A stretch of DNA of 64,000 bases from Yeosuana aromativorans. GTDB lineage: Bacteria; Bacteroidota; Bacteroidia; Flavobacteriales; Flavobacteriaceae. Numbering within the stretch: position 1 is the stretch's first letter; each line of letters starts with the position of its first letter. The notes beneath the pieces were generated by a model. It had not been told where the DNA came from. It made no database searches and saw only the letters and a list, made by a program, of their open reading frames with translations. The DNA is taken from positions 285,049 to 349,048 of the forward strand of contig NZ_BMNR01000003.1 in the NCBI RefSeq assembly GCF_014646655.1, in the 5' to 3' direction. This document shows positions 1 through 64,000 of the stretch, piece after piece. The translations under genes and the position numbers were made by a program.

Positions 1-233
1 ATATGGTGTACCAGTAATACAGAAAATATAATCAGTACAATGATGCCACCCGCATATACGGTGAGTTGAATAGCAGCCAAAAAGTTGTAATCAATTAAAA
101 AATAAATACCTGCAATGCCACATAAAACAAACAATAGATAAATAACAGATCGAAGCATTTTACGACTGCTAACTGATGCCATTGCAAACACAATGATTAT
201 GAAGGCTATGATATAAAATATGATTCTTTCCAT
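1..233 (-). CDS. nuoJ: NADH-quinone oxidoreductase subunit J, partial (3' end outside window)
   Basis: Reading the minus strand from the ATG at 233 gives 77 codons with no stop before the window edge. The translation is very hydrophobic, starts MERIIFY and contains AAIQLTVYAGG, a signature of NuoJ, a membrane-arm proton-pumping subunit of complex I. It follows nuoI by 4 bases in the same operon and is probably translationally coupled to it. Only the N-terminal three transmembrane helices are visible. nuoK to nuoN would be expected further left, outside the window. Confidence 0.9.
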   Translation of the reverse strand, partial: MERIIFYIIAFIIIVFAMASVSSRKMLRSVIYLLFVLCGIAGIYFLIDYNFLAAIQLTVYAGGIIVLIIFSVLLVHH

Positions 234-237
234 ATGC

Positions 238-714
238 TTAATCTTCTATTCCTGCTCTAACTTTAGAACCCGGTTTATTTAAAACTCTTGTTAGTGCTGT
301 TCTGTCATATACAGAATTCTCAAAGTTCTGTCCCCATTTAATGGCATCTGTTGGGCAAGCATCAATGCACAGACCACACATGGTGCACATGCTTAAATGG
401 TACACAAATTTGTCTATCTTTTTTTTCTTTTTACCCGTTACCTCATCAATCCCTCTATCCCAAATAATTTCAATGGTTCCATTAGGGCATGCTAATTCGC
501 ATTTTTGACATCCTGTACAGGCATGCTCGTTATTTTCGTCATGCGGCATAATAACTTCACCCCTAAACCTATCAAACATTTTTAGGGTTGCCCTATTATC
601 CGGATACTGCTGCGTAATGGCTCCTTTTCTAGCGTTTAAAAAGTACTTGCCCGTTACGCTCATCCCTGTGAGCAAGGTTTTAATTCCGTTATATATATTT
701 GAAAGATAGCTCAT
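238..714 (-). CDS. nuoI: NADH-quinone oxidoreductase subunit I (two 4Fe-4S clusters)
   Basis: This 158-residue protein is the TYKY/NuoI subunit joining the peripheral arm of complex I to the membrane arm. Two CxxCxxCxxxCP motifs are visible, at C66-C76 and C110-C120, and carry clusters N6a and N6b. They pass electrons towards NuoB. A lysine run near residues 95-99 lies between the motifs. It sits 3 bases after nuoH and 4 bases before nuoJ. With no NuoG in this operon, NuoI would be the outermost iron-sulfur subunit and the likely docking site for reduced ferredoxin; that role is an inference. Confidence 0.95.
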   Translation of the reverse strand: MSYLSNIYNGIKTLLTGMSVTGKYFLNARKGAITQQYPDNRATLKMFDRFRGEVIMPHDENNEHACTGCQKCELACPNGTIEIIWDRGIDEVTGKKKKKIDKFVYHLSMCTMCGLCIDACPTDAIKWGQNFENSVYDRTALTRVLNKPGSKVRAGIED

Positions 715-717
715 AAC

Positions 718-1803
718 TTAAAACTGAATTGTTAATTTTTGCCAAACCAAAAATGCCATAAGCATGATATTTATAAGGTTAATTGGCAACAAATATTTCC
801 ACTCTAAACTTAGCAACTGATCAATACGCAATCGTGGGAATGTCCATCTAAACCACATCATTAAAAACACCAAAATCAATGCTTTTAATAAAAACCAAAA
901 CACACCTAACCAAGGCAGTGATTCGGTTATTCCGAAAGGTGACAACCACGCTCCAAAAAAGACGGTTGTTGCTATACATGCTATGATAAACATGTTTATA
1001 AATTCTGCTAAAAAGAAGTAGGCAAACTTCATTCCTGAGTACTCGGTGTGAAACCCTGCCCCAAGTTCAGATTCGGCTTCAACCATATCAAACGGTGCTC
1101 GGTTTGTTTCTGCCGTTCCAGCAATCATATAAATCATAAAGGCAATAATAGCTGGTACATGCCCTTGAACAATAAGCCACCCGTGTTTTTGAGTTTCCAC
1201 AATCTCTGAAAGCTGTAGCGAGCCGGTCAATAACACCATAGTCAATAATGACAGCCCAATGGATAATTCATAACTAATGGTTTGCACGCCACTACGCATA
1301 GCACCAATTAAAGCAAACTTGTTATTGCTACTCCAACCTGCCAATAAAATACCAATGACACCAATAGACGATATAGCTATTAAAAAGAAAATGCCAATAT
1401 TAATATCGAAAGCTTGAAATCCTTGTGTGAAAGGGAATATACCAAGTGCCATTAACGATGTAATAATCACAAAATAAGGTGCCAAATTGTATAAAAATTT
1501 ATCAGCTCTATCGGTACCTGTTAATTCTTTTGAAACCAATTTCAAAGCATCGGCCATGGTTTGCAATAAGCCTTGAAACCCTACTCTATTTGGACCTAAA
1601 CGTAATTGAAACCAAGCGGCCACGCGGCGTTCTAACAATACAAGGTACAATCCGGCCACTGCAAAAATCATTAAGTAAATGACCGCAACAATTACCATGG
1701 CTGTAATGCTTGCTGCTCCTTCTGGCATAAAGCCCACCAACCAATCTTGGAATGTTTGCGTTATATTTAAAGCTATATTCATAGTATTCATATTATCTAT
1801 CAA
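718..1803 (-). CDS. nuoH: NADH-quinone oxidoreductase subunit H
   Basis: This 361-residue polytopic membrane protein forms the quinone-chamber floor and the joint between the arms of complex I. Family signatures visible include LLERRVAAWFQLRLGPNRVG near residue 60, the acidic segment NRAPFDMVEAESELGAGFH in the loop before the later helices, and WFRWTFPRLRIDQL near the C-terminus. The longest start overlaps the end of nuoD by 11 bases; ATGs at codons 5 and 8 are alternatives. That overlap leaves no room for nuoE, nuoF or nuoG, which lie between nuoD and nuoH in the 14-gene operon. Confidence 0.95.
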   Translation of the reverse strand: MIDNMNTMNIALNITQTFQDWLVGFMPEGAASITAMVIVAVIYLMIFAVAGLYLVLLERRVAAWFQLRLGPNRVGFQGLLQTMADALKLVSKELTGTDRADKFLYNLAPYFVIITSLMALGIFPFTQGFQAFDINIGIFFLIAISSIGVIGILLAGWSSNNKFALIGAMRSGVQTISYELSIGLSLLTMVLLTGSLQLSEIVETQKHGWLIVQGHVPAIIAFMIYMIAGTAETNRAPFDMVEAESELGAGFHTEYSGMKFAYFFLAEFINMFIIACIATTVFFGAWLSPFGITESLPWLGVFWFLLKALILVFLMMWFRWTFPRLRIDQLLSLEWKYLLPINLINIMLMAFLVWQKLTIQF

Positions 1804-2914
1804 TATCTGGTATCACAAGGTCAAGTGTAGCCATAATGGCTACTAAATCGGCTATTTTACTTCCAACGGCTATATGGTTCAATACCGATAAGTTTGAAAA
1901 CCCTGGTGACCTGAACTTAAGTCGGTACGGATTTTTAGTTCCAGTACTGATAATGTAAACTCCCAATTCACCACGTGCTGTTTCCACTTTTTGGTAGTAC
2001 TCCCCTTTAGGTAATTTTATAACCGCATTGGTTTGTACCCTAAAATCACCTTCAGGAATGTTGTCAATCAATTGTTCAATGATTGATAAGGATTCCCACA
2101 TTTCCTGAATTCTAACTTGGTAACGGGCGTACGTATCGCCTTCGGTTCTTAAAGCTTCTTTAAAAGTTACTTGATCCAATGCACTATATGGATGATGTTT
2201 TCTCACATCACAAGAATAGCCAGAGGCCCGACCAACCGGCCCTGAAACTCCAAAAGAAATAGCATCTTCTTTAGACAAAACCCCAACGCCCATAGTCCGC
2301 TTTTGGAAAATAACGTTGTTGCTCAACAACCGATCATATTCAGGGATTTTGGTTTTAAAATGCGCCACAAAATCCTTAACCCGTTTCACAAAGTTGGGAT
2401 GAATATCAAACATCAATCCTCCAGGTACGTTGTAGTTCATGGTTAAACGTGCACCGCATGTTTCCTCAAAAATATCATTGATCATTTCACGATCCCTAAA
2501 CCCATAAAAATATGTGGTCAAGGCACCTACATCCATTCCCATTACGCCCCACCACAAGCAGTGCGAAGCAATTCTGGTCAGTTCTCCAATAATGGTTCGT
2601 ATAACTTTAATGCGGTCAGTAACTTCTAGTTGCAAGGCGTTTTCAACGGCTAAACAAACCGCTTCGTTATTTATATTGGCCGACAAATAATCCATTCTAT
2701 CTGTAAGATGGACAATTTGTTGGTAGCTGTCACGCTCGCACATTTTTTCAATGGAACGGTGTATATACCCTAAATCTGGGTCTACTTTTTTAATAATTTC
2801 GCCATCAATGGTCAACAACAATCGCAATACACCATGTGTTGCAGGATGCTGAGGTCCCATATTGATAAAGTATTCTTCTGATTTGAAATTATTATTTACA
2901 ACGGTAGTTTCCAT
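1793..2914 (-). CDS. nuoD: NADH-quinone oxidoreductase subunit D
   Basis: This 373-residue subunit is related to the NiFe-hydrogenase large subunit and forms the quinone reduction site together with NuoB. The family opening MGPQHPATHGVLRL is present near residue 19, as is the C-terminal ending DLVIPDIDR. It is a separate protein, not fused to NuoC as in Escherichia coli. It starts 2 bases after nuoC and overlaps nuoH. The hydrogenase-type cysteines are absent, as usual for NuoD. Confidence 0.95.
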   Translation of the reverse strand: METTVVNNNFKSEEYFINMGPQHPATHGVLRLLLTIDGEIIKKVDPDLGYIHRSIEKMCERDSYQQIVHLTDRMDYLSANINNEAVCLAVENALQLEVTDRIKVIRTIIGELTRIASHCLWWGVMGMDVGALTTYFYGFRDREMINDIFEETCGARLTMNYNVPGGLMFDIHPNFVKRVKDFVAHFKTKIPEYDRLLSNNVIFQKRTMGVGVLSKEDAISFGVSGPVGRASGYSCDVRKHHPYSALDQVTFKEALRTEGDTYARYQVRIQEMWESLSIIEQLIDNIPEGDFRVQTNAVIKLPKGEYYQKVETARGELGVYIISTGTKNPYRLKFRSPGFSNLSVLNHIAVGSKIADLVAIMATLDLVIPDIDR

Positions 2915-2916
2915 AA

Positions 2917-3378
2917 CTATTTGATAACCATGTTAATTTCATCTTCATAATCCTTTCTCAAAGGAAACCCTTCCCATTCGTCGGTTAAAAAAAGGCGTTT
3001 TAAATTCGGATGATTATTGAATTGAATTCCGAAGAAATCAAAGACTTCGCGTTCATGAAATTCGGCTGTTCTCCATATATCACAAACCGAATCAAAGGTT
3101 GGGTTTTCCCTATCAGCTGTTTTGACTTTTACAACAATACGATGTCTGTGAGTAGTGGACTCTAAATGATATACAACACCTAATTCTGGTTGCCAATCCA
3201 CACCGCTTAAGCAGTACAAATAATCAAAACTGGTGTCTGAATTGCTTTTTAATTGTGACATTAATTTGTGGAGGTGTTCTGGCTGAACCGAAATATTCAA
3301 AAACTGGGATTCTTCTTCAGAAAATTCCAAGTCAGGAATCCAAGAACTAATCAAATTTTGTAAAGCTTCATTTGTCAT
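2917..3378 (-). CDS. nuoC: NADH-quinone oxidoreductase subunit C
   Basis: This 153-residue 30-kDa subunit of the peripheral arm carries the family core ending in REVFDFFGIQFNNHPNLKRL and the terminal RKDYE motif near residues 141-145. It packs against NuoD and has no cofactor. It lies between nuoB (11-base gap) and nuoD (2-base gap) in the operon. The length is typical of unfused NuoC. Confidence 0.93.
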   Translation of the reverse strand: MTNEALQNLISSWIPDLEFSEEESQFLNISVQPEHLHKLMSQLKSNSDTSFDYLYCLSGVDWQPELGVVYHLESTTHRHRIVVKVKTADRENPTFDSVCDIWRTAEFHEREVFDFFGIQFNNHPNLKRLFLTDEWEGFPLRKDYEDEINMVIK

Positions 3379-3389
3379 AACATACCGTT

Positions 3390-3971
3390 TTATTGACCCT
3401 CATCAAATCCATCAATCGGATTGGCTTTGTGTTTCATGTTTTCAGTTCGAATTTTATCTTGAAGCATCAACATACCTTCTAAAAGCGCTTCAGGCCGTGG
3501 TGGACATCCGGGCACATATACATCTACTGGAATAACGTGGTCAGCTCCTTTTACTACTGAATACGTATTGTAAAAAAATGGTCCTCCAGAAATAGCGCAA
3601 GCACCCATGGCAATAACGTATTTTGGTTCGGCCATTTGATCGTATAAGCGTCTTAAAACCGGTGCCATTTTATTGACAATGGTCCCTGCTATGATAATTA
3701 AATCTGCCTGACGTGGGGAAGGCCTTGCTACCTCAAAACCAAAACGTGAGTAGTCATGCCTGGCTGCACCTGTTTGCATCATTTCAATGGCACAACAACT
3801 GGTTCCAAAATAAAGTGACCACAATGAATTTGAGCGTCCCCAGTTTATGATTTTATCTAACGATGTAACTATGACATTGGCGCCGTTTCCGGCTGGAATG
3901 ACCTTTCCAGGAAAATCATCCGGTATCTGTGGTGTGTTTTCTATTCCCATTTCAATGCTCCTTTTTTCCAT
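3390..3971 (-). CDS. nuoB: NADH-quinone oxidoreductase subunit B (cluster N2)
   Basis: This subunit carries cluster N2, the last iron-sulfur centre before quinone. The ligand pattern is visible as SCCAIEM, then MGACAISGG, then PGCPPRPEA. The longest start gives 193 residues and overlaps nuoA by 31 bases. The methionine at codon 8 (position 3950) gives a 10-base overlap and is an equally reasonable start. The gene is coupled to nuoA by the overlap. Confidence 0.95.
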
Positions 3972-4291
3972 GCATACAATAATCCTAATCCTAAAATGAA
4001 TAAGAAAAGAAGTATCTCTATAAAGCCAACGGCTCCAAAATCTTTAAATACAACTGCCCAAGGCACTAAAAAGGCCACCTCTACATCAAAAACCAAAAAC
4101 AAGATGGCAAATAGATAGTAGCCCACTTTAAATTGTACCCAAGTAGGCCCAATGGTAGTCATCCCACTTTCGTAAGGCTCCCTTTTTTGGACGTTATCCG
4201 ATTTATGGGAAATTAAATTCGACAGGAAATTGGCTCCGGCAACCAGAACAATTCCGGCTATTAAAAATACGATGATGGCTTCTGATCCCAT
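3941..4291 (-). CDS. nuoA: NADH-quinone oxidoreductase subunit A
   Basis: This 116-residue protein has three transmembrane segments. Visible family signatures are the loop KREPYESGM near residues 36-44 and the second-helix stretch [15 protein letters not shown]. It is the first gene of the minus-strand operon nuoABCDHIJ. Its predicted promoter lies at 4315-4322 with a CRP/FNR-like palindrome just upstream, giving a leader of about 18 bases. This suggests the whole operon is switched from this point. Confidence 0.95.
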
Positions 4292-4314
4292 TTAAAAATT
4301 CTATTTTAACGATT

Positions 4315-4322
4315 CAAAATTA
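4315..4322 (-). promoter_or_regulatory. Predicted -7 box of the nuo promoter
   Basis: On the minus strand these bases read TAATTTTG, a full match to the Bacteroidota -7 element TANNTTTG. No TTTG is seen at the usual -33 distance, as expected of an activator-dependent promoter. The predicted transcript start is near 4309. Confidence 0.55.
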
Positions 4323-4344
4323 GCGGTAATTATTGGCCTGTTTA

Positions 4345-4358
4345 ATGACTTAAGTCAG
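4345..4358. promoter_or_regulatory. CRP/FNR-like palindromic operator of nuo
   Basis: The bases ATGACTTAAGTCAG contain the perfect 12-base palindrome TGACTTAAGTCA. Its centre (4351.5) is 36.5 bases from the last base of the -7 box. That is about -42 from the inferred start, the class II activator position of CRP/FNR proteins. The same spacing recurs at the kor, fdx, nifJ and 53.75-kb promoters. Confidence 0.6.
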
Positions 4359-4391
4359 TTTTTAAAAATTTATTTAAAAACTGTTTTCCAT

Positions 4392-5405
4392 CTATTTTAC
4401 CATATATATTTCTCCTGAATAAAACAGGTCATTTGTTTTTGTAAACTTAGAGTTTGCTTTGACTTGTTTGGTTAAAGCATCTTCTCGTTCTTCAAAAGTG
4501 ACATCATCAAAACTTCTGATAATACCTGTTGCCAATGGATATTTTAACCGCACTAGCATTTGGTGCAATGTTGGATCTTTTTCTTTAGCGTCATGCACCA
4601 AAATATCGGCTTCTGTAATGCCATTTTCCCCAATGGTAACCACTTCTAGTTTCAATTTGTTTAACACCAATCCTTTGTCACGGTTTTTACCGAAAATCAT
4701 TGGTTTTCCATGTTCCAAGAAAATCTGCTTGTCTTCTTTTACGTCTTTACCGGTTACATTGCTATAACAGCCGTCATTAAAAATAACACAATTTTGTAAC
4801 ACCTCTATTAAAGAGGTCCCTTTAAATTTATGGGCTTCAATTAAAATCTGGGAAATATCCTTAGGCACATTTCCGCCTATTCTTGCAAAAAAGCGTGCAT
4901 TGGCGCCTAGAGCTAACTCGCCTGGACTAAATGGTGGCTGTGTGTTTCCGTAAGGTGATGATTTTGTTTTTTGACCTACTAATGATGTTGGTGAAAATTG
5001 CCCTTTTGTTAAGCCGTAGATTTCATTGTTGAACAACACAATATTCAAATCGATATTTCTGCGTAATACGTGAATAAAATGATTGCCACCAATGGCCATG
5101 GCGTCGCCATCGCCCGTCATGATCCAAACACTTAAATCTGGATTGGCAAGTTTAACACCTGTAGCAATACCCGGCGCTCTACCATGAATGGTGTGCATAC
5201 CGTATGTGTTCATATAATATGGAAAACGAGAGGAACATCCAATGCCTGAAATAAACACCACATCTTCTCGTTTTACACCCATTTCTGGAAGCGCTTTTTG
5301 CATAGAACGCAAAATAACATAGTCATCACATCCTGGGCACCACCTTACTTCCTGATCACTTTCAAAATCCCTGTACGTATATTTTTTTTCAACGATTGCT
5401 TCCAT
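4392..5405 (-). CDS. korB: 2-oxoacid:ferredoxin oxidoreductase, beta subunit (2-oxoglutarate type)
   Basis: This 337-residue protein is the thiamine diphosphate subunit of a two-subunit 2-oxoacid:ferredoxin oxidoreductase. It oxidises 2-oxoglutarate (or a related 2-oxoacid) with CoA and passes electrons through a [4Fe-4S] cluster to ferredoxin. Visible features are WCPGC (cysteines 23 and 26), GIGCSS (C57), the TPP/magnesium motif GDGDAMAIGG at about 98-107, and NNEIYG at about 126-131. It starts 2 bases after korA. Assignment to 2-oxoglutarate rests on similarity to the KorAB type of aerobic bacteria and could be another 2-oxoacid. Confidence 0.88.
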   Translation of the reverse strand: MEAIVEKKYTYRDFESDQEVRWCPGCDDYVILRSMQKALPEMGVKREDVVFISGIGCSSRFPYYMNTYGMHTIHGRAPGIATGVKLANPDLSVWIMTGDGDAMAIGGNHFIHVLRRNIDLNIVLFNNEIYGLTKGQFSPTSLVGQKTKSSPYGNTQPPFSPGELALGANARFFARIGGNVPKDISQILIEAHKFKGTSLIEVLQNCVIFNDGCYSNVTGKDVKEDKQIFLEHGKPMIFGKNRDKGLVLNKLKLEVVTIGENGITEADILVHDAKEKDPTLHQMLVRLKYPLATGIIRSFDDVTFEEREDALTKQVKANSKFTKTNDLFYSGEIYMVK

Positions 5406-5407
5406 AA

Positions 5408-7264
5408 TTATTTTACTAATTTTTTAAATTCATCAATCAGTTCATTATTTCCAAACGGTAACCCTTGCACCTTATTAAATTGCAAAAATTCAAAACCACT
5501 GAAATTCATCCGCAACACATTGGCAAACTGACCATTGTTTAATTCGCAAACCAAAATCTTTTTAAACCTTGATAATAGCTCTTTTGTGTTTTTTGGAAGT
5601 GGATTGATATAATTAAAGTGGGCAAATCCAATAGATTTATAGCCTTCTTGGTTTATCTGTTTAACTGCTGAGTGTAAAGACCCATAAGTGCCTCCCCAAC
5701 CAATTACCAATAAATCCCCGGAATCAGCAAATTCCGTTTTAATCTCAGGAATATAATTTTGAACACGTTTTACTTTTTCAGCCCTTAAATAAGTCATTTT
5801 TTCGTGATTCTCAGGAGCTTGGTTAACATTACCAGTTATACTGTCTTTTTCCAAACCTCCAACTCTGTGTTCTAATCCTGGCGTTCCTGGAATAGCCCAA
5901 TTACGAGCCAATGTCTTTTCATTTCGTGTATATGGATGCCAGTTTTCAACTGCCTCTTTGGTAATATTGTTTTTGATTTCTGGAAGTTGATCAACACTTT
6001 GTATTTTCCAAGGAGCTGATCCATTGGCAATATATCCATCGGTCAATAAAATAACTGGTGTCATATGCTCCAAGGCCAGTTTGGCTGCCTGAAACGCAAA
6101 ATCAAAACAGTTAGCCGGTGTGCTGGCTGCAATCACAATAACGGGACTTTCGCCATTTCTACCGTACATGGCCTGCATTAAGTCAGACTGCTCGGTTTTT
6201 GTTGGCAACCCGGTTGATGGACCACCACGCTGCACATTGACCACAACCAATGGTAATTCCATGGTCATTGCCAAACCTAAGGCTTCTCCTTTTAAGGCCA
6301 ATCCAGGTCCAGAGGTGGTAGTTATAGCTAAATCTCCCGCAAAGGACGCACCGATAGCTGATGCTATTCCAGCAATTTCATCTTCTGCTTGAAAAGCTTT
6401 GACCCCAAAATGTTTGTGTTTTACCAATTCATGTAATATGTCGGTGGCCGGTGTAATAGGATACGACCCTAAAAATAGCTCCAATCCCGATTTTTCGGCA
6501 GCAGCCAAGAATCCCCAAGCCGTTGCCGTGTTACCCATAATAACCCGATAGGTGCCAGAGGCCATTTTTGCTGGCGAAATGGTATAAGCGTTTGGTATGA
6601 GTTCCAGTGTTTCGGCAAAATAATACCCCGCATTCAACACCTTGGTATTGGCTTCAATCAAATGGGGTTTTGTTTTAAATTTTTTATTGAAAAAATCAAT
6701 AGTATGTTCTTTAGCACGTCCATACATCCAATATACCATACCTAGAGCAAACATGTTCTTGCTTCTGGTAATGGCTTTGTTGTCCAATCCTTCAACATCT
6801 TTCAAAGCTTCTTTGGTCAACGATGTCATATCCACCTGTATCACTCTATAATTGTCTAAACTATGATCTTCAAGCGGATTGGTTTCATATTGTGCCTTTT
6901 CCAGATTTTTTTTGGTAAACGCATCCGAATCTACTATTATAGTATGTCCAGGCTTTAATGCGTATAAATTGGTTTTCAAACCTGCTGGGTTCATGGCCAC
7001 CAATAAATCCAAATTATCGCCGGGTGTACTTACTTCTACACTGCCTATATGCACTTGGAATCCTGAAACGCCATATAAACTTCCTTGTGGCGCCCTGATC
7101 TCTGAAGGGTAATTTGGAAAGGTTGCAATATCATTTCCAAACATGGCAGACGTATCAGAAAACTGGGTTCCTGTCAACTGCATACCATCTCCTGAATCTC
7201 CAACAAACCGAATAACTACAGCTTCTAAAACTTCAGGTTGGATCTTCACTTTTTCTGTTAACAT
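5408..7264 (-). CDS. korA: 2-oxoacid:ferredoxin oxidoreductase, alpha subunit (gamma-alpha fusion)
   Basis: This 618-residue protein has an N-terminal gamma-type domain (about 15-200, with GDSGDGMQLTG near 22-32) fused to the alpha pyrimidine-binding domain (about 240-600, with GSYPITPATD and TTSGPGLALKGE). This is the usual architecture of the two-subunit enzyme, where KorA with KorB makes the active enzyme. It leads the korA-korB operon. Its promoter faces that of the ferredoxin gene and shares one palindromic operator with it, so the enzyme and its electron acceptor are probably expressed together. Confidence 0.9.
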   Translation of the reverse strand: MLTEKVKIQPEVLEAVVIRFVGDSGDGMQLTGTQFSDTSAMFGNDIATFPNYPSEIRAPQGSLYGVSGFQVHIGSVEVSTPGDNLDLLVAMNPAGLKTNLYALKPGHTIIVDSDAFTKKNLEKAQYETNPLEDHSLDNYRVIQVDMTSLTKEALKDVEGLDNKAITRSKNMFALGMVYWMYGRAKEHTIDFFNKKFKTKPHLIEANTKVLNAGYYFAETLELIPNAYTISPAKMASGTYRVIMGNTATAWGFLAAAEKSGLELFLGSYPITPATDILHELVKHKHFGVKAFQAEDEIAGIASAIGASFAGDLAITTTSGPGLALKGEALGLAMTMELPLVVVNVQRGGPSTGLPTKTEQSDLMQAMYGRNGESPVIVIAASTPANCFDFAFQAAKLALEHMTPVILLTDGYIANGSAPWKIQSVDQLPEIKNNITKEAVENWHPYTRNEKTLARNWAIPGTPGLEHRVGGLEKDSITGNVNQAPENHEKMTYLRAEKVKRVQNYIPEIKTEFADSGDLLVIGWGGTYGSLHSAVKQINQEGYKSIGFAHFNYINPLPKNTKELLSRFKKILVCELNNGQFANVLRMNFSGFEFLQFNKVQGLPFGNNELIDEFKKLVK

Positions 7265-7324
7265 AATGTATAACGTATTTAATTAATTTACTAAATTTAT
7301 TAAATGATACTTATTTAATGCCAC

Positions 7325-7332
7325 CAAATATA
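7325..7332 (-). promoter_or_regulatory. Predicted -7 box of the korAB promoter
   Basis: On the minus strand this reads TATATTTG, a full match to TANNTTTG. Its last base is 36.5 bases from the centre of the palindrome at 7355-7368. The predicted start is near 7319, giving a leader of about 55 bases. Confidence 0.55.
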
Positions 7333-7354
7333 ATTTCACTTTTTATTTTGAAAT

Positions 7355-7368
7355 ATGATTTATGTCAT
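7355..7368. promoter_or_regulatory. Shared CRP/FNR-like operator between korA and ferredoxin
   Basis: ATGATTTATGTCAT has arms ATGA and TCAT around six bases. The centre, 7361.5, is exactly 36.5 bases from the last base of the predicted -7 boxes on both sides (7325 leftward for korA, 7398 rightward for the ferredoxin). One dimer could therefore activate both divergent promoters from a class II position. Confidence 0.6.
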
Positions 7369-7390
7369 TAAAAAGAATTCAAATTAGGAT

Positions 7391-7398
7391 TAATATTG
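7391..7398 (+). promoter_or_regulatory. Predicted -7 box of the ferredoxin promoter
   Basis: TAATATTG matches five of the six fixed positions of TANNTTTG. It was chosen because it ends exactly 36.5 bases from the centre of the palindrome. The predicted start is near 7404, about 26 bases before the ATG. Confidence 0.45.
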
Positions 7399-7429
7399 CA
7401 ATGTATTATAATAAAAAACACTTTATATT

Positions 7430-7780
7430 ATGGCTATAATTATAACAGATGAATGTATAAACTGCGATGCATGTGTTTCAGAATGTCCCAACAACGCAAT
7501 TTATGAGCCAGATCAAAATTGGTCTTACTCTGATGAAACTGCCTTAAGCGGAACCGTAACTACTCCTTATGGAAAAGAGGTTGATGCCGATGCAGAAAAC
7601 GACCCAATTTCAGACGAATTTTATTTTATTGTTTCTGATAAATGTACCGAGTGTAAAGGATTCCATGATGAACCACAATGTGCTTCTGTTTGCCCAGTTG
7701 ACTGTTGCGTTCCTGATGAAAACCATGTTGAAACAGAAGCTCAGCTTTTAGCTAAAAAAGCTTGGTTGCACGGCGAATAA
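7430..7780 (+). CDS. 2[4Fe-4S] ferredoxin, Alvin type
   Basis: This 116-residue ferredoxin has a first cluster motif with cysteines 9, 12, 15 and 19. The second is C72-x2-C75-x8-C84-x3-C88, and its eight-residue gap is the hallmark of the Allochromatium (Alvin) type. About 50 residues separate the motifs, more than in short clostridial ferredoxins, and the protein is strongly acidic. Flanked by two ferredoxin-dependent oxidoreductases, it is the probable soluble carrier between KorAB, NifJ and a quinone-reducing acceptor. The latter may be the nearby complex I; that link is an inference. Confidence 0.9.
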   Translation: MAIIITDECINCDACVSECPNNAIYEPDQNWSYSDETALSGTVTTPYGKEVDADAENDPISDEFYFIVSDKCTECKGFHDEPQCASVCPVDCCVPDENHVETEAQLLAKKAWLHGE

Positions 7781-7880
7781 TTTGCTTTGTTATTTAAACA
7801 GTTTATTCACCTAGAATAAATATGTTTAAAAAGTAGGTTTAAAAAATTTACATACTTTTCAGTCATTTTTAAGTATGTTG

Positions 7881-7920
7881 AAAAAAGGTATAGCAATTGA
7901 TTTTGTTTATACCTTTTTTT
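7881..7920 (+). terminator. Rho-independent terminator after the ferredoxin gene
   Basis: The 12-base arm AAAAAAGGTATA at 7881-7892 pairs with TATACCTTTTTT at 7908-7919 across a 15-base loop and ends in a T run. It separates the ferredoxin transcript from nifJ. Confidence 0.75.
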
Positions 7921-7950
7921 ATGTCCGGCAGTCAGGTAAATTCTTCTAAT

Positions 7951-7964
7951 ATGATAAATATCAT
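7951..7964. promoter_or_regulatory. Upstream CRP/FNR-like site of nifJ
   Basis: ATGATAAATATCAT is a near-perfect palindrome of the same form as the operators at 4345 and 7355. Its centre is 42 bases, about four helical turns, upstream of the second nifJ site, so two dimers would bind the same DNA face. Confidence 0.45.
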
Positions 7965-7992
7965 AAAATTAATCTTCAGCTTTTTTTCAGAA

Positions 7993-8006
7993 CTGACATA
8001 AGTCAT
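7993..8006. promoter_or_regulatory. Promoter-proximal CRP/FNR-like site of nifJ
   Basis: CTGACATAAGTCAT contains TGACATAAGTCA. Counting 36.5 bases from its centre (7999.5) reaches the last base of a weak -7 candidate, TAATTTCA at 8029-8036, which keeps four of the six fixed positions. The spacing is that of the nuo and kor promoters. Confidence 0.5.
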
Positions 8007-8076
8007 AGAATTAGTTATACACTATTTATAATTTCACATCCTATTAAATTTCTGAAAATTAACAAAATATAAAATC

Positions 8077-11000
8077 ATGGAAAAAGGATTTGAAAAGCTC
8101 ATTTGTGATGCCAATGAAGCAGTTGCCAGAGTTGCACATAAAACCAATGAAGTCTGTGCCATTTATCCTATAACACCAGCGTCCCCTATGGGAGAGCACG
8201 TGGATGTTTATAGCTCTAAAGGCCAAAAAAATATTTGGAACAATATTCCAAGAATTGTTGAAATGCAAAGTGAAGGTGGTGCTGCTGGTGCCGTTCACGG
8301 TTCGCTTCAAGCAGGCGCCTTAACAACCACGTTTACAGCGTCTCAGGGATTATTACTTATGATTCCTAATATGTATAAAATAGCTGGGGAATTATTACCA
8401 AGCGTTATCCATGTTGCCGCAAGAACCATTGCCACGCACGCCTTATCTATTTTTGGTGACCATTCTGATGTTATGGCCACAAGACAAACAGGTTTTGCTA
8501 TGTTGTTTGGTAGTTCTGTACAAGAAGCCCAGGATTTTGCGCTTATTTCGCAGGTGGCAACCTTAAAATCCAGAGTTCCATTTTTAAATATTTTTGATGG
8601 ATTTAGAACCTCCCATGAAATATCAAAAATTGATGGTATTCCTGATAGTATCATTAAAGCTATGATGCCAGAGGATAAAATCATGGAACACAAAAAACGC
8701 TCTTTAGATCCTGATCATCCTGTTGTAAGAGGAACCTCCCAAAACCCGGATGTATTTTTCCAAGCCCGTGAAGCGGCTAATCCATTTTATCAAAAAGTGC
8801 CAGAAATCGTGCAAAACACGATGGACGAATTTTTTGCCCATACTGGCAGACGCTATAATTTATTTGATTATGTAGGACACCCCGAAGCAGAACGTGTCAT
8901 TATTATTATGGGATCTGGTGAAGGTGCTGTTAGGGAGACCATTAACGAACTCGTGGAAAGAGATGAAAAAGTAGGTGCTATTTTTGTACGCTTGTTCAGA
9001 CCATTCTCCATTAAAAACTTTGTTGATGTGTTACCTAAAACCGTTCAAAAAATTGCCGTTTTAGACAGAACTAAAGAACCAGGAAGTATTGGTGAACCAT
9101 TATATTTAGACATTATCTCTGCATTAAATGAAAGCGATAGAGACATGCCAATCGTGGTCGGCGGCCGTTATGGTTTATCTTCAAAAGAGTTTAACCCTAG
9201 AATGGTAAAAGGTATTTATGATGAGCTGCTAAAAAGCAAACCTAAAAACCACTTTACCGTTGGTATTTATGATGATGTAACCCACACCAACCTAGAAATT
9301 GATGATTATTTCTCTGTAAAACGAACCACTATTAACTGTATGTTCTACGGTTTAGGATCGGATGGTACAGTGGGTGCCAATAAAAACTCCATTAAAATTA
9401 TTGGTGATACCACCGATAATTATGTACAAGGATATTTTGTGTACGACTCTAAAAAAGCAGGTGCACAAACCATATCACATTTGCGTTTTGGCCCAGAACC
9501 AATTCATTCTACTTATTTAATTGATAAAGCCGATTTTATTGCCAGTCATCAATTTAATTTTATTGAAAAATACAATATGCTATCCGATTTAAAATTGGGT
9601 GGTACCTTTTTATTGAATTCGCCTTTTTCAAAAGATGAAATCTGGAATGAGTTGCCTAAAAAACTTCAAAAGGAAATCATTGAAAAAGAAGCTGAATTTT
9701 ATGTGATTGATGCCAGTAAAGTGGCTCATGATGCAAAATTAGGAAAACGTGCCAATACGGTTTTACAAACGTGTTTCTTTGCTATCTCTGGAATTTTACC
9801 AAAAGATGAAGCCATCCAAAAAATCAAGGATGCCATTGTAAAATCCTATTCACATAAAGGAGAAAAAGTTGTAAAAATGAATTTTAATGCGGTTGATAAA
9901 GCGCTAGAAAATTTACAAAAAGTTGAGTATCCAAAAACATCCAATAGCGAAAAACCATTATTATCTGCCATGACTGACGCTCCTGATGGATTTGTAAAAG
10001 AAGTCTTGGAAAAAATATTGGCTGGCGCTGGCGATGATCTACCAGTAAGTGCATTCCCTGTTGACGGAACCTTCCCAACAGGAACCACACAATATGAAAA
10101 ACGTGGTATAGCAGACTTTGTTCCTGTTTGGGATGATGAAAACCTGTGTACACAATGTAATAAATGTGTGGCCATTTGTCCGCATGCAGCCATTAGATCA
10201 AAAGTGGTTTCTAATGATATGTTAGCCGATGCGCCATCATCATTAAAAGCAGTTCCCGCAAAAGGAAGGCCTTTTAATTCTGAAACCGAATCATATGTGC
10301 TTCAAGTATCACCAGAAGATTGTACCGGATGTGATCTTTGTGTAGCTGTTTGTCCTGCCGTTAGTAAAGAAATTGATGATTTCAAATCTATCAACATGAC
10401 CAAAAAACTAGATATAAAAGATAGAGAAATTGCCAACTGGGATTACTTTGTAAACTTACCTTACTACGACCGTAATGAGTTACAAATTACCAACGTTAAA
10501 GGCTCTCAGTTCTTAGAACCATTATTTGAGTTCTCTGGTGCTTGCTCTGGTTGTGGTGAAACGCCTTATATTAAATTGCTTACCCAATTATATGGTGATA
10601 GTATTTTAATAGCCAATGCCACAGGATGTTCTTCAATTTACGGAGGTAACCTTCCAACCACACCTTATAAAACCAATGAATTTGGTAGAGGTCCTGCTTG
10701 GGCTAACTCCTTATTTGAAGATAATGCCGAATTTGGTTTAGGTATGCGATTAGCACTGACCAAAAAACAAGAAATCGCGGTTGATTTATTAAAATCGTTG
10801 GAATTCTTGGTAGGCAGTGAAATTGTAGAATCAATCTTAAATAATCCTGAAAGTACAGAAACCGAAAAAGCAAAAAAAATAGCAGACATTGAAGAACTCA
10901 AGAAAACACTCAAAATTCTTGACAACAACGATGATGCTATCAAACTGAGCAACTTAACCGAGTACTTACGTAAAAAAGCCGTTTGGATACTAGGTGGTGA

Positions 11001-11610
11001 CGGTTGGGCTTACGACATAGGATATGGTGGTGTTGACCATGTGTTGGCTTCTGGAGAAGATATCAACATTTTGATAATGGATACCGAAGTATACTCCAAT
11101 ACTGGTGGTCAAACCTCAAAAGCTACGCCACTAGGCGCCAGTGCTAAGTTCTCCGTATCCGGAAAACGAACCAGTAAGAAAAGCTTAGGATTACAAGCCA
11201 TTTCTTATCAAAATGTATATGTGGCCCAAATTGCAATAGGTGCTAAAGATTTACAAACACTTAAAGCTATTGAAGAAGCTGCAGCTTATCCAGGACCATC
11301 TGTTATCATTGCTTATTCACATTGTGGTGAACACGGTTACGACTTAAAACATGGTGCTGAGCAACAAGAAAAAGCTGTAGAATCAGGTTACTGGCCATTA
11401 TTTAGATTTGACCCACAACAACCAAAAGGCAAAAAGTTCAAGTTAGATTCTAAAAAACCGACCATTCCGTTACGTGATTTCATGTACAATGAAACCCGAT
11501 TTACAAGGGTGGTAAAAGATGATGCTGTATTAGGTAAATCATTACTTGACCAAGCTCAAGAGGAAGTTGATTCAAAATGGGAACGCCTAGAACTTTACAG
11601 GGACATGTAA
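8077..11610 (+). CDS. nifJ: Pyruvate:ferredoxin (flavodoxin) oxidoreductase, single chain
   Basis: This 1177-residue homodimer-type enzyme oxidises pyruvate with CoA to acetyl-CoA and CO2, reducing ferredoxin. It has the full single-chain domain order. The N-terminal pyrimidine-binding region contains YPITPASPMGE. CoA-binding and gamma-like domains follow. An inserted bacterial ferredoxin domain has cysteines 691/694/697/701 and 749/752/755/759. The C-terminal TPP domain has CSGCGETP (C823, C826) and GGDGWAYDIGYGG. Length matches the family. It follows the ferredoxin gene with its own promoter region, which carries two CRP/FNR-like sites, and is monocistronic. Confidence 0.95.
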   Translation: MEKGFEKLICDANEAVARVAHKTNEVCAIYPITPASPMGEHVDVYSSKGQKNIWNNIPRIVEMQSEGGAAGAVHGSLQAGALTTTFTASQGLLLMIPNMYKIAGELLPSVIHVAARTIATHALSIFGDHSDVMATRQTGFAMLFGSSVQEAQDFALISQVATLKSRVPFLNIFDGFRTSHEISKIDGIPDSIIKAMMPEDKIMEHKKRSLDPDHPVVRGTSQNPDVFFQAREAANPFYQKVPEIVQNTMDEFFAHTGRRYNLFDYVGHPEAERVIIIMGSGEGAVRETINELVERDEKVGAIFVRLFRPFSIKNFVDVLPKTVQKIAVLDRTKEPGSIGEPLYLDIISALNESDRDMPIVVGGRYGLSSKEFNPRMVKGIYDELLKSKPKNHFTVGIYDDVTHTNLEIDDYFSVKRTTINCMFYGLGSDGTVGANKNSIKIIGDTTDNYVQGYFVYDSKKAGAQTISHLRFGPEPIHSTYLIDKADFIASHQFNFIEKYNMLSDLKLGGTFLLNSPFSKDEIWNELPKKLQKEIIEKEAEFYVIDASKVAHDAKLGKRANTVLQTCFFAISGILPKDEAIQKIKDAIVKSYSHKGEKVVKMNFNAVDKALENLQKVEYPKTSNSEKPLLSAMTDAPDGFVKEVLEKILAGAGDDLPVSAFPVDGTFPTGTTQYEKRGIADFVPVWDDENLCTQCNKCVAICPHAAIRSKVVSNDMLADAPSSLKAVPAKGRPFNSETESYVLQVSPEDCTGCDLCVAVCPAVSKEIDDFKSINMTKKLDIKDREIANWDYFVNLPYYDRNELQITNVKGSQFLEPLFEFSGACSGCGETPYIKLLTQLYGDSILIANATGCSSIYGGNLPTTPYKTNEFGRGPAWANSLFEDNAEFGLGMRLALTKKQEIAVDLLKSLEFLVGSEIVESILNNPESTETEKAKKIADIEELKKTLKILDNNDDAIKLSNLTEYLRKKAVWILGGDGWAYDIGYGGVDHVLASGEDINILIMDTEVYSNTGGQTSKATPLGASAKFSVSGKRTSKKSLGLQAISYQNVYVAQIAIGAKDLQTLKAIEEAAAYPGPSVIIAYSHCGEHGYDLKHGAEQQEKAVESGYWPLFRFDPQQPKGKKFKLDSKKPTIPLRDFMYNETRFTRVVKDDAVLGKSLLDQAQEEVDSKWERLELYRDM

Positions 11611-11665
11611 TACGTGTCTCTTGAAGAAGAAACTTTAGGCTAAAAAGTGAGTGCATTAAAAAGTT

Positions 11666-11712
11666 ACATTCTAAACATTAGCCAATAACAATGTTTAGAA
11701 TGTAGGCTTTTT
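11666..11712 (+). terminator. Terminator after nifJ
   Basis: Perfect 14-base arms at 11666-11679 (ACATTCTAAACATT) and 11690-11703 enclose a 10-base loop and are followed by AGGCTTTTT. The strong hairpin closes the nifJ transcript. Confidence 0.7.
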
Positions 11713-11741
11713 ATAATTATAAACTTTAAAAAATATGTATC

Positions 11742-12116
11742 ATGGGAACAAAAGCCAAAGAACATTTTGCATCTGCCCAAGAAAAACTAAAAGAAGCCAA
11801 AGAAGAATTATTCAGGCCAGAAGAGGATATGGTCTCTTATTTAGTTTGTAAAAACTCACAATTTGCTATAGAGAATTATTTGAAAGGCTATCTGTTGAAA
11901 AATGGGGTTGACATTGATGATTGCGAAACCATTGACGCACTTTACAACCAATGCCTGGCCATAAATGCGAATTTTGAAAAAGTTGATTTGTCTGATTTTG
12001 AATGCAAAGGTCATAGCCTTAATTCAAGATATTGCAATGAAGCCTCAAAAGTCAGTAATTGTTTTGATGCTGCCGATAATCTGGATACCTTTCTTAGACA
12101 AGAAAAAATCATTTAA
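11742..12116 (+). CDS. HEPN-like domain protein
   Basis: This 124-residue all-helical protein has the charged start GTKAKEHFASAQEKLKEAKEE and the pattern SQFAIENYLKGYLL near residues 44-57, resembling the helix-bundle core of HEPN proteins. The RNase motif R-x(4-6)-H of toxin-type HEPN proteins is not obvious. No partner nucleotidyltransferase (MNT) gene lies beside it, so it is not a clear toxin-antitoxin pair. It stands alone between terminators, downstream of nifJ. Its role is unknown. Confidence 0.6.
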   Translation: MGTKAKEHFASAQEKLKEAKEELFRPEEDMVSYLVCKNSQFAIENYLKGYLLKNGVDIDDCETIDALYNQCLAINANFEKVDLSDFECKGHSLNSRYCNEASKVSNCFDAADNLDTFLRQEKII

Positions 12117-12130
12117 AAAAAATGACATAA

Positions 12131-12160
12131 AAAAAGCGGCCAATGTTGGCCGCTTTTTTT
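12131..12160. terminator. Bidirectional terminator
   Basis: GCGGCC and GGCCGC arms, extended by A and T runs on either side, form a compact GC-rich hairpin at 12131-12158. It lies between the converging HEPN-like gene and the nfu gene and can serve both strands. Confidence 0.8.
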
Positions 12161-12179
12161 ATGATTATTCTTAAAAACG

Positions 12180-12419
12180 TTATTGAATATTAATGACCGT
12201 TTCTATTTGAGGCGCATATTTTTTAATGGTCATTTCCACCCCCGATTTTAAAGTCATTTGATTGACGCTACATCCAACACACGCTCCTGTTAATTGAACT
12301 TTAACATGTTTGTCATCTTCAATGGAAAGCAATGAAATATCACCACCATCACTTTGCAAAAACGGACGAATTTCGTCTAACGCCTTTTCTACATTTAACC
12401 TTAATTCTTCTGCAGTCAT
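12180..12419 (-). CDS. NifU C-terminal domain (Nfu) iron-sulfur scaffold protein
   Basis: This 79-residue protein consists only of the Nfu domain. The cluster-binding pair is visible in the motif GACVGCSVNQMTLKSGVE near residues 46-63, with the CxxC cysteines that carry a bridging [4Fe-4S] cluster. It starts 3 bases after the mrp gene in the same operon. Together they form an iron-sulfur assembly and delivery pair, fitting the many Fe-S enzymes encoded just to the left. Confidence 0.9.
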   Translation of the reverse strand: MTAEELRLNVEKALDEIRPFLQSDGGDISLLSIEDDKHVKVQLTGACVGCSVNQMTLKSGVEMTIKKYAPQIETVINIQ

Positions 12420-12422
12420 AAC

Positions 12423-13559
12423 TTATTTTTTAACAGCTGCACAACCCGCCATGGTTGTGATTTTTATGGCTTCGGTTGGCGGTAAGTTTTCATTTCTATT
12501 AACAAGCTCTTGAACCACATTTTGGGTGATTTCCTTAAACGCTTCAGATAGAGGCGTATCAACCTGTAATGCCGCCGGACTTCCAATATCACCAGCTTCA
12601 CGAATACTTTGTACAAGAGGCAAACCTCCTAAAAATGGCACTCCTAAATCTTCGGCTAAATGCCTAGCACCATCTTTCCCAAAAATGTAATATTTATAAT
12701 TTGGTAATTCATTAGGTGTAAAGTAAGACATGTTTTCAATAATACCTAATACCGGCACATTGATACTTTCTTGCTGAAACATGGCTACTCCTTTTTTAGC
12801 ATCGGCCAAGGCTACTACTTGAGGTGTACTCACAATAACAGCTCCTGTAATAGGTAGCGACTGCATGATACTTAAATGAATATCTCCTGTTCCTGGTGGC
12901 AAATCAATCAACAAAAAGTCAATCTCACCCCAATGGGCATCAAATATCATTTGATTTAAAGCTTTTGCAGCCATCGGTCCTCGCCAGACAACCGCTTGAT
13001 CTGGTTGTGTAAAAAACCCTATAGACAATATTTTTACCCCGTAGTTTTCAATGGGTTTCATTTTTGATTTTCCATTAATATCAACAGCTAATGGTCGTCC
13101 TTTTTCTACGTCGAACATAATAGGAATGGATGGTCCATAAATATCAGCATCTAAAATCCCAACTTTAAATCCCATTTTTTGCAAAGCAACGGCCAAATTG
13201 GCTGTAACAGTAGATTTACCTACACCACCTTTTCCAGAAGCCACGGCAATGATATTTTGAATACCCGGAATGGCATTTCCCTTAATCACATTAACCTTGG
13301 GTTTTTCAGGTGCATCAACCTTTACGTTTACGGTTATTTTGGCTTTTTCATATACTTTATCATGAATAACCTTCATGATGTCAACCTCCGTACGTTTTTT
13401 GGCTTGCAAACTTGGGTTTGTAATGGTAATATCCACAATAACCTCATCACCAAAAGTCATCACATTTTTAACAGCCCCCGTCTCAACCATGTTACCACCT
13501 TCCCCAGGCGCTGAAATGGTTTCAAGTGCTTTAAGTATATCTTGTTTACTTAATTTCAT
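12423..13559 (-). CDS. mrp: Mrp/NBP35-family ATP-binding iron-sulfur carrier
   Basis: This P-loop protein delivers iron-sulfur clusters. An N-terminal DUF59-type domain (about 1-80) precedes the ATPase domain, with the deviant Walker A GKGGVGKST at about 109-117, followed by DADIYGPSIP and DLPPGTGDIHL. The start at 13559 (MKLSKQDI) was preferred to an upstream one at 13586, because the family begins there and the extra nine residues are a lysine-rich extension. The terminal CAAVKK tail is odd but matches the CxxC-poor Bacteroidota form. It is co-transcribed with nfu. Confidence 0.9.
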   Translation of the reverse strand: MKLSKQDILKALETISAPGEGGNMVETGAVKNVMTFGDEVIVDITITNPSLQAKKRTEVDIMKVIHDKVYEKAKITVNVKVDAPEKPKVNVIKGNAIPGIQNIIAVASGKGGVGKSTVTANLAVALQKMGFKVGILDADIYGPSIPIMFDVEKGRPLAVDINGKSKMKPIENYGVKILSIGFFTQPDQAVVWRGPMAAKALNQMIFDAHWGEIDFLLIDLPPGTGDIHLSIMQSLPITGAVIVSTPQVVALADAKKGVAMFQQESINVPVLGIIENMSYFTPNELPNYKYYIFGKDGARHLAEDLGVPFLGGLPLVQSIREAGDIGSPAALQVDTPLSEAFKEITQNVVQELVNRNENLPPTEAIKITTMAGCAAVKK

Positions 13560-13640
13560 TTGTTTTTTATTTAATTTGAATTTCAAATCATTCCAAATAA
13601 ACCCAACTCGTTTTCAATAATTTAGATTTATTCTAAAGTA

Positions 13641-13648
13641 CAAATATA
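13641..13648 (-). promoter_or_regulatory. Predicted -7 box of the mrp-nfu promoter
   Basis: On the minus strand these bases read TATATTTG, a full TANNTTTG match, about 80 bases before the mrp ATG. Just upstream lies the small palindrome CTGAAATGTTCAG (13651-13663), part of duplicated element B, which could be an operator. Confidence 0.45.
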
Positions 13649-13650
13649 CA

Positions 13651-13687
13651 CTGAAATGTTCAGATTTTAAAGCAGATTTATTGAAAT
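13651..13687. repeat. Duplicated element B, copy 1
   Basis: This 37-base stretch upstream of mrp matches 15254-15290 at 31 of 37 positions. Weaker similarity extends further left, to about 13631. Together with element A it brackets the Fic gene and the next gene in the order B-gene-A, B-gene-A. Confidence 0.6.
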
Positions 13688-13758
13688 GATTGATAAAGAT
13701 ATATGCTTTGGTTATGATTAAAACTGATTTAAATCATATCCATAAAATTTTATGATTA

Positions 13759-13794
13759 TTTGTAAATTTTGTAAAAATTAGGAAATATTAATAT
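13759..13794 (+). repeat. Direct repeat before fic, copy 1
   Basis: This 36-base AT-rich repeat matches 13815-13850 at 34 of 36 positions, exactly 56 bases apart. It lies upstream of the -7 candidate TATATTTG at 13801-13808. Confidence 0.75.
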
Positions 13795-13800
13795 ATTTTG

Positions 13801-13808
13801 TATATTTG
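13801..13808 (+). promoter_or_regulatory. Predicted -7 box of the fic promoter
   Basis: TATATTTG is a full TANNTTTG match lying between the two copies of the 36-base repeat, giving a leader of about 40 bases. Confidence 0.45.
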
Positions 13809-13814
13809 ATAATA

Positions 13815-13850
13815 TTTGTAAATTTTATAAAAATTAGGAAATAATAATAT
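13815..13850 (+). repeat. Direct repeat before fic, copy 2
   Basis: The second copy ends 3 bases before the fic ATG and so covers the predicted leader and ribosome-binding region. Flanking the -7 box with its partner, it is a plausible operator for repression or autoregulation. Confidence 0.75.
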
Positions 13851-13853
13851 GTT

Positions 13854-15170
13854 ATGATAGAGAAAGCGCCTGAATTTGAGTTTAGCCAACATTTTAGTGA
13901 CACTTTAGTGCAAGTTGATTTTCAAAGTGGATTAGAATCAATTATAAAAAGTCAAAAGGAATATTATTATTGGGATAAAGTAAAATATTTAAAGGAAAAA
14001 TTCTTAAAACCTGAAAGAATATGGAAAATTTTAAAAATTTCCAGAAGTTTAAATTCAAAAAAAAATCTTATTAAGTCAACCACATTTGATAAATCTATAT
14101 TGTTGAATTATAACGTTAATGAATTTCTCCAACAAAAACTTCACTATCTCGACTTTAACTTTGGAGCCGGTTTACAAAAAGAGAAACTCCTTACTGATTT
14201 AGATAAACAAGATTATCTAAAAAATGCCTTAATGGAAGAATCTATTTTTTCATCTATGATTGAAGGCGCTACCACTACTCGTGTAAAGGCTAAAGACATG
14301 TTACGCAAAAACAAAAAGCCCAAAACCAAAAGTGAGCAAATGATATTGAATAACTATAAAACAATTCAATATATTAGCGAGTATCAAGGTGAAGAAATAA
14401 CCATTGAAAAACTGTATGAAATCCATAGACTAGTTACCGAAAACACTTTAAAAACAGAAGATGTTGGTGTTTTTAGAGACAATAATGATGTAAATGTAGT
14501 CAATGAACTAACAGGTGAAATAGTCCATACACCTCCAAATTTTGAGGAACTCAATGACTTAATGACATCGTTCTGCAAGTTTTTTAACAACAACCCAAAA
14601 GAAGATTTTATTCACCCCATTGTAAAAGGCAGCATTTTGCATTTTTTGATAGGCTACATTCACCCATTTGTTGATGGAAATGGCAGAACTGCCAGGGCTA
14701 TTTTTTATTGGTATTTACTAAAGAACGGTTATTGGTTGACTGAGTATTTATCAATTTCTAGGGTTATCATGAAAACCAAAGTTCAATATGAAAAAGCCTA
14801 TTTATACACAGAAATTGATGACATGGATGTCACCTACTTTATTCACTACCAAGTAAAAGTATTAGTAAGAGCCTTTGAGGAATTAAAAACCTATGTTGCC
14901 AAAAAGAAAAAAGAACAATCCAAACTTTCTAAATACTTAAAACTTGAAGGTATTAATGAACGGCAAGCCATTATCCTACAAAAAATTGAAGATGACAGTA
15001 ATCGTTTTTTCACTGTAAAAGAAATTGAAAACACATTCAGCATTACCAATCAAACAGCAAGAACAGATATTGAAGAATTAGTAGAACGAGGCTTTTTGAA
15101 AAAAATAGCCATTAATAAAAAAGCTTCAAACTATTGGAAAGGTGATAAATTTGATTCTGCCTTTTTATAA
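13854..15170 (+). CDS. Fic-family protein (class II, with C-terminal winged helix)
   Basis: This 438-residue protein carries the complete Fic catalytic motif HPFVDGNGR at about 270-278, expected to transfer AMP or a similar group from a nucleotide to a protein hydroxyl. An inhibitory-helix motif of the form SxxxEG is visible N-terminal to the Fic core (S133 to G138), as in self-inhibited class II enzymes. The C-terminal 90 residues look like a winged helix (VKEIENTFSITNQTARTDIE), suggesting DNA binding and autoregulation through the 36-base repeats upstream. The gene is AT-rich and bracketed by duplicated flanking DNA, so it may be acquired. No separate antitoxin gene is adjacent. Confidence 0.88.
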   Translation: MIEKAPEFEFSQHFSDTLVQVDFQSGLESIIKSQKEYYYWDKVKYLKEKFLKPERIWKILKISRSLNSKKNLIKSTTFDKSILLNYNVNEFLQQKLHYLDFNFGAGLQKEKLLTDLDKQDYLKNALMEESIFSSMIEGATTTRVKAKDMLRKNKKPKTKSEQMILNNYKTIQYISEYQGEEITIEKLYEIHRLVTENTLKTEDVGVFRDNNDVNVVNELTGEIVHTPPNFEELNDLMTSFCKFFNNNPKEDFIHPIVKGSILHFLIGYIHPFVDGNGRTARAIFYWYLLKNGYWLTEYLSISRVIMKTKVQYEKAYLYTEIDDMDVTYFIHYQVKVLVRAFEELKTYVAKKKKEQSKLSKYLKLEGINERQAIILQKIEDDSNRFFTVKEIENTFSITNQTARTDIEELVERGFLKKIAINKKASNYWKGDKFDSAFL

Positions 15171-15171
15171 T

Positions 15172-15230
15172 TCCTTGGCAGGATCCCAAAACACCGTTTC
15201 AAAATCTTGAATTTGATTTTAATAACTTGG
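15172..15230. repeat. Duplicated element A, copy 1 (fragment of the atl 3' end)
   Basis: This 59-base stretch starts 2 bases after the fic stop and repeats 16209-16267, the 3' end of the alkyltransferase-like gene, with two or three substitutions and one indel. It is a non-coding remnant. Confidence 0.85.
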
Positions 15231-15253
15231 TGCATTTTAAGTAACGATAAAAA

Positions 15254-15290
15254 TTGAAATATTCAGATTTTAAACTAGATTTGTTGACAT
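15254..15290. repeat. Duplicated element B, copy 2
   Basis: It matches 13651-13687 at 31 of 37 positions and follows element A copy 1 almost directly, so an A-B junction of a former tandem duplication is visible here. Confidence 0.6.
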
Positions 15291-15351
15291 TGTAGCCAGT
15301 AATATTGTAATGTCTTTTAAATAAATCGTTTAATCATTTAAGGCATCCCTA

Positions 15352-16191
15352 ATGAAAAAATTAATTTTTTACCTCGCCTTAATATTTTTCACTTCAATAA
15401 CCTGTTATTCGCAATCTAAAATTAAAAAAGCAGAGAATAGTTTAAACAATAACGATGAGAAATCCTCAACATCAAGCAGAAAAGAGCGCAAAACCAGATA
15501 TGATAACGATGCCGGTGGAGACAACTTTTTTACCGATGCCATAGCGGAATTACTATTAAAAAGTGTTTTATATGCAAGCTATTATACCCTAATAGAATCT
15601 CCGCCAGAAAGAGAATATAATGCCAGTCAAGCTTTCATAACCAAATATCCTTATTACAATTCTAAGAAAGGAAACTACAGTTATGATTGGGGAGAAAACA
15701 CAGATGTATTCAGAACCTTGCTATCTGGAAGATACGTTTCAGAAAATAGCAGAATAAAAGGAGCGCATTTAAATTTAGATATGCGTTTTTTAAAAAGAAT
15801 AGGATTTGAAGTTGATTACCTTCAGTTGTGGGAAAACAATCCCAACTTTGGATCTGACAATCTAGCAATTTACACAGTACTTGCAAAATATCATCGGGTA
15901 AGAACCGAAAAATTTGATGCTTGGTGGGGTTTAGGCGGTTCTTATGTGGATGGTCAGGTTGACCGCTTTGGTTTTAGTTATGGTTTGGGTGCAGAACTGT
16001 TTTTTGCAAAACCAATAAGCCTAGAATCTAACTTTAACCAAACATTTATAAATACCGAAACTGTAAAAAAACTTAATATCTTGATAAATTATCATACTAA
16101 ATGCTATCTGTTTACCGGAGGCTATGAACACCTAAAAATAGGTAATCAAAAATTCGCTACAATAACCATAGGGACAGGTGTTTTCTTTTAA
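15352..16191 (+). CDS. Secreted, outer-membrane-barrel-like protein of unknown function
   Basis: This 279-residue protein opens with a type I signal peptide (about residues 1-22, ending in CYSQS). A lysine- and serine-rich linker follows, then a region of alternating hydrophobic and aromatic strands with a terminal phenylalanine (GTGVFF), as in outer-membrane beta-barrels. No catalytic motif is seen and no specific family was recognised. It occupies the middle of the second B-gene-A unit, next to the Fic unit. Its own promoter may be TTTG at 15280-15283 with TAATATTG at 15300-15307. Confidence 0.65.
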   Translation: MKKLIFYLALIFFTSITCYSQSKIKKAENSLNNNDEKSSTSSRKERKTRYDNDAGGDNFFTDAIAELLLKSVLYASYYTLIESPPEREYNASQAFITKYPYYNSKKGNYSYDWGENTDVFRTLLSGRYVSENSRIKGAHLNLDMRFLKRIGFEVDYLQLWENNPNFGSDNLAIYTVLAKYHRVRTEKFDAWWGLGGSYVDGQVDRFGFSYGLGAELFFAKPISLESNFNQTFINTETVKKLNILINYHTKCYLFTGGYEHLKIGNQKFATITIGTGVFF

Positions 16192-16201
16192 ATAAACCGT
16201 G

Positions 16202-16531
16202 TCACAACTCCTTGGCAGGGTCCCAAAACACCGTTTCAAAATCTTGAATTTGATTGTCAATAACTTGTATCCCCTCACTCTCCAATAACTGTTGCATGAG
16301 ATTGCTACCATCAAAGTGATGTTTTCCTGTTAATAATCCTTTTCGGTTTACCACCCTATGGGCTGGAACTTCTTTACCCGAAGAGCCATTCATGGCATAT
16401 CCCACCATACGTGCACTTCTTGCTGCTCCTAAGTAATTGGCAATAGCACCATAGCTTGTTACACGCCCGTATGGAATCTGTTTTGCAACTTCATACACTC
16501 TATCAAAAAAATTAAGCGTGCTCTCTTGCAT
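16202..16531 (-). CDS. Alkyltransferase-like protein (MGMT family, catalytic cysteine replaced)
   Basis: This 109-residue single-domain protein matches the DNA-binding domain of O6-alkylguanine-DNA alkyltransferase, with IPYGRVTSYGAIANYLG near residues 19-35. The active-site motif PCHR is PAHR (residues 56-59), so alanine 57 replaces the alkyl-accepting cysteine. It therefore cannot act as a suicide repair enzyme. ATL proteins of this kind bind alkylated guanine and hand it to nucleotide excision repair. It is the last gene of the trmB-lysE-atl operon. Its 3' end is duplicated at 15172-15230. Confidence 0.9.
   Translation of the reverse strand: MQESTLNFFDRVYEVAKQIPYGRVTSYGAIANYLGAARSARMVGYAMNGSSGKEVPAHRVVNRKGLLTGKHHFDGSNLMQQLLESEGIQVIDNQIQDFETVFWDPAKEL
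16209..16267. repeat. Duplicated element A, copy 2 (inside the atl 3' end)
   Basis: This is the source copy of the fragment found after fic at 15172-15230. It lies within coding DNA of the alkyltransferase-like gene. Confidence 0.85.
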
Positions 16532-16534
16532 AAC

Positions 16535-17164
16535 TTACATTTCCTTAATAATATTAATCAAAGTAATGATGGAAATAATACCCGTAATGCCACCAATGAT
16601 ATAGTTCATGCTTTTTTGAGAAGCAATGGGCGTGTCTTTTATTTTATGGAAAAAGAACATGTAAAGATATAGCATAACAAATGTGCCCATAGCAGCTCCG
16701 GCCACGTAGGCTATAATACTGATATGGCTAAAATCCAACCAACCAAATGATGCCAGGGTTAAGGTCATATAAGCTTGAAAAGGAATTGGAAACACATTGA
16801 TACTGGACAAAAACATCCCTTGAAAAAACCGACTGTGCTTACTCCGTATGTGAGGTTCTACTTGTGTTGTGGGCTGTTGCTTGGCAACAAACAAATAATA
16901 GACCGTAATGAGCACAAAAATAACAAAAGCAACACGCTGTAAAATATCAATTACCTCTTGATGATTGGATAAGTATTTTGCAAAAATAGCGGCCAGATAC
17001 GTTTGCACTATCACAATTAAACACACGCCTACCGAAAACATAATACCTCTAACGTGTCCTTCCTTTAAACTGATTTTTGCAGCCGTCATATTCAATAAAC
17101 CAGGGGGAATAACCCCTATTAAAGCCACAATGAGTCCTAGAAAAAAGATAATTGTAATGTTCAA
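16535..17164 (-). CDS. LysE/RhtB-type membrane transporter
   Basis: This 209-residue protein has five to six hydrophobic helices. The N-terminal segment FLGLIVALIGVIPPGLLNMTAAK recalls the LysE family of amino-acid exporters. The middle loop (about 93-107) is charged. The substrate cannot be read from sequence. It sits 2 bases after trmB and 3 bases before the alkyltransferase-like gene, so all three are one transcript. Confidence 0.8.
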   Translation of the reverse strand: MNITIIFFLGLIVALIGVIPPGLLNMTAAKISLKEGHVRGIMFSVGVCLIVIVQTYLAAIFAKYLSNHQEVIDILQRVAFVIFVLITVYYLFVAKQQPTTQVEPHIRSKHSRFFQGMFLSSINVFPIPFQAYMTLTLASFGWLDFSHISIIAYVAGAAMGTFVMLYLYMFFFHKIKDTPIASQKSMNYIIGGITGIISIITLINIIKEM

Positions 17165-17166
17165 TG

Positions 17167-17841
17167 CTATTTTATTTTAAACCGAATATACGTAATTGCC
17201 TTGTCTTGTTCTAAATATTGCGACTCATAAAATGTTTGAACGCTCGTAACATCTTCAGGGCTCCCCTCTTGTTTATACACATTATGATTGGCATATAACA
17301 CCTCATGACCTTCACCGTGTAACAACCCGAGCGTGTAACCATGCATAAATTCACTATCGGTTTTTAGGTTGACCACGCCATCTGGCTTTAAAATGGATTT
17401 ATAACGTTGCAAAAATGCTGAATTGGTCATACGGTGTTTGGTACGCTTATATTTTATCTGCGGATCTGGAAAGGTAATCCAGATTTCATTAACTTCATTA
17501 TTGCCAAACGCATAATCAATAAGTTCTATTTGAGTTCTTAAAAACGCTACGTTGTCTAATCCCGTTTCAATGGCCGTTTTGGCACCGCGCCAAAAGCGGG
17601 CACCTTTAATGTCAATACCTATAAAATTTTTATCAGGGTATTTTTGTGCCAGAGCCACCGAATATTCACCTTTTCCACAGCCCAACTCCAACACTAACGG
17701 ATTGTTGTTCTTAAAATACTTTGCATTCCAATTTCCTTTTAATAAAAACTGCTGGTTGACCAACTCGTCCCTAGTTGGTTGAATGACATTTTTGAATGTT
17801 TCGTTTTCTTTAAATCGTTTCAGTTTGTTTTTACTTCCCAC
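17167..17841 (-). CDS. trmB: tRNA (guanine-N7-)-methyltransferase
   Basis: This 224-residue SAM-dependent enzyme makes m7G46 in tRNA. The SAM motif LVLELGCGKGEYSVALAQ lies near residues 49-66, followed by NFIGIDIKGAR. The family motif ITFPDPQIKYKRTKHR is near residues 122-137. It leads the minus-strand operon with the LysE-type transporter and the alkyltransferase-like gene. The start is the only good ATG before the core. Confidence 0.95.
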   Translation of the reverse strand: MGSKNKLKRFKENETFKNVIQPTRDELVNQQFLLKGNWNAKYFKNNNPLVLELGCGKGEYSVALAQKYPDKNFIGIDIKGARFWRGAKTAIETGLDNVAFLRTQIELIDYAFGNNEVNEIWITFPDPQIKYKRTKHRMTNSAFLQRYKSILKPDGVVNLKTDSEFMHGYTLGLLHGEGHEVLYANHNVYKQEGSPEDVTSVQTFYESQYLEQDKAITYIRFKIK

Positions 17842-17886
17842 GCCTTTTTAAAAAATTTTGGTAAAATTAAGGAAACAATTTAGCAT

Positions 17887-17894
17887 TATCTTTG
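17887..17894 (+). promoter_or_regulatory. Predicted -7 box giving a leaderless glycosyltransferase transcript
   Basis: TATCTTTG matches TANNTTTG fully and ends 6 bases before the ATG at 17901. Transcription from it would begin at or next to the start codon. Confidence 0.4.
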
Positions 17895-17900
17895 TTTTAA

Positions 17901-18965
17901 ATGAATTTCAAAAAACGAATTTTAGTTGCGCCCTTAAATTGGGGACTGGGCCACGCTACACGATGCGTCCCAATTATCAATGCGTTGTTGGATCATGAAT
18001 TTGAACCCATTATAGCTAGTGATGGCAATGCTTTAAAGTTACTTCAAAAGGAGTTTCCTTCCCTGACGTGTTTGGAGCTTCCATCCTATCATATTCAATA
18101 TTCCAAACACGGGTTTTTGCTAAAATGGGAGCTTTTAAAATCCGTTCCCAAATTGTTGAAAGCCATTTCCGAAGAAAAAAAGCAAGTTCAACACATCATT
18201 AAAACCTATGATATCAAAGGTATCATTTCTGATAACCGATTTGGTATTTATGACGCAACTGGCCAAATTCCATCGGTTTACATAACACATCAGTTGCGGG
18301 TTTTTAGCGGTTTTACCACTTGGATAACCACCCAATTACATCAACACATCATAAAAAAACACCATGCATGTTGGGTGCCCGATTTTGAAAACACGCCTAA
18401 TTTAAGCGGTCAATTAGGCCATCCAAAAACACACAACATTTCATCAAAATATATAGGTGCATTAAGTAGGTTTTCCTATAAAAAGACAAAGACAATTTGT
18501 GACATTCTGGTGGTTTTGTCCGGTCCAGAACCACAAAGAGGTCTTCTTGAAAACAAGCTTTTATTTGAATTACAGGACTATAAAGGTTCCGTGATTTTTG
18601 TCCAAGGCGTGATGGAACAAACCCAAAAAATCATCCAACAAAATCACATAACCCTCTATAATTTTATGCAAGGTTCAGAACTGGAAAAAACCATTCAACA
18701 AAGCGACATCATCATATCCCGTTCTGGCTATACAACCATTATGGATTTGGCTATCTTAAGAAAGAAAGCGTTTTTTATTCCAACGCCTGGTCAAAGCGAG
18801 CAGTTATATTTAGCTAAACGATTGGATAAATTGGGAATTGCACCGTATTGCAAACAAGCGGATTTTAATATAACTAAACTTAACAATCTGGAGTATTATT
18901 CTGGATTCAGCAATATGGATTTTGGTCAAGCTACAGACTTCAAAACCCTATTTAGCCTTTTCTAA
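17901..18965 (+). CDS. Glycosyltransferase of the GT28/MurG-like fold
   Basis: This 354-residue protein begins with KKRILVAPLNWGLGHATRC, the glycine-rich N-terminal strand-loop of GT-B glycosyltransferases. It has a C-terminal nucleotide-sugar half with SDIIISRSGYTTIMDL and FIPTPGQSEQLYLAKRL (about 272-316). Sugar donor and acceptor are not determined; an envelope or lipid glycan is likely. It converges on the histidine kinase gene with an 18-base overlap of the two 3' ends. Confidence 0.82.
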   Translation: MNFKKRILVAPLNWGLGHATRCVPIINALLDHEFEPIIASDGNALKLLQKEFPSLTCLELPSYHIQYSKHGFLLKWELLKSVPKLLKAISEEKKQVQHIIKTYDIKGIISDNRFGIYDATGQIPSVYITHQLRVFSGFTTWITTQLHQHIIKKHHACWVPDFENTPNLSGQLGHPKTHNISSKYIGALSRFSYKKTKTICDILVVLSGPEPQRGLLENKLLFELQDYKGSVIFVQGVMEQTQKIIQQNHITLYNFMQGSELEKTIQQSDIIISRSGYTTIMDLAILRKKAFFIPTPGQSEQLYLAKRLDKLGIAPYCKQADFNITKLNNLEYYSGFSNMDFGQATDFKTLFSLF

Positions 18966-19991
18966 GGTGAATGAAAATTCACTGCCCACACCGTATTCAC
19001 TCTCTACATATATTTTCTCATCATGGGCTTCTATGATATGTTTTACAATGGATAGCCCCAAACCAGAACCACCTTCAGTCCTAGAGCCGCTTTTGTCAAC
19101 CCTGTAAAAGCGTTCAAACAATCTGGGAAGATGCGCTTTGCCTATGCCAATACCGTTATCGGTAATGCGAACTATAACCTTGTTTTTTATGAGGTTTTCT
19201 ATGCTTATCTCAGTCGTTCCCTTTTCACGTCCGTATTTTATGGAGTTCACAATGAGGTTTATCAACACTTGCTGAATGCGTTCTTTATCAGCATTGACCA
19301 AAATGGGCTTGGGATAATCTGTATCAAAAGTAAGTGTGATTTTTTTCTTATTGGCACGCATTTCAAACATATCAAACACATTCTTGACCATTTCAACAAT
19401 ATCAAATGTTTCAATTTTAAGCCTTAAATCACCTATCTCCAGTTTGGTTATCATGTCTAGGTCATTGACAATGTAAACCAATCGCTCTACACCTTTACTG
19501 GCGCGTTCCAGATATTTTTTCCTGATTTTCTCGTCATTCATGGCGCCATCCAGTAAGGTTAAAATATAACCTTGTACCGTAAATAATGGCGTTTTTAGTT
19601 CGTGCGATACATTACCAAAAAACTCTTTTCTGTATTGGTCACGAACTTTTAAGGTTTCTATTTCCAGTTTTTTATCGCGGGCAAACTTGTCAATTTCCTG
19701 GGTTAATGTTCCCATATCAGTATTGATTGGGCCACGGGTTAAGTTGGTAGACTCCAGCAGGGTTAAATCGTCATATATTTTCTTGACTCGCTTATAGATA
19801 AATCGTTCCACCCGAAACTGGACCACAATAAATGAAAACACATAACAAACCAATGAAAACCCTACAATCAACAGCCAATTAACAGTATAGAAACTGTATA
19901 AAAAAACACCCATTAAGAGCGTTATAAAAAGCGTTATATAGAGCGACGTTTTAATCGCAAACTTATATGTTTTTTTAAATTTTACCCGCAT
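18948..19991 (-). CDS. Sensor histidine kinase, PhoR-like
   Basis: This 347-residue kinase has two adjacent N-terminal transmembrane helices (about 13-34 and 38-58) and almost no periplasmic part. The H-box FFGNVSHELKTPLFTVQGY carries the phosphoacceptor H130, followed by the ATPase motifs (N-box near LINLIVNSIKYG, then DNGIGIG and GGSGLGLSIVKH). The layout matches PhoR-type kinases of Bacteroidota. It overlaps the response regulator gene by one base and is its evident partner. Confidence 0.9.
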   Translation of the reverse strand: MRVKFKKTYKFAIKTSLYITLFITLLMGVFLYSFYTVNWLLIVGFSLVCYVFSFIVVQFRVERFIYKRVKKIYDDLTLLESTNLTRGPINTDMGTLTQEIDKFARDKKLEIETLKVRDQYRKEFFGNVSHELKTPLFTVQGYILTLLDGAMNDEKIRKKYLERASKGVERLVYIVNDLDMITKLEIGDLRLKIETFDIVEMVKNVFDMFEMRANKKKITLTFDTDYPKPILVNADKERIQQVLINLIVNSIKYGREKGTTEISIENLIKNKVIVRITDNGIGIGKAHLPRLFERFYRVDKSGSRTEGGSGLGLSIVKHIIEAHDEKIYVESEYGVGSEFSFTLEKAK

Positions 19992-20671
19992 TAATCTACA
20001 AACTTATAGCCAACTCCTTTAACCGTTTTAAAGCAATCATCACCTATTTTTTCTCTTAGTTTTCTAATGTGAACATCGATGGTGCGGCCACCAACCACAA
20101 CCTCATTGCCCCAAACTTTATCAAGAATTTCATCGCGCTTAAATACTTTCCCCGGTTTTGAGGCTAATAAAGATAACAATTCAAATTCTTTTCTGGGCAA
20201 GATAATCTCTTTTCCTTTTAAAATAATTTTATACTCATCCCTGTTTATTACCAGGTTTCCTATTTTAACGGTATCATCAACTTCTGGCTCCTTAAACCGT
20301 CTCAAAAGCGCTTTCACTTTACTGACCAAGACTTTTGGCTTGATAGGTTTTGTAATATAATCATCGGCACCGGCATCAAAACCGGCCACTTGTGAATAAT
20401 CTTCTCCTCTGGCGGTTAAAAAGGTAATGATACAATCTTTTAAATCTGGGTTTTTTCTGATGATTTCACAAGCTTCAATGCCGTCCATTTCGGGCATCAT
20501 CACATCAAGAATGATTAAATGGGGCAACTCCTTTTTTGCTTTTTTTACGGCTTCTAAACCATTTTCAGCAGTAATTACCTGATAGCCTTCGTTTGATAAA
20601 TTATACCCAACTATTTCTAAAATATCGGGTTCATCATCAACTAAAAGTATTTTAATGTCCTTTTTATTCAT
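19991..20671 (-). CDS. OmpR/PhoB-family response regulator
   Basis: This 226-residue regulator has a receiver domain (1-120; acidic pair DDE at 12-14, phosphoacceptor D56, lysine in ITKPIKP) and a winged-helix output domain (about 135-226, with GRTIDVHIRKLREKIG). It pairs with the kinase encoded one base downstream. The upstream gap to 20875 carries the inverted repeat ATGACTTACAGTCAT at 20767-20781, a possible operator. Phosphate as the signal is only suggested by family resemblance. Confidence 0.92.
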   Translation of the reverse strand: MNKKDIKILLVDDEPDILEIVGYNLSNEGYQVITAENGLEAVKKAKKELPHLIILDVMMPEMDGIEACEIIRKNPDLKDCIITFLTARGEDYSQVAGFDAGADDYITKPIKPKVLVSKVKALLRRFKEPEVDDTVKIGNLVINRDEYKIILKGKEIILPRKEFELLSLLASKPGKVFKRDEILDKVWGNEVVVGGRTIDVHIRKLREKIGDDCFKTVKGVGYKFVD

Positions 20672-20766
20672 CTTGTAACTAAGGTTAAATGTCTTTTACG
20701 AAGTAAAGATAAAATTAATAACACAGATTTATATAAAATTTAATATAATTAACCTTAAGGTAACGT

Positions 20767-20781
20767 ATGACTTACAGTCAT
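20767..20781. promoter_or_regulatory. Inverted repeat between the response regulator and a T9SS gene
   Basis: ATGACTTACAGTCAT has perfect six-base arms around a 3-base centre. It differs by one base in spacing from the CRP/FNR-like sites, and no -7 box lies 36.5 bases away, so a different regulator is likely. Confidence 0.35.
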
Positions 20782-20874
20782 TTAACTTTTCGATTAAAAA
20801 CATTTTTTTTTAACACTACTTTGGTATACATTTTGAACAAAATCGTTTAAATTTAACTAGTTAAAAAACCTACT

Positions 20875-21216
20875 ATGCAAAAAAACTACGTTGTAACACT
20901 TATTGTTTTGTTTTTGTTTTTGATATCTGCCCCAGGATTTTCTCAAACAACAGCAACTAAACTGCCCCAACAAGAGCATATTGAAGGGCTCTCCATATAC
21001 CCAAATCCCGTGAGCAATGGTAAACAATATATATACATTACCTCAAAACGCGGATTAAACAAAACCATTGCTGTTTATAATGTGTTGGGGAAACAAATTT
21101 CCTCAACCCTATTAACAGGCAAAGAATTTAATATTTCGCAACTCAGTACGGGCGTTTATATTTTAAAGATTACCGAAAACAACACTAGTGAAACTAGAAA
21201 ATTAGTGATAAAGTAA
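20875..21216 (+). CDS. Small secreted protein with a T9SS sorting domain
   Basis: This 113-residue protein has a signal peptide (about 1-23, ending GFSQT) and then consists almost wholly of a type A T9SS C-terminal domain. Its marks are LSIYPNPVSNGKQYIYI, then VYNVLGKQI and the ending TRKLVIK. There is no room for a cargo domain, so it is either a minimal secreted product or the remnant of a larger one. A hairpin terminator follows at 21237-21262. Confidence 0.82.
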   Translation: MQKNYVVTLIVLFLFLISAPGFSQTTATKLPQQEHIEGLSIYPNPVSNGKQYIYITSKRGLNKTIAVYNVLGKQISSTLLTGKEFNISQLSTGVYILKITENNTSETRKLVIK

Positions 21217-21236
21217 CCGTAACGTTATTTCATTGT

Positions 21237-21262
21237 AAAAAAACAGCCCTTTGGCTGTTTTT
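21237..21262 (+). terminator. Terminator after the small T9SS gene
   Basis: AAACAGCC and GGCTGTTT arms (21241-21260) around CTTT, with A and T runs outside, form a typical hairpin. Confidence 0.8.
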
Positions 21263-21323
21263 TTTGTTTTATGTGCATTTAAATTCTTATTTTTATGATT
21301 CAATTAATTAATCCTCTCATATT

Positions 21324-23099
21324 ATGAAAAAACTTTACATTTTATTTTTTACGATTTTAATTTCTGGCGTTTCTTTTGGGCAATCGGTATTTATCAATGA
21401 AATCCATTATGATGACTCAGGCGCTAGTGATTCTGGTGAAGGCTTTGAAATTGCCGGGCCTGCTGGTACTGATTTAAGCACATACACAGTGACTTTATAT
21501 AATGGAAGTAACAGCTCGGCTTACAATACTATTGGATTATCAGGAACCATTCCTGATGAAGGAGGCTCTGGCTATGGAGCTGTTTGGTTTGGTCTTCCGA
21601 CCAATGGTATGCAAAATGGCTCTCCTGATGGTCTTTCGCTTGATAACGGTGGAACTTTAATTCAATTTTTAAGCTATGAAGGTACTATAACTGCAATTGG
21701 TGGTGCTGCTGATACTGTGCTTTCCACAGATATAGGAGTTTCTGAAACAAACTCAACTCCCGTTGGTTACTCCTTACAATTAACTGGAAGTGGTACCGAT
21801 TATACAAATTTCACTTGGGCTACTGAATCAGCTGCAACTCATGGGGCAATAAATACTGGACAAACCTTTGGTACACCTGTTCCTTCCCTTACTATTAGTG
21901 ACGGTCCAGCAAATGGAGACACATTGGTTGGCGATCCCGAAACAGCAACTGCAAACAATGCGAATGTTGATTTTACAACAACAAACTTTGATATGTCCAA
22001 CGATGCAGGAGGAGGTGTAAGTGACAATTCAGGTGACGGGTATATTATATGGTCTGTAGAAAACACCAATGGCAATGTGTTTGTAGATGGCGGTAGTGTG
22101 TTTACATCAAACGATCCTAATACAACATACCCTATAACAGGTTTAGCTGTTGGGGAGACCTATTTTTTTAGAGCAGAATTGGTAGACAACAATGGTGATC
22201 CATTAAGTTCCCCTATAGTGTATTCATTTACCATGACCATCGCTACATATACAGATGTTCCTGATTTGGCAACACTTAGAAGTCAAGTTGTTGACCCTGA
22301 TTTATATTACCGTGTCACTGGACCCGTAATCAATACTTGGTCTGTCCCTGACACTGCATTAACCATGTATTTTCAAGATGGAACAGCAGGTATTATGGTC
22401 TACGACCCTAATTATTCAACACATGCATATAATACAGGTGATGCTGTGTCAAACATTAGAGGTCATTTAGAAGAAGTAAGCGGCGTATTGCAATTAATCC
22501 CAAGTGATGCTGACTGGGCTACACCAACTACAACTGGAAACAGTCCCGCTGTTCCAACAGTTACCATAGCTACTCTCCTGACCAATTGGAACGATTATGA
22601 ATCTCAATTGGTTAATATTAATAACGCTACTTTTGCTGATGCTGGTGGTACATTTGTTACTGCTATTGGTTCCACAGGAAATTACAATATTTCTGATTCT
22701 AGTGGCACCACAATTTTTAGAAGTGCGTTTAGTAACGCTGATTACATTGGTTCAACCATCCCTTCAGGGAATCAAAATCTTGTTGTTATTGTTTCTGAGT
22801 ATTTCGGAACAGTTCAAGTAACTTCTAGAAGTTTATCAGACATTACCCTAGATTCAAAATCATTTGAACTGAATTCATTTAAAATGTACCCAAATCCAAC
22901 AAGTTTAGGATATGTCAAACTTTTAAGCAAAAATAATGCGCCTATGACCATATCGGTTTTTGATATGTTAGGCAAACAAGTGCTTCATAAAGCGGTTAAA
23001 AACAACACCCTTGATGTATCTAGTTTAAAGACTGGTTTATATCTTATGAAAGTATCTCAAGATAATGCGAGCATCACTAAAAAATTAGTGGTTCAATAA
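21324..23099 (+). CDS. Large secreted protein with lamin-tail-like and T9SS sorting domains
   Basis: This 591-residue protein has a signal peptide (1-20), a lamin-tail-like domain starting VFINEIHYDDSGASDSGEGF (about 22-175), and a fibronectin-like section. A region resembling the OB-like DUF5689 domain follows (about 305-500, with VYDPNYSTHAYNTGDAV). It ends in a T9SS type A sorting domain (FKMYPNPTSLG to KKLVVQ). Lamin-tail domains often adjoin secreted nucleases, but no nuclease motif is present. It is probably surface-attached or secreted through T9SS; its activity is unknown. Confidence 0.85.
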   Translation: MKKLYILFFTILISGVSFGQSVFINEIHYDDSGASDSGEGFEIAGPAGTDLSTYTVTLYNGSNSSAYNTIGLSGTIPDEGGSGYGAVWFGLPTNGMQNGSPDGLSLDNGGTLIQFLSYEGTITAIGGAADTVLSTDIGVSETNSTPVGYSLQLTGSGTDYTNFTWATESAATHGAINTGQTFGTPVPSLTISDGPANGDTLVGDPETATANNANVDFTTTNFDMSNDAGGGVSDNSGDGYIIWSVENTNGNVFVDGGSVFTSNDPNTTYPITGLAVGETYFFRAELVDNNGDPLSSPIVYSFTMTIATYTDVPDLATLRSQVVDPDLYYRVTGPVINTWSVPDTALTMYFQDGTAGIMVYDPNYSTHAYNTGDAVSNIRGHLEEVSGVLQLIPSDADWATPTTTGNSPAVPTVTIATLLTNWNDYESQLVNINNATFADAGGTFVTAIGSTGNYNISDSSGTTIFRSAFSNADYIGSTIPSGNQNLVVIVSEYFGTVQVTSRSLSDITLDSKSFELNSFKMYPNPTSLGYVKLLSKNNAPMTISVFDMLGKQVLHKAVKNNTLDVSSLKTGLYLMKVSQDNASITKKLVVQ

Positions 23100-23120
23100 G
23101 CATAATTCCATTTTATTTTA

Positions 23121-23147
23121 AAGGCGTTGCAGTAGCAACGCCTTTTT
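23121..23147 (+). terminator. Terminator after the lamin-tail T9SS gene
   Basis: Perfect 10-base arms AAGGCGTTGC and GCAACGCCTT around AGTA, followed by a T run. Confidence 0.85.
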
Positions 23148-23183
23148 TATTCATCATAAAATGCCATACTTTTGCATGGTATG

Positions 23184-23226
23184 TTCTCGATACAAAATTG
23201 ACATGCAATTTTCACTCGAACTGACA
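23184..23226 (+). repeat. Dispersed palindromic repeat, family 1, copy 1
   Basis: TTCTCGATAC and CACTCGAACTGACA flank an inner hairpin (AAAATTG ACATG CAATTTT). The flanks recur at 43591-43634 and, inverted, at 43536-43575 with different but still complementary inner arms. Confidence 0.75.
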
Positions 23227-23234
23227 ATTTTTAA

Positions 23235-24215
23235 ATGATAGACACTAATGCCATTTTTAATATTGATTCTGAACAAGCGTTCCATGAGATGGCCTTGGAT
23301 GTTTTTAACTATCAATTTAAGAACAATAAAGTCTATCGGTCGTTTTGTGATTTGCTGTATATCCACCCCAGTGATGTGCAGAACATAGAACAGATTCCGT
23401 TTTTACCCATTCAGTTTTTTAAAACCCATACTGTTGTCAATTCACAGAATCCTGTGCAAACAACGTTCACAAGTTCAGGAACTACCGGAAGTGCCACAAG
23501 CAGACATGGCGTTACTGATCTTTCCATTTATGAAAGAAGCTTTCAGAAAGGATTCGAACACTTTTATGGTGCTGTTCAAGAGTATGTGGTTTTAGCCTTG
23601 TTACCGTCGTATCTGGAGCGTCAAGGCTCGTCCTTAATTTATATGGTCGACGCCATGATTAAGCAATCCAAGCATCCTGAAAGCGGATTTTACCTTAGCA
23701 ATTTGGATGAATTAAAAAACACTTTAATCCAATTGGATTCCAAAGGAAAAAAGGTTTTGCTTATTGGCGTGTCTTTTGCTTTATTGGATTTGATTGAAAC
23801 CTATCAATTTCAATTAAGCTATACCATTGTTATGGAAACTGGCGGTATGAAAGGACGACGAAAAGAATTGATTCGGGATGAACTTCACGACTTGTTAAAA
23901 CAAGGTTTTGGTGTGGATACCATTCATAGTGAATATGGTATGACCGAACTGTTGAGCCAAGCCTATTCCAAAGGTAATGGTCATTTTGATTGTCCGCCTT
24001 GGATGCGTGTTTTAACCCGTGACACTGAAGATGCATTACATATTCAAAGTATAGGAAAAACAGGAGGCATCAATATCATTGATTTGGCCAATATAAATTC
24101 ATGCTCGTTTATTGCCACACAAGACTTAGGGCGTGTTCACCAAAACGGTTCGTTTGAAGTCATTGGCCGTTTTGACCATTCTGATATTCGAGGCTGTAAT
24201 TTAATGGTGCTTTAG
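23235..24215 (+). CDS. LuxE-like acyl-protein synthetase / acyl-activating protein
   Basis: This 326-residue protein resembles the LuxE branch of acyl-adenylating enzymes. The phosphate-binding loop TFTSSGTTGSATSRHG lies near residues 76-91, and a later HSEYGMTELLSQAYS (about 230-244) matches the adenylation-site motif YGMTE. It lacks the large C-terminal lid of full acyl-CoA ligases. No luciferase or reductase genes are nearby, so luminescence is not implied; activation of an acyl group for a cell-surface or lipid product is more likely. Confidence 0.75.
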   Translation: MIDTNAIFNIDSEQAFHEMALDVFNYQFKNNKVYRSFCDLLYIHPSDVQNIEQIPFLPIQFFKTHTVVNSQNPVQTTFTSSGTTGSATSRHGVTDLSIYERSFQKGFEHFYGAVQEYVVLALLPSYLERQGSSLIYMVDAMIKQSKHPESGFYLSNLDELKNTLIQLDSKGKKVLLIGVSFALLDLIETYQFQLSYTIVMETGGMKGRRKELIRDELHDLLKQGFGVDTIHSEYGMTELLSQAYSKGNGHFDCPPWMRVLTRDTEDALHIQSIGKTGGINIIDLANINSCSFIATQDLGRVHQNGSFEVIGRFDHSDIRGCNLMVL

Positions 24216-24314
24216 TTTTAAAACTACACACATTTTATGTAAGGTTTAAAGAGCTTTTACGACCAAAACAACAGTTATGAAAAAGAAAATTTTTATAGCT
24301 GGTTGGTTAGTTTT

Positions 24315-24345
24315 AAAGCCTGATAATCCCTATCAGGCTTTTTTT
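24315..24345. terminator. Bidirectional terminator before the 3' end of tyrS
   Basis: AAAGCCTGATA (24315-24325) and TATCAGGCTTT (24331-24341) form an 11-base stem with a 5-base loop and flanking A/T runs between converging genes. Confidence 0.8.
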
Positions 24346-25639
24346 ATGAGATACGTAAAATGAAATAATTTTTTTTGCCTCGTTGCAACAATACAAATTT
24401 GTCATTGATTAAGTCTGATTCCGTAATGGTATAGCCCTCTTTGACTTTTTCTTTGTTGACCGAAATGGAGTTTTCCTTTAAGGCGCGTCTGGCCTCACCA
24501 TTTGATTTTAAAAATCCACCTTGTTCAGCCAAAGCTGCAATGATGTCCAGCCCGTTTTCAATATCAGCTTTAGCAATCTCTGTTTGCGGCACACCATCAA
24601 ACACATCCAAAAAGGTCTGCTCATTCAAGTGTTTTAAATCGTCACCGGTTGAGTTTCCAAATAAAATATTACTAGCTTTTATAGCATTCTCCAAATCCTC
24701 CTGAGAGTGAACCATAATGGTAATTTCTTCAGCCAAACGCTTCTGTAACACTCGTAAATGTGGCGCTTCTTGGTGTTCTTTTACCAAGGCATTAATCTCA
24801 TCTTCAGATAAAAACGTAAAAATCTTAATATACTTTTCAGCATCTTCATCACTGGAGTTGAGCCAATATTGATAGAATTTATACGGTGAGGTTCTATTGG
24901 CATCCAGCCAAACGTTACCGCCTTCAGATTTTCCAAATTTGGAACCGTCCGACTTAGTGATGAGTGGACAGGTAATGGCATATCCCTTACCGTTTCCTAT
25001 TCGTCTTATCAATTCAGTACCGGTAGTGATATTTCCCCATTGGTCGCTACCCCCCATTTGGATGGTACAGTTTTTCTCTTGATATAAATGCAAAAAGTCA
25101 TAGCCTTGCACCAACTGATAGGTGAATTCGGTAAAACTCATGCCCTCAGAAGCATCTGATGAAATCCTGTTTTTTACAGAATCTTTGGCCATCATGTAGT
25201 TTACGGTAATATGCTTACCTACATCACGAATAAATCCCAAGAATGAAAAGTCTTTCATCCAGTCGTAATTATTTACCAAAATAGCCGCATTATCAGCATC
25301 ACTTTCAAAATCAAGAAAATGGGCCAGCTGTTTTTTTATGGCTTCCTGATTATGGCGCAAGGTGGTTTCGTCCAACAAATTCCGCTCATTGGATTTTCCG
25401 GATGGATCACCAATCATTCCGGTTGCACCGCCAACCAATGCCACCGGACGATGGCCACAGCGTTGGTAATGTGCCAACAACATGATGGGCACCAAATTGC
25501 CAATGTGTAAAGAATCTGCCGTGGGGTCAAAGCCTACATAAGCACTGCGCATGCCTTCCATTAAATGTTCTTCTGCGCCTGGCATAACGGTGTGTATCAT
25601 GCCTCTCCAAGTCAATTCTTCAACAAAATTCTTTATCAT
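24344..25639 (-). CDS. tyrS: Tyrosyl-tRNA synthetase
   Basis: This 431-residue class I synthetase has a HIGH-type motif ([12 protein letters not shown] near residues 42-53), a KMSKS-like motif as KFGKSEGG (about 231-238), and a C-terminal S4-type RNA-binding domain ([15 protein letters not shown] onward). It is monocistronic. A full -7 match, TATCTTTG, lies on the minus strand at 25666-25673. Confidence 0.96.
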
Positions 25640-25665
25640 GTTTTAATATTTTTGGTAATCTACGG

Positions 25666-25673
25666 CAAAGATA
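25666..25673 (-). promoter_or_regulatory. Predicted -7 box of tyrS
   Basis: The minus strand reads TATCTTTG, a full TANNTTTG match, about 27 bases upstream of the tyrS ATG. Confidence 0.5.
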
Positions 25674-25726
25674 AAAATCAATGTATAATTACTGCCGAAT
25701 TATGAATAATTCTTTACATTAGTTGC

Positions 25727-26737
25727 ATGGTTTTAGTTACAGGAAGTACGGGTTTGGTGGGTGCGCATTTACTCTATAAACTGGTGAGCAACGGCGAAAA
25801 AGTAAGGGCTCTTTACAGAACGGATCGCAAGTTGGCCAACGTAAAAAATGTGTTTGCTTGTTATACAGATAATTACTCGTCGCTGTTTGATGCTATTGAC
25901 TGGGTTCAAGGTGATATTTTGGATATTCCATCGCTTACCGAAGCGTTTAAAGGCGTTGATTATGTATATCACTGTGCTGCGTTTGTGTCTTTTGAACCCG
26001 ATAAATATCAGTTGTTAAGAAAAACCAATATTGAAGGTACCGCAAACGTAGTCAACCTAAGTATTGCAAATCCCATAAAAAAGTTGTGCTATGTAAGCTC
26101 AATTGCTGCCATAGGCACTCCGGTTAATTCCACTCACATCACCGAAGAAACTGAATGGAATCCTGAAAACCCAAACAATGTATATGCCATAACCAAATAC
26201 GGCGCCGAGATGGAAGTTTGGCGAGGTACTCAAGAAGGATTGCAGACCGTTATTGTGAATCCTGGTGTAATTCTAGGAGGTGGTATCTGGCGGTATGGCA
26301 GCGGCAGTTTATTTAAGAAAGCACATAAAGGGCTTAAATACTATACATCAGGTACTGTTGGTCTTGTAGATGTTGCCGATGTGGTTTCAATAATGATTGC
26401 CTTAACCAACAGTGACATTTCCAATGAACGGTTTATTTTGGTGGCAGAAAGTTGGGCATACAAAGATTTTTTGCAGACCATGGCAAAATCAGTCAATGCC
26501 TCACCTCCCCAAAAAATGGCTCCTCAATGGTTGTTGCAACTGGCTTGGAGATTGGATTGGCTAGTACATAAACTCACTGGCAAGCGGCGTCAATTAACCA
26601 AGCATTTGGTAGTGGCCTTATCTTCAAAAAACGTGCATGATAATTCTAAAATAAAAGCAAGTCTGAATATTGAATTCAAAAATGTTGCAGATAGTATCAA
26701 CGAGATTGGGCAGCTTTATCTGAAACAGGTTCAATAA
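25727..26737 (+). CDS. NAD-dependent epimerase/dehydratase (extended SDR)
   Basis: This 336-residue Rossmann-fold protein opens with VLVTGSTGLVGAHLLYKL (TGxTGxxG motif at about 5-12). It has the catalytic pair YAITK (tyrosine near 148, lysine near 152) and YVSSIAAIG upstream of it. It resembles the dihydroflavonol-reductase-like and sterol-dehydrogenase-like SDR group. The substrate is unknown. Its 3' end overlaps that of the convergent DUF4296 gene by 41 bases. Confidence 0.88.
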   Translation: MVLVTGSTGLVGAHLLYKLVSNGEKVRALYRTDRKLANVKNVFACYTDNYSSLFDAIDWVQGDILDIPSLTEAFKGVDYVYHCAAFVSFEPDKYQLLRKTNIEGTANVVNLSIANPIKKLCYVSSIAAIGTPVNSTHITEETEWNPENPNNVYAITKYGAEMEVWRGTQEGLQTVIVNPGVILGGGIWRYGSGSLFKKAHKGLKYYTSGTVGLVDVADVVSIMIALTNSDISNERFILVAESWAYKDFLQTMAKSVNASPPQKMAPQWLLQLAWRLDWLVHKLTGKRRQLTKHLVVALSSKNVHDNSKIKASLNIEFKNVADSINEIGQLYLKQVQ

Positions 26738-27236
26738 GTCTTGGTTCAGGTCTGTTTAGTTTGAGTTTGCGTATTGAATCTTGAGTGGCTCGCAATGCAA
26801 CTGAATCCTTTACCATCAAAGCATTTATGGAATCTTTCTTTCTTATTTTGCTTATAGAATCTTGCTTTCTTTTCTCTTTGAGTTCTTCTTTTTCCAGCTC
26901 TTTATAGAATTCATTGAGCGCCTCTAAACTGTCCTTGACCTTATTGTAAATGGCTTCATAATCATTAATATAAAACGAATAATACGCATTATTTGAAGCA
27001 AAAGTTAAACTGTCAATATGATACTTTTTATAAATATAATCATCAGAATAAACGCCATTATCTTCTAAGATTTTTCTGTTGGAACCATTTGAAGATGCCA
27101 TTAATTTTAAATCGATGATAATATTAACCATCTCCTTTTTTGAAAGTAGGTGTTTGGGTTTGTCCGGCTTATTAAAGGTGTAGCAAGACACCATCAATAC
27201 ACCGGAAATCATATATAACAAAAATCGTTTAACCAT
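26697..27236 (-). CDS. DUF4296 lipoprotein
   Basis: This 179-residue predicted lipoprotein has a lipobox ending at C18 (VLMVSC). Its body is largely helical and charged, with a lysine/glutamate-rich stretch near 130-150, probably coiled coil. It matches the DUF4296 family found in Bacteroidota downstream of dihydroorotase; function unknown. Its start codon shares one base with the end of the dihydroorotase gene. Confidence 0.8.
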   Translation of the reverse strand: MVKRFLLYMISGVLMVSCYTFNKPDKPKHLLSKKEMVNIIIDLKLMASSNGSNRKILEDNGVYSDDYIYKKYHIDSLTFASNNAYYSFYINDYEAIYNKVKDSLEALNEFYKELEKEELKEKRKQDSISKIRKKDSINALMVKDSVALRATQDSIRKLKLNRPEPRLIEPVSDKAAQSR

Positions 27237-28582
27237 TATCTATCAAAAGTTAAGCGTTTGGCAGATTTTATATTATGGAATTTAAAATTCTCATAGACTA
27301 AATTCCCATTCAAATAGGTATGGGTTATTCGCGACTTAAACGTGGTGCCTTCAAATGGAGACCAACCACATTTATAGAGAATGTTGTCCTTTTTTACAGT
27401 CCAAGGATTATTTAAATCTACCAAAACCAAATCGGCATAATAGCCTTCTTTAAGAAAACCACGTTTTTCAACTTGAAATAAAATAGCCGGATTATGGCAC
27501 ATTTTTTCAACCACTTTCTCAAGCGAAATCTTACCCCTGTGGTACATTTCCAACATGGCCGGCAATGCATGTTGCACCAATGGCCCACCAGAAGGCGCTT
27601 TGGTATACACGTTTTTCTTTTCGTCTAGGGTATGTGGTGCATGATCGGTAGCAATAACATCTATTCTATCATCCAGTAAAGCTTCCCAAAGTTGGTCGCG
27701 GTCTTTTTTGGTTTTTACGGCAGGATTCCATTTGATAAATGCTCCTTTTTTGTCATAATCTTCATCTGAAAACCATAAATGATGAATGCACACCTCGGCC
27801 GTTATTTTTTTGTTTTTTAATGGGATTTTGTTGCTGAATAAGTTAGTTTCCTTTCCTGTTGACAAATGAAACACATGGAGTCTGGCTCCTGTTTTTTTAG
27901 CCAATTCAATAGCGCTTGAAGACGATAAATAACAGGCTTCCTCACTTCTGATTTCCGGATGGCATTTCATGGGAATATCGTCCCCATACTTGGCCAGATA
28001 GGTTTCAAGATTTGCCTTTATGGTTGCTTCATCCTCACAATGGACCGATATCAATAAATTGGTACTTTTAAATATCTTCTCAAGAACTTTTGGGTCATCA
28101 ACCAACATGTTTCCGGTTGAAGATCCTAAAAATAATTTCAATCCAGCTACTTGAGTGGCATCAACTTTTAAGATTTCCTCTAAATTGTCATTGGTGCCAC
28201 CAAACATAAAGGAATAGTTAGCAGACGATGTCTTTGCTGCTATCTCAAATTTCTTATCCAGTTCTTCAATGGTCGTGGTTTGCGGATTGGTGTTTGGCAT
28301 TTCAATAAACGATGTAATACCTCCTGCAATAGCCGCTCTAGATTCGGTTTCAATGGTTGCTTTGTGGGTCAATCCGGGTTCCCTAAAATGTACTTGGTCA
28401 TCAATAACACCGGGCAAAACATATTTGCCTTCTGCGTCAACAACATGTACATCGGATGATTTGGCACTGATGGATTCACTTATTTCTTTTATAAGCTCAC
28501 CTTCTATTAATATATCCCCATTGAGTATGGTTCCCTCATTTACAATATGGGCATTTTTTATGAGTATTGTTTTTTGCTTCAT
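27236..28582 (-). CDS. pyrC: Dihydroorotase-type amidohydrolase
   Basis: This 448-residue amidohydrolase is assigned to pyrimidine synthesis (carbamoyl-aspartate to dihydroorotate). Visible motifs are LPGVIDDQVHFREPG (about 56-70), HCEDE, a histidine in FHLST, and IATDHAPHTL with the catalytic aspartate. In most family members the first motif is DxHxH. Here it reads D-D-Q-V-H, so Q63 stands in the place of the first metal-binding histidine. It forms an operon with the upstream glycosyltransferase (8-base gap) and the DUF4296 gene. Confidence 0.88.
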   Translation of the reverse strand: MKQKTILIKNAHIVNEGTILNGDILIEGELIKEISESISAKSSDVHVVDAEGKYVLPGVIDDQVHFREPGLTHKATIETESRAAIAGGITSFIEMPNTNPQTTTIEELDKKFEIAAKTSSANYSFMFGGTNDNLEEILKVDATQVAGLKLFLGSSTGNMLVDDPKVLEKIFKSTNLLISVHCEDEATIKANLETYLAKYGDDIPMKCHPEIRSEEACYLSSSSAIELAKKTGARLHVFHLSTGKETNLFSNKIPLKNKKITAEVCIHHLWFSDEDYDKKGAFIKWNPAVKTKKDRDQLWEALLDDRIDVIATDHAPHTLDEKKNVYTKAPSGGPLVQHALPAMLEMYHRGKISLEKVVEKMCHNPAILFQVEKRGFLKEGYYADLVLVDLNNPWTVKKDNILYKCGWSPFEGTTFKSRITHTYLNGNLVYENFKFHNIKSAKRLTFDR

Positions 28583-28590
28583 AATCCTTT

Positions 28591-29313
28591 CTACGGTTTG
28601 AAAATACTTTTAATTTTCATTGAAATGACTCCAAAAATGGCTTCTGAAATAATGCCTGAACTCAATTTGGATTCACCTTTGGTTCTATCGGTAAATATAA
28701 CTGGAATTTCAACTATTTTAAACTTTTTAAGATAGGCTTTAAATTTCATCTCAATTTGAAACGCATATCCTATAAATTTAATAGCATTTAAATCCAATGT
28801 TTCAAGTACTTGCCGTTTGTAACATACAAATCCTGCCGTTGTGTCCCGTATGCTCATTCCTGTTATGATTCGCACATATACCGATGCCAAATAGGACATG
28901 AGCACTCGGTTCAAGGGCCAATTTACAACATTAACACCTTTTATGTAGCGGGACCCAATGGCCACATCAGCACCATTTTCGTCACAAGCGTTGTATAGCC
29001 TTATGAGATCTTTGGGATCATGTGAGAAATCGGCATCCATCTCAAAAATATGCGAGTATGTTTTATTTAAAGCCCATTTAAATCCATGAATGTAGGCTGT
29101 TCCTAAACCTGCTTTTTCTGTTCTGGACTCTAAAAATAACTGTTTTGGAAATTCCTCTTGAAGTTCCTTAACCTTTAACGCGGTTAAATCTGGGGAATTA
29201 TCATCAACAATAAGTACGTGCACAAATTCAGATTGTGAAAATACCGCTCTGATGATCGCTTCAATATTTTCAATCTCGTTATAGGTTGGTATAATTACAA
29301 CGGCGTTTTTCAT
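28591..29313 (-). CDS. Polyprenol-phosphate mannosyltransferase-like GT2 glycosyltransferase
   Basis: This 240-residue GT2 enzyme has VIIPTYNEIENIEAII at the start, VDDNSPD near 37-43, and the metal-binding DADFSHDP near 94-101, typical of polyprenyl (dolichyl) monophosphomannose synthases. It has no C-terminal membrane domain, so it is the short soluble type. First gene of the operon with pyrC and the DUF4296 gene. A TACATTTG -7 box lies at 29392-29399. Confidence 0.88.
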   Translation of the reverse strand: MKNAVVIIPTYNEIENIEAIIRAVFSQSEFVHVLIVDDNSPDLTALKVKELQEEFPKQLFLESRTEKAGLGTAYIHGFKWALNKTYSHIFEMDADFSHDPKDLIRLYNACDENGADVAIGSRYIKGVNVVNWPLNRVLMSYLASVYVRIITGMSIRDTTAGFVCYKRQVLETLDLNAIKFIGYAFQIEMKFKAYLKKFKIVEIPVIFTDRTKGESKLSSGIISEAIFGVISMKIKSIFKP

Positions 29314-29391
29314 CTAGCTTTTTAATGGTTTCAAATATCCTAAAAAAAGGAAACATGTTTCTAGGACTCATTAAAACCGTTTAATTTTCAG

Positions 29392-29399
29392 CAAATGTA
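29392..29399 (-). promoter_or_regulatory. Predicted -7 box of the glycosyltransferase-pyrC operon
   Basis: The minus strand reads TACATTTG, a full TANNTTTG match, about 80 bases before the first start codon. Confidence 0.45.
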
Positions 29400-29478
29400 C
29401 ATTATTTAAAAGATACTTTTTTTTAAATATTCCTTAATAATTTCAAACATGTGTCATTATTTGTGATAATTTTATGGC

Positions 29479-30126
29479 ATGCTACGCCACGAACAAACAT
29501 ATGAGTTATTCACTATTTTAATAGTGTTGGGCATTGCTTTTATTGCCACTGCAAAAGCAATATTCCCAAGACGTTTCAATGATTTTGTACAAGTGTTGGG
29601 CAACTCAAAATATCTTAAGATTTATGCTAGGGAACAGAAGTTTTTTGACAAATTTGATGCTTTACTCTTTGCTAATTTAGTGCTCTCATTATCCATTTTT
29701 GGATATATATGCCTGCAATATTCTGAAAACCTGTTTGCCCCCAAAATCGATGTCATGTTTAAATTGGCATTTGGAATAGCCACTTTCATTTTAATAAAAG
29801 TCTTACTTGAACGATTGATTGGAAGCCTTTTTGAAATTGACAAATTAATTGACCAATATCTCTTTCAAAAAATAAGTTATAAAAACTTTTTGGGGCTGAT
29901 TTTAGTCCCTATCAATTTACTGCTAATCTTTAGTATAAGGCCTTCATTAATTATTATTTATGTAATTGTCATGCTACTGTTAATTATAAACATAGTGGGC
30001 TTAATTACTACTATTAAAACACATCAAAGTTTAATAAAACAGAACTTTTTTTATTTTATTTTGTATCTTTGCGCTCTTGAAATAGCACCGTATATCATAA
30101 TATATAAGGTGTTTACTTCAAACTAA
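29479..30126 (+). CDS. DUF4271 membrane protein
   Basis: This 215-residue integral membrane protein has about six hydrophobic segments and a short charged region near residues 32-55. It fits the Bacteroidota DUF4271 family, normally encoded just before uroporphyrinogen-III synthase, as here (22-base gap to the chosen hemD start). Function unknown; a link to haem metabolism is suggested only by context. Confidence 0.8.
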   Translation: MLRHEQTYELFTILIVLGIAFIATAKAIFPRRFNDFVQVLGNSKYLKIYAREQKFFDKFDALLFANLVLSLSIFGYICLQYSENLFAPKIDVMFKLAFGIATFILIKVLLERLIGSLFEIDKLIDQYLFQKISYKNFLGLILVPINLLLIFSIRPSLIIIYVIVMLLLIINIVGLITTIKTHQSLIKQNFFYFILYLCALEIAPYIIIYKVFTSN

Positions 30127-30148
30127 CTAAAGTAACTACTTGCGCCCT

Positions 30149-30898
30149 ATGAAAGTGAAAACCATTTTAGTATCTCAACCAGAACCTAAAATAGAAAATT
30201 CGCCTTATTTTGATCTTCAAGAAAAGCAAAAGGTGAAAATAGATTTCCGCCCTTTTATTCACGTAGAAGGTGTACCCGCTAAAGAAATTAGACAACAAAA
30301 AGTAGATTTGAATAACTACACGGCTATTATTTTAACTAGTAGAAATGCCGTTGACCACTTTTTTAGAGTAGCTGAAGAAATGCGATTTAAAGTGCCTGAT
30401 ACCATGAAATATTTTTGTCAGTCTGAAGCTGTTGCTTTCTATTTACAGAAATATGTGGTTTACAGAAAACGTAAAATCTATGTAGGCAAAAGATCTTTTT
30501 CAGAGCTTTCGCCTTTAATTAAAAAATATAAGGACGAAAAATTCTTATTACCAAATACTGACAAGGTCAAACCTGAAGTACCAGAAACCATGAATGCGCT
30601 TGGTGTTAACTGGAAACTTGCTACGTTTTATAAAACCGTCATTAGTGACTTGTCTGATTTAGCCGATGTTTATTATGATGTCTTGGTGTTTTTCAGTCCG
30701 TCCGGAATAGAGTCATTGTTCCATAATTTCCCTGATTTCAAACAAAACAATACCCGTATTGCTGTTTTTGGCGATACCACTATCAAAGCTGTTGAGGAAA
30801 AAGGATTGCGTGTTGATATAGCGGCTCCAACCAAGGAAACACCATCCATGACCATGGCCTTGGAAAAATATATTGAAAAGGTCAATAAAGGAAAATAA
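30149..30898 (+). CDS. hemD: Uroporphyrinogen-III synthase
   Basis: This approximately 249-residue HemD-like protein has two Rossmann-like halves. Characteristic stretches are AIILTSRNAVDHFF (about 52-65) and VLVFFSPSGIESLFHNF (about 180-196). It converts hydroxymethylbilane to uroporphyrinogen III in haem synthesis. The ATG at 30149 was chosen over an in-frame TTG at 30140. It follows the DUF4271 gene in one operon and ends before a strong bidirectional terminator. Confidence 0.88.
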   Translation: MKVKTILVSQPEPKIENSPYFDLQEKQKVKIDFRPFIHVEGVPAKEIRQQKVDLNNYTAIILTSRNAVDHFFRVAEEMRFKVPDTMKYFCQSEAVAFYLQKYVVYRKRKIYVGKRSFSELSPLIKKYKDEKFLLPNTDKVKPEVPETMNALGVNWKLATFYKTVISDLSDLADVYYDVLVFFSPSGIESLFHNFPDFKQNNTRIAVFGDTTIKAVEEKGLRVDIAAPTKETPSMTMALEKYIEKVNKGK

Positions 30899-30916
30899 TT
30901 AAAACATTACATTATA

Positions 30917-30954
30917 AAAAAAGAGAGCAACTTTTAAAAGTTGCTCTCTTTTTT
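30917..30954. terminator. Bidirectional terminator between hemD and pckA
   Basis: A perfect 38-base palindrome with AGAGAGCAAC arms and outer A/T runs lies between two converging genes. Confidence 0.88.
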
Positions 30955-30958
30955 ATAA

Positions 30959-32584
30959 CTAAAAAGCATATCGCTGCGGGCCACCTCGGCGAATCTCCTC
31001 GCTGGCATAAGCTTCGTACTTTTTAAAGTTTTCACGAAAGGCATTGGTTAATTTAAAAGCTGTTTTATAGTAGGCGTCATCATTGTTCCAAGTTGCCCTC
31101 GGACTTAAAACACGGGTAGGAACCCCTGGACATTCTCTTGGTTGTGCCACTCCAAAAACAGAATGAATGTGATACTTGTCATAAGTATATAATCCCAAAT
31201 CCCCATTCAATACGGCATGAATCATGGCGCGTGTATATTGGAGTTTCATTCGGGTTCCAACACCATACGGCCCGCCAGTCCAACCGGTGTTGACCAACCA
31301 AACATTCACACCTGCTTCTTTCATTTTTTTGCTTAACATATCAGCATATTCGGTTGGATGCAATGGCATAAATGGCGCACCAAAACACGCAGAAAATGAG
31401 GGCTGTGGTTCTATAACACCGGCTTCTGTACCAGCCACTTTTGCAGTATAGCCCGATATAAAATGATAAGCTGCTTGGCTTGGCGTTAATTTAGATATGG
31501 GAGGCAAGACCCCAAACGCATCAGCCGTTAAAAAAAAGATGTTTTTTGGGTTTTTGCCCATTGAAGGCTTTTGTATGTTTTCTATATGGTCAATTGGGTA
31601 ACTCACCCTTGTGTTTTGCGTAATAGACGTATCTGCAAAATCCACTTGTCCATTACTATCCAAAATAACGTTCTCTAAAATAGCTCCCGGTTTAATGGCA
31701 TTATATATTTCAGGTTCATGGTCAGCCGATAGATTAATCACTTTGGCATAACAGCCACCTTCAAAGTTAAAAATGGTGTTTTCTTTAGTCCAGCCATGTT
31801 CATCATCACCTATTAGACTTCTATTGGGATCTGTAGATAATGTAGTTTTACCGGTTCCAGATAATCCAAAAAATATAGCCGTATCACCATCTTTTCCAAC
31901 ATTGGCACTGCAATGCATGGGAAGTGTGTTTTTGTAAACTGGCAGAATAAAATTCAAAGCTGAAAAAATTCCTTTCTTAATCTCTCCTGTATAACCGGTT
32001 CCTCCAATAAGGGCAATTTTTTTTGAAAAGTTTAAAATGGCAAAATTATGTTGGCGTGTACCATCCTCTTTTGGGTCTGCCATAAATCCAGGTGCATTGA
32101 TAACCGTCCATTCTGGTTGAAAATGTTCCAACTCCTTTTCGGATGGACGCAAAAACATATTGTATGCAAATTGATTGCTCCAGGGAAACTCTGTAATAAC
32201 CCTGATATTCAATTTGTAATCCTTATCAGAACATGCATAACTATCCCTTACAAAAACCTCTTTGTTAGACAGATAATTCACAACCTTGTCATAGAGTTTA
32301 TCAAAGTTGTCTGGATCAAATGGAATGTTTATGGGGCCCCACCAAACTTTGTCATGGGTCACTTCATCCTTAACAATGAAACGATCTTGAGGGGAACGCC
32401 CAGTAAATTCACCTGTGTTAACCGCCAAAGCACCTGTAGATGTCTCCACACCTTGCTTTTTTTCAATGGTAATATTGTGAAGTTCCTTTGGGTCGAGTTG
32501 GTATCTTACTGTGGCATTTTTAATCCCGTATTGTTCTAACGAAATCGTTTTCGTAACTTGGTTGTGATACGTCATAATTTTCAA
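30959..32584 (-). CDS. pckA: Phosphoenolpyruvate carboxykinase (ATP)
   Basis: This 541-residue enzyme converts oxaloacetate and ATP to phosphoenolpyruvate, the first step of gluconeogenesis. Visible motifs are the kinase loop GLSGTGKTTLS (about 241-251), IGDDEHGW for metal and substrate, and GGTGYTGEIKKG. A second possible start, MTYHNQV at 32575, fits family lengths slightly better. A -7 box (TAATTTTG on the minus strand, 32602-32609) and a large palindrome at 32619-32638 lie upstream, suggesting transcriptional control. Confidence 0.96.
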   Translation of the reverse strand: MKIMTYHNQVTKTISLEQYGIKNATVRYQLDPKELHNITIEKKQGVETSTGALAVNTGEFTGRSPQDRFIVKDEVTHDKVWWGPINIPFDPDNFDKLYDKVVNYLSNKEVFVRDSYACSDKDYKLNIRVITEFPWSNQFAYNMFLRPSEKELEHFQPEWTVINAPGFMADPKEDGTRQHNFAILNFSKKIALIGGTGYTGEIKKGIFSALNFILPVYKNTLPMHCSANVGKDGDTAIFFGLSGTGKTTLSTDPNRSLIGDDEHGWTKENTIFNFEGGCYAKVINLSADHEPEIYNAIKPGAILENVILDSNGQVDFADTSITQNTRVSYPIDHIENIQKPSMGKNPKNIFFLTADAFGVLPPISKLTPSQAAYHFISGYTAKVAGTEAGVIEPQPSFSACFGAPFMPLHPTEYADMLSKKMKEAGVNVWLVNTGWTGGPYGVGTRMKLQYTRAMIHAVLNGDLGLYTYDKYHIHSVFGVAQPRECPGVPTRVLSPRATWNNDDAYYKTAFKLTNAFRENFKKYEAYASEEIRRGGPQRYAF

Positions 32585-32601
32585 TAAAAATGATTATTCC
32601 G

Positions 32602-32609
32602 CAAAATTA
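32602..32609 (-). promoter_or_regulatory. Predicted -7 box of pckA
   Basis: The minus strand reads TAATTTTG, a full TANNTTTG match, about 18-25 bases before the pckA start codon. Confidence 0.5.
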
Positions 32610-32618
32610 AAACAATAT

Positions 32619-32638
32619 TTTAAAGTAAACACTTTAAA
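32619..32638. promoter_or_regulatory. Candidate operator upstream of pckA
   Basis: TTTAAAGT, four bases, then ACTTTAAA makes a perfect inverted repeat with eight-base arms. It covers the -33 region and ends 4 bases from the stop codon of the next gene. It differs from the CRP/FNR-like motif of the redox genes. Confidence 0.45.
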
Positions 32639-32641
32639 TTT

Positions 32642-33034
32642 TTAATTATTGCCATTCATTTTTATGAAATTCACAAATAAGATTCCCCAAGCCAAAATGA
32701 AACACAATCCTCCTATCGGTGTGATAAATCCTATGGTTTTAAAATCAAAAGTTGTTAACATATTTGTTGCCAATCCGTAAATTGAGCCAGAAAAAAACAG
32801 CCAACCAACTACAGTAAAGTAAAAAATTAACTTTTTTGATTTGACAGAAACATAGGATGTGCTCCCCACAAAAAGCAGAAACAGTGCATGATACATTTGA
32901 TATCGCACTCCGGTTTCAAACGTTTTTACGAATTCTAAAGGTATGAGTTCCTTTAAACCATGAGCTGCAAAAGCTCCTAAAATAATGCCCGTAAACCCTA
33001 AAAATGTAGCCGTGATTAGTATTGTTTTGTTCAT
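32642..33034 (-). CDS. DUF423 small membrane protein
   Basis: This approximately 130-residue protein with four transmembrane helices belongs to the DUF423 family: LGAFAAHGLKELI near residues 19-31 and GVRYQMYHALFLL near 43-55. Function unknown. The ATG at 33034 was chosen; the longer open frame to 33076 would add 14 polar residues in front of the first helix, unlike the family. Confidence 0.85.
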   Translation of the reverse strand: MNKTILITATFLGFTGIILGAFAAHGLKELIPLEFVKTFETGVRYQMYHALFLLFVGSTSYVSVKSKKLIFYFTVVGWLFFSGSIYGLATNMLTTFDFKTIGFITPIGGLCFILAWGILFVNFIKMNGNN

Positions 33035-33113
33035 ATTATTACTTGTTGTGAGTTTATTAAACCCTATGTATTTCATACATTAGTCTCAACAAAATTACTC
33101 AACAAAATTCATT

Positions 33114-34478
33114 ATGCGAAAGATTTTAGTTATTGGTTCTGGAAAATCTACTTCTTATTTATTAAAGTACCTATTGGATAAATCAGAAACTGAAGACTTA
33201 CATATATCTGTGGGTGATATTAATATAGACCACGCCACACAGCTTATCAAAAACCATCAACGTGCCAAAGCCTTTATACTCGATATTTTTGATACAAATA
33301 CCAGAAGCGAAGCCATTAAACATGCAGATATTGTTATTTCCATGCTACCGGCTCGTTTACACATTGAAGTTGCCAAAGATTGCCTGTTGTACGGAAAAAA
33401 TATGGTAACCGCCTCGTATGTGAGTCCAGAAATGGAAGCTTTAAATCAACAAACCATCGAAAAAGGTCTCGTTTTCATGAACGAAATTGGCGTGGATCCC
33501 GGTATTGATCATATGAGTGCCATGCAAGTAATTGATAAGATTAGGGCAAAAGGTGGCACCATGATTTTATTTGAATCGTTTACTGGTGGATTGGTAGCAC
33601 CTGAAAGCGACAATAACCTCTGGAACTATAAATTCACCTGGAACCCAAGAAACGTCGTAGTTGCCGGCCAGGGTGGAGCCGCCAAGTTTTTACAGGAAGG
33701 CACCTATAAATACATTCCTTACCACAGACTATTCAGACGGACTGAATTTTTAGACGTAGATGGGTTTGGCCGTTTTGAAGCGTATGCCAATCGGGATTCC
33801 TTAAAATACCAAAGTGTGTATGGTTTGGACAAAATCAAAACCCTGTACCGCGGCACCATGCGCCGTGTTGGCTTTAGTCGTGCCTGGAATATGTTTGTCA
33901 TGTTGGGCATGACCGATGACAGTTATACCATAGATGATAGTGAACACATGAGCTACAGGGATTTTGTCAATGCGTTTTTACCATATAGCCCATCAGACTC
34001 TGTGGAGTTAAAATTTAGGCATGCATTAAAAATTGATCAAGACGATATTGTATGGGACAAGCTATTGGAGTTAGATATTTTCAGCGCCAAAAAAATGGTA
34101 GACCTAAAAAAAGCAACACCCGCTCAAATCCTTCAAAAAATACTGATGGATAGTTGGACACTGGGCAAAGACGATAAAGATATGATTGTTATGTACCACA
34201 AGTTTGGCTACGAAATTGATGGCAAAACACATCAAATAGATTCAACTATGGTCACACTTGGCGAGGACCAAACCTATACAGCCATTGCAAAAACCGTAGG
34301 TTTACCCGTTGCTATAGCCACTCTCGCCATTTTAAATGGCAAGATTACAACACCTGGTGTTCAAATTCCCATTACCAAAGAAGTTTATGAGCCTATTTTA
34401 AAGGAACTGTCCGATTTTGGAATTTCATTTAAAGAAAAAAACGTGCCTTATCTGGGCTATAACCCATTGAATATCTAG
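33114..34478 (+). CDS. Saccharopine dehydrogenase-like oxidoreductase
   Basis: This 454-residue protein has an N-terminal Rossmann fold (KILVIGSGKSTSYLL), NEIGVDPGIDHM near residues 120-131, and a large C-terminal substrate domain, all matching saccharopine reductase or dehydrogenase. In this phylum such proteins are tied to lysine metabolism; the direction and exact substrate cannot be read here. An Lrp/AsnC regulator follows at 34667, consistent with amino-acid control. A dispersed repeat lies between the two genes. Confidence 0.87.
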   Translation: MRKILVIGSGKSTSYLLKYLLDKSETEDLHISVGDINIDHATQLIKNHQRAKAFILDIFDTNTRSEAIKHADIVISMLPARLHIEVAKDCLLYGKNMVTASYVSPEMEALNQQTIEKGLVFMNEIGVDPGIDHMSAMQVIDKIRAKGGTMILFESFTGGLVAPESDNNLWNYKFTWNPRNVVVAGQGGAAKFLQEGTYKYIPYHRLFRRTEFLDVDGFGRFEAYANRDSLKYQSVYGLDKIKTLYRGTMRRVGFSRAWNMFVMLGMTDDSYTIDDSEHMSYRDFVNAFLPYSPSDSVELKFRHALKIDQDDIVWDKLLELDIFSAKKMVDLKKATPAQILQKILMDSWTLGKDDKDMIVMYHKFGYEIDGKTHQIDSTMVTLGEDQTYTAIAKTVGLPVAIATLAILNGKITTPGVQIPITKEVYEPILKELSDFGISFKEKNVPYLGYNPLNI

Positions 34479-34494
34479 GTAACATTACATTTTT

Positions 34495-34580
34495 ATGTCA
34501 TTGCGAAGAAAATCAGAGATTTTCTTCGCAATCTTTTCAATTGAAAGAGATTACTTCGTCGTGCCTCCTCGTAATAACGC
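34495..34580. repeat. Dispersed palindromic repeat, family 2, copy 1
   Basis: It begins ATGTCATTGCGA and ends near CCTCGTAATAACG. Inside is a perfect 14-base stem with a 3-base loop (34501-34514 with 34518-34531). It shares its ends with 46672-46768 and with the short copy in leuS (45752-45780). Confidence 0.8.
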
Positions 34581-34666
34581 CGTATATTTTAATTCTAAGA
34601 CAGTGATTTATTTCAAATTAAAATCATTTCAGTACTTTTATGTGTTTATTTAAAATAATTTAAAGG

Positions 34667-35137
34667 ATGAAGGTTACAAACCAGAATATTCAAATAGATG
34701 GTATTGATAAAAAAATACTACGAGCACTCATGGAAGATGCCAGAACGCCAATTCTCGAAATTGCAAGAAATGTTGGCATTTCTGGTGCCGCCATCCATCA
34801 ACGTCTTAGAAAACTTGAAAAATCAGGTTTGATTGTGGGCTCAAAATTTGTCATCAACCCCAAAGTGTTGGGCTATACCACCATGGCTTTTATTGGTATT
34901 TATCTGGATAAGGCAATGAGCAACCCCGAGGCCGTCAAGCAACTTAAAAAAATACCTGAAGTTTTGGAATGCCACTACACCACTGGTAACTGGAGCGTGT
35001 TTATCAAGATACTTTGTAAAGACAATGAACACTTAATGCACGTGCTTAACAAAGAAATACAGTCTATATCAGGCGTTTCACGTACCGAAACGTTTATTTC
35101 GTTGGACCAACAAATTGACAGGCAAATCAGTATTTGA
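34667..35137 (+). CDS. Lrp/AsnC-family transcriptional regulator
   Basis: This 156-residue regulator has an N-terminal helix-turn-helix (DKKILRALMEDARTPILEIA, then SGAAIHQRLRKLEKSGLI) and a C-terminal RAM ligand-binding domain. It follows a saccharopine dehydrogenase-like gene and may respond to lysine or a related amino acid; this is inferred from position only. Confidence 0.93.
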   Translation: MKVTNQNIQIDGIDKKILRALMEDARTPILEIARNVGISGAAIHQRLRKLEKSGLIVGSKFVINPKVLGYTTMAFIGIYLDKAMSNPEAVKQLKKIPEVLECHYTTGNWSVFIKILCKDNEHLMHVLNKEIQSISGVSRTETFISLDQQIDRQISI

Positions 35138-35181
35138 TTCAAATAACAATTCAACTCGTTCATCAAACCAGAACTACATTT

Positions 35182-35712
35182 ATGAAAAAAACAGCTTTAC
35201 TCTTTCTCTCAGCACTATTAATCTCATCATTGTCTTTCTCCCAAGAGGCTGTCACTAAAAATTCACACTCTGAAAACTTTAACGAATTAAAATTAAACGG
35301 ATTGTTTTTGATTTTGGGAGCATTTGAAGTAACTTATGAACGAGTATTAAATGAAGAATCTGGTTTGGGTATTTCAGTTTTTCTCCCTTTTGATAACCAG
35401 GTGAGTAATGATATAGAATATTATATTTCGCCTTATTACCGTTTTTATTTTGGTGAAAAATATGCTGCTGGTTTTTTTGTTGAGGGTTTTGGCATGTTGA
35501 ATTCAACTAACAGAAATATAAATATTTTTGGAAACGAAGATGACTTTAGAACAGACTTTGCACTGGGCATTGGTTTAGGTGGTAAATGGATTACTAAGAG
35601 TGGTTTTATTGGCGAATTAGGTTTTGGTATTGGCAGAAACCTTTTTAATAATAATAACACCGATTATGAAATTATTGGAAAAGGCGGTATTACATTAGGC
35701 TATAGATTTTAA
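35182..35712 (+). CDS. Secreted beta-barrel protein of the outer membrane
   Basis: Starting at the ATG at 35182 gives a protein of about 176 residues with a signal peptide (about 1-20, ending SFSQE) and repeated amphipathic strands ending GGITLGYRF, with the terminal phenylalanine of outer-membrane barrels. The open frame extends further upstream to 35134, but those residues precede the signal peptide and overlap the lrp gene by 4 bases. Function unknown. Confidence 0.8.
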   Translation: MKKTALLFLSALLISSLSFSQEAVTKNSHSENFNELKLNGLFLILGAFEVTYERVLNEESGLGISVFLPFDNQVSNDIEYYISPYYRFYFGEKYAAGFFVEGFGMLNSTNRNINIFGNEDDFRTDFALGIGLGGKWITKSGFIGELGFGIGRNLFNNNNTDYEIIGKGGITLGYRF

Positions 35713-35730
35713 TAATATTTTTATGAATTA

Positions 35731-35766
35731 AAAACAAAGCCCAAGCAATTGCTTAGGCTTTGTTTT
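35731..35766. terminator. Bidirectional terminator between the barrel gene and glyS
   Basis: AAAACAAAGCC pairs with GGCTTTGTTTT, with an inner AAGC-AATT-GCTT stem; it lies between two converging genes. Confidence 0.82.
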
Positions 35767-35795
35767 ATTAAGATTCCTGACTTGGCAGGAATTAG

Positions 35796-37337
35796 TTACA
35801 TCTTCATCAACCAAGAGCGCATATCTACCTCTTGATTAATAATCTTTCTTAGGTCTTCAATTTTAACACGTTCTTGTTCCATGGTATCTCTATGACGAAT
35901 GGTAACCGTACGGTCTTCCAAGGTGTCATGGTCTACCGTAATACAAAACGGTGTTCCGTTGGCATCTTGGCGTCTGTAACGTCTTCCCACAGCATCTTTT
36001 TCATCATACACCACATTAAAATCCCATTTTAAATCCTCTACTATTTCACGTGCAATTTCAGGCAAACCATCTTTTTTAACCAACGGTAAAATGGCCGCTT
36101 TTACAGGTGCCAAAACACTTGGCAAAGCCAATACCGTTCTAAGGCTGCCATCTTCTAAGGTTTCGTCTTTTAACGAATTTGAAAATACGGCCAAAAACAT
36201 ACGGTCTAAACCTATTGAGGTTTCCAACACGTAAGGCACATAACTTTTATTTTCCTCGGGGTCAAAGTATTGCAATTTTTTGCCTGAATATTTTTCGTGT
36301 TGGCTTAAATCAAAATCGGTACGGGAATGAATACCTTCCAGCTCTTTAAAACCAAACGGAAATTTAAATTCAATATCTGCTGCTGCATCAGCATAATGCG
36401 CTAATTTCTCATGGTCGTGGAAACGATAATTATCAGCTCCCATTCCTAAAGATAAGTGCCATTTCAATCGGGTTTCTTTCCAATAGTCATACCATTCCTT
36501 TTGGGTTCCTGGCTTGATGAAAAACTGCATTTCCATTTGTTCAAACTCACGCATTCTAAAAATAAATTGTCGAGCAACAATTTCATTTCTAAACGCTTTT
36601 CCTGTTTGCGCAATACCAAACGGAATTTTCAAACGACTTGTTTTCTGTACGTTTAAAAAGTTGACAAAAATCCCTTGGGCCGTTTCTGGTCGCAAATATA
36701 AATCCATGGCATTGTCAGCTGAAGCGCCCAATTTGGTACCAAACATCAAATTGAACTGCTTCACATCGGTCCAGTTTCTGGAACCTGTAAGCGGATCGGC
36801 AATTTCCAACTCTTCAATTAAGGCTTTCACATCGGCTAAATCCTCATTTTCCAATGATTTTGCCATACGGGAAAGCGTGGTGTCTATTTTTTCTTGGTAT
36901 CCAAGCACACGTGGATTGGTTGCCAAAAATTGTTCTTTATCAAAAGCCTCACCAAAACGTTTGGCCGCTTTCTCCACTTCTTTGTCAATCTTGGCTTCAA
37001 TTTTAGCGCAATACTCTTCAATTAATACATCTGCTCTGTATCGCTTTTTTGAATCTTTGTTATCAATCAACGGGTCATTAAACGCATCTACGTGCCCCGA
37101 TGCTTTCCAAGTGGTTGGGTGCATGAAAATAGCGGCATCAATACCAACTATGTTTTCATTCATCTGAACCATGGCCTTCCACCAATAATCACGGATGTTT
37201 TTCTTTAGTTCTGCACCATTTTGTGCATAGTCGTAGACAGCGCTTAAACCGTCATATATTTCACTGCTTTGAAATACATACCCGTACTCCTTTGCGTGTG
37301 AGATTACCTTCTTAAATTGATCGTCTTGATTTGCCAT
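35796..37337 (-). CDS. glyS: Glycyl-tRNA synthetase (homodimeric type)
   Basis: This 513-residue class II synthetase has motif 2 features (FRMREFEQMEMQFFIKPG near 257-274), the glycine-pocket region YLRPETAQGIFVNF, and motif 3 SIGLDRMFLAVF. The C-terminal anticodon-binding domain begins near 400. The length is typical of the eukaryote-like dimeric enzyme common in Bacteroidota. It is monocistronic. Confidence 0.95.
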   Translation of the reverse strand: MANQDDQFKKVISHAKEYGYVFQSSEIYDGLSAVYDYAQNGAELKKNIRDYWWKAMVQMNENIVGIDAAIFMHPTTWKASGHVDAFNDPLIDNKDSKKRYRADVLIEEYCAKIEAKIDKEVEKAAKRFGEAFDKEQFLATNPRVLGYQEKIDTTLSRMAKSLENEDLADVKALIEELEIADPLTGSRNWTDVKQFNLMFGTKLGASADNAMDLYLRPETAQGIFVNFLNVQKTSRLKIPFGIAQTGKAFRNEIVARQFIFRMREFEQMEMQFFIKPGTQKEWYDYWKETRLKWHLSLGMGADNYRFHDHEKLAHYADAAADIEFKFPFGFKELEGIHSRTDFDLSQHEKYSGKKLQYFDPEENKSYVPYVLETSIGLDRMFLAVFSNSLKDETLEDGSLRTVLALPSVLAPVKAAILPLVKKDGLPEIAREIVEDLKWDFNVVYDEKDAVGRRYRRQDANGTPFCITVDHDTLEDRTVTIRHRDTMEQERVKIEDLRKIINQEVDMRSWLMKM

Positions 37338-37444
37338 GCTGCAAAAATAAAAAAGCGATTCAAACTAATAGCTTGTTTACAGAAAATTATGTATAGGATT
37401 GGTTTATTTTTTCTTTAAGTTTACATGACTACATCTTTTTACTA

Positions 37445-38125
37445 ATGCTAAACGATATCATCAACGTATTTTTTCCAAAAGTATGCTACACGTGTCAGGC
37501 TCTTTTGAATGACAATGAACTGTATATTTGCACCCATTGTAGAAATAATTTACCCGTCACCAACTTTCATTTTAACAATGATGATTCTGTTTTAAAAATA
37601 TTTTACGGCCGCGTTAAGGTAGAACATGCCACGGCGTTATTGCGCTTTGAAAAAAAAGGCATGGTACAGCAACTCATTCACGGATTAAAATATAAAAAAC
37701 AAGAAGCTATTGGTGTGTTTTTAGGAGATTGGCTAGGGGGCGAATTAAAAACCGTAAAAGCGTATCAAGATATTGATGTGGTCATCCCCGTGCCGCTTCA
37801 TAAAAAGAAGCTTAAAAAAAGAGGTTACAACCAAGTAGCCAAATTTGCCCAGCGCTTAGCAGAGGCTTTACAGGCTGAATATAAAGACGATGTACTGATA
37901 AAAGTCACCAACACAGAATCACAGGTTTTAAAAAAGCGTTTGGCCCGATGGAATCAAAATGATGAATTGTTTACCCTGAAAAACAAAAAAGCCATTGCCA
38001 ACAAGCACATCCTTTTGGTAGACGATTTGATTACCACGGGCGCCACCATGGAAGCCTGTGCTACCGTTTTAAACCAGGCAAACAACATAAAAATAAGTGT
38101 GGCTTCTATGGCAATTGCACAATGA
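37445..38125 (+). CDS. ComF-family phosphoribosyltransferase
   Basis: This 226-residue protein has an N-terminal zinc-finger-like part (CYTCQ near residue 14 and CTHCR near 31). A phosphoribosyltransferase domain carries the PRPP loop HILLVDDLITTGATMEAC (about 192-209). ComF proteins are linked to DNA uptake in some bacteria; here the role is unproven. A lipoprotein gene follows about 54 bases later. Confidence 0.9.
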   Translation: MLNDIINVFFPKVCYTCQALLNDNELYICTHCRNNLPVTNFHFNNDDSVLKIFYGRVKVEHATALLRFEKKGMVQQLIHGLKYKKQEAIGVFLGDWLGGELKTVKAYQDIDVVIPVPLHKKKLKKRGYNQVAKFAQRLAEALQAEYKDDVLIKVTNTESQVLKKRLARWNQNDELFTLKNKKAIANKHILLVDDLITTGATMEACATVLNQANNIKISVASMAIAQ

Positions 38126-38179
38126 GTTTGTCGTTATATCTGTAAAATTATGTAGGTTTGCTTAAATTTTGTTTTGGTA

Positions 38180-39787
38180 ATGCGTAAAACGGTTTCAAAT
38201 TTTATTTTTATAGTGTGTGTTGGTCTTATTTTTATTAACTGTGCCAATCGTGGAACACCACAGGGCGGCCCTAAAGATGAAACCCCTCCAAAAATCATAA
38301 AGGCAGAACCAGAAAATTTTTCAACCAATTTTAAAGGTAAGGAAATTAAGATTCTTTTTGATGAATTTATAAAAATCAAAGACATTCAAAAGCAACTTAT
38401 TATTTCCCCACCCATGAAAACACTCCCAGAAATAACACCTCTGGGCGGTGCCAGCAAATACATTACCATTAAAATTTATGATACGCTTCAACCCAACACA
38501 ACCTATGCATTTAATTTTGGAAACAGCATATCAGACAATAATGAAGGCAATCCGTTTCCGTATTACCGCTATGTATTTTCAACGGGTGATTATATCGATT
38601 CACTAACCGTAAAAGGACAAATTTTTGATGCCTTAAACCGGAAACCAGACAACTTTGTATCGGTTGGATTGTATGAGGTAGATTCAACTTTTTCTGATTC
38701 CATCATTTATAAAAGTCCGCCAAAGTACATCACCAACACCTTGGATAGCACCACAACGTTTTCCATAGAAAACATAAAAGCCGGCACCTATATGCTCTAT
38801 GCTTTAAAGGACAATAATCAAGACAACACATTTCAACAAAAAACCGATAAAATAGGGTTTTATAATCATTTTATAACCGTTCCAACAGATTCAACTTATA
38901 ACATTCGGTTATTTTCAGAAAACTTGGATTTTAAATCGTTCAGACCACAAAATATAGCGGGTCAAAAAATAGTGTTTGGTTATGAAGGCGATTATGAGAA
39001 CATGCAAATTAAATTGCTTTCTGAAGCGCCAGACACCTTAAAACACCGTGTAACAAAAGACGAAAAAACAGATTCACTATACTATTGGTATGCGCCAAAA
39101 CTTGAAGTAGACTCATTGGTTTTTAAAGTGTCCAACACGAATTTTGAAAAAGAATATACTGTTCAAATCGGTAATAAAAAACGGGATTCCTTAACCATTA
39201 AATCCAATCCAACAGGGAACATTGGAATCAATGAGGATTTTAAAATCACGGGTAGCATCCCCTTTACAGCTTTTGACGCTTCAAAAATGAGCATCATGGA
39301 CAAGGATTCCACCATGGTAGATTACACCACCTCATTTGACACCATTACCAATAATTATGTGTTTGATTTTAAAAAAACAGATGAAAACGTGTACCGCATC
39401 CAGGTTTTACCAGAAGCCTTTACCGATATCTTCAATGAAACAAACGATACGCTTAATTTTAATGTGAAAACCAAAAAGGCATCTGATTTTGGTTATGCCC
39501 GTTTTTCTTTGGTGAATGCACGATATCCTATTATTCTTCAATTAACTGACGAAAAAGGAAATGTGAAATATGAGCAGTATTCAACAAACCCTGAAGTGTT
39601 GGATTTTTTAAACTTAACCCCTGGAAAATATTTTATCAGAGCTATTTTTGATGCCAATGGCAACAAAAAGTTTGACACTGGAAATTACCTGAAAAAAATT
39701 CAACCAGAAAAGGTCAGCTATTTTAAGGAAATAGAAATCCGTGCTGATTGGGGGCAAACCGAAACATTAGAGTTTAAACAAGAGTAA
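38180..39787 (+). CDS. Large lipoprotein with an Ig-like domain
   Basis: This approximately 535-residue predicted lipoprotein has a lipobox at FINCAN (cysteine near residue 21), followed by a proline- and glycine-rich linker (GTPQGGPKDETPPKI). The Ig-like region (SbsA-type, about 35-120) is typical of this Bacteroidota family. The rest is beta-rich with an unknown role, probably at the periplasm or outer surface. The ATG at 38180 was chosen over a TTG six bases earlier. Its 3' end overlaps the converging amidase gene by 14 bases. Confidence 0.82.
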   Translation: MRKTVSNFIFIVCVGLIFINCANRGTPQGGPKDETPPKIIKAEPENFSTNFKGKEIKILFDEFIKIKDIQKQLIISPPMKTLPEITPLGGASKYITIKIYDTLQPNTTYAFNFGNSISDNNEGNPFPYYRYVFSTGDYIDSLTVKGQIFDALNRKPDNFVSVGLYEVDSTFSDSIIYKSPPKYITNTLDSTTTFSIENIKAGTYMLYALKDNNQDNTFQQKTDKIGFYNHFITVPTDSTYNIRLFSENLDFKSFRPQNIAGQKIVFGYEGDYENMQIKLLSEAPDTLKHRVTKDEKTDSLYYWYAPKLEVDSLVFKVSNTNFEKEYTVQIGNKKRDSLTIKSNPTGNIGINEDFKITGSIPFTAFDASKMSIMDKDSTMVDYTTSFDTITNNYVFDFKKTDENVYRIQVLPEAFTDIFNETNDTLNFNVKTKKASDFGYARFSLVNARYPIILQLTDEKGNVKYEQYSTNPEVLDFLNLTPGKYFIRAIFDANGNKKFDTGNYLKKIQPEKVSYFKEIEIRADWGQTETLEFKQE

Positions 39788-40550
39788 AAGAATCCTTGTC
39801 ACTTAAAAACTTAAGTTTGTTTCTATAAAAATTGATATGGTTTCGTTCTAAAGTTGCTATTTCAATTTGCTCTCTATTAGGCTTAAAAGCTGTTATTTCA
39901 TTTCCCAAAACATCATAGGCAGCCGAGTGGCCACAATATTCATTTTGCTCATCGTCCAATCCCACACGATTCACCCCAACACAATAGCACATATTTTCAA
40001 TAGCACGTGCTTTCAATAAGGTATCCCAAGCAAAAACCCTTGGTTTAGGCCAATTGGCAACAAAGAGCAATACATCGTAATTTTCGGTATTTCTGGCCCA
40101 AACCGGAAAACGTAAATCATAGCATACCATAGGACAGAGTTTCCATCCTTTATAATCAACAATCAGTTTTTTATTCCCGATAGAATATATTTTATCTTCC
40201 CCTGCCAAGGTAAAGGTATGCCGCTTATCATAAATTTGAATGTCTCCTGAAGGTTCCACAAACAGCAACCGGTTATAAAACTTACCATCTTCCGTAATAA
40301 CCATGCTGCCGGTAATAGCCGCATTGGTTTTTAGCGCCTGCTTTTTCATCCAGGCAACCGTTTTGCCGTCCATGGTTTCTGCAACGGTTTTGGCATTCAT
40401 TGTAAACCCGGTGGAAAACATCTCTGGAAGCACAATCAAATCAACATTGGAGATACTCTCCATTTTTTCTTTAAGGTGTTTTCTGTTTTTTTTGGGATTT
40501 TCCCAAACCAAATCAGATTGGATAAGCGCAATTTTAAGTTGATCTTGCAT
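39774..40550 (-). CDS. Omega-amidase-like nitrilase-family amidohydrolase
   Basis: This approximately 258-residue carbon-nitrogen hydrolase has the catalytic triad in place: E43 (LPEMFSTGF), K109 (YDKRHTF) and C143 (MVCYDLRFP). It resembles the YafV/Nit2 omega-amidases, which hydrolyse 2-oxoglutaramate and 2-oxosuccinamate. The start at 40550 lies 2 bases past the aminotransferase stop, so the two genes are one operon. The pairing supports a glutamine-dependent transamination route. Confidence 0.9.
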   Translation of the reverse strand: MQDQLKIALIQSDLVWENPKKNRKHLKEKMESISNVDLIVLPEMFSTGFTMNAKTVAETMDGKTVAWMKKQALKTNAAITGSMVITEDGKFYNRLLFVEPSGDIQIYDKRHTFTLAGEDKIYSIGNKKLIVDYKGWKLCPMVCYDLRFPVWARNTENYDVLLFVANWPKPRVFAWDTLLKARAIENMCYCVGVNRVGLDDEQNEYCGHSAAYDVLGNEITAFKPNREQIEIATLERNHINFYRNKLKFLSDKDSFTLV

Positions 40551-40552
40551 GA

Positions 40553-41695
40553 TTATAGGGTATTTAATATATCTGCTGCTTGTTGTAAGGTGCTGTTGCT
40601 TTTGGCAAAGCAAAAACGCAATACATGGTTATCTAAATTATTGGTGTTGAATACTGATAGTGGTATGGAAGCCAGTCCTGATTCAATTGTTAATCGTTTG
40701 GCGAACTCCACATCATTTTCTTGGGTGATTTCTGAATAATCCAACACCTGAAAATACGTGCCTTTTGATGGTTCAAATTTAAATCTAGAAGACGCTATGC
40801 GTTCTAAAAAATAGTCTCTTTTATCTTGATAAAATTGAGATAATTCTAAATAATGACTGGGTTCTTTAAGATATGCTGCCAATCCTTTTTGAACAGGGTG
40901 ATTCACACAAAACACATTAAATTGATGCACTTTTCTAAACTCTGCCATCAGCTCTCTAGGTGCACAGCAATAGCCCACTTTCCAACCGGTGTTATGAAAG
41001 GTTTTGCCAAAAGAAGCCACCACAAAACTCCGTGATTTTAAATCGGGGAACAAGCATGCACTTTGGTGTTGCTCGCCATCAAAGATGATATGTTCATACA
41101 CCTCATCACTTAACACGATAATGTCAGTGTCCTTGGTCAGTTCTTGCAATTGCAGCATATCGTTTTTAGAGAACACACTTCCGCTGGGGTTTTGGGGTGT
41201 ATTGACAATAATCATTTTGGTCCGTGGATTGATATGCTGTTTGACCGTTTGCCAATTGACTGTATAATGTGGTGACTGAAGTTGAATCCCAATGGTTTTT
41301 CCACCATTCAATTCAATAAAAGGCTCGTAACAATCATAAGCGGGCCTAAAAATAATAACCTCATCATTACGCCTTACAAAAGCCGAAATAATACACGAAA
41401 TAGCCTGGGTGGCACCTGCCGTAATGGTGATTTCTGTTTCAGGATGATAGGTGGATTGATAGAGCAAATCAAATTTGTTGGCTATCGCTTCACGCAATTC
41501 TAAAATCCCAGCCATGGGAGCATATTGGTTATAACCAGATTGCATGGCTTTAGCGACCAAATCAATCAGTTTGGGATCACTTTCAAAATCGGGAAATCCT
41601 TGGGATAAATTGATAGCATTGTGCTTTGCTGCCAAGGCACTCATAACCGTAAAAATAGTTGTTCCTAAATTGGGAAGTTTAGATTGGTATTGCAT
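40553..41695 (-). CDS. Methionine/aromatic aminotransferase, class I PLP-dependent
   Basis: This 380-residue fold-type I aminotransferase resembles YbdL. Features visible are the substrate loop NLSQGFPDFESD, NTPQNPSG near 165-172, SDEVYEH, and the PLP lysine K231 in SFGKTFHNTGW. It probably transaminates 4-methylthio-2-oxobutyrate or other 2-oxoacids with glutamine. The product 2-oxoglutaramate would then be removed by the omega-amidase encoded immediately downstream. Confidence 0.9.
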   Translation of the reverse strand: MQYQSKLPNLGTTIFTVMSALAAKHNAINLSQGFPDFESDPKLIDLVAKAMQSGYNQYAPMAGILELREAIANKFDLLYQSTYHPETEITITAGATQAISCIISAFVRRNDEVIIFRPAYDCYEPFIELNGGKTIGIQLQSPHYTVNWQTVKQHINPRTKMIIVNTPQNPSGSVFSKNDMLQLQELTKDTDIIVLSDEVYEHIIFDGEQHQSACLFPDLKSRSFVVASFGKTFHNTGWKVGYCCAPRELMAEFRKVHQFNVFCVNHPVQKGLAAYLKEPSHYLELSQFYQDKRDYFLERIASSRFKFEPSKGTYFQVLDYSEITQENDVEFAKRLTIESGLASIPLSVFNTNNLDNHVLRFCFAKSNSTLQQAADILNTL

Positions 41696-41813
41696 ATATG
41701 TAAAGATACTGACTTATTAAAACAAAAGCGAGAGAACCCATGATAAATAATCAACCCGTTGCACACAAAATGAGTCGAGACTTTTAAATACAAACCAAGA
41801 TTAAAAGAAACAA

Positions 41814-41845
41814 AAGAGGCTCTTTGATTTCTCAAACAGCCTCTT
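41814..41845 (-). terminator. Candidate terminator after the BI-1 family gene
   Basis: AAGAGGCT and AGCCTCTT arms with a further TTGA/TCAA pairing inside form a hairpin 30 bases past the stop of the minus-strand gene. The minus-strand tail is T-rich. Confidence 0.6.
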
Positions 41846-41874
41846 GTAATTTATGCTTATAAAATTTGTATAGT

Positions 41875-42588
41875 TTACTTTCTTGACATAAAAATTCTGA
41901 GAATGTACCAAAACAATAGCATGAGTGATGCAAACAAGCCCAACGCTGCGGCTACATATTGTTCTTGCGAATATTTGTTTACCAAATTGGATGTTTGATA
42001 TAAAATAGAACCTCCTGCCAACAAGCACATGCCTACCGAAAACCAAAGCCCCAAGTTAAATCCAAAAATAGTTCCTGCTAAAATTAATCCTAAAGCAATA
42101 AAAAAGCCTACTGTTAATCCTGCCTTTAAAAAGGAAAAGTCTTTTTTAGTAACCAATACAATCGCCGATAACCCTGTAAACAGTGATAATGTTACAATGG
42201 CTGCTTGGTTTAGTAATTCGTAACTTTGGGTATAGGCAATGGCAATATAAATAAGCGGCACAAAAATGATAGCTTCAGCCAAAATATACAATCCATAAGC
42301 CAAATACTGTTTGTTTCTATCGGTTGAATTTATGGCCATGCGCTCAGAATAGCTTGTCACCAACATAAAACCTCCCAATACCAAAAGCCATGAGTAACCT
42401 GACAACATAGATAACATAAACCTTACAATTGTTTCGCTTTGAAGCAATAGGTATTCAAAAAATATAAAAACCAAGACACCTGCTGCTACATGTGAATAGG
42501 TCTTTTTGTAAAAAGCAACTTTATCTACTTCAGATAAGTGGCCCACCATAACTTGGTTTTCCAATTGGTTATCAATCTGATTTTCCAT
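41875..42588 (-). CDS. Bax inhibitor-1/YccA family membrane protein
   Basis: This 237-residue protein has seven hydrophobic segments and the family arrangement of helices (NQAAIVTLSLFTGLSAIVL, then AGLTVGFFIALGLIL and the ending YILRIFMSRK). BI-1/YccA proteins act as calcium- or pH-regulated channels or modulate FtsH. The specific role here is not evident. The metalloprotease gene just upstream is on the same strand, but about 100 bases away. Confidence 0.88.
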   Translation of the reverse strand: MENQIDNQLENQVMVGHLSEVDKVAFYKKTYSHVAAGVLVFIFFEYLLLQSETIVRFMLSMLSGYSWLLVLGGFMLVTSYSERMAINSTDRNKQYLAYGLYILAEAIIFVPLIYIAIAYTQSYELLNQAAIVTLSLFTGLSAIVLVTKKDFSFLKAGLTVGFFIALGLILAGTIFGFNLGLWFSVGMCLLAGGSILYQTSNLVNKYSQEQYVAAALGLFASLMLLFWYILRIFMSRK

Positions 42589-42688
42589 ATAAAAGATTTA
42601 ATTTTTTAACCTAATAAAGATAAAAAAAGAAACCGAATTCTTACATAATATTGCAAAAACTCGGTTTAATTTATTTGAATCTGTCGTA

Positions 42689-43384
42689 TTAGCTTCTGTT
42701 TCCCAACACCTGAAAAGCCCAATAAACCAATGATGCCAAAGCACCAATAGCAGCTACCAAATAGGTTCTGGCCGCCCATTTAAGTGCATCCTCAGAGCCT
42801 GCGTATTCTTCGGGTGATAGCATGTGCCTATTTTTTAACCAAGCCAAGGCACGGTTACTGGCATCATACTCAACAGGCAATGTGATAAAGCTGAACAAGG
42901 TTGCAAAACCCATCATCAACAAACCTGCAATGGCTACATAAAATCCTAAACCAACACCGGCTGCTGCTCCTAAAATCAAACCACCAATGATGATCCATTG
43001 CGCCATTCCAGAGGTCACACTCACAATTGGCACCAGTGCCGAACGCATGGTCAACCATTCATAGGCTTTGGCATGTTGCACCGCATGGCCACATTCATGG
43101 GCCGCAACCGCTGCTGATGCCGCATTGCGCTGGTTGTAAACGGCTTCACTTAAATTGACCGTTTTATTTTTTGGGTTGTAATGGTCGGTTAACTGCCCCG
43201 GTGTTGAAATAACCTCAACATCAGTGATGCCATGATCTGCCAGCATTTTTTCGGCGATTTCCTTTCCGCTCATACCATTTCTTAAATGAACTTTGGAATA
43301 GGTCTCAAATTTGCGTTTTAAAGTACTGCTCACTAACCAACTGATCAGCGCAATACCTCCTAATAATATATAATATCCAATCAT
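42689..43384 (-). CDS. Membrane zinc metallopeptidase (YugP type)
   Basis: This 231-residue protein has an N-terminal membrane helix, the zinc-binding HECGHAVQHA at about 96-105, and further hydrophobic helices near 120-165. It matches the YugP/neutral zinc metallopeptidase 2 family. The third zinc ligand is presumably the glutamate in LPVEYDASNRA near 176-186. Substrate unknown. Confidence 0.9.
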   Translation of the reverse strand: MIGYYILLGGIALISWLVSSTLKRKFETYSKVHLRNGMSGKEIAEKMLADHGITDVEVISTPGQLTDHYNPKNKTVNLSEAVYNQRNAASAAVAAHECGHAVQHAKAYEWLTMRSALVPIVSVTSGMAQWIIIGGLILGAAAGVGLGFYVAIAGLLMMGFATLFSFITLPVEYDASNRALAWLKNRHMLSPEEYAGSEDALKWAARTYLVAAIGALASLVYWAFQVLGNRS

Positions 43385-43535
43385 AATTTTAAACTTTAAT
43401 ACCTATATGCTTATCAAAAACAACGCCAATTTTTACAGATGTAATTTTGTCAGTATAACTGTATTCTAGTTCCATAGAAGGTTTTTTGAAATGACTAGAT
43501 ACCATCGCTTTTGTCTTAATGAATACCTCCTTTTT

Positions 43536-43575
43536 TGTCACTTCGAGTGGTTTTCGAAGAAAATTGTATCGAGAA
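43536..43575 (-). repeat. Dispersed palindromic repeat, family 1, inverted copy
   Basis: It is the reverse complement of the pattern TTCTCGATAC...CACTCGAA.TGACA, with an inner TTTTC-TTC-GAAAA hairpin. Together with 43591-43634 it forms a large inverted pair of about 100 bases. Confidence 0.75.
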
Positions 43576-43590
43576 GTCTGTTTCCAAAAG

Positions 43591-43634
43591 TTCTCGATAC
43601 AAAATTCTTTACAAGAATTTCACTCGAACTGACA
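43591..43634 (+). repeat. Dispersed palindromic repeat, family 1, copy 2
   Basis: TTCTCGATAC, inner stem AAATTCTT-TAC-AAGAATTT, then CACTCGAACTGACA. It ends one base before the leuS stop codon and, with the inverted copy, could fold as the terminator of leuS. Confidence 0.78.
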
Positions 43635-46600
43635 TTAGCCAACAATATTGACAATTTTACCCGGAACCACAATGACTTTTTTAGGTGTTCTGCCTTGCAA
43701 CTGTTCTTGGGTTTTGTCATGTGCCAATACGGTTTTCTCTATCTCATCTTTTCCCAAATCCAATGGTAATTCTAAGGTAAAACGCGTTTTTCCGTTGAAT
43801 GAAATAGGATAGTTTTTTGTGCTTTCTACCAAATAGCTTTCATCAAATATTGGGAATGGCGCCGTTGCAATGGATTGGTTATGACCTAGCTGACTCCATA
43901 ATTCTTCAGCGATATGCGGTGCATACGGCGAAATTAAAACCAACAGTGGTTCTAGAATATCTTTAGACGCGCATTGTTGAGCGGTTAATTCGTTAACGGC
44001 AATCATAAAGGTTGATACCGATGTGTTGAAAGAAAAATGCTCAATATCCTCTTCTACTTTTTTAATGGTTTTATGTAGCGTTTTTAAACTGTCTTTACTT
44101 GGTTCTGCATTGGTTACTCTCAAGCCATTGTCATCAACATACAATTTCCAGAGTTTTTTAAGGAAACTGTGCACACCTGTAATACCAGCGGTGTTCCAAG
44201 GTTTGTATTGCTCTAATGGGCCAAGGAACATTTCATACAAGCGTAAACTGTCCGCACCATATTGTTCACAAATCTGGTCTGGATTGACGACGTTGTATTT
44301 GGATTTGGACATTTTTTCGACTTCACGTTTTACTTTAAACGTTCCATCTTCTTCGCAAATAAATTCAGCGTCTTTAAATTCTGGTCGCCAATTCTTAAAA
44401 GCTTCAATATCTAATTCATCCGAAGCATTTACAAATGAAACATCTGCATGAATATATTGTTTACCACTGCCAATTGAATAATTCAAATCCTTTACCTCAA
44501 TTTCTGCATTATCAAGCAGTCTTTTTATTTTAGCATCAATACTTTTCCATAATTTTTCTATCTCATAAATGTTTTTATCAAAATATCCATTTGAAACAAA
44601 GTATCCTTTTAAACAATTTTGAATTTTACCTTCTAACTCTTCTACTTTTTCAATTACTAAATTATCATAGTCTTGATATTGAATAGTAAAGCCTAGTTCC
44701 AGCCTAACAACAAAAGCACTCGTCCCCAAAATCATCCCTTGGTTAATCAATTTTTTGGCAAACTCATCATACGGCACCAAACCTTTGTCAAACATAAACT
44801 TTTGCCAAAAACGAGAGTACAACAAATGTCCGGTTGCATGCTCGCTTCCGCCAATATATAAATCCACTTGCTGCCAATAATTAATGGCGTCTTGTGAGAA
44901 AATCTCATTATCATTGTGCGGATCCATATACCGGTTAAAGTACTGCGAACTGCCTGCCCAACCTGGCATGGTATTCAACTCCAACGGAAAGACCGTTTTA
45001 TGGTCTATCTTGTCATTATCTACCACCGTATTGGTTTCGGTACACCACGCCCACTTTGTAGCGTTGCCCAATGGTGGTTCACCGGTTTCGGTGGGTAAGT
45101 ATTTTACAACTTCTGGTAAGGTAATTGGCAAATGCTTTTCATCAATCATTTGTGGCATGCCATTGACATAATACACTGGGAATGGCTCACCCCAATATCG
45201 CTGACGGCTAAACACGGCGTCGCGCAAACGGTAATTGGTCTTGCCTTGACCTTGACCGATTTTCTCCAGCTCTTCAATGATTTTTTTAGTGGCTTCTTTA
45301 TAACTCAAGCCGTTTAGGAAATCACTGTTGGCAATGATGGTTTTCTCTTTATCGGCAAAGGCTTCCTCAGAAATATCAACACCTTCAAAAATATTGGGAA
45401 TGGGGATGTTGAAATGCTTGGCAAAATCATAATCCCGTTGGTCGCCACAAGGCACAGACATCACGGCACCGGTTCCGTAGCCGGCCAACACATAATCACC
45501 AATCCAAACGGGAATGGGTTCTTTGGTAAACGGATGCTCCACATAGGCGCCCGTAAACGCTCCCGTAATGGTTTTTACATCGGCCATTCTGTCGCGCTCA
45601 CTGCGTTTGGCAGTGGCTTCAACATAGGCTTCAACTTCAGCTTTTTGTTCTGGTGTGGTTATTTTTGATACCAATTCGTGTTCTGGTGCCAAGGTCATAA
45701 AACTAACACCGAAAATGGTGTCTGGACGAGTAGTAAACACTTCTATAACATGAGATTGCTTCGCTTCGCTTGCAATGACGTTGAACGAGACTGAGGCTCC
45801 AACCGATTTTCCAATCCAGTTGCGTTGGCTTTCCTTTAAAGAATCGGTCCAATCTATTTTGTCCAAACCTTGCAATAAGCGTTCGGCATAGGCCGAAATA
45901 CGCATGCTCCATTGAGTCATTTTTTTTCTAATGACCGGATGGCCACCTCGTTCGGAGACGCCATTCACGATTTCATCATTGGCCAACACGGTTCCTAAAG
46001 CCGGACACCAGTTCACTTCGGTTTCGGCTAAATAGGTCAGTCTGTATTTTAGTAAAATTTCTTGTTGTTTTACCGAATCAAAACCATTCCATGCTTCAGC
46101 AGAAAAGACTTCTATATCATCATCACAAACCGCATGCACGTTTGCGTTACCTTCCGAAGCAAATATTTTTATCAGTTCTGAAATATCTTCCGCTTTATCA
46201 CTGTCATTATTGTACCACGAATTGAACAATTGAATAAAAATCCACTGTGTCCATTTGTAATAACTAGGGTCGCTAGTTCGTACTTCTCTGCTCCAATCAA
46301 ACGAAAATCCAATCTGGTCCAACTGACGGCGATAGGTCTTGATGTTTTCTTCGGTTGTCAATGCAGGATGTTGTCCTGTTTGAATGGCATATTGTTCCGC
46401 AGGCAACCCAAAACTATCATAGCCTTGTGGGTGCAATACATTAAACCCTTTATGACGTTTGTAGCGCGCATAAATATCAGACGCTATATACCCAAGCGGA
46501 TGCCCAACATGTAATCCCGCACCACTTGGATACGGAAACATGTCCAACACATAAAACTTAGGTTTTTCTGAGTTGTTTTCTGCTTTAAACGTTTGGTTGT

Positions 46601-46652
46601 CTGCCCAATATTTTTGCCACTTGGCCTCTATCTCGTTGAAATTGTATTTCAT
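43635..46652 (-). CDS. leuS: Leucyl-tRNA synthetase
   Basis: This 1005-residue class I synthetase has the HIGH-type motif GAGLHVGHPLGY (about 44-55), the editing domain with TTRPDTIFG (about 305-313), and KMSKS (about 780). Two additions stand out. Residues about 291-300 carry ASEAKQSH, encoded by a dispersed genomic repeat (45752-45780) inserted in frame before the editing domain. A lysine/aspartate-rich stretch of about 60-70 residues (roughly 655-720) sits before the KMSKS loop. It is longer than in related flavobacterial enzymes as I know them, and AT-rich. The enzyme is presumably active. Confidence 0.94.
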   Translation of the reverse strand: MKYNFNEIEAKWQKYWADNQTFKAENNSEKPKFYVLDMFPYPSGAGLHVGHPLGYIASDIYARYKRHKGFNVLHPQGYDSFGLPAEQYAIQTGQHPALTTEENIKTYRRQLDQIGFSFDWSREVRTSDPSYYKWTQWIFIQLFNSWYNNDSDKAEDISELIKIFASEGNANVHAVCDDDIEVFSAEAWNGFDSVKQQEILLKYRLTYLAETEVNWCPALGTVLANDEIVNGVSERGGHPVIRKKMTQWSMRISAYAERLLQGLDKIDWTDSLKESQRNWIGKSVGASVSFNVIASEAKQSHVIEVFTTRPDTIFGVSFMTLAPEHELVSKITTPEQKAEVEAYVEATAKRSERDRMADVKTITGAFTGAYVEHPFTKEPIPVWIGDYVLAGYGTGAVMSVPCGDQRDYDFAKHFNIPIPNIFEGVDISEEAFADKEKTIIANSDFLNGLSYKEATKKIIEELEKIGQGQGKTNYRLRDAVFSRQRYWGEPFPVYYVNGMPQMIDEKHLPITLPEVVKYLPTETGEPPLGNATKWAWCTETNTVVDNDKIDHKTVFPLELNTMPGWAGSSQYFNRYMDPHNDNEIFSQDAINYWQQVDLYIGGSEHATGHLLYSRFWQKFMFDKGLVPYDEFAKKLINQGMILGTSAFVVRLELGFTIQYQDYDNLVIEKVEELEGKIQNCLKGYFVSNGYFDKNIYEIEKLWKSIDAKIKRLLDNAEIEVKDLNYSIGSGKQYIHADVSFVNASDELDIEAFKNWRPEFKDAEFICEEDGTFKVKREVEKMSKSKYNVVNPDQICEQYGADSLRLYEMFLGPLEQYKPWNTAGITGVHSFLKKLWKLYVDDNGLRVTNAEPSKDSLKTLHKTIKKVEEDIEHFSFNTSVSTFMIAVNELTAQQCASKDILEPLLVLISPYAPHIAEELWSQLGHNQSIATAPFPIFDESYLVESTKNYPISFNGKTRFTLELPLDLGKDEIEKTVLAHDKTQEQLQGRTPKKVIVVPGKIVNIVG
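45752..45780. repeat. Dispersed repeat, family 2, short copy inside leuS
   Basis: GAGATTGCTTCGCTTCGCTTGCAATGACG, split here as GAGATTGCTTCG and CTTCGCTTGCAATGACG, is one end of the family seen at 34495 and 46672. On the coding strand it adds the residues ASEAKQSH in frame. Confidence 0.85.
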
Positions 46653-46671
46653 CCTATGGTATAAATATTAA

Positions 46672-46768
46672 CGTCATTGCGAACAAAGGAAGGCAATCTG
46701 TTCATTTCAAAAGATTACCATACTTCCACTACGCTCAGTACAAGCTAGTTTCACCCCTCGTAATGACG
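46672..46768. repeat. Dispersed palindromic repeat, family 2, copy 2, in the leuS leader
   Basis: It starts CGTCATTGCGAAC, includes GGCAATCTG and AAGATTACC, and ends CCCCTCGTAATGACG. The outer ends are complementary (CGTCATTGCG with CGTAATGACG). It lies between the predicted leuS promoter (46782-46789) and the leuS start, so it would be part of the mRNA leader. Confidence 0.8.
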
Positions 46769-46781
46769 GAATTTAAAAGCG

Positions 46782-46789
46782 CAAAGTTA
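46782..46789 (-). promoter_or_regulatory. Predicted -7 box of leuS
   Basis: The minus strand reads TAACTTTG, a full TANNTTTG match. The implied leader of about 120 bases contains the family 2 repeat. Confidence 0.5.
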
Positions 46790-46881
46790 CGGTTTAAAAA
46801 GAAAAAACTAAAAGCAATTTCAATTACTTGGGGGTATTTATTTATAATTGTACCTTTATTTTAAGTTATTATTAATTTCTT

Positions 46882-47658
46882 ATGAATGACGAAATTGGCT
46901 TAGTACTATCTGGCGGCGGTGTACGGGCTATTGCGTATGTTGGTTTGATACAAGTTTTATTGGAAAACGGTATTGTTCCAACACAGGTTTCTGGAACCAG
47001 TGCAGGTGCTCTGGTTAGTGCGTTATATGCTGCAGGGTATGACACAGATGACATGCTTAAGTTTTTTAAGCATACACCCATTTTAGCCTTTTCGTTGTAC
47101 GCACGACATAAGCCCGGAATTTTAGACAGTGAGAAATACGAAAAGTTTTTTAAGAAATTTTTTGTTGAAAATTCATTTGAAAAATTAAAATATCCGTTAA
47201 CCACAACAGCCACAAATTTATTGACCGGTAAATTAGAATATTTTAACAAAGGCGAATTAATAAAACCATTGATTGCTTCATGTGCCTTACCGCCTATATT
47301 TTCACCTTTAAAAATCAATGACAACTTTTATTCTGATGGTGGTATTTTAAACAATTTTCCAGTAGAACCTCTTAAAAAGAATCATGTTAAAAAAATTATT
47401 GGCGGTTTTGTCAATCCAATAACAGCTGTTCAAGAATCAGATATTAACACGTCCTTAAAATTGATGCATCGGGTGTATCATCTTGGTTTGGAAGCAAATA
47501 ATGTAAAAAAATTCAATTTATGTAATTATGTTTTTTTACCACAAGAAATTGATAAAATAGGAACGTTTGAATCAAAAGGAATTGATAAGGCTTATGAAAT
47601 TGGCTATAACCATGCTGAAAAAGAAATTAAGCAGATACTCATTTCGCTTGAAAAATAA
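46882..47658 (+). CDS. Patatin-like phospholipase / serine esterase
   Basis: This 258-residue protein has the patatin motifs. The oxyanion loop LSGGGVRA lies at 9-16, the nucleophile elbow GTSAG at 38-42 with S40, and the catalytic aspartate in SDGG near 151-154. It resembles the bacterial RssA/YlbK-like patatin family. There is no signal peptide, so it is probably cytosolic and acts on lipids or lipid-like esters. Confidence 0.9.
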   Translation: MNDEIGLVLSGGGVRAIAYVGLIQVLLENGIVPTQVSGTSAGALVSALYAAGYDTDDMLKFFKHTPILAFSLYARHKPGILDSEKYEKFFKKFFVENSFEKLKYPLTTTATNLLTGKLEYFNKGELIKPLIASCALPPIFSPLKINDNFYSDGGILNNFPVEPLKKNHVKKIIGGFVNPITAVQESDINTSLKLMHRVYHLGLEANNVKKFNLCNYVFLPQEIDKIGTFESKGIDKAYEIGYNHAEKEIKQILISLEK

Positions 47659-47708
47659 AAAATTCAATGTAAAATCTCTACTTTCGCAGATACATTGAAA
47701 CAACCCAT

Positions 47709-48626
47709 TTGGAAAAAAATAAATTTAAAGCACATCTGGCATTACTTGGCGCCAACCTGATTTACGGCGCTAATTTTATGATTGCAAAAGGAGTGATGCC
47801 CGATAAAATTAGCCCTTCTGCTCTTGTGGTTATTAGGCTTATTGGTGCTGGTTTTTTATTCTGGATGATCAAACTTTTCGTTAGGGAAAGCATAGATAAA
47901 ACTGATTATCTGCGCATTATTCTTTGTGGCCTTTTGGGTGCAGCCGTCAATATGTTATTGTTTTTTCACGGGCTGAGTTTAACCTCCCCTATTGATGCAT
48001 CTATCATCAGTACATCTATTCCGGTTATGGTATTAATTTTTAGTGCGTTTATCTTAAAGGAGCGGATCACTAATTATAAGTTAATGGGCATAACCATTGG
48101 AGGTCTGGGCGCTTTTTTATTGGTTTGGTATGGCAACAAAACAGAAGGAACCAGTTCATTATTGGGCAACCTAATGGTATTTGGAAATACGTGTTTCTAT
48201 GCGCTTTATCTAGTGTTAATAAAACCGCTAATGATTAAATATAATCCGATTAGCGTTATAAGCTGGGTGTTTTTAGTTGGATTTATTTTTGTGTTGCCGT
48301 TTGGAATAGATGACCTTATCCATACTGACTTTGGAGCATTTACCCTGCAAACCTATTTAGGCGTTGGTTTTGTGGTTATTGGCACAACCTTTTTAACCTA
48401 TCTTTTTAATATTTATGCTTTGCAACACGTCGCCTCATCGGTTGCCGGAAGTTATGTGTATTTGCAACCAGCTGTAAGTTTCATACTCGTGACTGTTGTA
48501 TCAGTTCTTTACAGTGATACCATCTACAAATCCGATATTAATTTGGTTAAAATAATCAGCTGCTTACTGGTAATTTGTGGTGTATATCTGGTGAGTAAAA
48601 AACCCAAACCAAAGCACATTAACTAG
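47709..48626 (+). CDS. DMT (EamA) family transporter
   Basis: This 305-residue protein has ten hydrophobic helices in two EamA repeats (residues about 6-140 and 155-295), for example NLIYGANFMIAKG and PIDASIISTSIPVMVLIFSA. Substrate unknown. The predicted start is a TTG at 47709; the next ATG would remove most of the first helix, so TTG is preferred. It converges on panE with a 4-base overlap. Confidence 0.87.
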   Translation: MEKNKFKAHLALLGANLIYGANFMIAKGVMPDKISPSALVVIRLIGAGFLFWMIKLFVRESIDKTDYLRIILCGLLGAAVNMLLFFHGLSLTSPIDASIISTSIPVMVLIFSAFILKERITNYKLMGITIGGLGAFLLVWYGNKTEGTSSLLGNLMVFGNTCFYALYLVLIKPLMIKYNPISVISWVFLVGFIFVLPFGIDDLIHTDFGAFTLQTYLGVGFVVIGTTFLTYLFNIYALQHVASSVAGSYVYLQPAVSFILVTVVSVLYSDTIYKSDINLVKIISCLLVICGVYLVSKKPKPKHIN

Positions 48627-49543
48627 CTTCTCGCCTTCATTTCTTGCGGTAACAGACAATGATAGATAAACGCATTGGTTGGTGTATCAACACCTAACAA
48701 CTTACCTTGTGACACGATATATCCATTGAAATTTTCCAGTTCACTGGGCTTGCCTTCCATGATGTCACGTTGCATAGAGGCCGTTGTGTTGTAATCTAAT
48801 TTGTCAATTACGTTTATTATCATAGCTAAATCTTGCTGAGTCAATCCAACGCCTTTGGCATTGGCTACAGCAACCATTTCTTGAGCAGTATCCTTTATGA
48901 TTTTTCTGATTCCTGGGGTTTCACGCATAACTCCAAAAACAGCTCTGGTCAAGGCGCCAATCCCGCTGATGGTTCCAATAAACAAGAACTTTTTCCAGAT
49001 ATCCAGATGAATATCATCAGATAATGTGTTTTTAAAACCGGCTTTATCAAATACACTCTTTAGCTGTTTTATGCGGTCTGATTTACTGTTATCATATTCA
49101 CCAAAAACAATTTCGGGTTCAAAGGTAAAATGATTAATGACACCCGGCAATTCAACTTTGCTCACAATTTTACACAATCCAGCCAATACGTTTTCCTTTG
49201 GCAACACAGTTAATAATTTATCGGCATTATCAGCACCGTTTTGAAGTGGTAACACCATGGTGTTTTTAGTGATAACCGATTTCAATACTTTGGCTACTTC
49301 TGTAACCTGCCAAGATTTCACACCAAGAATCACCAAATCCGGATTTTTTATGTCTTGAATAGCATCTGTGACATTAGGATGTACTGTAAAATCCCCTAGA
49401 ATACTTTTTACTTGTAATCCTTTGTTTTTAATGGCTTCCAAATGTTTTCCACGTGCTATAAACGTCACGTCAAATCCTGCCTGTGCCAATTTGCCACCAA
49501 AATAACCGCCAACGCCACCAGCACCTATTACAACAATGTTCAT
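48623..49543 (-). CDS. panE: 2-dehydropantoate 2-reductase family protein
   Basis: This 306-residue protein opens with IVVIGAGGVGGYFGGKLA, the NADPH-binding Rossmann motif. It has PLQNGADNAD near 98-107 and the catalytic lysine in DIWKKFLF near 178-185, characteristic of ketopantoate reductase. In pantothenate synthesis it would make pantoate. Related family members with other substrates exist, so the symbol is probable, not certain. Confidence 0.85.
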   Translation of the reverse strand: MNIVVIGAGGVGGYFGGKLAQAGFDVTFIARGKHLEAIKNKGLQVKSILGDFTVHPNVTDAIQDIKNPDLVILGVKSWQVTEVAKVLKSVITKNTMVLPLQNGADNADKLLTVLPKENVLAGLCKIVSKVELPGVINHFTFEPEIVFGEYDNSKSDRIKQLKSVFDKAGFKNTLSDDIHLDIWKKFLFIGTISGIGALTRAVFGVMRETPGIRKIIKDTAQEMVAVANAKGVGLTQQDLAMIINVIDKLDYNTTASMQRDIMEGKPSELENFNGYIVSQGKLLGVDTPTNAFIYHCLLPQEMKARS

Positions 49544-49610
49544 ATGTTTTAGTTTATATAAATAGAGTTTAAATATACTTTATTATTTTTACATCGTTAA
49601 GTAAACAACT

Positions 49611-50489
49611 ATGAGTTCATCATTTGAAAATCATCAAAAGCGCCGACTTATTTCTTCTTATTTTTCAGTGGTTTTAAGTATTGCTTTGGTCCTGTTTTTA
49701 TTGGGATTATTGGGTTTGTTAATTTTAAACGCCCAAAAAGTGTCTGACCACTTTAAAGAACAAGTTGTGTTGACTATTTACCTGAAAGATACTGCCAAAG
49801 AAGTTGAAATCAATCAACTTGAAAAAAGTCTGGCTATGGCTGATTATGTGAAATCTACCGAATATGTCTCAAAAGAACAAGCCGCTGAGTTTATGAAAGC
49901 TGAAAACGGTGAAGATTTTATGGATTTTGTGGGGTACAATCCGTTACAAAACAGTATTGATGTCCATTTAAAAGCCGATTTTGTGACTTCTGAACAATTG
50001 GAAAAAATTTCTGAAGAAGCCCTCAGCAAAAACTTTGTTGATAGCGTTGATTACGATAATGATTTGGTGACCTTGATGAACAACAACGTTAAGAAAATCA
50101 GTTTTTGGGTTTTGGTCATCAGTGGTATTTTCACTTTGATAGCTGTGTTGCTCATAAACAGCTCCATTCGTCTGGCCGTGTATTCCAAGCGGTTTACCAT
50201 TAAAACCATGCAAATGGTTGGTGCTACCAAACAGTTTATTAGGAGACCATTTGTTTGGAAAAGTGTCCGTTTAGGTATTATTGGAGGCATTTTGGCCCTG
50301 ATTGGTATGGGCATTGTACTGTATTACCTGAATAAAACATTTCCAGAACTGCAATTACTAAGCAATCCGGCAATAATTACCATGCTATTTGTGTTTGTAT
50401 TTATGTTGGGCATTATCATAACGTGGATCAGTACACATATTGCAACCCAACGGTTTTTAAATTTGAAAACAGACCAGCTGTATTATTAG
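49611..50489 (+). CDS. ftsX: Cell-division ABC-transporter permease FtsX
   Basis: This 292-residue protein has one N-terminal helix, a periplasmic domain (about 40-155) and three C-terminal helices, the layout of FtsX. FtsX with the ATPase FtsE regulates peptidoglycan hydrolysis at division; ftsE is not adjacent, as is common in Bacteroidota. It heads an operon with the DUF3098 gene, uppP, truB and a TonB-like gene. Confidence 0.9.
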   Translation: MSSSFENHQKRRLISSYFSVVLSIALVLFLLGLLGLLILNAQKVSDHFKEQVVLTIYLKDTAKEVEINQLEKSLAMADYVKSTEYVSKEQAAEFMKAENGEDFMDFVGYNPLQNSIDVHLKADFVTSEQLEKISEEALSKNFVDSVDYDNDLVTLMNNNVKKISFWVLVISGIFTLIAVLLINSSIRLAVYSKRFTIKTMQMVGATKQFIRRPFVWKSVRLGIIGGILALIGMGIVLYYLNKTFPELQLLSNPAIITMLFVFVFMLGIIITWISTHIATQRFLNLKTDQLYY

Positions 50490-50580
50490 CTGTGGCTGTT
50501 GAGAAAAATTAAATTAAAAAACTCTTAACAATGTATTTTTAAATAATTACGTTAATTTGCACTAATACTTTATTAATATC

Positions 50581-50835
50581 ATGGGAGAAAAAAAACGAAA
50601 AGAAGCGGCAAAGAGCGTGTTTGTATTTGGAAAGAAAAACTATAAATTCATGTTTATAGGTATTGCCTGCATTGTACTTGGTTTTATTTTAATGTCTGGT
50701 GGCGGCAGTGACGATCCAAATGTTTTTAACCCCGATATTTTTAGTTGGAGACGAATCCGATTAGCGCCCATGCTAGTACTTCTAGGTTTTGGAATCCAGA
50801 TTTATGCTATCCTTTTGAATCCTGACAAAGAATAA
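50581..50835 (+). CDS. DUF3098 small membrane protein
   Basis: This 84-residue protein has a basic N-terminus ([11 protein letters not shown]) and two transmembrane helices with [16 protein letters not shown] between them. It matches DUF3098, a Bacteroidota family encoded between ftsX and uppP. The stop codon overlaps the uppP start by one base. Function unknown, probably tied to the cell envelope. Confidence 0.85.
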
Positions 50836-51647
50836 TGACCAGTATTGAAGGTATCATTTTAGCAATTATTGAAGGGATTACAGAGTATTTGCCAATTTCT
50901 TCAACTGGTCACATGATTATAGCCTCGTCTCTTATGAAAATAGCTGGAGATGATTTTACCAAACTCTTTACAATAGTTATACAACTGGGTGCCATTCTAT
51001 CAGTGCTTGTGCTGTATTGGAAACGCTTTTTTCAAAGTTTGGATTTCTACTTCAAATTATTGGTGGCTTTTATTCCTGCCGTCATTTTTGGTTTGTTATT
51101 AAATGATGTGATTGATGAATTACTGGAAAGTCCGCTTGTTGTGGCTGTGTCCTTAATTATTGGAGGCTTTATTTTATTGAAGGTAGATGATTGGTTTAAA
51201 GCCAATGAGGTTTATGATGAAAACAATCCTGAAGCCCATACCAAAATAAGTTATCTAACTGCTTTAAAAATAGGATTCTTTCAGTGTTTAGCCATGATTC
51301 CAGGAACATCTAGAAGTGGCGCCAGTATTGTTGGCGGCATGACCCAAAAACTAAACCGTAAAACAGCGGCCGAGTTTTCCTTTTTCTTAGCGGTTCCGAC
51401 CATGTTTGGAGCAACTGCCAAAAAATTATTTGATTACTACCAAGCAGGTTTTCAGCTCAGCAGCAATCAAGTACATTATTTAATCATGGGTAATATTATT
51501 GCGTTTATTGTGGCGCTTTTAGCTATAAAATCCTTTATTGATTATTTAAGTAAAAAAGGCTTTAAAATATTTGGGTATTACCGTATCATTTTAGGCATTG
51601 GATTGTTACTTATTCACTACTTTCTTTATCCATTAACAACCATATAA
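50835..51647 (+). CDS. uppP: Undecaprenyl-diphosphate phosphatase
   Basis: This 270-residue membrane enzyme recycles the lipid carrier for peptidoglycan and other glycans. Active-site motifs are [15 protein letters not shown] (about 13-27) and [13 protein letters not shown] (about 155-167). The overlaps with the DUF3098 gene and with truB (one base each) show tight coupling. Confidence 0.95.
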
Positions 51648-52348
51648 TGCTCACTGCCGAAGACTATCAATCAGGGCAGGTTTTGTTAATAGACAAACCA
51701 TTACATTGGACCTCGTTTCAAGTAGTCAATAAACTGCGCTATGAAATAAAAAAAGCATTTAACCTTAAAAAAATCAAAGTAGGTCATGCAGGCACACTTG
51801 ATCCTTTGGCCACAGGACTATTAGTACTTTGCACGGGTAAAATGACCAAACAAATAGATACGTTTCAAGGGCAAATTAAGGAATACACTGGAACTCTGGT
51901 TTTAGGAAGCACAACGCCTTCTTATGATTTAGAAACAGACATTGACCAGACCTATCCAACCCAACACATTACACCTGAATTAATCTTTGAAACCACCAAA
52001 CAATTCATAGGTGATATCCAACAAATTCCACCGGTCTTTTCAGCCTTAAAACAAGATGGGAAGCGACTCTATCAATTTGCAAGAGCAGGTGAACAGGTTG
52101 AAATAAAATCGCGACAAGTACATATACAAACATTTGAAATCACCAAAATTGATGGTTTAAATGTTGATTTTAGAATTGTTTGTAGCAAGGGAACTTACAT
52201 TCGGTCTTTAGCACATGATTTTGGTAAAGCATTGCAATCTGGGTCACACTTATCGGTTTTAAGACGCACAAAAATTGGGAATTTTAATGTAGATGATGCC
52301 GTTTTGATTGATGACTTTATCAAACAACTAAACAACCATATATCATAA
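51647..52348 (+). CDS. truB: tRNA pseudouridine(55) synthase
   Basis: This 233-residue TruB makes pseudouridine 55 in the T-arm of tRNA. The catalytic aspartate is D52 in HAGTLDPLATGLL; the substrate-side motif IPPVFSALKQDGKRLYQFAR and KGTYIRSLAHDFG follow. It is slightly shorter than the E. coli enzyme and lacks its C-terminal PUA extension. It belongs to the ftsX operon. Confidence 0.95.
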   Translation: MLTAEDYQSGQVLLIDKPLHWTSFQVVNKLRYEIKKAFNLKKIKVGHAGTLDPLATGLLVLCTGKMTKQIDTFQGQIKEYTGTLVLGSTTPSYDLETDIDQTYPTQHITPELIFETTKQFIGDIQQIPPVFSALKQDGKRLYQFARAGEQVEIKSRQVHIQTFEITKIDGLNVDFRIVCSKGTYIRSLAHDFGKALQSGSHLSVLRRTKIGNFNVDDAVLIDDFIKQLNNHIS

Positions 52349-52396
52349 TTTTACGTATATTTCATTGAAAATTGCTAGTTGATAGCCCTAAATTTC

Positions 52397-53128
52397 ATGA
52401 ATTTGCAATTCAACAACCAACAGAAAGCCCTCTTGCTTACGTTCCTTATTACAGGTACAGTAATACTCTCTGTTTTTAATTTGAGCATCAAACAGCAAAA
52501 CGAATTGTCTTCAGAAAGTTACTATGAAATAGAGCCAGAAAAACCACTTACCGAAGAAGAAGTCAAGCTTCTGGAAGCTATTGATAAATTAAACGCCAGC
52601 AAAGCCGAAACCAATAAAGCTTATAACGAGACACAAAAGGACAAGCCTTTTGCTGAAGCCTATAAACCCATTGCACCTCCAGAGGATTACCAAAGACCGG
52701 AAACCACCCAAAACGAGGATATTGCAGAGCAATCATCCAGTACAAACAACGACATTTCAGATTTAAATCATGAAGAAATTTCCTCGTTTTCAAAAGTGAA
52801 TAGTTTTTTGAACAAAAGCACCAAAAAAAACGTGGATGAATCCAACAACAGAAAGAGTACTATTAGTTACTCGTTGGTTGATAGAACCGCTGATTACTTG
52901 CCAATCCCTATTTATTTATGCGAGCAAGGTGGTAAAATTGTTATAAATGTAACCGTAGATGACCAAGGAAACGTTACGGATGCCTACGTAAATTCCTCAT
53001 CAACATCCTCTAATGAGTGTTTAAAAGAAAGTGCTTTAGAGTACGCCAAACAAGCAAAATTTAATGCCAGTCCAGGCAAAAAACCCCAAATAGGTTCTAT
53101 TACTTTTAACTTTGTTGGCAAATACTAG
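52397..53128 (+). CDS. TonB-like C-terminal domain protein
   Basis: This approximately 243-residue protein has one N-terminal transmembrane helix (about 12-30), a long acidic, low-complexity linker (about 50-150), and a C-terminal domain with GGKIVINVTVDDQGNVTDAYV and KQAKFNASPG, resembling the energy-transducer TonB C-terminus. The ATG at 52397 was chosen over an in-frame TTG. It ends the ftsX operon and overlaps the converging thioredoxin-like gene by 23 bases. It may power an outer-membrane receptor; no ExbBD genes are nearby. Confidence 0.78.
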   Translation: MNLQFNNQQKALLLTFLITGTVILSVFNLSIKQQNELSSESYYEIEPEKPLTEEEVKLLEAIDKLNASKAETNKAYNETQKDKPFAEAYKPIAPPEDYQRPETTQNEDIAEQSSSTNNDISDLNHEEISSFSKVNSFLNKSTKKNVDESNNRKSTISYSLVDRTADYLPIPIYLCEQGGKIVINVTVDDQGNVTDAYVNSSSTSSNECLKESALEYAKQAKFNASPGKKPQIGSITFNFVGKY

Positions 53129-53726
53129 GCTCTAATTGGCAAAGTATTTCTGTAACATCTTGTATGATATTTTGCCCTTTGTCCTTATTATACCAAACTT
53201 GCAAATCTTCCTTGAATTCAGGTGTAATAGCACCATATTTAGCTTTATATTCTTGAACCATTTGTGTAGCCTTATTTGGTCTGGGACCATAAGTGTTTAT
53301 AACGTCTCCCGTTAAGTTGTCAGTCATGATCATTTTAGGAACTGCTCTGGCTCCATTTGTCAAAAACATATCCATCAACTCTAAATTGTCATCTCTTAAC
53401 ACCACTCTAAAATTAATATTGATGGCTTCTGCTATTTTATTTAAAACAGGTACAATATGTGCTGCATCACCACACCAGCTTTCTGTTATTACCAACCACG
53501 ATATGTTTTCGTTGAATTGCAATAACTTGGTTAGCGCTTCTTCAGACAGTTTTAAGGTTTTATCCCAACGGTTCATACGCTTATCATTAAGCAATGTATA
53601 ATTGGCTAAATCTTCATTTTTTTCTATTCCTGTATTTGACTTTTCTGCAACCAATTGCTTCACCAAGTTTCTGTAGGCTGAATAAGACATACTACGCTGT
53701 AAACTATCTTTTATAATTGTATTCAT
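53106..53726 (-). CDS. Thioredoxin-fold protein (single active-site cysteine)
   Basis: This 206-residue protein has a thioredoxin-like core. At ESWCGDAAHIVPVLNK (about residues 82-97) the canonical CxxC reads C-G-D-A, so only the first cysteine remains. The cis-proline strand is GARAVPKMIM. It resembles the thioredoxin_9-like family. Its upstream region carries the same palindrome-to-promoter spacing as the nuo, kor, fdx and nifJ units, suggesting that it belongs to the same redox regulon. Confidence 0.82.
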   Translation of the reverse strand: MNTIIKDSLQRSMSYSAYRNLVKQLVAEKSNTGIEKNEDLANYTLLNDKRMNRWDKTLKLSEEALTKLLQFNENISWLVITESWCGDAAHIVPVLNKIAEAININFRVVLRDDNLELMDMFLTNGARAVPKMIMTDNLTGDVINTYGPRPNKATQMVQEYKAKYGAITPEFKEDLQVWYNKDKGQNIIQDVTEILCQLEPSICQQS

Positions 53727-53746
53727 AATATCTGTGTTTGAAGAAA

Positions 53747-53754
53747 CAAAATTA
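53747..53754 (-). promoter_or_regulatory. Predicted -7 box of the thioredoxin-like gene
   Basis: The minus strand reads TAATTTTG, a full TANNTTTG match, 20 bases before the start codon and 36.5 bases from the palindrome centre at 53783.5. Confidence 0.55.
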
Positions 53755-53776
53755 CAATCTTGCTATTTCTTTTTAG

Positions 53777-53790
53777 ATGATATTTGTCAT
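53777..53790. promoter_or_regulatory. CRP/FNR-like operator at the thioredoxin-like gene
   Basis: ATGATATTTGTCAT has the arms ATGA and TCAT around six bases, identical in form to the four sites at 4345-8006. No matching -7 box is found on the opposite side towards tag. Confidence 0.5.
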
Positions 53791-53819
53791 ACTTTTATGG
53801 AAATACTTACAATACTAAA

Positions 53820-54383
53820 ATGGAAAAACACAGATGCGGTTGGTGTGTTGGAGACGCACTTTATGAAGCCTATCACGATGCCGAATGGGGCGTACCTGTT
53901 TATGATGATGAAACGCTTTTTGAGTTTCTCATCCTGGAAACGTTTCAAGCTGGTTTAAGTTGGATCACAATTTTACGCAAGCGCGAAAACTTCAGAAACG
54001 CCTTTGATAATTTTGATTATAAAAAAATAGCTAGATACCAACAGGATAAAATTGACACTTTATTACAAGATGCAGGTATCATTAGAAACAAACTTAAAAT
54101 TCACGCCACCATAACCAATGCCCAAGCTTTTATGGAAGTACAAAAAGAGTTTGGGAGTTTTAGTAATTACATATGGGGATTTGTTGATGGCAAACCCATA
54201 AAAAACAACTTAAAACACTACAAAGAAGCTCCAGCAACCACGCCTTTAAGTGATGCTTTGAGCAAAGACTTAAAAAAACGTGGTTTTAAGTTTGTGGGCA
54301 GTACCGTTGTGTATGCCCATATGCAGGCCACGGGCATGGTTAATGACCATGAAGTCAATTGTTTCAGGTATCAGGAAGTTTGA
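53820..54383 (+). CDS. tag: DNA-3-methyladenine glycosylase I
   Basis: This approximately 187-residue glycosylase removes 3-methyladenine from DNA. The zinc site is visible at both ends (RCGWCVGDALYEAYHDAEWG at the start, NDHEVNCFRY at the end), and the catalytic glutamate lies in LILETFQAGLSW. The ATG at 53820 was chosen; the longer frame has only a TTG. With the alkyltransferase-like gene at 16.2 kb it is the second alkylation-repair gene in the window. Confidence 0.95.
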   Translation: MEKHRCGWCVGDALYEAYHDAEWGVPVYDDETLFEFLILETFQAGLSWITILRKRENFRNAFDNFDYKKIARYQQDKIDTLLQDAGIIRNKLKIHATITNAQAFMEVQKEFGSFSNYIWGFVDGKPIKNNLKHYKEAPATTPLSDALSKDLKKRGFKFVGSTVVYAHMQATGMVNDHEVNCFRYQEV

Positions 54384-54398
54384 AATCTGTTTATTATT

Positions 54399-54803
54399 TT
54401 AATGTAATGCCTCTGAAGTTGCTTTTTCAGAAACAAAAGCCATAGCCTCATCCATTTGAGAGACATCAAAATAGCGTTCCAATCGGCCTTCCTTGGCTCT
54501 TTGAAAAAACAGATTATCAATTGGCACCAACGCTTTCAATATTTTTGAGTGCGCCACAATGGCCAAATGTCCCATTTTTTTATAGTTTCTCAAAGCAAAT
54601 ATAATATCTTCCATAAATGCCTTGGTACTGGTGTTTCCAATTTTCATTTCGTCTAATTTTACCAGTATATGTACTTGCTTGAACCCTTGGTCTAATTTTT
54701 CCTTAAAAAATTTTTGACAAATTTTTTCGTCTGTTTCTGTAAAGCCATCAATGACTTCAATGGCCAATACATTTTTTTCTGTAGTCATTATTTGTTCTAT
54801 CAT
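54399..54803 (-). CDS. STAS/SpoIIAA-like domain protein
   Basis: This 134-residue protein resembles the single-domain SpoIIAA-like (STAS/SEC14) family: a beta-alpha sandwich with HILVKLDEMKIGNTSTKAF (about 46-64) and LAIVAHSKILKALVPI (about 78-93). Such proteins are of unknown function, possibly lipid or anti-sigma related. A second start, MTTEKN at 54788, is equally possible. It is not clearly part of an operon. Confidence 0.75.
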   Translation of the reverse strand: MIEQIMTTEKNVLAIEVIDGFTETDEKICQKFFKEKLDQGFKQVHILVKLDEMKIGNTSTKAFMEDIIFALRNYKKMGHLAIVAHSKILKALVPIDNLFFQRAKEGRLERYFDVSQMDEAMAFVSEKATSEALH

Positions 54804-54889
54804 AACATTAGGAATTACATATTGCCGTTTACTATTAAACTGATTGAATCATACATTAAATTTAATCATTTTATAGCTAATTTTATCCG

Positions 54890-56074
54890 TTATTTTCCCT
54901 TTTTATATGATAAACTATCAATTGGTATTTTGGTGCACTGTACGTCTTCTTTATTGGTTGCATAAGACACATAGAGATAATCACCCCAAATAACACTTTT
55001 TGGATAACTGTAGCCTGCTCTTTTGTAGCGTCCTTTAAACCGTAACGGCTGAAGGTCTTTTCCACCACTTCGCAATAAGTAAGCTTTGTCAAATAAAAAC
55101 CCGTCTTTGCTTAAGGTTATAACCAACGGAAACCTGCTTTTATTCCCTGATGGGTTATTGACCATAAAAGCGGTTCCATCTGGTAAATTTCCCGCACTTT
55201 GTTTAGCTCTTGAATCGGGCGTATCTACTAGTTCGGGTAGTGTCCATGTAAGGCCATTGTCTTTACTAATGGAAGCTAATTTTTTAAACGTACTGTTTTG
55301 ATCCCTAAAAACCATAATTACAGCGCCATCTTTTCTGTAAAACCAACTGGGCTCCAATTCTCTGCTCATGGATTTGTTATTTGAAGTTAAATGATCCATT
55401 TTCCCAGCTTTCCAACCAGATATACCAAGTGGGTTATCCGTAAAATATGGTGTCACCATCAACCCTGGTTGCATGTGAAATGCTGTGATAAGTCTGCCAT
55501 TGGGCAAGGCGTGAACATCTTGTTCTATAATTCCAAGTACCGGTTGGCCATTACTGCCCATTACCTGTTTTGAATCTTCCCAATGTATCCCATCTATTGA
55601 TGTTATATACTCGGTATAGCCTTCCTTAAATCCTTTGGTCTTATCTGGCCAAACACAAATATAAGCCACAAGGGTGTTACCATCACTCCACCATCCACCG
55701 CTTGTTTTTATGCCCTGTTTCCACTTTTGGGTCATTGCAACTGGCTGCTCCCAATCTGTTCCATTTAAACTACGACTATAAAATACTTGGGTGTCACTGC
55801 CATCCTCATCAACCGAAGAACTTTGCCATTGTGCATACAACATGCCTTTAAAAGGAAATAACACCACCCCATGATTATACTTATTATCATTTTCTTGAGG
55901 AGAAAAAATGGTGGATGTTTCTATTCCTTTGACAAAATCAAGTCCCAAGGTTTGTGGTTGATTAAAATCAAAAAGCTGATTAACCCTAAACGGAATATCT
56001 TTTTCTTGTCCATGTAATATTAAAGCTGAAAATAGACACAGAGAACCCCAAATAAAATACTTATAACAATTCAT
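54890..56074 (-). CDS. Sialidase-like secreted beta-propeller protein
   Basis: This 394-residue protein has a signal peptide (about 1-22, ending ILHGQE). BNR/Asp-box repeats include SKDNGLTW (near residues 269-276) and related SIDGIHWED and SLNGTDWEQ segments, as in six-bladed sialidase-type propellers. No lipobox is seen. It may act on a glycan, but catalytic residues cannot be confirmed. It overlaps the upstream methyltransferase gene by 4 bases, so the two are one operon. Confidence 0.75.
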   Translation of the reverse strand: MNCYKYFIWGSLCLFSALILHGQEKDIPFRVNQLFDFNQPQTLGLDFVKGIETSTIFSPQENDNKYNHGVVLFPFKGMLYAQWQSSSVDEDGSDTQVFYSRSLNGTDWEQPVAMTQKWKQGIKTSGGWWSDGNTLVAYICVWPDKTKGFKEGYTEYITSIDGIHWEDSKQVMGSNGQPVLGIIEQDVHALPNGRLITAFHMQPGLMVTPYFTDNPLGISGWKAGKMDHLTSNNKSMSRELEPSWFYRKDGAVIMVFRDQNSTFKKLASISKDNGLTWTLPELVDTPDSRAKQSAGNLPDGTAFMVNNPSGNKSRFPLVITLSKDGFLFDKAYLLRSGGKDLQPLRFKGRYKRAGYSYPKSVIWGDYLYVSYATNKEDVQCTKIPIDSLSYKKGK

Positions 56075-56685
56075 ATCTTTCTACCTATAAATCTAATAAG
56101 GCTAGCTGTTCCTTTGTGGTATTTGCCCTCGTGGAGTTCAGTTTCAACTTCTTCAAGTTTTAAAACTTCAAAATCCGGGAAATCATGTTTAATGGTTTCT
56201 TTTGAAAATAACATATCAATATTTTTTGGTCCACCAGCTTGTGGGTTTACTTGTTGAAATTTGATATGGTTTTTGCTAAACCCTTCTAGAATAATCAACC
56301 CGTTTGGCTTTAATAGTTCTACTATTTTTTTATAATACGCAGCAGAAATATCTGGAGTAAAATGGGCGAAAATAAGTGCCACAGCATCAAATTTTTTGTT
56401 CATAACTTGAAGATTAAAAAAATCCCCAACCTCATAATTAATATGAACCTCATTTTGATTGCCCAGTTTTAATGCCTTGTTTCTACCCTCAATGCTGGTA
56501 TCAAAAGCATGAACCTCTAGACCTTGTTTGGCGGCATAAACCGCATTTCTGCCTTCTCCCTCTGCTGGCAATAATAACTTCCCTTTAACATGATACGTAT
56601 CAATTACATGCTTAAAAAACACGTTTGGTAACGTGCCATAGGCATAGTCTTTTTCTTTAAAACGTATATCCCAAAAATTTTCCAT
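56071..56685 (-). CDS. SAM-dependent methyltransferase (TehB-like)
   Basis: This 204-residue class I methyltransferase has LLLPAEGEGRNAVYAAKQG (about 37-55) as the SAM motif, and VHAFDTSIEGRNKALKLG next. It resembles the TehB/thiopurine-methyltransferase-like group linked to tellurite or thiol detoxification; the substrate is not known. It lies 3 bases after aat and overlaps the sialidase-like gene. Confidence 0.85.
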   Translation of the reverse strand: MENFWDIRFKEKDYAYGTLPNVFFKHVIDTYHVKGKLLLPAEGEGRNAVYAAKQGLEVHAFDTSIEGRNKALKLGNQNEVHINYEVGDFFNLQVMNKKFDAVALIFAHFTPDISAAYYKKIVELLKPNGLIILEGFSKNHIKFQQVNPQAGGPKNIDMLFSKETIKHDFPDFEVLKLEEVETELHEGKYHKGTASLIRFIGRKI

Positions 56686-56688
56686 GTT

Positions 56689-57318
56689 CTAATTTTTTAA
56701 ATATTGTAAAAAATGCGCTCTAGAAATATCTTCGGCGCCCAAACTTTCTAAATGCTTAGTGTACACTTGACAATCTATCAATTTATAATTGGTGTTTTTA
56801 ATAAACGTTATGAAACCTACTTTACTGGCGTTACTTTCTTTTGTAAACATACTCTCACCACAAAACACACCATTGTTTACATCAACGCCATACAAACCCG
56901 CAACCAAATCATCTACTTTCCAAACCTCAACTGATTTGGCATATCCCAATTCATTCAGCTTTACATAAGCATCAATCATCTCGTTTGTTATCCAGGTTTC
57001 ATCTTGGCCAGGCCTGTTTACACTAGAACATGCTTTAATAACTGCTTTAAAATCTTTGTTTACAGTAACGGTGAAGTCATTATTTCTAAGTACTTGTTTC
57101 ATGCTTTTTGAAATCTTTAATTTCTCTGGAAATAGAACAAAGCGTGGGTTTGGTGACCACCATAAAATAGGATCCCATTCTGAAAACCACGGAAAAATAC
57201 CTTGTTTGTAAGCATCCAATAATCTATCGGTTGACAAATCGGCACCAATGGCCAACAACCCATCTTCAGTAGCTTCTGAGACGTTTGGAAAAGGCGTATG
57301 CTTGGTGAGGTATTTCAT
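56689..57318 (-). CDS. aat: Leucyl/phenylalanyl-tRNA-protein transferase
   Basis: This approximately 209-residue enzyme transfers Leu or Phe from tRNA to N-terminal Lys/Arg of proteins, marking them for the Clp N-degron pathway. Signatures are GLLAIGADLSTDRLLDAYKQG, FPWFSEWDPILWWSPNPR, and the late VKLNELGYAKSVEVW. The ATG at 57318 (MKYLTKHT) was chosen over a longer frame. First gene of the operon with the methyltransferase and sialidase-like genes. Confidence 0.93.
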   Translation of the reverse strand: MKYLTKHTPFPNVSEATEDGLLAIGADLSTDRLLDAYKQGIFPWFSEWDPILWWSPNPRFVLFPEKLKISKSMKQVLRNNDFTVTVNKDFKAVIKACSSVNRPGQDETWITNEMIDAYVKLNELGYAKSVEVWKVDDLVAGLYGVDVNNGVFCGESMFTKESNASKVGFITFIKNTNYKLIDCQVYTKHLESLGAEDISRAHFLQYLKN

Positions 57319-57336
57319 AAGATTCCTAAAAGTAAT

Positions 57337-57368
57337 AAACCTCAATGTTAAAATTAACATTGAGGTTT
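57337..57368. terminator. Hairpin between the DUF3127 gene and aat
   Basis: Perfect 14-base arms at 57337-57350 and 57355-57368 around AATT lie downstream of the minus-strand DUF3127 gene. The minus-strand tail ATTACTTTT is modest. Confidence 0.65.
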
Positions 57369-57401
57369 AATATTATTGTGTTCCTTTTTAACAGGAATTT
57401 A

Positions 57402-57779
57402 TTAGAAAGGCAAATCGTCGTGATCGTCTTCATTTAAATCACCTGCCGGTTCAAAAGCATCCATTGGAGGCACTGGCGGCAAACTAGAATCACCCGCCTC
57501 TGTTTGTAAGGCTTCTATTCTCCATCCTTGGATAGAGTTAAAATATTTGGTTTCACCTTGAGGGTTTACCCATTCCCTGCCTCGTAAATTGATGCTTATC
57601 TTTACTTGCTGGCCTTCTTTATAATTGTTTAGCAAATCGGTTTTATCTTGCACAAATTCCACCATGATATGTTGTGGATATTGTTCTTCTGTAGTCACTA
57701 CAATTTCTCGTTTTCTAAAACCATTATTTCCAAAGGTTTGGGTTTCACCTATCATTTTTATTCTTCCTTGAACTTCCAT
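57402..57779 (-). CDS. DUF3127 (OB-fold-like) protein
   Basis: This 125-residue protein has an N-terminal OB-like beta domain (MEVQGRIKMIGETQTF, QQVKISINLRGREW) and an acidic C-terminal tail (EDDHDDLPF). The tail and fold resemble single-strand-binding proteins, whose acidic tips bind partners. It matches DUF3127 of Bacteroidota. A DNA-binding role is inferred, not shown. Confidence 0.82.
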   Translation of the reverse strand: MEVQGRIKMIGETQTFGNNGFRKREIVVTTEEQYPQHIMVEFVQDKTDLLNNYKEGQQVKISINLRGREWVNPQGETKYFNSIQGWRIEALQTEAGDSSLPPVPPMDAFEPAGDLNEDDHDDLPF

Positions 57780-57814
57780 TAAATCTGTTTTTATCTATTA
57801 ATTACTCTGTTTTC

Positions 57815-58684
57815 TTAACTCAATAATATATTCCAAGCACTAGTTACATCGCCGTAACTTAAATAATTATGTGCCAGTTTGTGTTTCTCTCTGTGCGTGG
57901 CGCTTTTTATGTTAGGATACCGTTCCCCTAAACTATTTATAAAGGCTTCAACTTCGTTTTTACTTGGAATAGCTTCCACGTTTGCAAGCATGCCCAAATC
58001 ATTCCCCGTCAAAACCATACTGTTTTTAATATCCTCTGGCAAATTATCAACTCCAATACCTAAAGCAGATAATGGCTTTGGGATTTCAAAAAAACCTTTG
58101 TTGGCCCTACTGTATAAACTGCCGCCTGCCCTAGCCACTAAATCCAGTTTTTTCTGGTTTATGGATTCGTCTTTATTGAGAACATCTTTTGAAACATGAA
58201 ACTTTACAACCTCGCAAATGATTAAATTTCCAGCTCCTCCTTCTGTCCCTAACTTAATGATGTCATTAACCTTGCATTCAAACTGAACAGGTGATTCGGC
58301 CACCCGAAACGGTTTAACCACATCTGATTTTAACATGGTTAGCCCCGCTTTTTCAAACTCATTAACACCTTGAGGGTACTCGGTACTGCTCAATGACATT
58401 TGCTGTACAATCTCATAATTTACCACATTAATCACCACTTCTTTTATAGCCTCTACATTATCTAACGTGTGTTTTGTTGTATTATTCCGTACGCGTCTTG
58501 ATGGCGAAAAAACCATGATAGGCGGATTGGAACTAAATACATTAAAAAAACTAAAGGGTGACAAATTAGGATTCCCGTCCTTATCCATAGTGCTTGCAAA
58601 CGCAATTGGCCTAGGGGAAACAGCACTTAGCAAATAGCTGTGCAAGATATTGGTCGGCATGTCTTTAGGATCAAATGACAGCAT
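57815..58684 (-). CDS. Flavin reductase-like FMN-binding protein
   Basis: This 289-residue protein has a flavin-reductase-like split-barrel domain in its N-terminal half (YLLSAVSPRPIAFASTMDKDG and FFNVFSSNPPIMVFSPSR at about 17-78). A C-terminal extension of about 100 residues follows. Family members bind FMN and act with oxygenases or as oxidoreductases; the partner is unknown. A full -7 box, TACATTTG, lies at 58703-58710 on the minus strand. Confidence 0.85.
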   Translation of the reverse strand: MLSFDPKDMPTNILHSYLLSAVSPRPIAFASTMDKDGNPNLSPFSFFNVFSSNPPIMVFSPSRRVRNNTTKHTLDNVEAIKEVVINVVNYEIVQQMSLSSTEYPQGVNEFEKAGLTMLKSDVVKPFRVAESPVQFECKVNDIIKLGTEGGAGNLIICEVVKFHVSKDVLNKDESINQKKLDLVARAGGSLYSRANKGFFEIPKPLSALGIGVDNLPEDIKNSMVLTGNDLGMLANVEAIPSKNEVEAFINSLGERYPNIKSATHREKHKLAHNYLSYGDVTSAWNILLS

Positions 58685-58702
58685 TTAGCTTTTAAGTTTC
58701 CA

Positions 58703-58710
58703 CAAATGTA
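58703..58710 (-). promoter_or_regulatory. Predicted -7 box of the flavin reductase-like gene
   Basis: The minus strand reads TACATTTG, a full TANNTTTG match, 19 bases before the start codon. Confidence 0.5.
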
Positions 58711-58804
58711 ACCAATCTAATATTCAACTAAAAACCGATTTACTAACATCTTGAACAATAATATTAACAGATTTGCATTATATTCATGTTCAAATTTGGT
58801 TTTA

Positions 58805-59953
58805 ATGAATTTTACAAAATACAAAAACACCATTCGATGGGTTATGATAGGGATATCCTTCATCATTATTTCCCTTATTTTATGGAATACCTATGTATTT
58901 TTTCAAAACTTTAAAGCCGAAGAGCGCACCAAAATGGATATCTGGGCCGAGGCTCAAAGTGACTTTATCAACAGTGATACCAATGCCAACTTAGACCTTC
59001 CTTTAAAAATTTTGAGCAGTAACAAAACAACGCCCATGTTGGTCATCAACAAAGATGGAAGCCTTTACAGTTATAACAATATCAATGAAAATAAAGTAAA
59101 GGACTCCAGTTATGTCAACAAACTGATTTCTAAATTTAAAAGCGAAAACAAACCTATTGAAATCACCTACAATAACGAAGTCTTGTCAACCATATATTAC
59201 GGCGATTCCGATTTACTCAACAAATTAAAATACTACCCATTAGCTTTATTGTTGATTATTGTACTTTTTGGAGCCGTGGTTTACTTCTTTTACCGAAGCA
59301 ATAAAAATGCCACCGAAAACAAACTTTGGTCTGGTATGGCCAAGGAAACAGCACATCAAATAGGCACACCGTTATCCTCCTTAATTGGTTGGACCGAAAT
59401 TTTAAAAAGCGAAAACATAAATCCAGATTATATTGTTGAAATGGAAAAGGATGTTGACAGATTGAAAACCATTACCGAGCGGTTTAGCAAAATAGGCTCA
59501 GTTCCTACACTAGAGCCCCAAGATATTATTAAAGAAACCATTGATGCCTATAGCTATTTAAAAGTACGTTCCTCCAATCTTGTGGAGTTTGAAATCATAA
59601 CCCCAAATGGTGAGATTATGGTAAACCTCAACAAACAACTGTACGGCTGGACCATTGAAAACTTAGTGAAAAATGCCATTGATGCCATGAAAGGAAGAGG
59701 TAAGCTCACCATTGCCATTTCAGAACTTGAAGACACCATAAAAATCAATGTGACCGACACAGGAAAAGGGATTCCTAAAAATAAATTCAACACTATTTTT
59801 GAGCCTGGTTATACTACCAAAAAACGTGGTTGGGGTCTGGGTCTATCACTTACCAAACGCATTATTGAGGAATTCCACAATGGAAAAATAAAGGTATTGC
59901 ATTCTGAACTGGGCAAAGGAACTACCATACAAATCATGTTAAAACGTGCCTAG
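58805..59953 (+). CDS. Membrane sensor histidine kinase
   Basis: This approximately 382-residue kinase has an N-terminal transmembrane helix (about 11-32), a periplasmic region of about 115 residues, and a second helix near 151-172. The H-box is KETAHQIGTPLSSLIGW, followed by NLVKNAIDAM, DTGKGIP and GWGLGLSLTKRI. The ATG at 58805 was chosen. No response regulator gene is adjacent, so it is an orphan kinase in this window. A small zinc-ribbon membrane protein follows directly. Confidence 0.9.
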   Translation: MNFTKYKNTIRWVMIGISFIIISLILWNTYVFFQNFKAEERTKMDIWAEAQSDFINSDTNANLDLPLKILSSNKTTPMLVINKDGSLYSYNNINENKVKDSSYVNKLISKFKSENKPIEITYNNEVLSTIYYGDSDLLNKLKYYPLALLLIIVLFGAVVYFFYRSNKNATENKLWSGMAKETAHQIGTPLSSLIGWTEILKSENINPDYIVEMEKDVDRLKTITERFSKIGSVPTLEPQDIIKETIDAYSYLKVRSSNLVEFEIITPNGEIMVNLNKQLYGWTIENLVKNAIDAMKGRGKLTIAISELEDTIKINVTDTGKGIPKNKFNTIFEPGYTTKKRGWGLGLSLTKRIIEEFHNGKIKVLHSELGKGTTIQIMLKRA

Positions 59954-60304
59954 ATGACTGAAAAACAAATCCCCATAAAAGAGGTTAGATTAAATAATAA
60001 CTGTCCGGTTTGTTACAGTAAAAAAGGATTGGTTCTTACTTTTAAGCAGGCAATTATTGAGAACAGTTTTTACAAATCAATAACCTCTGATATTACAAAT
60101 AGCATTGAATGTGACAGATGCCACACTACCATTTATCCGGTGCAATGGACAGATGAAATTGAACGTGTTTTTGAATATCACCAAAAAACAGTTGTTCCCA
60201 AAAAAACATCTACTTATTTGAAAAAAAAGAGTTGGATAATTATTGTTGCGGTGGTTTTAATAGCCTTTACAATTCTTATTTTAACAATATACCCCAACCT
60301 ATAA
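59954..60304 (+). CDS. Small zinc-ribbon membrane protein
   Basis: This 116-residue protein begins one base after the kinase stop. A putative zinc ribbon is visible as CPVC (near 18-21) and CDRCH (about 54-58), and a C-terminal transmembrane helix lies near 92-113. It is not recognised as a named family. Its tight linkage to the kinase gene suggests the two are made together, but no functional link is known. Confidence 0.7.
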   Translation: MTEKQIPIKEVRLNNNCPVCYSKKGLVLTFKQAIIENSFYKSITSDITNSIECDRCHTTIYPVQWTDEIERVFEYHQKTVVPKKTSTYLKKKSWIIIVAVVLIAFTILILTIYPNL

Positions 60305-60688
60305 ATACTTGTTAATGGCTTTGGCTGTTTCTTGAAAGGCTTCTTTGGTTAATGACACCTTTTTGATAAAACGGGCATCATCCATAGTGTGTAATGGAAT
60401 TAAGTGCACGTGGGCGTGAGGCACTTCCAAACCAATAACGGTCATGCCAACACGCTTACAAGGAATGGCTTTTTTTATGGCAATAGCCACACGTCTTGAA
60501 AACGCCATTAATCCGTTATAGGTTGCTTCATCCAAATCAAATAATTTATCAACTTCTTTTTTAGGTATACACAATGTATGTCCTTCACTATTTGGGTTAA
60601 CATCCAAAAAAGCCAAAAACTCGTCGGTTTCTGCTACTTTATAACATGGAATGTCTCCGTTGACTATTTTAGTGAAAATTGAAGCCAT
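60299..60688 (-). CDS. HIT-family nucleotide hydrolase
   Basis: This approximately 129-residue HIT protein has the catalytic triad motif HAHVHLIP (near residues 96-103) and the usual FTKIVNGDIPCYKV opening. It probably hydrolyses AMP-linked substrates such as adenosine phosphoramidates. The ATG at 60688 was chosen over a longer frame. It is encoded 58 bases after greA and may be co-transcribed with it. Its 3' end overlaps that of the zinc-ribbon gene by 6 bases. Confidence 0.92.
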   Translation of the reverse strand: MASIFTKIVNGDIPCYKVAETDEFLAFLDVNPNSEGHTLCIPKKEVDKLFDLDEATYNGLMAFSRRVAIAIKKAIPCKRVGMTVIGLEVPHAHVHLIPLHTMDDARFIKKVSLTKEAFQETAKAINKYL

Positions 60689-60746
60689 TACTTGAGAGAT
60701 TGAATTACTATATAAATATAAGAATTTACTTTGGTACGTTTTACAA

Positions 60747-61220
60747 TTATCTGGAAACTTCCAAGATTTCAAACTTTAAAACGCCGTTTGGCACTTGAAT
60801 TTCGGCAACATCACCAACAGTTTTCCCCAGCAGCCCTTTACCAATAGGGGAATTTACTGAAATTTTTCCGGCTGCCAAGTTGGCTTCACCATCTGCCACC
60901 AATGTATAATCCATCACCATCCCGTTGGTTTGGTTTTTGATTTTAACTTTTGAAAGTACCAATATTTTTGACACATCCAATTGCGATTCGTCAATAACCC
61001 GGGCGTTGGCCAACACTTCCTCTAGCTTAGAGATTTTCATTTCAAGCATGCCTTGGGCCTCTTTGGCCGCATCATATTCGGCGTTTTCACTTAAATCGCC
61101 TTTATCTCTGGCCTCTGCTATAGCATTTGACGCACGCGGACGCTCAATATCTTTTAATTGTTTAAGCTCGTCTCTTAATTTTTTTAAACCTTCTGCAGTG
61201 TAATACGATACTTTACTCAT
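60747..61220 (-). CDS. greA: Transcription elongation factor GreA
   Basis: This 157-residue factor rescues backtracked RNA polymerase. The coiled-coil domain is visible (YYTAEGLKKLRDELKQLK at the start, acidic tip ENAEYDAAKEAQG near 46-58), followed by the FKBP-like C-terminal domain. A hairpin with a T run lies between the predicted promoter and the gene, a possible attenuator. Confidence 0.95.
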   Translation of the reverse strand: MSKVSYYTAEGLKKLRDELKQLKDIERPRASNAIAEARDKGDLSENAEYDAAKEAQGMLEMKISKLEEVLANARVIDESQLDVSKILVLSKVKIKNQTNGMVMDYTLVADGEANLAAGKISVNSPIGKGLLGKTVGDVAEIQVPNGVLKFEILEVSR

Positions 61221-61261
61221 AACTTCATCGTTTAATTATTACATTCCGAAAATAATTCAGA

Positions 61262-61288
61262 ATAAAAAAATCCCGTTCACACGAGATT
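61262..61288 (-). terminator. Hairpin in the greA leader (possible attenuator)
   Basis: On the minus strand AATCTCGT-GTGA-ACGGGATT forms a stem (one mismatch) followed by TTTTTATT, a terminator-like shape. It begins within a few bases of the predicted transcript start near 61288 and precedes greA by 40 bases. Confidence 0.5.
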
Positions 61289-61293
61289 AGACA

Positions 61294-61301
61294 CAAATAT
61301 A
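61294..61301 (-). promoter_or_regulatory. Predicted -7 box of greA
   Basis: The minus strand reads TATATTTG, a full TANNTTTG match; the leader downstream of it begins with the hairpin described at 61262-61288. Confidence 0.5.
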
Positions 61302-61360
61302 CAAAATATTTAACTCAATTTGTTTAATGTTGTAAATTGAAAATTATTAAACCCGCAAAA

Positions 61361-61801
61361 ATGAAGTCTCTATTTTATATCGTTTGTTCTGTTCTTTTGG
61401 CTGGTTGTAGTGCCAATAACGATATTATTAAAAACCCGTATTTGCCAAACTATGAGTTTGATACTGGCACACTTATCAATACTAATTTACCGCAATTCAA
61501 TCAATTGAAATTTCCTGGTAATTATGTTATTTTAGACAAACCCTATGGCATAAATGGTTTTGTGCTTTACTATGCTGGAGGCTCAAATTATAATGCTTTT
61601 GAAATTACTGACCCCAATCATGCTTTGAGCTCTTGCTCAACACTTAGCGTAGAAGGTATCATAGCCACTTGTGATTGTGATGACGGTAATTCTTATGACA
61701 TTTTAAATGGCGTTAAAAGAGAAGGAACGACAGGGAATTATCCTTTAATTCGCTACCATGTTGAAGTACAAGGTTCCATAATTAGGGTTTACAACAACTA
61801 A
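61361..61801 (+). CDS. Small lipoprotein of unknown function
   Basis: This approximately 146-residue predicted lipoprotein has a signal peptide with lipobox LLAGC (cysteine at residue 16) and a beta-rich body with four further cysteines (near 95-115, in SSCSTLSVEGIIATCDCDDG). No family was recognised. The ATG at 61361 was chosen over a TTG at 61337. Confidence 0.7.
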   Translation: MKSLFYIVCSVLLAGCSANNDIIKNPYLPNYEFDTGTLINTNLPQFNQLKFPGNYVILDKPYGINGFVLYYAGGSNYNAFEITDPNHALSSCSTLSVEGIIATCDCDDGNSYDILNGVKREGTTGNYPLIRYHVEVQGSIIRVYNN

Positions 61802-61802
61802 A

Positions 61803-61828
61803 AAAAGCGACCCAAAAGAGCCGCTTTT
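61803..61828. terminator. Short hairpin between the lipoprotein and receptor genes
   Basis: AAAAGCG at 61803-61809 and CGCTTTT at 61822-61828 form a stem with a 12-base loop between converging genes. Confidence 0.65.
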
Positions 61829-61849
61829 CAACTTGATTTTCAGTCTGAA

Positions 61850-64000
61850 TTAAAATTTTAAGGTCACACCCAATAAAAAGTTGGTCGTTGCCTGCGGATA
61901 ATATCCGGCTCCTTCAATGGTTGTAACAGTTCCCGGATTAGAATAATCGTCATCATAGGTATAATAATAGCCGTTTGACGCATATTTTTCACCAAAAATA
62001 TTATTGACCAATCCAGAAAACACAATAGATTTGAATATTGAATTTGGTTTTATTTCATAAGTAAGATTAAAATCATTCACAAAATAACTATCCAGTTTTG
62101 ATGCCTCAGAATCTGTGTTCCCCATAAACTGCTCCCCAACATATTTGCTTAAAAACGATAGCTGAAGATTGCCTATTGGTTGAAATATAATTGCATTGGC
62201 GGCAACTATATCTGGAGAAAATGAGATGTTGGTTTTCCCTAAATTCACCAAACTTCCGTCAATTGAAGCGATGGTCGATTTGTTTTTGTTGGAGCTTAAA
62301 GCCACATTTGGTTTAATGGCCAATTGTTTAGACACTTGAATGGCGGCATCAACTTCCAAGCCCAATCTATAACTCTCGCCACTATTGGTTCTAATAGGTG
62401 TTCCATTGTTATCAATAGCACCAGAAAGCACCAGTTGCTCATTGTAATGCATATAATATACATTGGCATTTAACCTAAACCTATTGGTGTTATGTCTCCA
62501 GCCCAATTCAAAGTCGTTAAGTTGTTCTGGCTTGATGTTTGGGTTGCTTTCAAAATCGCTTCGGCTAGGCTCTCTATTGGCTCTGGCATAGGAAGCGTAT
62601 AAATTGTTAACGGTATTCAATTTATAGGTGATCCCTGCTTTTGGATTAAAGAAGTTGTAGGTTTCATTAATGTTGAAAGGAACCACATCGGAATTTTGTC
62701 CTGAGGTTGTGTAATCTACGTTTCGGACTTGTAAATCGCCATACAAACTGACTTTATCATTTAATCTATAGGTTGCTTTTGCAAACGCGCTAATATCCTT
62801 TTTCTTTCCAGTTCCATCGTAATAATGTTGTCCTTTTGAAATGGCATTGGAATATTCTGCCCATATAATTTCACCATAGTGAATTCCTGAATAGTCACTG
62901 TAAGAGCCTCCAAAAGACATATCTAAATAATCGTTTTTATAGTTTGCACTGGCGTTAACAACATAAAAATCATTGTCCAACCAGCGTCTTCTTACATAAT
63001 CCATTGAGTTTACCGTTTCGCCATTAACAGTCATAGGACTTAATCCTAGAAAATCAAAGGAAGAGTCTGATGCAAAATAGATATTGGTATATAAATAATC
63101 ATCAACATACTCTTCATAAAAGCCACGTCCGTGGGTATAGTTCATACCCAAATTAGTGGACCAATTATTGTTGTAACGCTCATTCCAATGCAACTGGTAA
63201 TGGTCTTGTTTATAATCATCTACCTGATCATTGTAATAGCCTTGAAAATTTCCCGCGTCATCAAATTGAATCCCTGCTATATTAAACCGTCTGTTTTCAT
63301 CCATATTGGGATTTTCACCTATATAGGAAATTGTTTCGGCATCAAACCCATACCAAGATTGATAGGTCACTTCAGACCCTCCAAAAACCAACGCTTTTAT
63401 CAAAGTGTTACCATCTTTATAGGCACCTTGCAGGAAATATGATTTTAAATCTGAAGTCGCTCGGTCAATATAACCATCCGATTTAATCTGTGACACACGC
63501 CCAGAGACCTCAAAATGGTCATTCAGCAATCCGGTACTGAACTTAACATTATGCTTTCTGGTATTAAAACTTCCAAAAGTATTGGATATTTCAGCATTTG
63601 CTTGTTCCGAAATGGCATCCGTTAAAATATTAATACTGGCACCAAAAGCCCCAGAGCCATTGGTAGATGTTCCAACACCGCGTTGCAGCTGTAAACTCTC
63701 AACAGACGATGCAAAATCGGGCAAATCAACCCAGTAGGTTCCTAGAGATTCTGCATCATTATAAGGAATTCCGTTAACCGTAACGTTGGTTGATTGGGCA
63801 CTAACGCCTCGCACTCTAATTCCTGTATAACCAACGCCTGCTCCTGCATCACTGGTAGTAACAACCGAGGGCATAAAATTTAATAAAACGGGCAAATCTT
63901 GTCCCAAATTTCGTTTTTCCAAAGCCGCTTTTGTGACATTGGAATGTGTGATAGGTGAATCTGCATTCACCCTAACAGCCTTGACCAAGACGGCATCCAA
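61850..64000 (-). CDS. TonB-dependent outer-membrane receptor, partial (5' end outside window)
   Basis: At least 716 residues of a TonB-dependent receptor are read; the open frame continues past the right edge, so the N-terminus is missing. The plug domain is visible (VRVNADSPITHSNVTKAALEK, then VRGVSAQSTNVTVNGIPYND and RGVGTSTNGSGAFGASINI). The long barrel ends TTNFLLGVTLKF with a terminal phenylalanine. No SusD-like gene follows, so it is more probably an iron-chelate or vitamin receptor than a SusC glycan transporter. Its ligand is unknown. Confidence 0.9.
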   Translation of the reverse strand: MDAVLVKAVRVNADSPITHSNVTKAALEKRNLGQDLPVLLNFMPSVVTTSDAGAGVGYTGIRVRGVSAQSTNVTVNGIPYNDAESLGTYWVDLPDFASSVESLQLQRGVGTSTNGSGAFGASINILTDAISEQANAEISNTFGSFNTRKHNVKFSTGLLNDHFEVSGRVSQIKSDGYIDRATSDLKSYFLQGAYKDGNTLIKALVFGGSEVTYQSWYGFDAETISYIGENPNMDENRRFNIAGIQFDDAGNFQGYYNDQVDDYKQDHYQLHWNERYNNNWSTNLGMNYTHGRGFYEEYVDDYLYTNIYFASDSSFDFLGLSPMTVNGETVNSMDYVRRRWLDNDFYVVNASANYKNDYLDMSFGGSYSDYSGIHYGEIIWAEYSNAISKGQHYYDGTGKKKDISAFAKATYRLNDKVSLYGDLQVRNVDYTTSGQNSDVVPFNINETYNFFNPKAGITYKLNTVNNLYASYARANREPSRSDFESNPNIKPEQLNDFELGWRHNTNRFRLNANVYYMHYNEQLVLSGAIDNNGTPIRTNSGESYRLGLEVDAAIQVSKQLAIKPNVALSSNKNKSTIASIDGSLVNLGKTNISFSPDIVAANAIIFQPIGNLQLSFLSKYVGEQFMGNTDSEASKLDSYFVNDFNLTYEIKPNSIFKSIVFSGLVNNIFGEKYASNGYYYTYDDDYSNPGTVTTIEGAGYYPQATTNFLLGVTLKF

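Follow-up and report, generated by a model that had tools for sequence, protein, structure and literature searches.

In the 64,000-nucleotide stretch of Yeosuana aromativorans DNA analysed here (the window), a palindrome at positions 7355-7368 probably functions as a two-way class II operator of the FNR/FixK type, shared by the divergent genes korA and fdx for their activation at low oxygen. An earlier note on this DNA had proposed that one operator serves both directions and coordinates an enzyme with its electron acceptor. As far as can be judged from the sequence, this proposal is supported by the conservation of the palindrome, of the spacing and of the promoter boxes, by a predicted operator position of -41.5, by the content of the regulon and by the presence of matching regulators.

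On the minus strand, korA (5408-7264; 618 amino acids, POR_N and POR domains) encodes the alpha subunit of a 2-oxoacid:ferredoxin oxidoreductase and korB (4392-5405; 337 amino acids, TPP_enzyme_C domain) encodes its beta subunit. Divergent from korA-korB, on the plus strand, fdx (7430-7780) codes for a 4Fe-4S dicluster ferredoxin of 116 amino acids with matches to Fer4 families; 3′ of it lies a plus-strand gene (8077-11610) whose product of 1177 amino acids, on the basis of length and sequence, we take to be a single-chain enzyme of the pyruvate:ferredoxin oxidoreductase (PFOR) family. Downstream of korB, nuoA, B, C, D, H and I are followed by genes read as nuoJ-N past the window edge, and this nuo operon (238-4291 of the window and beyond its edge) contains no nuoEFG in between. 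An 11-subunit complex I devoid of NuoEFG can be fed by reduced ferredoxin, and the location of such an operon beside kor and fdx points to a ferredoxin-fed complex I.

The operator, ATGATTTATGTCAT, is of the FNR/CRP-type form ATGA-N6-TCAT and has no strand of its own; its outer arms ATGA and TCAT match and its inner six bases are asymmetric. The korA promoter on the minus strand carries the -7 box TATATTTG at 7325-7332, a perfect match to TAnnTTTG, and the fdx promoter on the plus strand carries TAATATTG at 7391-7398, with one mismatch to the same consensus. The distance of 36.5 bases given in the earlier note for both directions is exact, as it separates the operator centre (7361.5) from the outer ends of the two boxes, at 7325 on the minus and 7398 on the plus strand. 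Mapped promoters of Flavobacterium psychrophilum place the sigma-A -7 box TAnnTTTG at -12 to -5 (PMC9723704). If this position is valid here, the operator centre falls at -41.5 of both promoters, and transcription is predicted to start at about 7320 for korA and about 7403 for fdx, 83 bp apart, with leaders of about 56 and 27 bases, respectively. A centre at -41.5, predicted in this case from the F. psychrophilum box, is where FNR/CRP activators of class II promoters classically bind; in E. coli, 19 of 23 FNR-activated promoters with known starts have their site at -41.5 +/-4 (PMC3688515). The spacing of 36.5 bases thus brings the dyad near -41.5 on both sides, relative to starts that in Yeosuana are predicted. 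In the window, the operator pattern TGAYNNNNRTCA occurs 13 times versus 4.4 expected, a number reached in 0 of 100 shuffles. The combination of operator, 23 bases and a box with at most one mismatch is found five times versus 0.20 expected (0 of 100 shuffles equal this count), and the two sides of the 7355-7368 site represent two of these five matches. The korA-side spacer (7333-7350) also holds a TAAAAAGTGAAA stretch on the minus strand, which is kept in most relatives and might be a further element.

The conservation of this arrangement was assessed in 46 intergenic regions from two sets of relatives, the window's own region counted, in which korA is divergent from this ferredoxin gene. The TGA-N6-TCA core is kept in 44 of them and is missing in two; the operator arms (TCA) show 100% conservation, compared with about 50% in most flanking columns. 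In the 44 regions, boxes with at most one mismatch were profiled outward from the operator centre, at offsets from 18.5 to 59.5. On the korA side such a box is present at 36.5 in 42 of the 44 regions and is perfect in 34, and on the fdx side it is present at 36.5 in 31 regions and at 35.5 in a further 7, being perfect in 9. All remaining offsets, on both sides, score between 0 and 3 of 44. The fdx box is, in other words, weaker and more variable among relatives than the korA box.

A second operator, CTGACATAAGTCAT, precedes the PFOR gene on the plus strand (7993-8006), with a weak box, TAATTTCA, at 8029-8036, again 36.5 bases from its centre. In the fdx-PFOR gaps of relatives the palindrome is found in 28 of 36 cases, and in all 28 the best box stands at the 23-base gap, with at most one mismatch in 18 and two mismatches in 10. 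These PFOR promoters show the weak TAATTTTA/TAATTTCA form of the box. As the PFOR gene has its own conserved operator, the enzyme, its ferredoxin and a second ferredoxin-reducing enzyme all bear the element. Upstream of the PFOR operator, at 7951-7964, there is an extra palindrome, ATGATAAATATCAT, with no box at the usual distance. A further operator, CTGACTTAAGTCAT, precedes nuoA together with a perfect box, TAATTTTG (4315-4357, minus strand). This site was considered as a widely conserved member of the group and rejected as such, since just 4 of the 13 relatives in which nuoA lies beside korB have it, and it is therefore lineage-limited.

The same element recurs throughout the genome. The pattern TGAYNNNNRTCA followed by 22-24 bases and TAnnTTTG gives 18 matches in the organism's own genome versus 0 for the reversed pattern; about three of the 18 fall within reading frames and could be chance matches. 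By inspection of the sequences, the sites precede, among others, hemN, hemA, nuoA, korA, moeA, a universal-stress gene and ccsBA-like, PPDK-like and thioredoxin-like genes, and one lies between a cytochrome c gene and a divergent gene for an Rrf2-type regulator. With one mismatch allowed in the box, the element is also found before ccoNO, of the cbb3 oxidase operon, and between an fnr-like gene and ccoI. The content of this regulon is microaerobic, comprising cco, hemN, moeA, complex I and oxygen-labile oxidoreductases. Within the window, the site before the thioredoxin-like gene (53747-53789, minus strand) consists of an operator and a perfect box, divergent from a DNA glycosylase-like gene. 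In 149 Flavobacteriaceae genomes, the operator-box pattern with fixed gap occurs 1163 times versus 21 for the reversed control, corresponding to a background of about 0.14 sites per genome, and in a sample of 118 genomes from the phylum it is frequent within the class to which the family belongs and seldom seen outside it.

The earlier note had called the two-way symmetry unusual, a description that proves too strong. Among 397 Flavobacteriaceae genomes, 58 contain palindromes flanked by a perfect box on either side, at 67 places in total, versus one place for the control. The 149 genomes mentioned above contain 33 two-way places beside the 1163 one-sided matches, that is, about 3%, where roughly 2 would be expected under independence, as estimated from base composition. 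Among 30 two-way places that were inspected, 13 lie between cytochrome c and Rrf2 genes and 6 between korA and fdx, one of the latter being cut by a contig end. Divergent gene pairs use the two-way design repeatedly, though in a minority of cases, and it is not a unique feature of this locus. In the cytochrome c//Rrf2 regions (L149, L150, L155 and similar, position 1500 onward) the two-way operator is accompanied by an AAGAY-N6-RTCTT inverted repeat, which adjoins the Rrf2 -7 box and is perhaps the Rrf2 protein's own site.

These data bear on the alternative that the operator works in one direction only, with korA alone being activated and fdx being transcribed from another promoter or at a basal level. 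The weakness of the fdx box, with its one mismatch in the window and its perfect form in only 9 of 44 regions compared with 34 of 44 for korA, would favor this arrangement. However, 38 of 44 loci have an fdx-side box with at most one mismatch at 35.5 or 36.5, and such boxes hardly occur at other offsets; the weak TAATTTTA/TAATTTCA form is also used by PFOR promoters of the same regulon, and many relatives have two perfect boxes. One-way control of korA is accordingly regarded as improbable, and the two-way reading is preferred.

Two candidate regulators emerge among the 13 matches to the CRP-type cNMP_binding family in the genome. The first, an FNR-like protein of 225 amino acids, is encoded beside the cbb3 oxidase cluster and scores above cut-off for both PF00027 and PF13545, that is, for the cNMP-binding fold and the Crp-type helix-turn-helix. 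It aligns to Aliivibrio FNR across residues 4-222, and its recognition helix is of the ES(T/A)IR type, with the Glu and Arg four residues apart that characterize FNR. Cysteines C4, C7, C53 and C106 are invariant in 21 of 21 orthologues, three of them (C4, C7 and C106) matching cysteines of Aliivibrio FNR in the alignment. With respect to the E. coli protein, the equivalents of C20, C23 and C122 are invariant in all 21, C29 is absent and another invariant cysteine is C53. An iron-sulphur cluster is likely, though less than certain in view of the missing C29 position, and the FNR-like protein is probably an iron-sulphur sensor. The second candidate is a fusion of a receiver domain to a CRP domain (351 amino acids), whose gene overlaps that of a FixL-like kinase (contig C5, 58202-59446). 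The PAS domain of the kinase has FixL and DosP as best PDB matches and keeps the heme-His position, and it is joined to HisKA and HATPase_c domains; the protein has the features of a heme-PAS kinase, with heme binding being predicted. An FNR-type recognition helix, E--IR, is present in both receiver-CRP proteins. Kinase and receiver-CRP genes adjoin in 12 of 12 relatives examined, with an operator-box pair after them in nearly all. In Yeosuana itself, the kinase, the receiver-CRP and a universal-stress gene are consecutive at C5:58202-61439 (L146 6202-9439), an order kept in relatives, and the operator-box pair precedes the universal-stress gene.

The number of operators per genome follows the presence of the FNR-like and receiver-CRP genes. 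Specifically, the median count is 15 in the 34 genomes that encode both proteins, 6 in the 57 that have only the FNR-like protein, 8 in the 30 that have only the receiver-CRP and 0 in the 28 that lack both, an association that is correlative, given that these are raw counts from 149 non-independent genomes uncorrected for relatedness or genome size. The assignment of the operator to a single regulator was rejected, as many sites are kept in genomes with the FNR-like protein alone or the receiver-CRP alone.

The same geometry could also be read by another protein of the family, CRP-like or sensing nitric oxide, that responds to a signal other than oxygen. The 13 cNMP_binding matches in the genome leave room for such a protein, the TGA-N6-TCA core is common to the whole superfamily, and carbon sensing of the MalR-like kind has been predicted for some CRP/FNR proteins of Flavobacteriales (PMC8510549). 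Nevertheless, a non-oxygen signal seems slightly less probable even than one-way control, in view of the microaerobic content of the regulon and of motif counts that follow the FNR-like protein with its invariant cysteines and the FixL-like kinase/receiver-CRP pair; MalR-like carbon sensing in particular was not adopted because the regulon is microaerobic. Repression is very unlikely. CRP/FNR proteins can repress, and one dimer between the promoters could hinder both polymerases, but the rigid -41.5 spacing, found at the 1163 family sites and on both sides here, is an activator signature, whereas the sites at which E. coli FNR represses vary in position, from upstream of -35 to overlapping the start (PMC3688515). 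Finally, a chance arrangement, for which AT-rich intergenic DNA would offer many TAnnTTTG-like octamers, has a negligible probability, being contradicted by the shuffles, by the reversed-pattern controls and by conservation in 44 of 46 loci, the decisive test by which the arrangement at 7355-7368 is not fortuitous.

We infer the direction of control and the signal of the two-way operator from its position, from the regulon content and from the sensor domains, and the following mechanism can be proposed. Upon a fall in oxygen, the FNR-like protein, the receiver-CRP under the control of the neighbouring FixL-like heme-PAS kinase, or both, would bind operators of this class. A dimer at 7355-7368 would sit at -41.5 relative to both promoters, that of korA on the minus strand and that of fdx on the plus strand, with each subunit promoter-proximal for its own side and able to contact the polymerase there through its sigma and alpha subunits, in place of a poor -33 element. 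As each subunit is proximal for one promoter, the same bound dimer could recruit polymerase either way. The bound dimer would thereby raise KorAB and its ferredoxin together, and PFOR and, in this genome, nuoA of the complex I without NuoEFG would respond through the same element. More tentatively, and with somewhat less than even confidence, it may be that two independent oxygen sensors, the FNR-like protein with its non-canonical cysteines and the FixL-like kinase acting through the receiver-CRP, converge on one operator class in Flavobacteriaceae, and that a single dimer at kor//fdx and cytochrome c//Rrf2 is a true two-way class II activator, holding or alternating two polymerases 83 bp apart.

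Oxygen control in Bacteroidota is poorly described. Our literature search returned no direct match for a Flavobacterium FNR box, for single-site divergent class II promoters or for FixL/receiver-CRP fusions of Bacteroidota, and no published operator of the TGAYNNNNRTCA-N23-TAnnTTTG kind was found in the papers searched. This pattern constitutes a precise and testable regulon code for a large family, tied to two candidate sensors.

Similarities to known systems can nonetheless be drawn. In analogy with the class II promoters of E. coli FNR (PMC3688515), which usually have one site per promoter, the element described here combines a TGA-N6-TCA dyad at a predicted -41.5 with low-oxygen respiratory genes. 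It differs in the Bacteroidota TAnnTTTG core promoter, in flanks of the ATGAY/RTCAT rather than TTGAT/ATCAA type, and in the use of one site for two promoters at identical distance. In rhizobia, FnrN and FixK, the latter through the hFixL-FxkR-FixK cascade, share the anaerobox (PMC7888657). Similarly, FNR-type and FixL-type branches appear to meet on one operator here, with the cbb3 oxidase among the targets. Unlike in rhizobia, the partner of the FixL-like kinase is a protein in which the receiver is joined straight to a CRP/FNR domain, and no separate FixJ/FxkR-to-FixK step was seen at the kinase locus. The closeness of two opposed promoters also recalls the bidirectional promoters of E. coli (Warman et al., PMC12825309), in which one short region drives both strands and competition between polymerases is likewise at issue: there, a symmetric -10 element is shared and an activated polymerase blocks the opposite direction, whereas at kor//fdx each direction has its own -7 box and the part in common is the putative activator site. 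Natural two-way class II promoters of this kind let one ask whether a single activator dimer serves two polymerases simultaneously.
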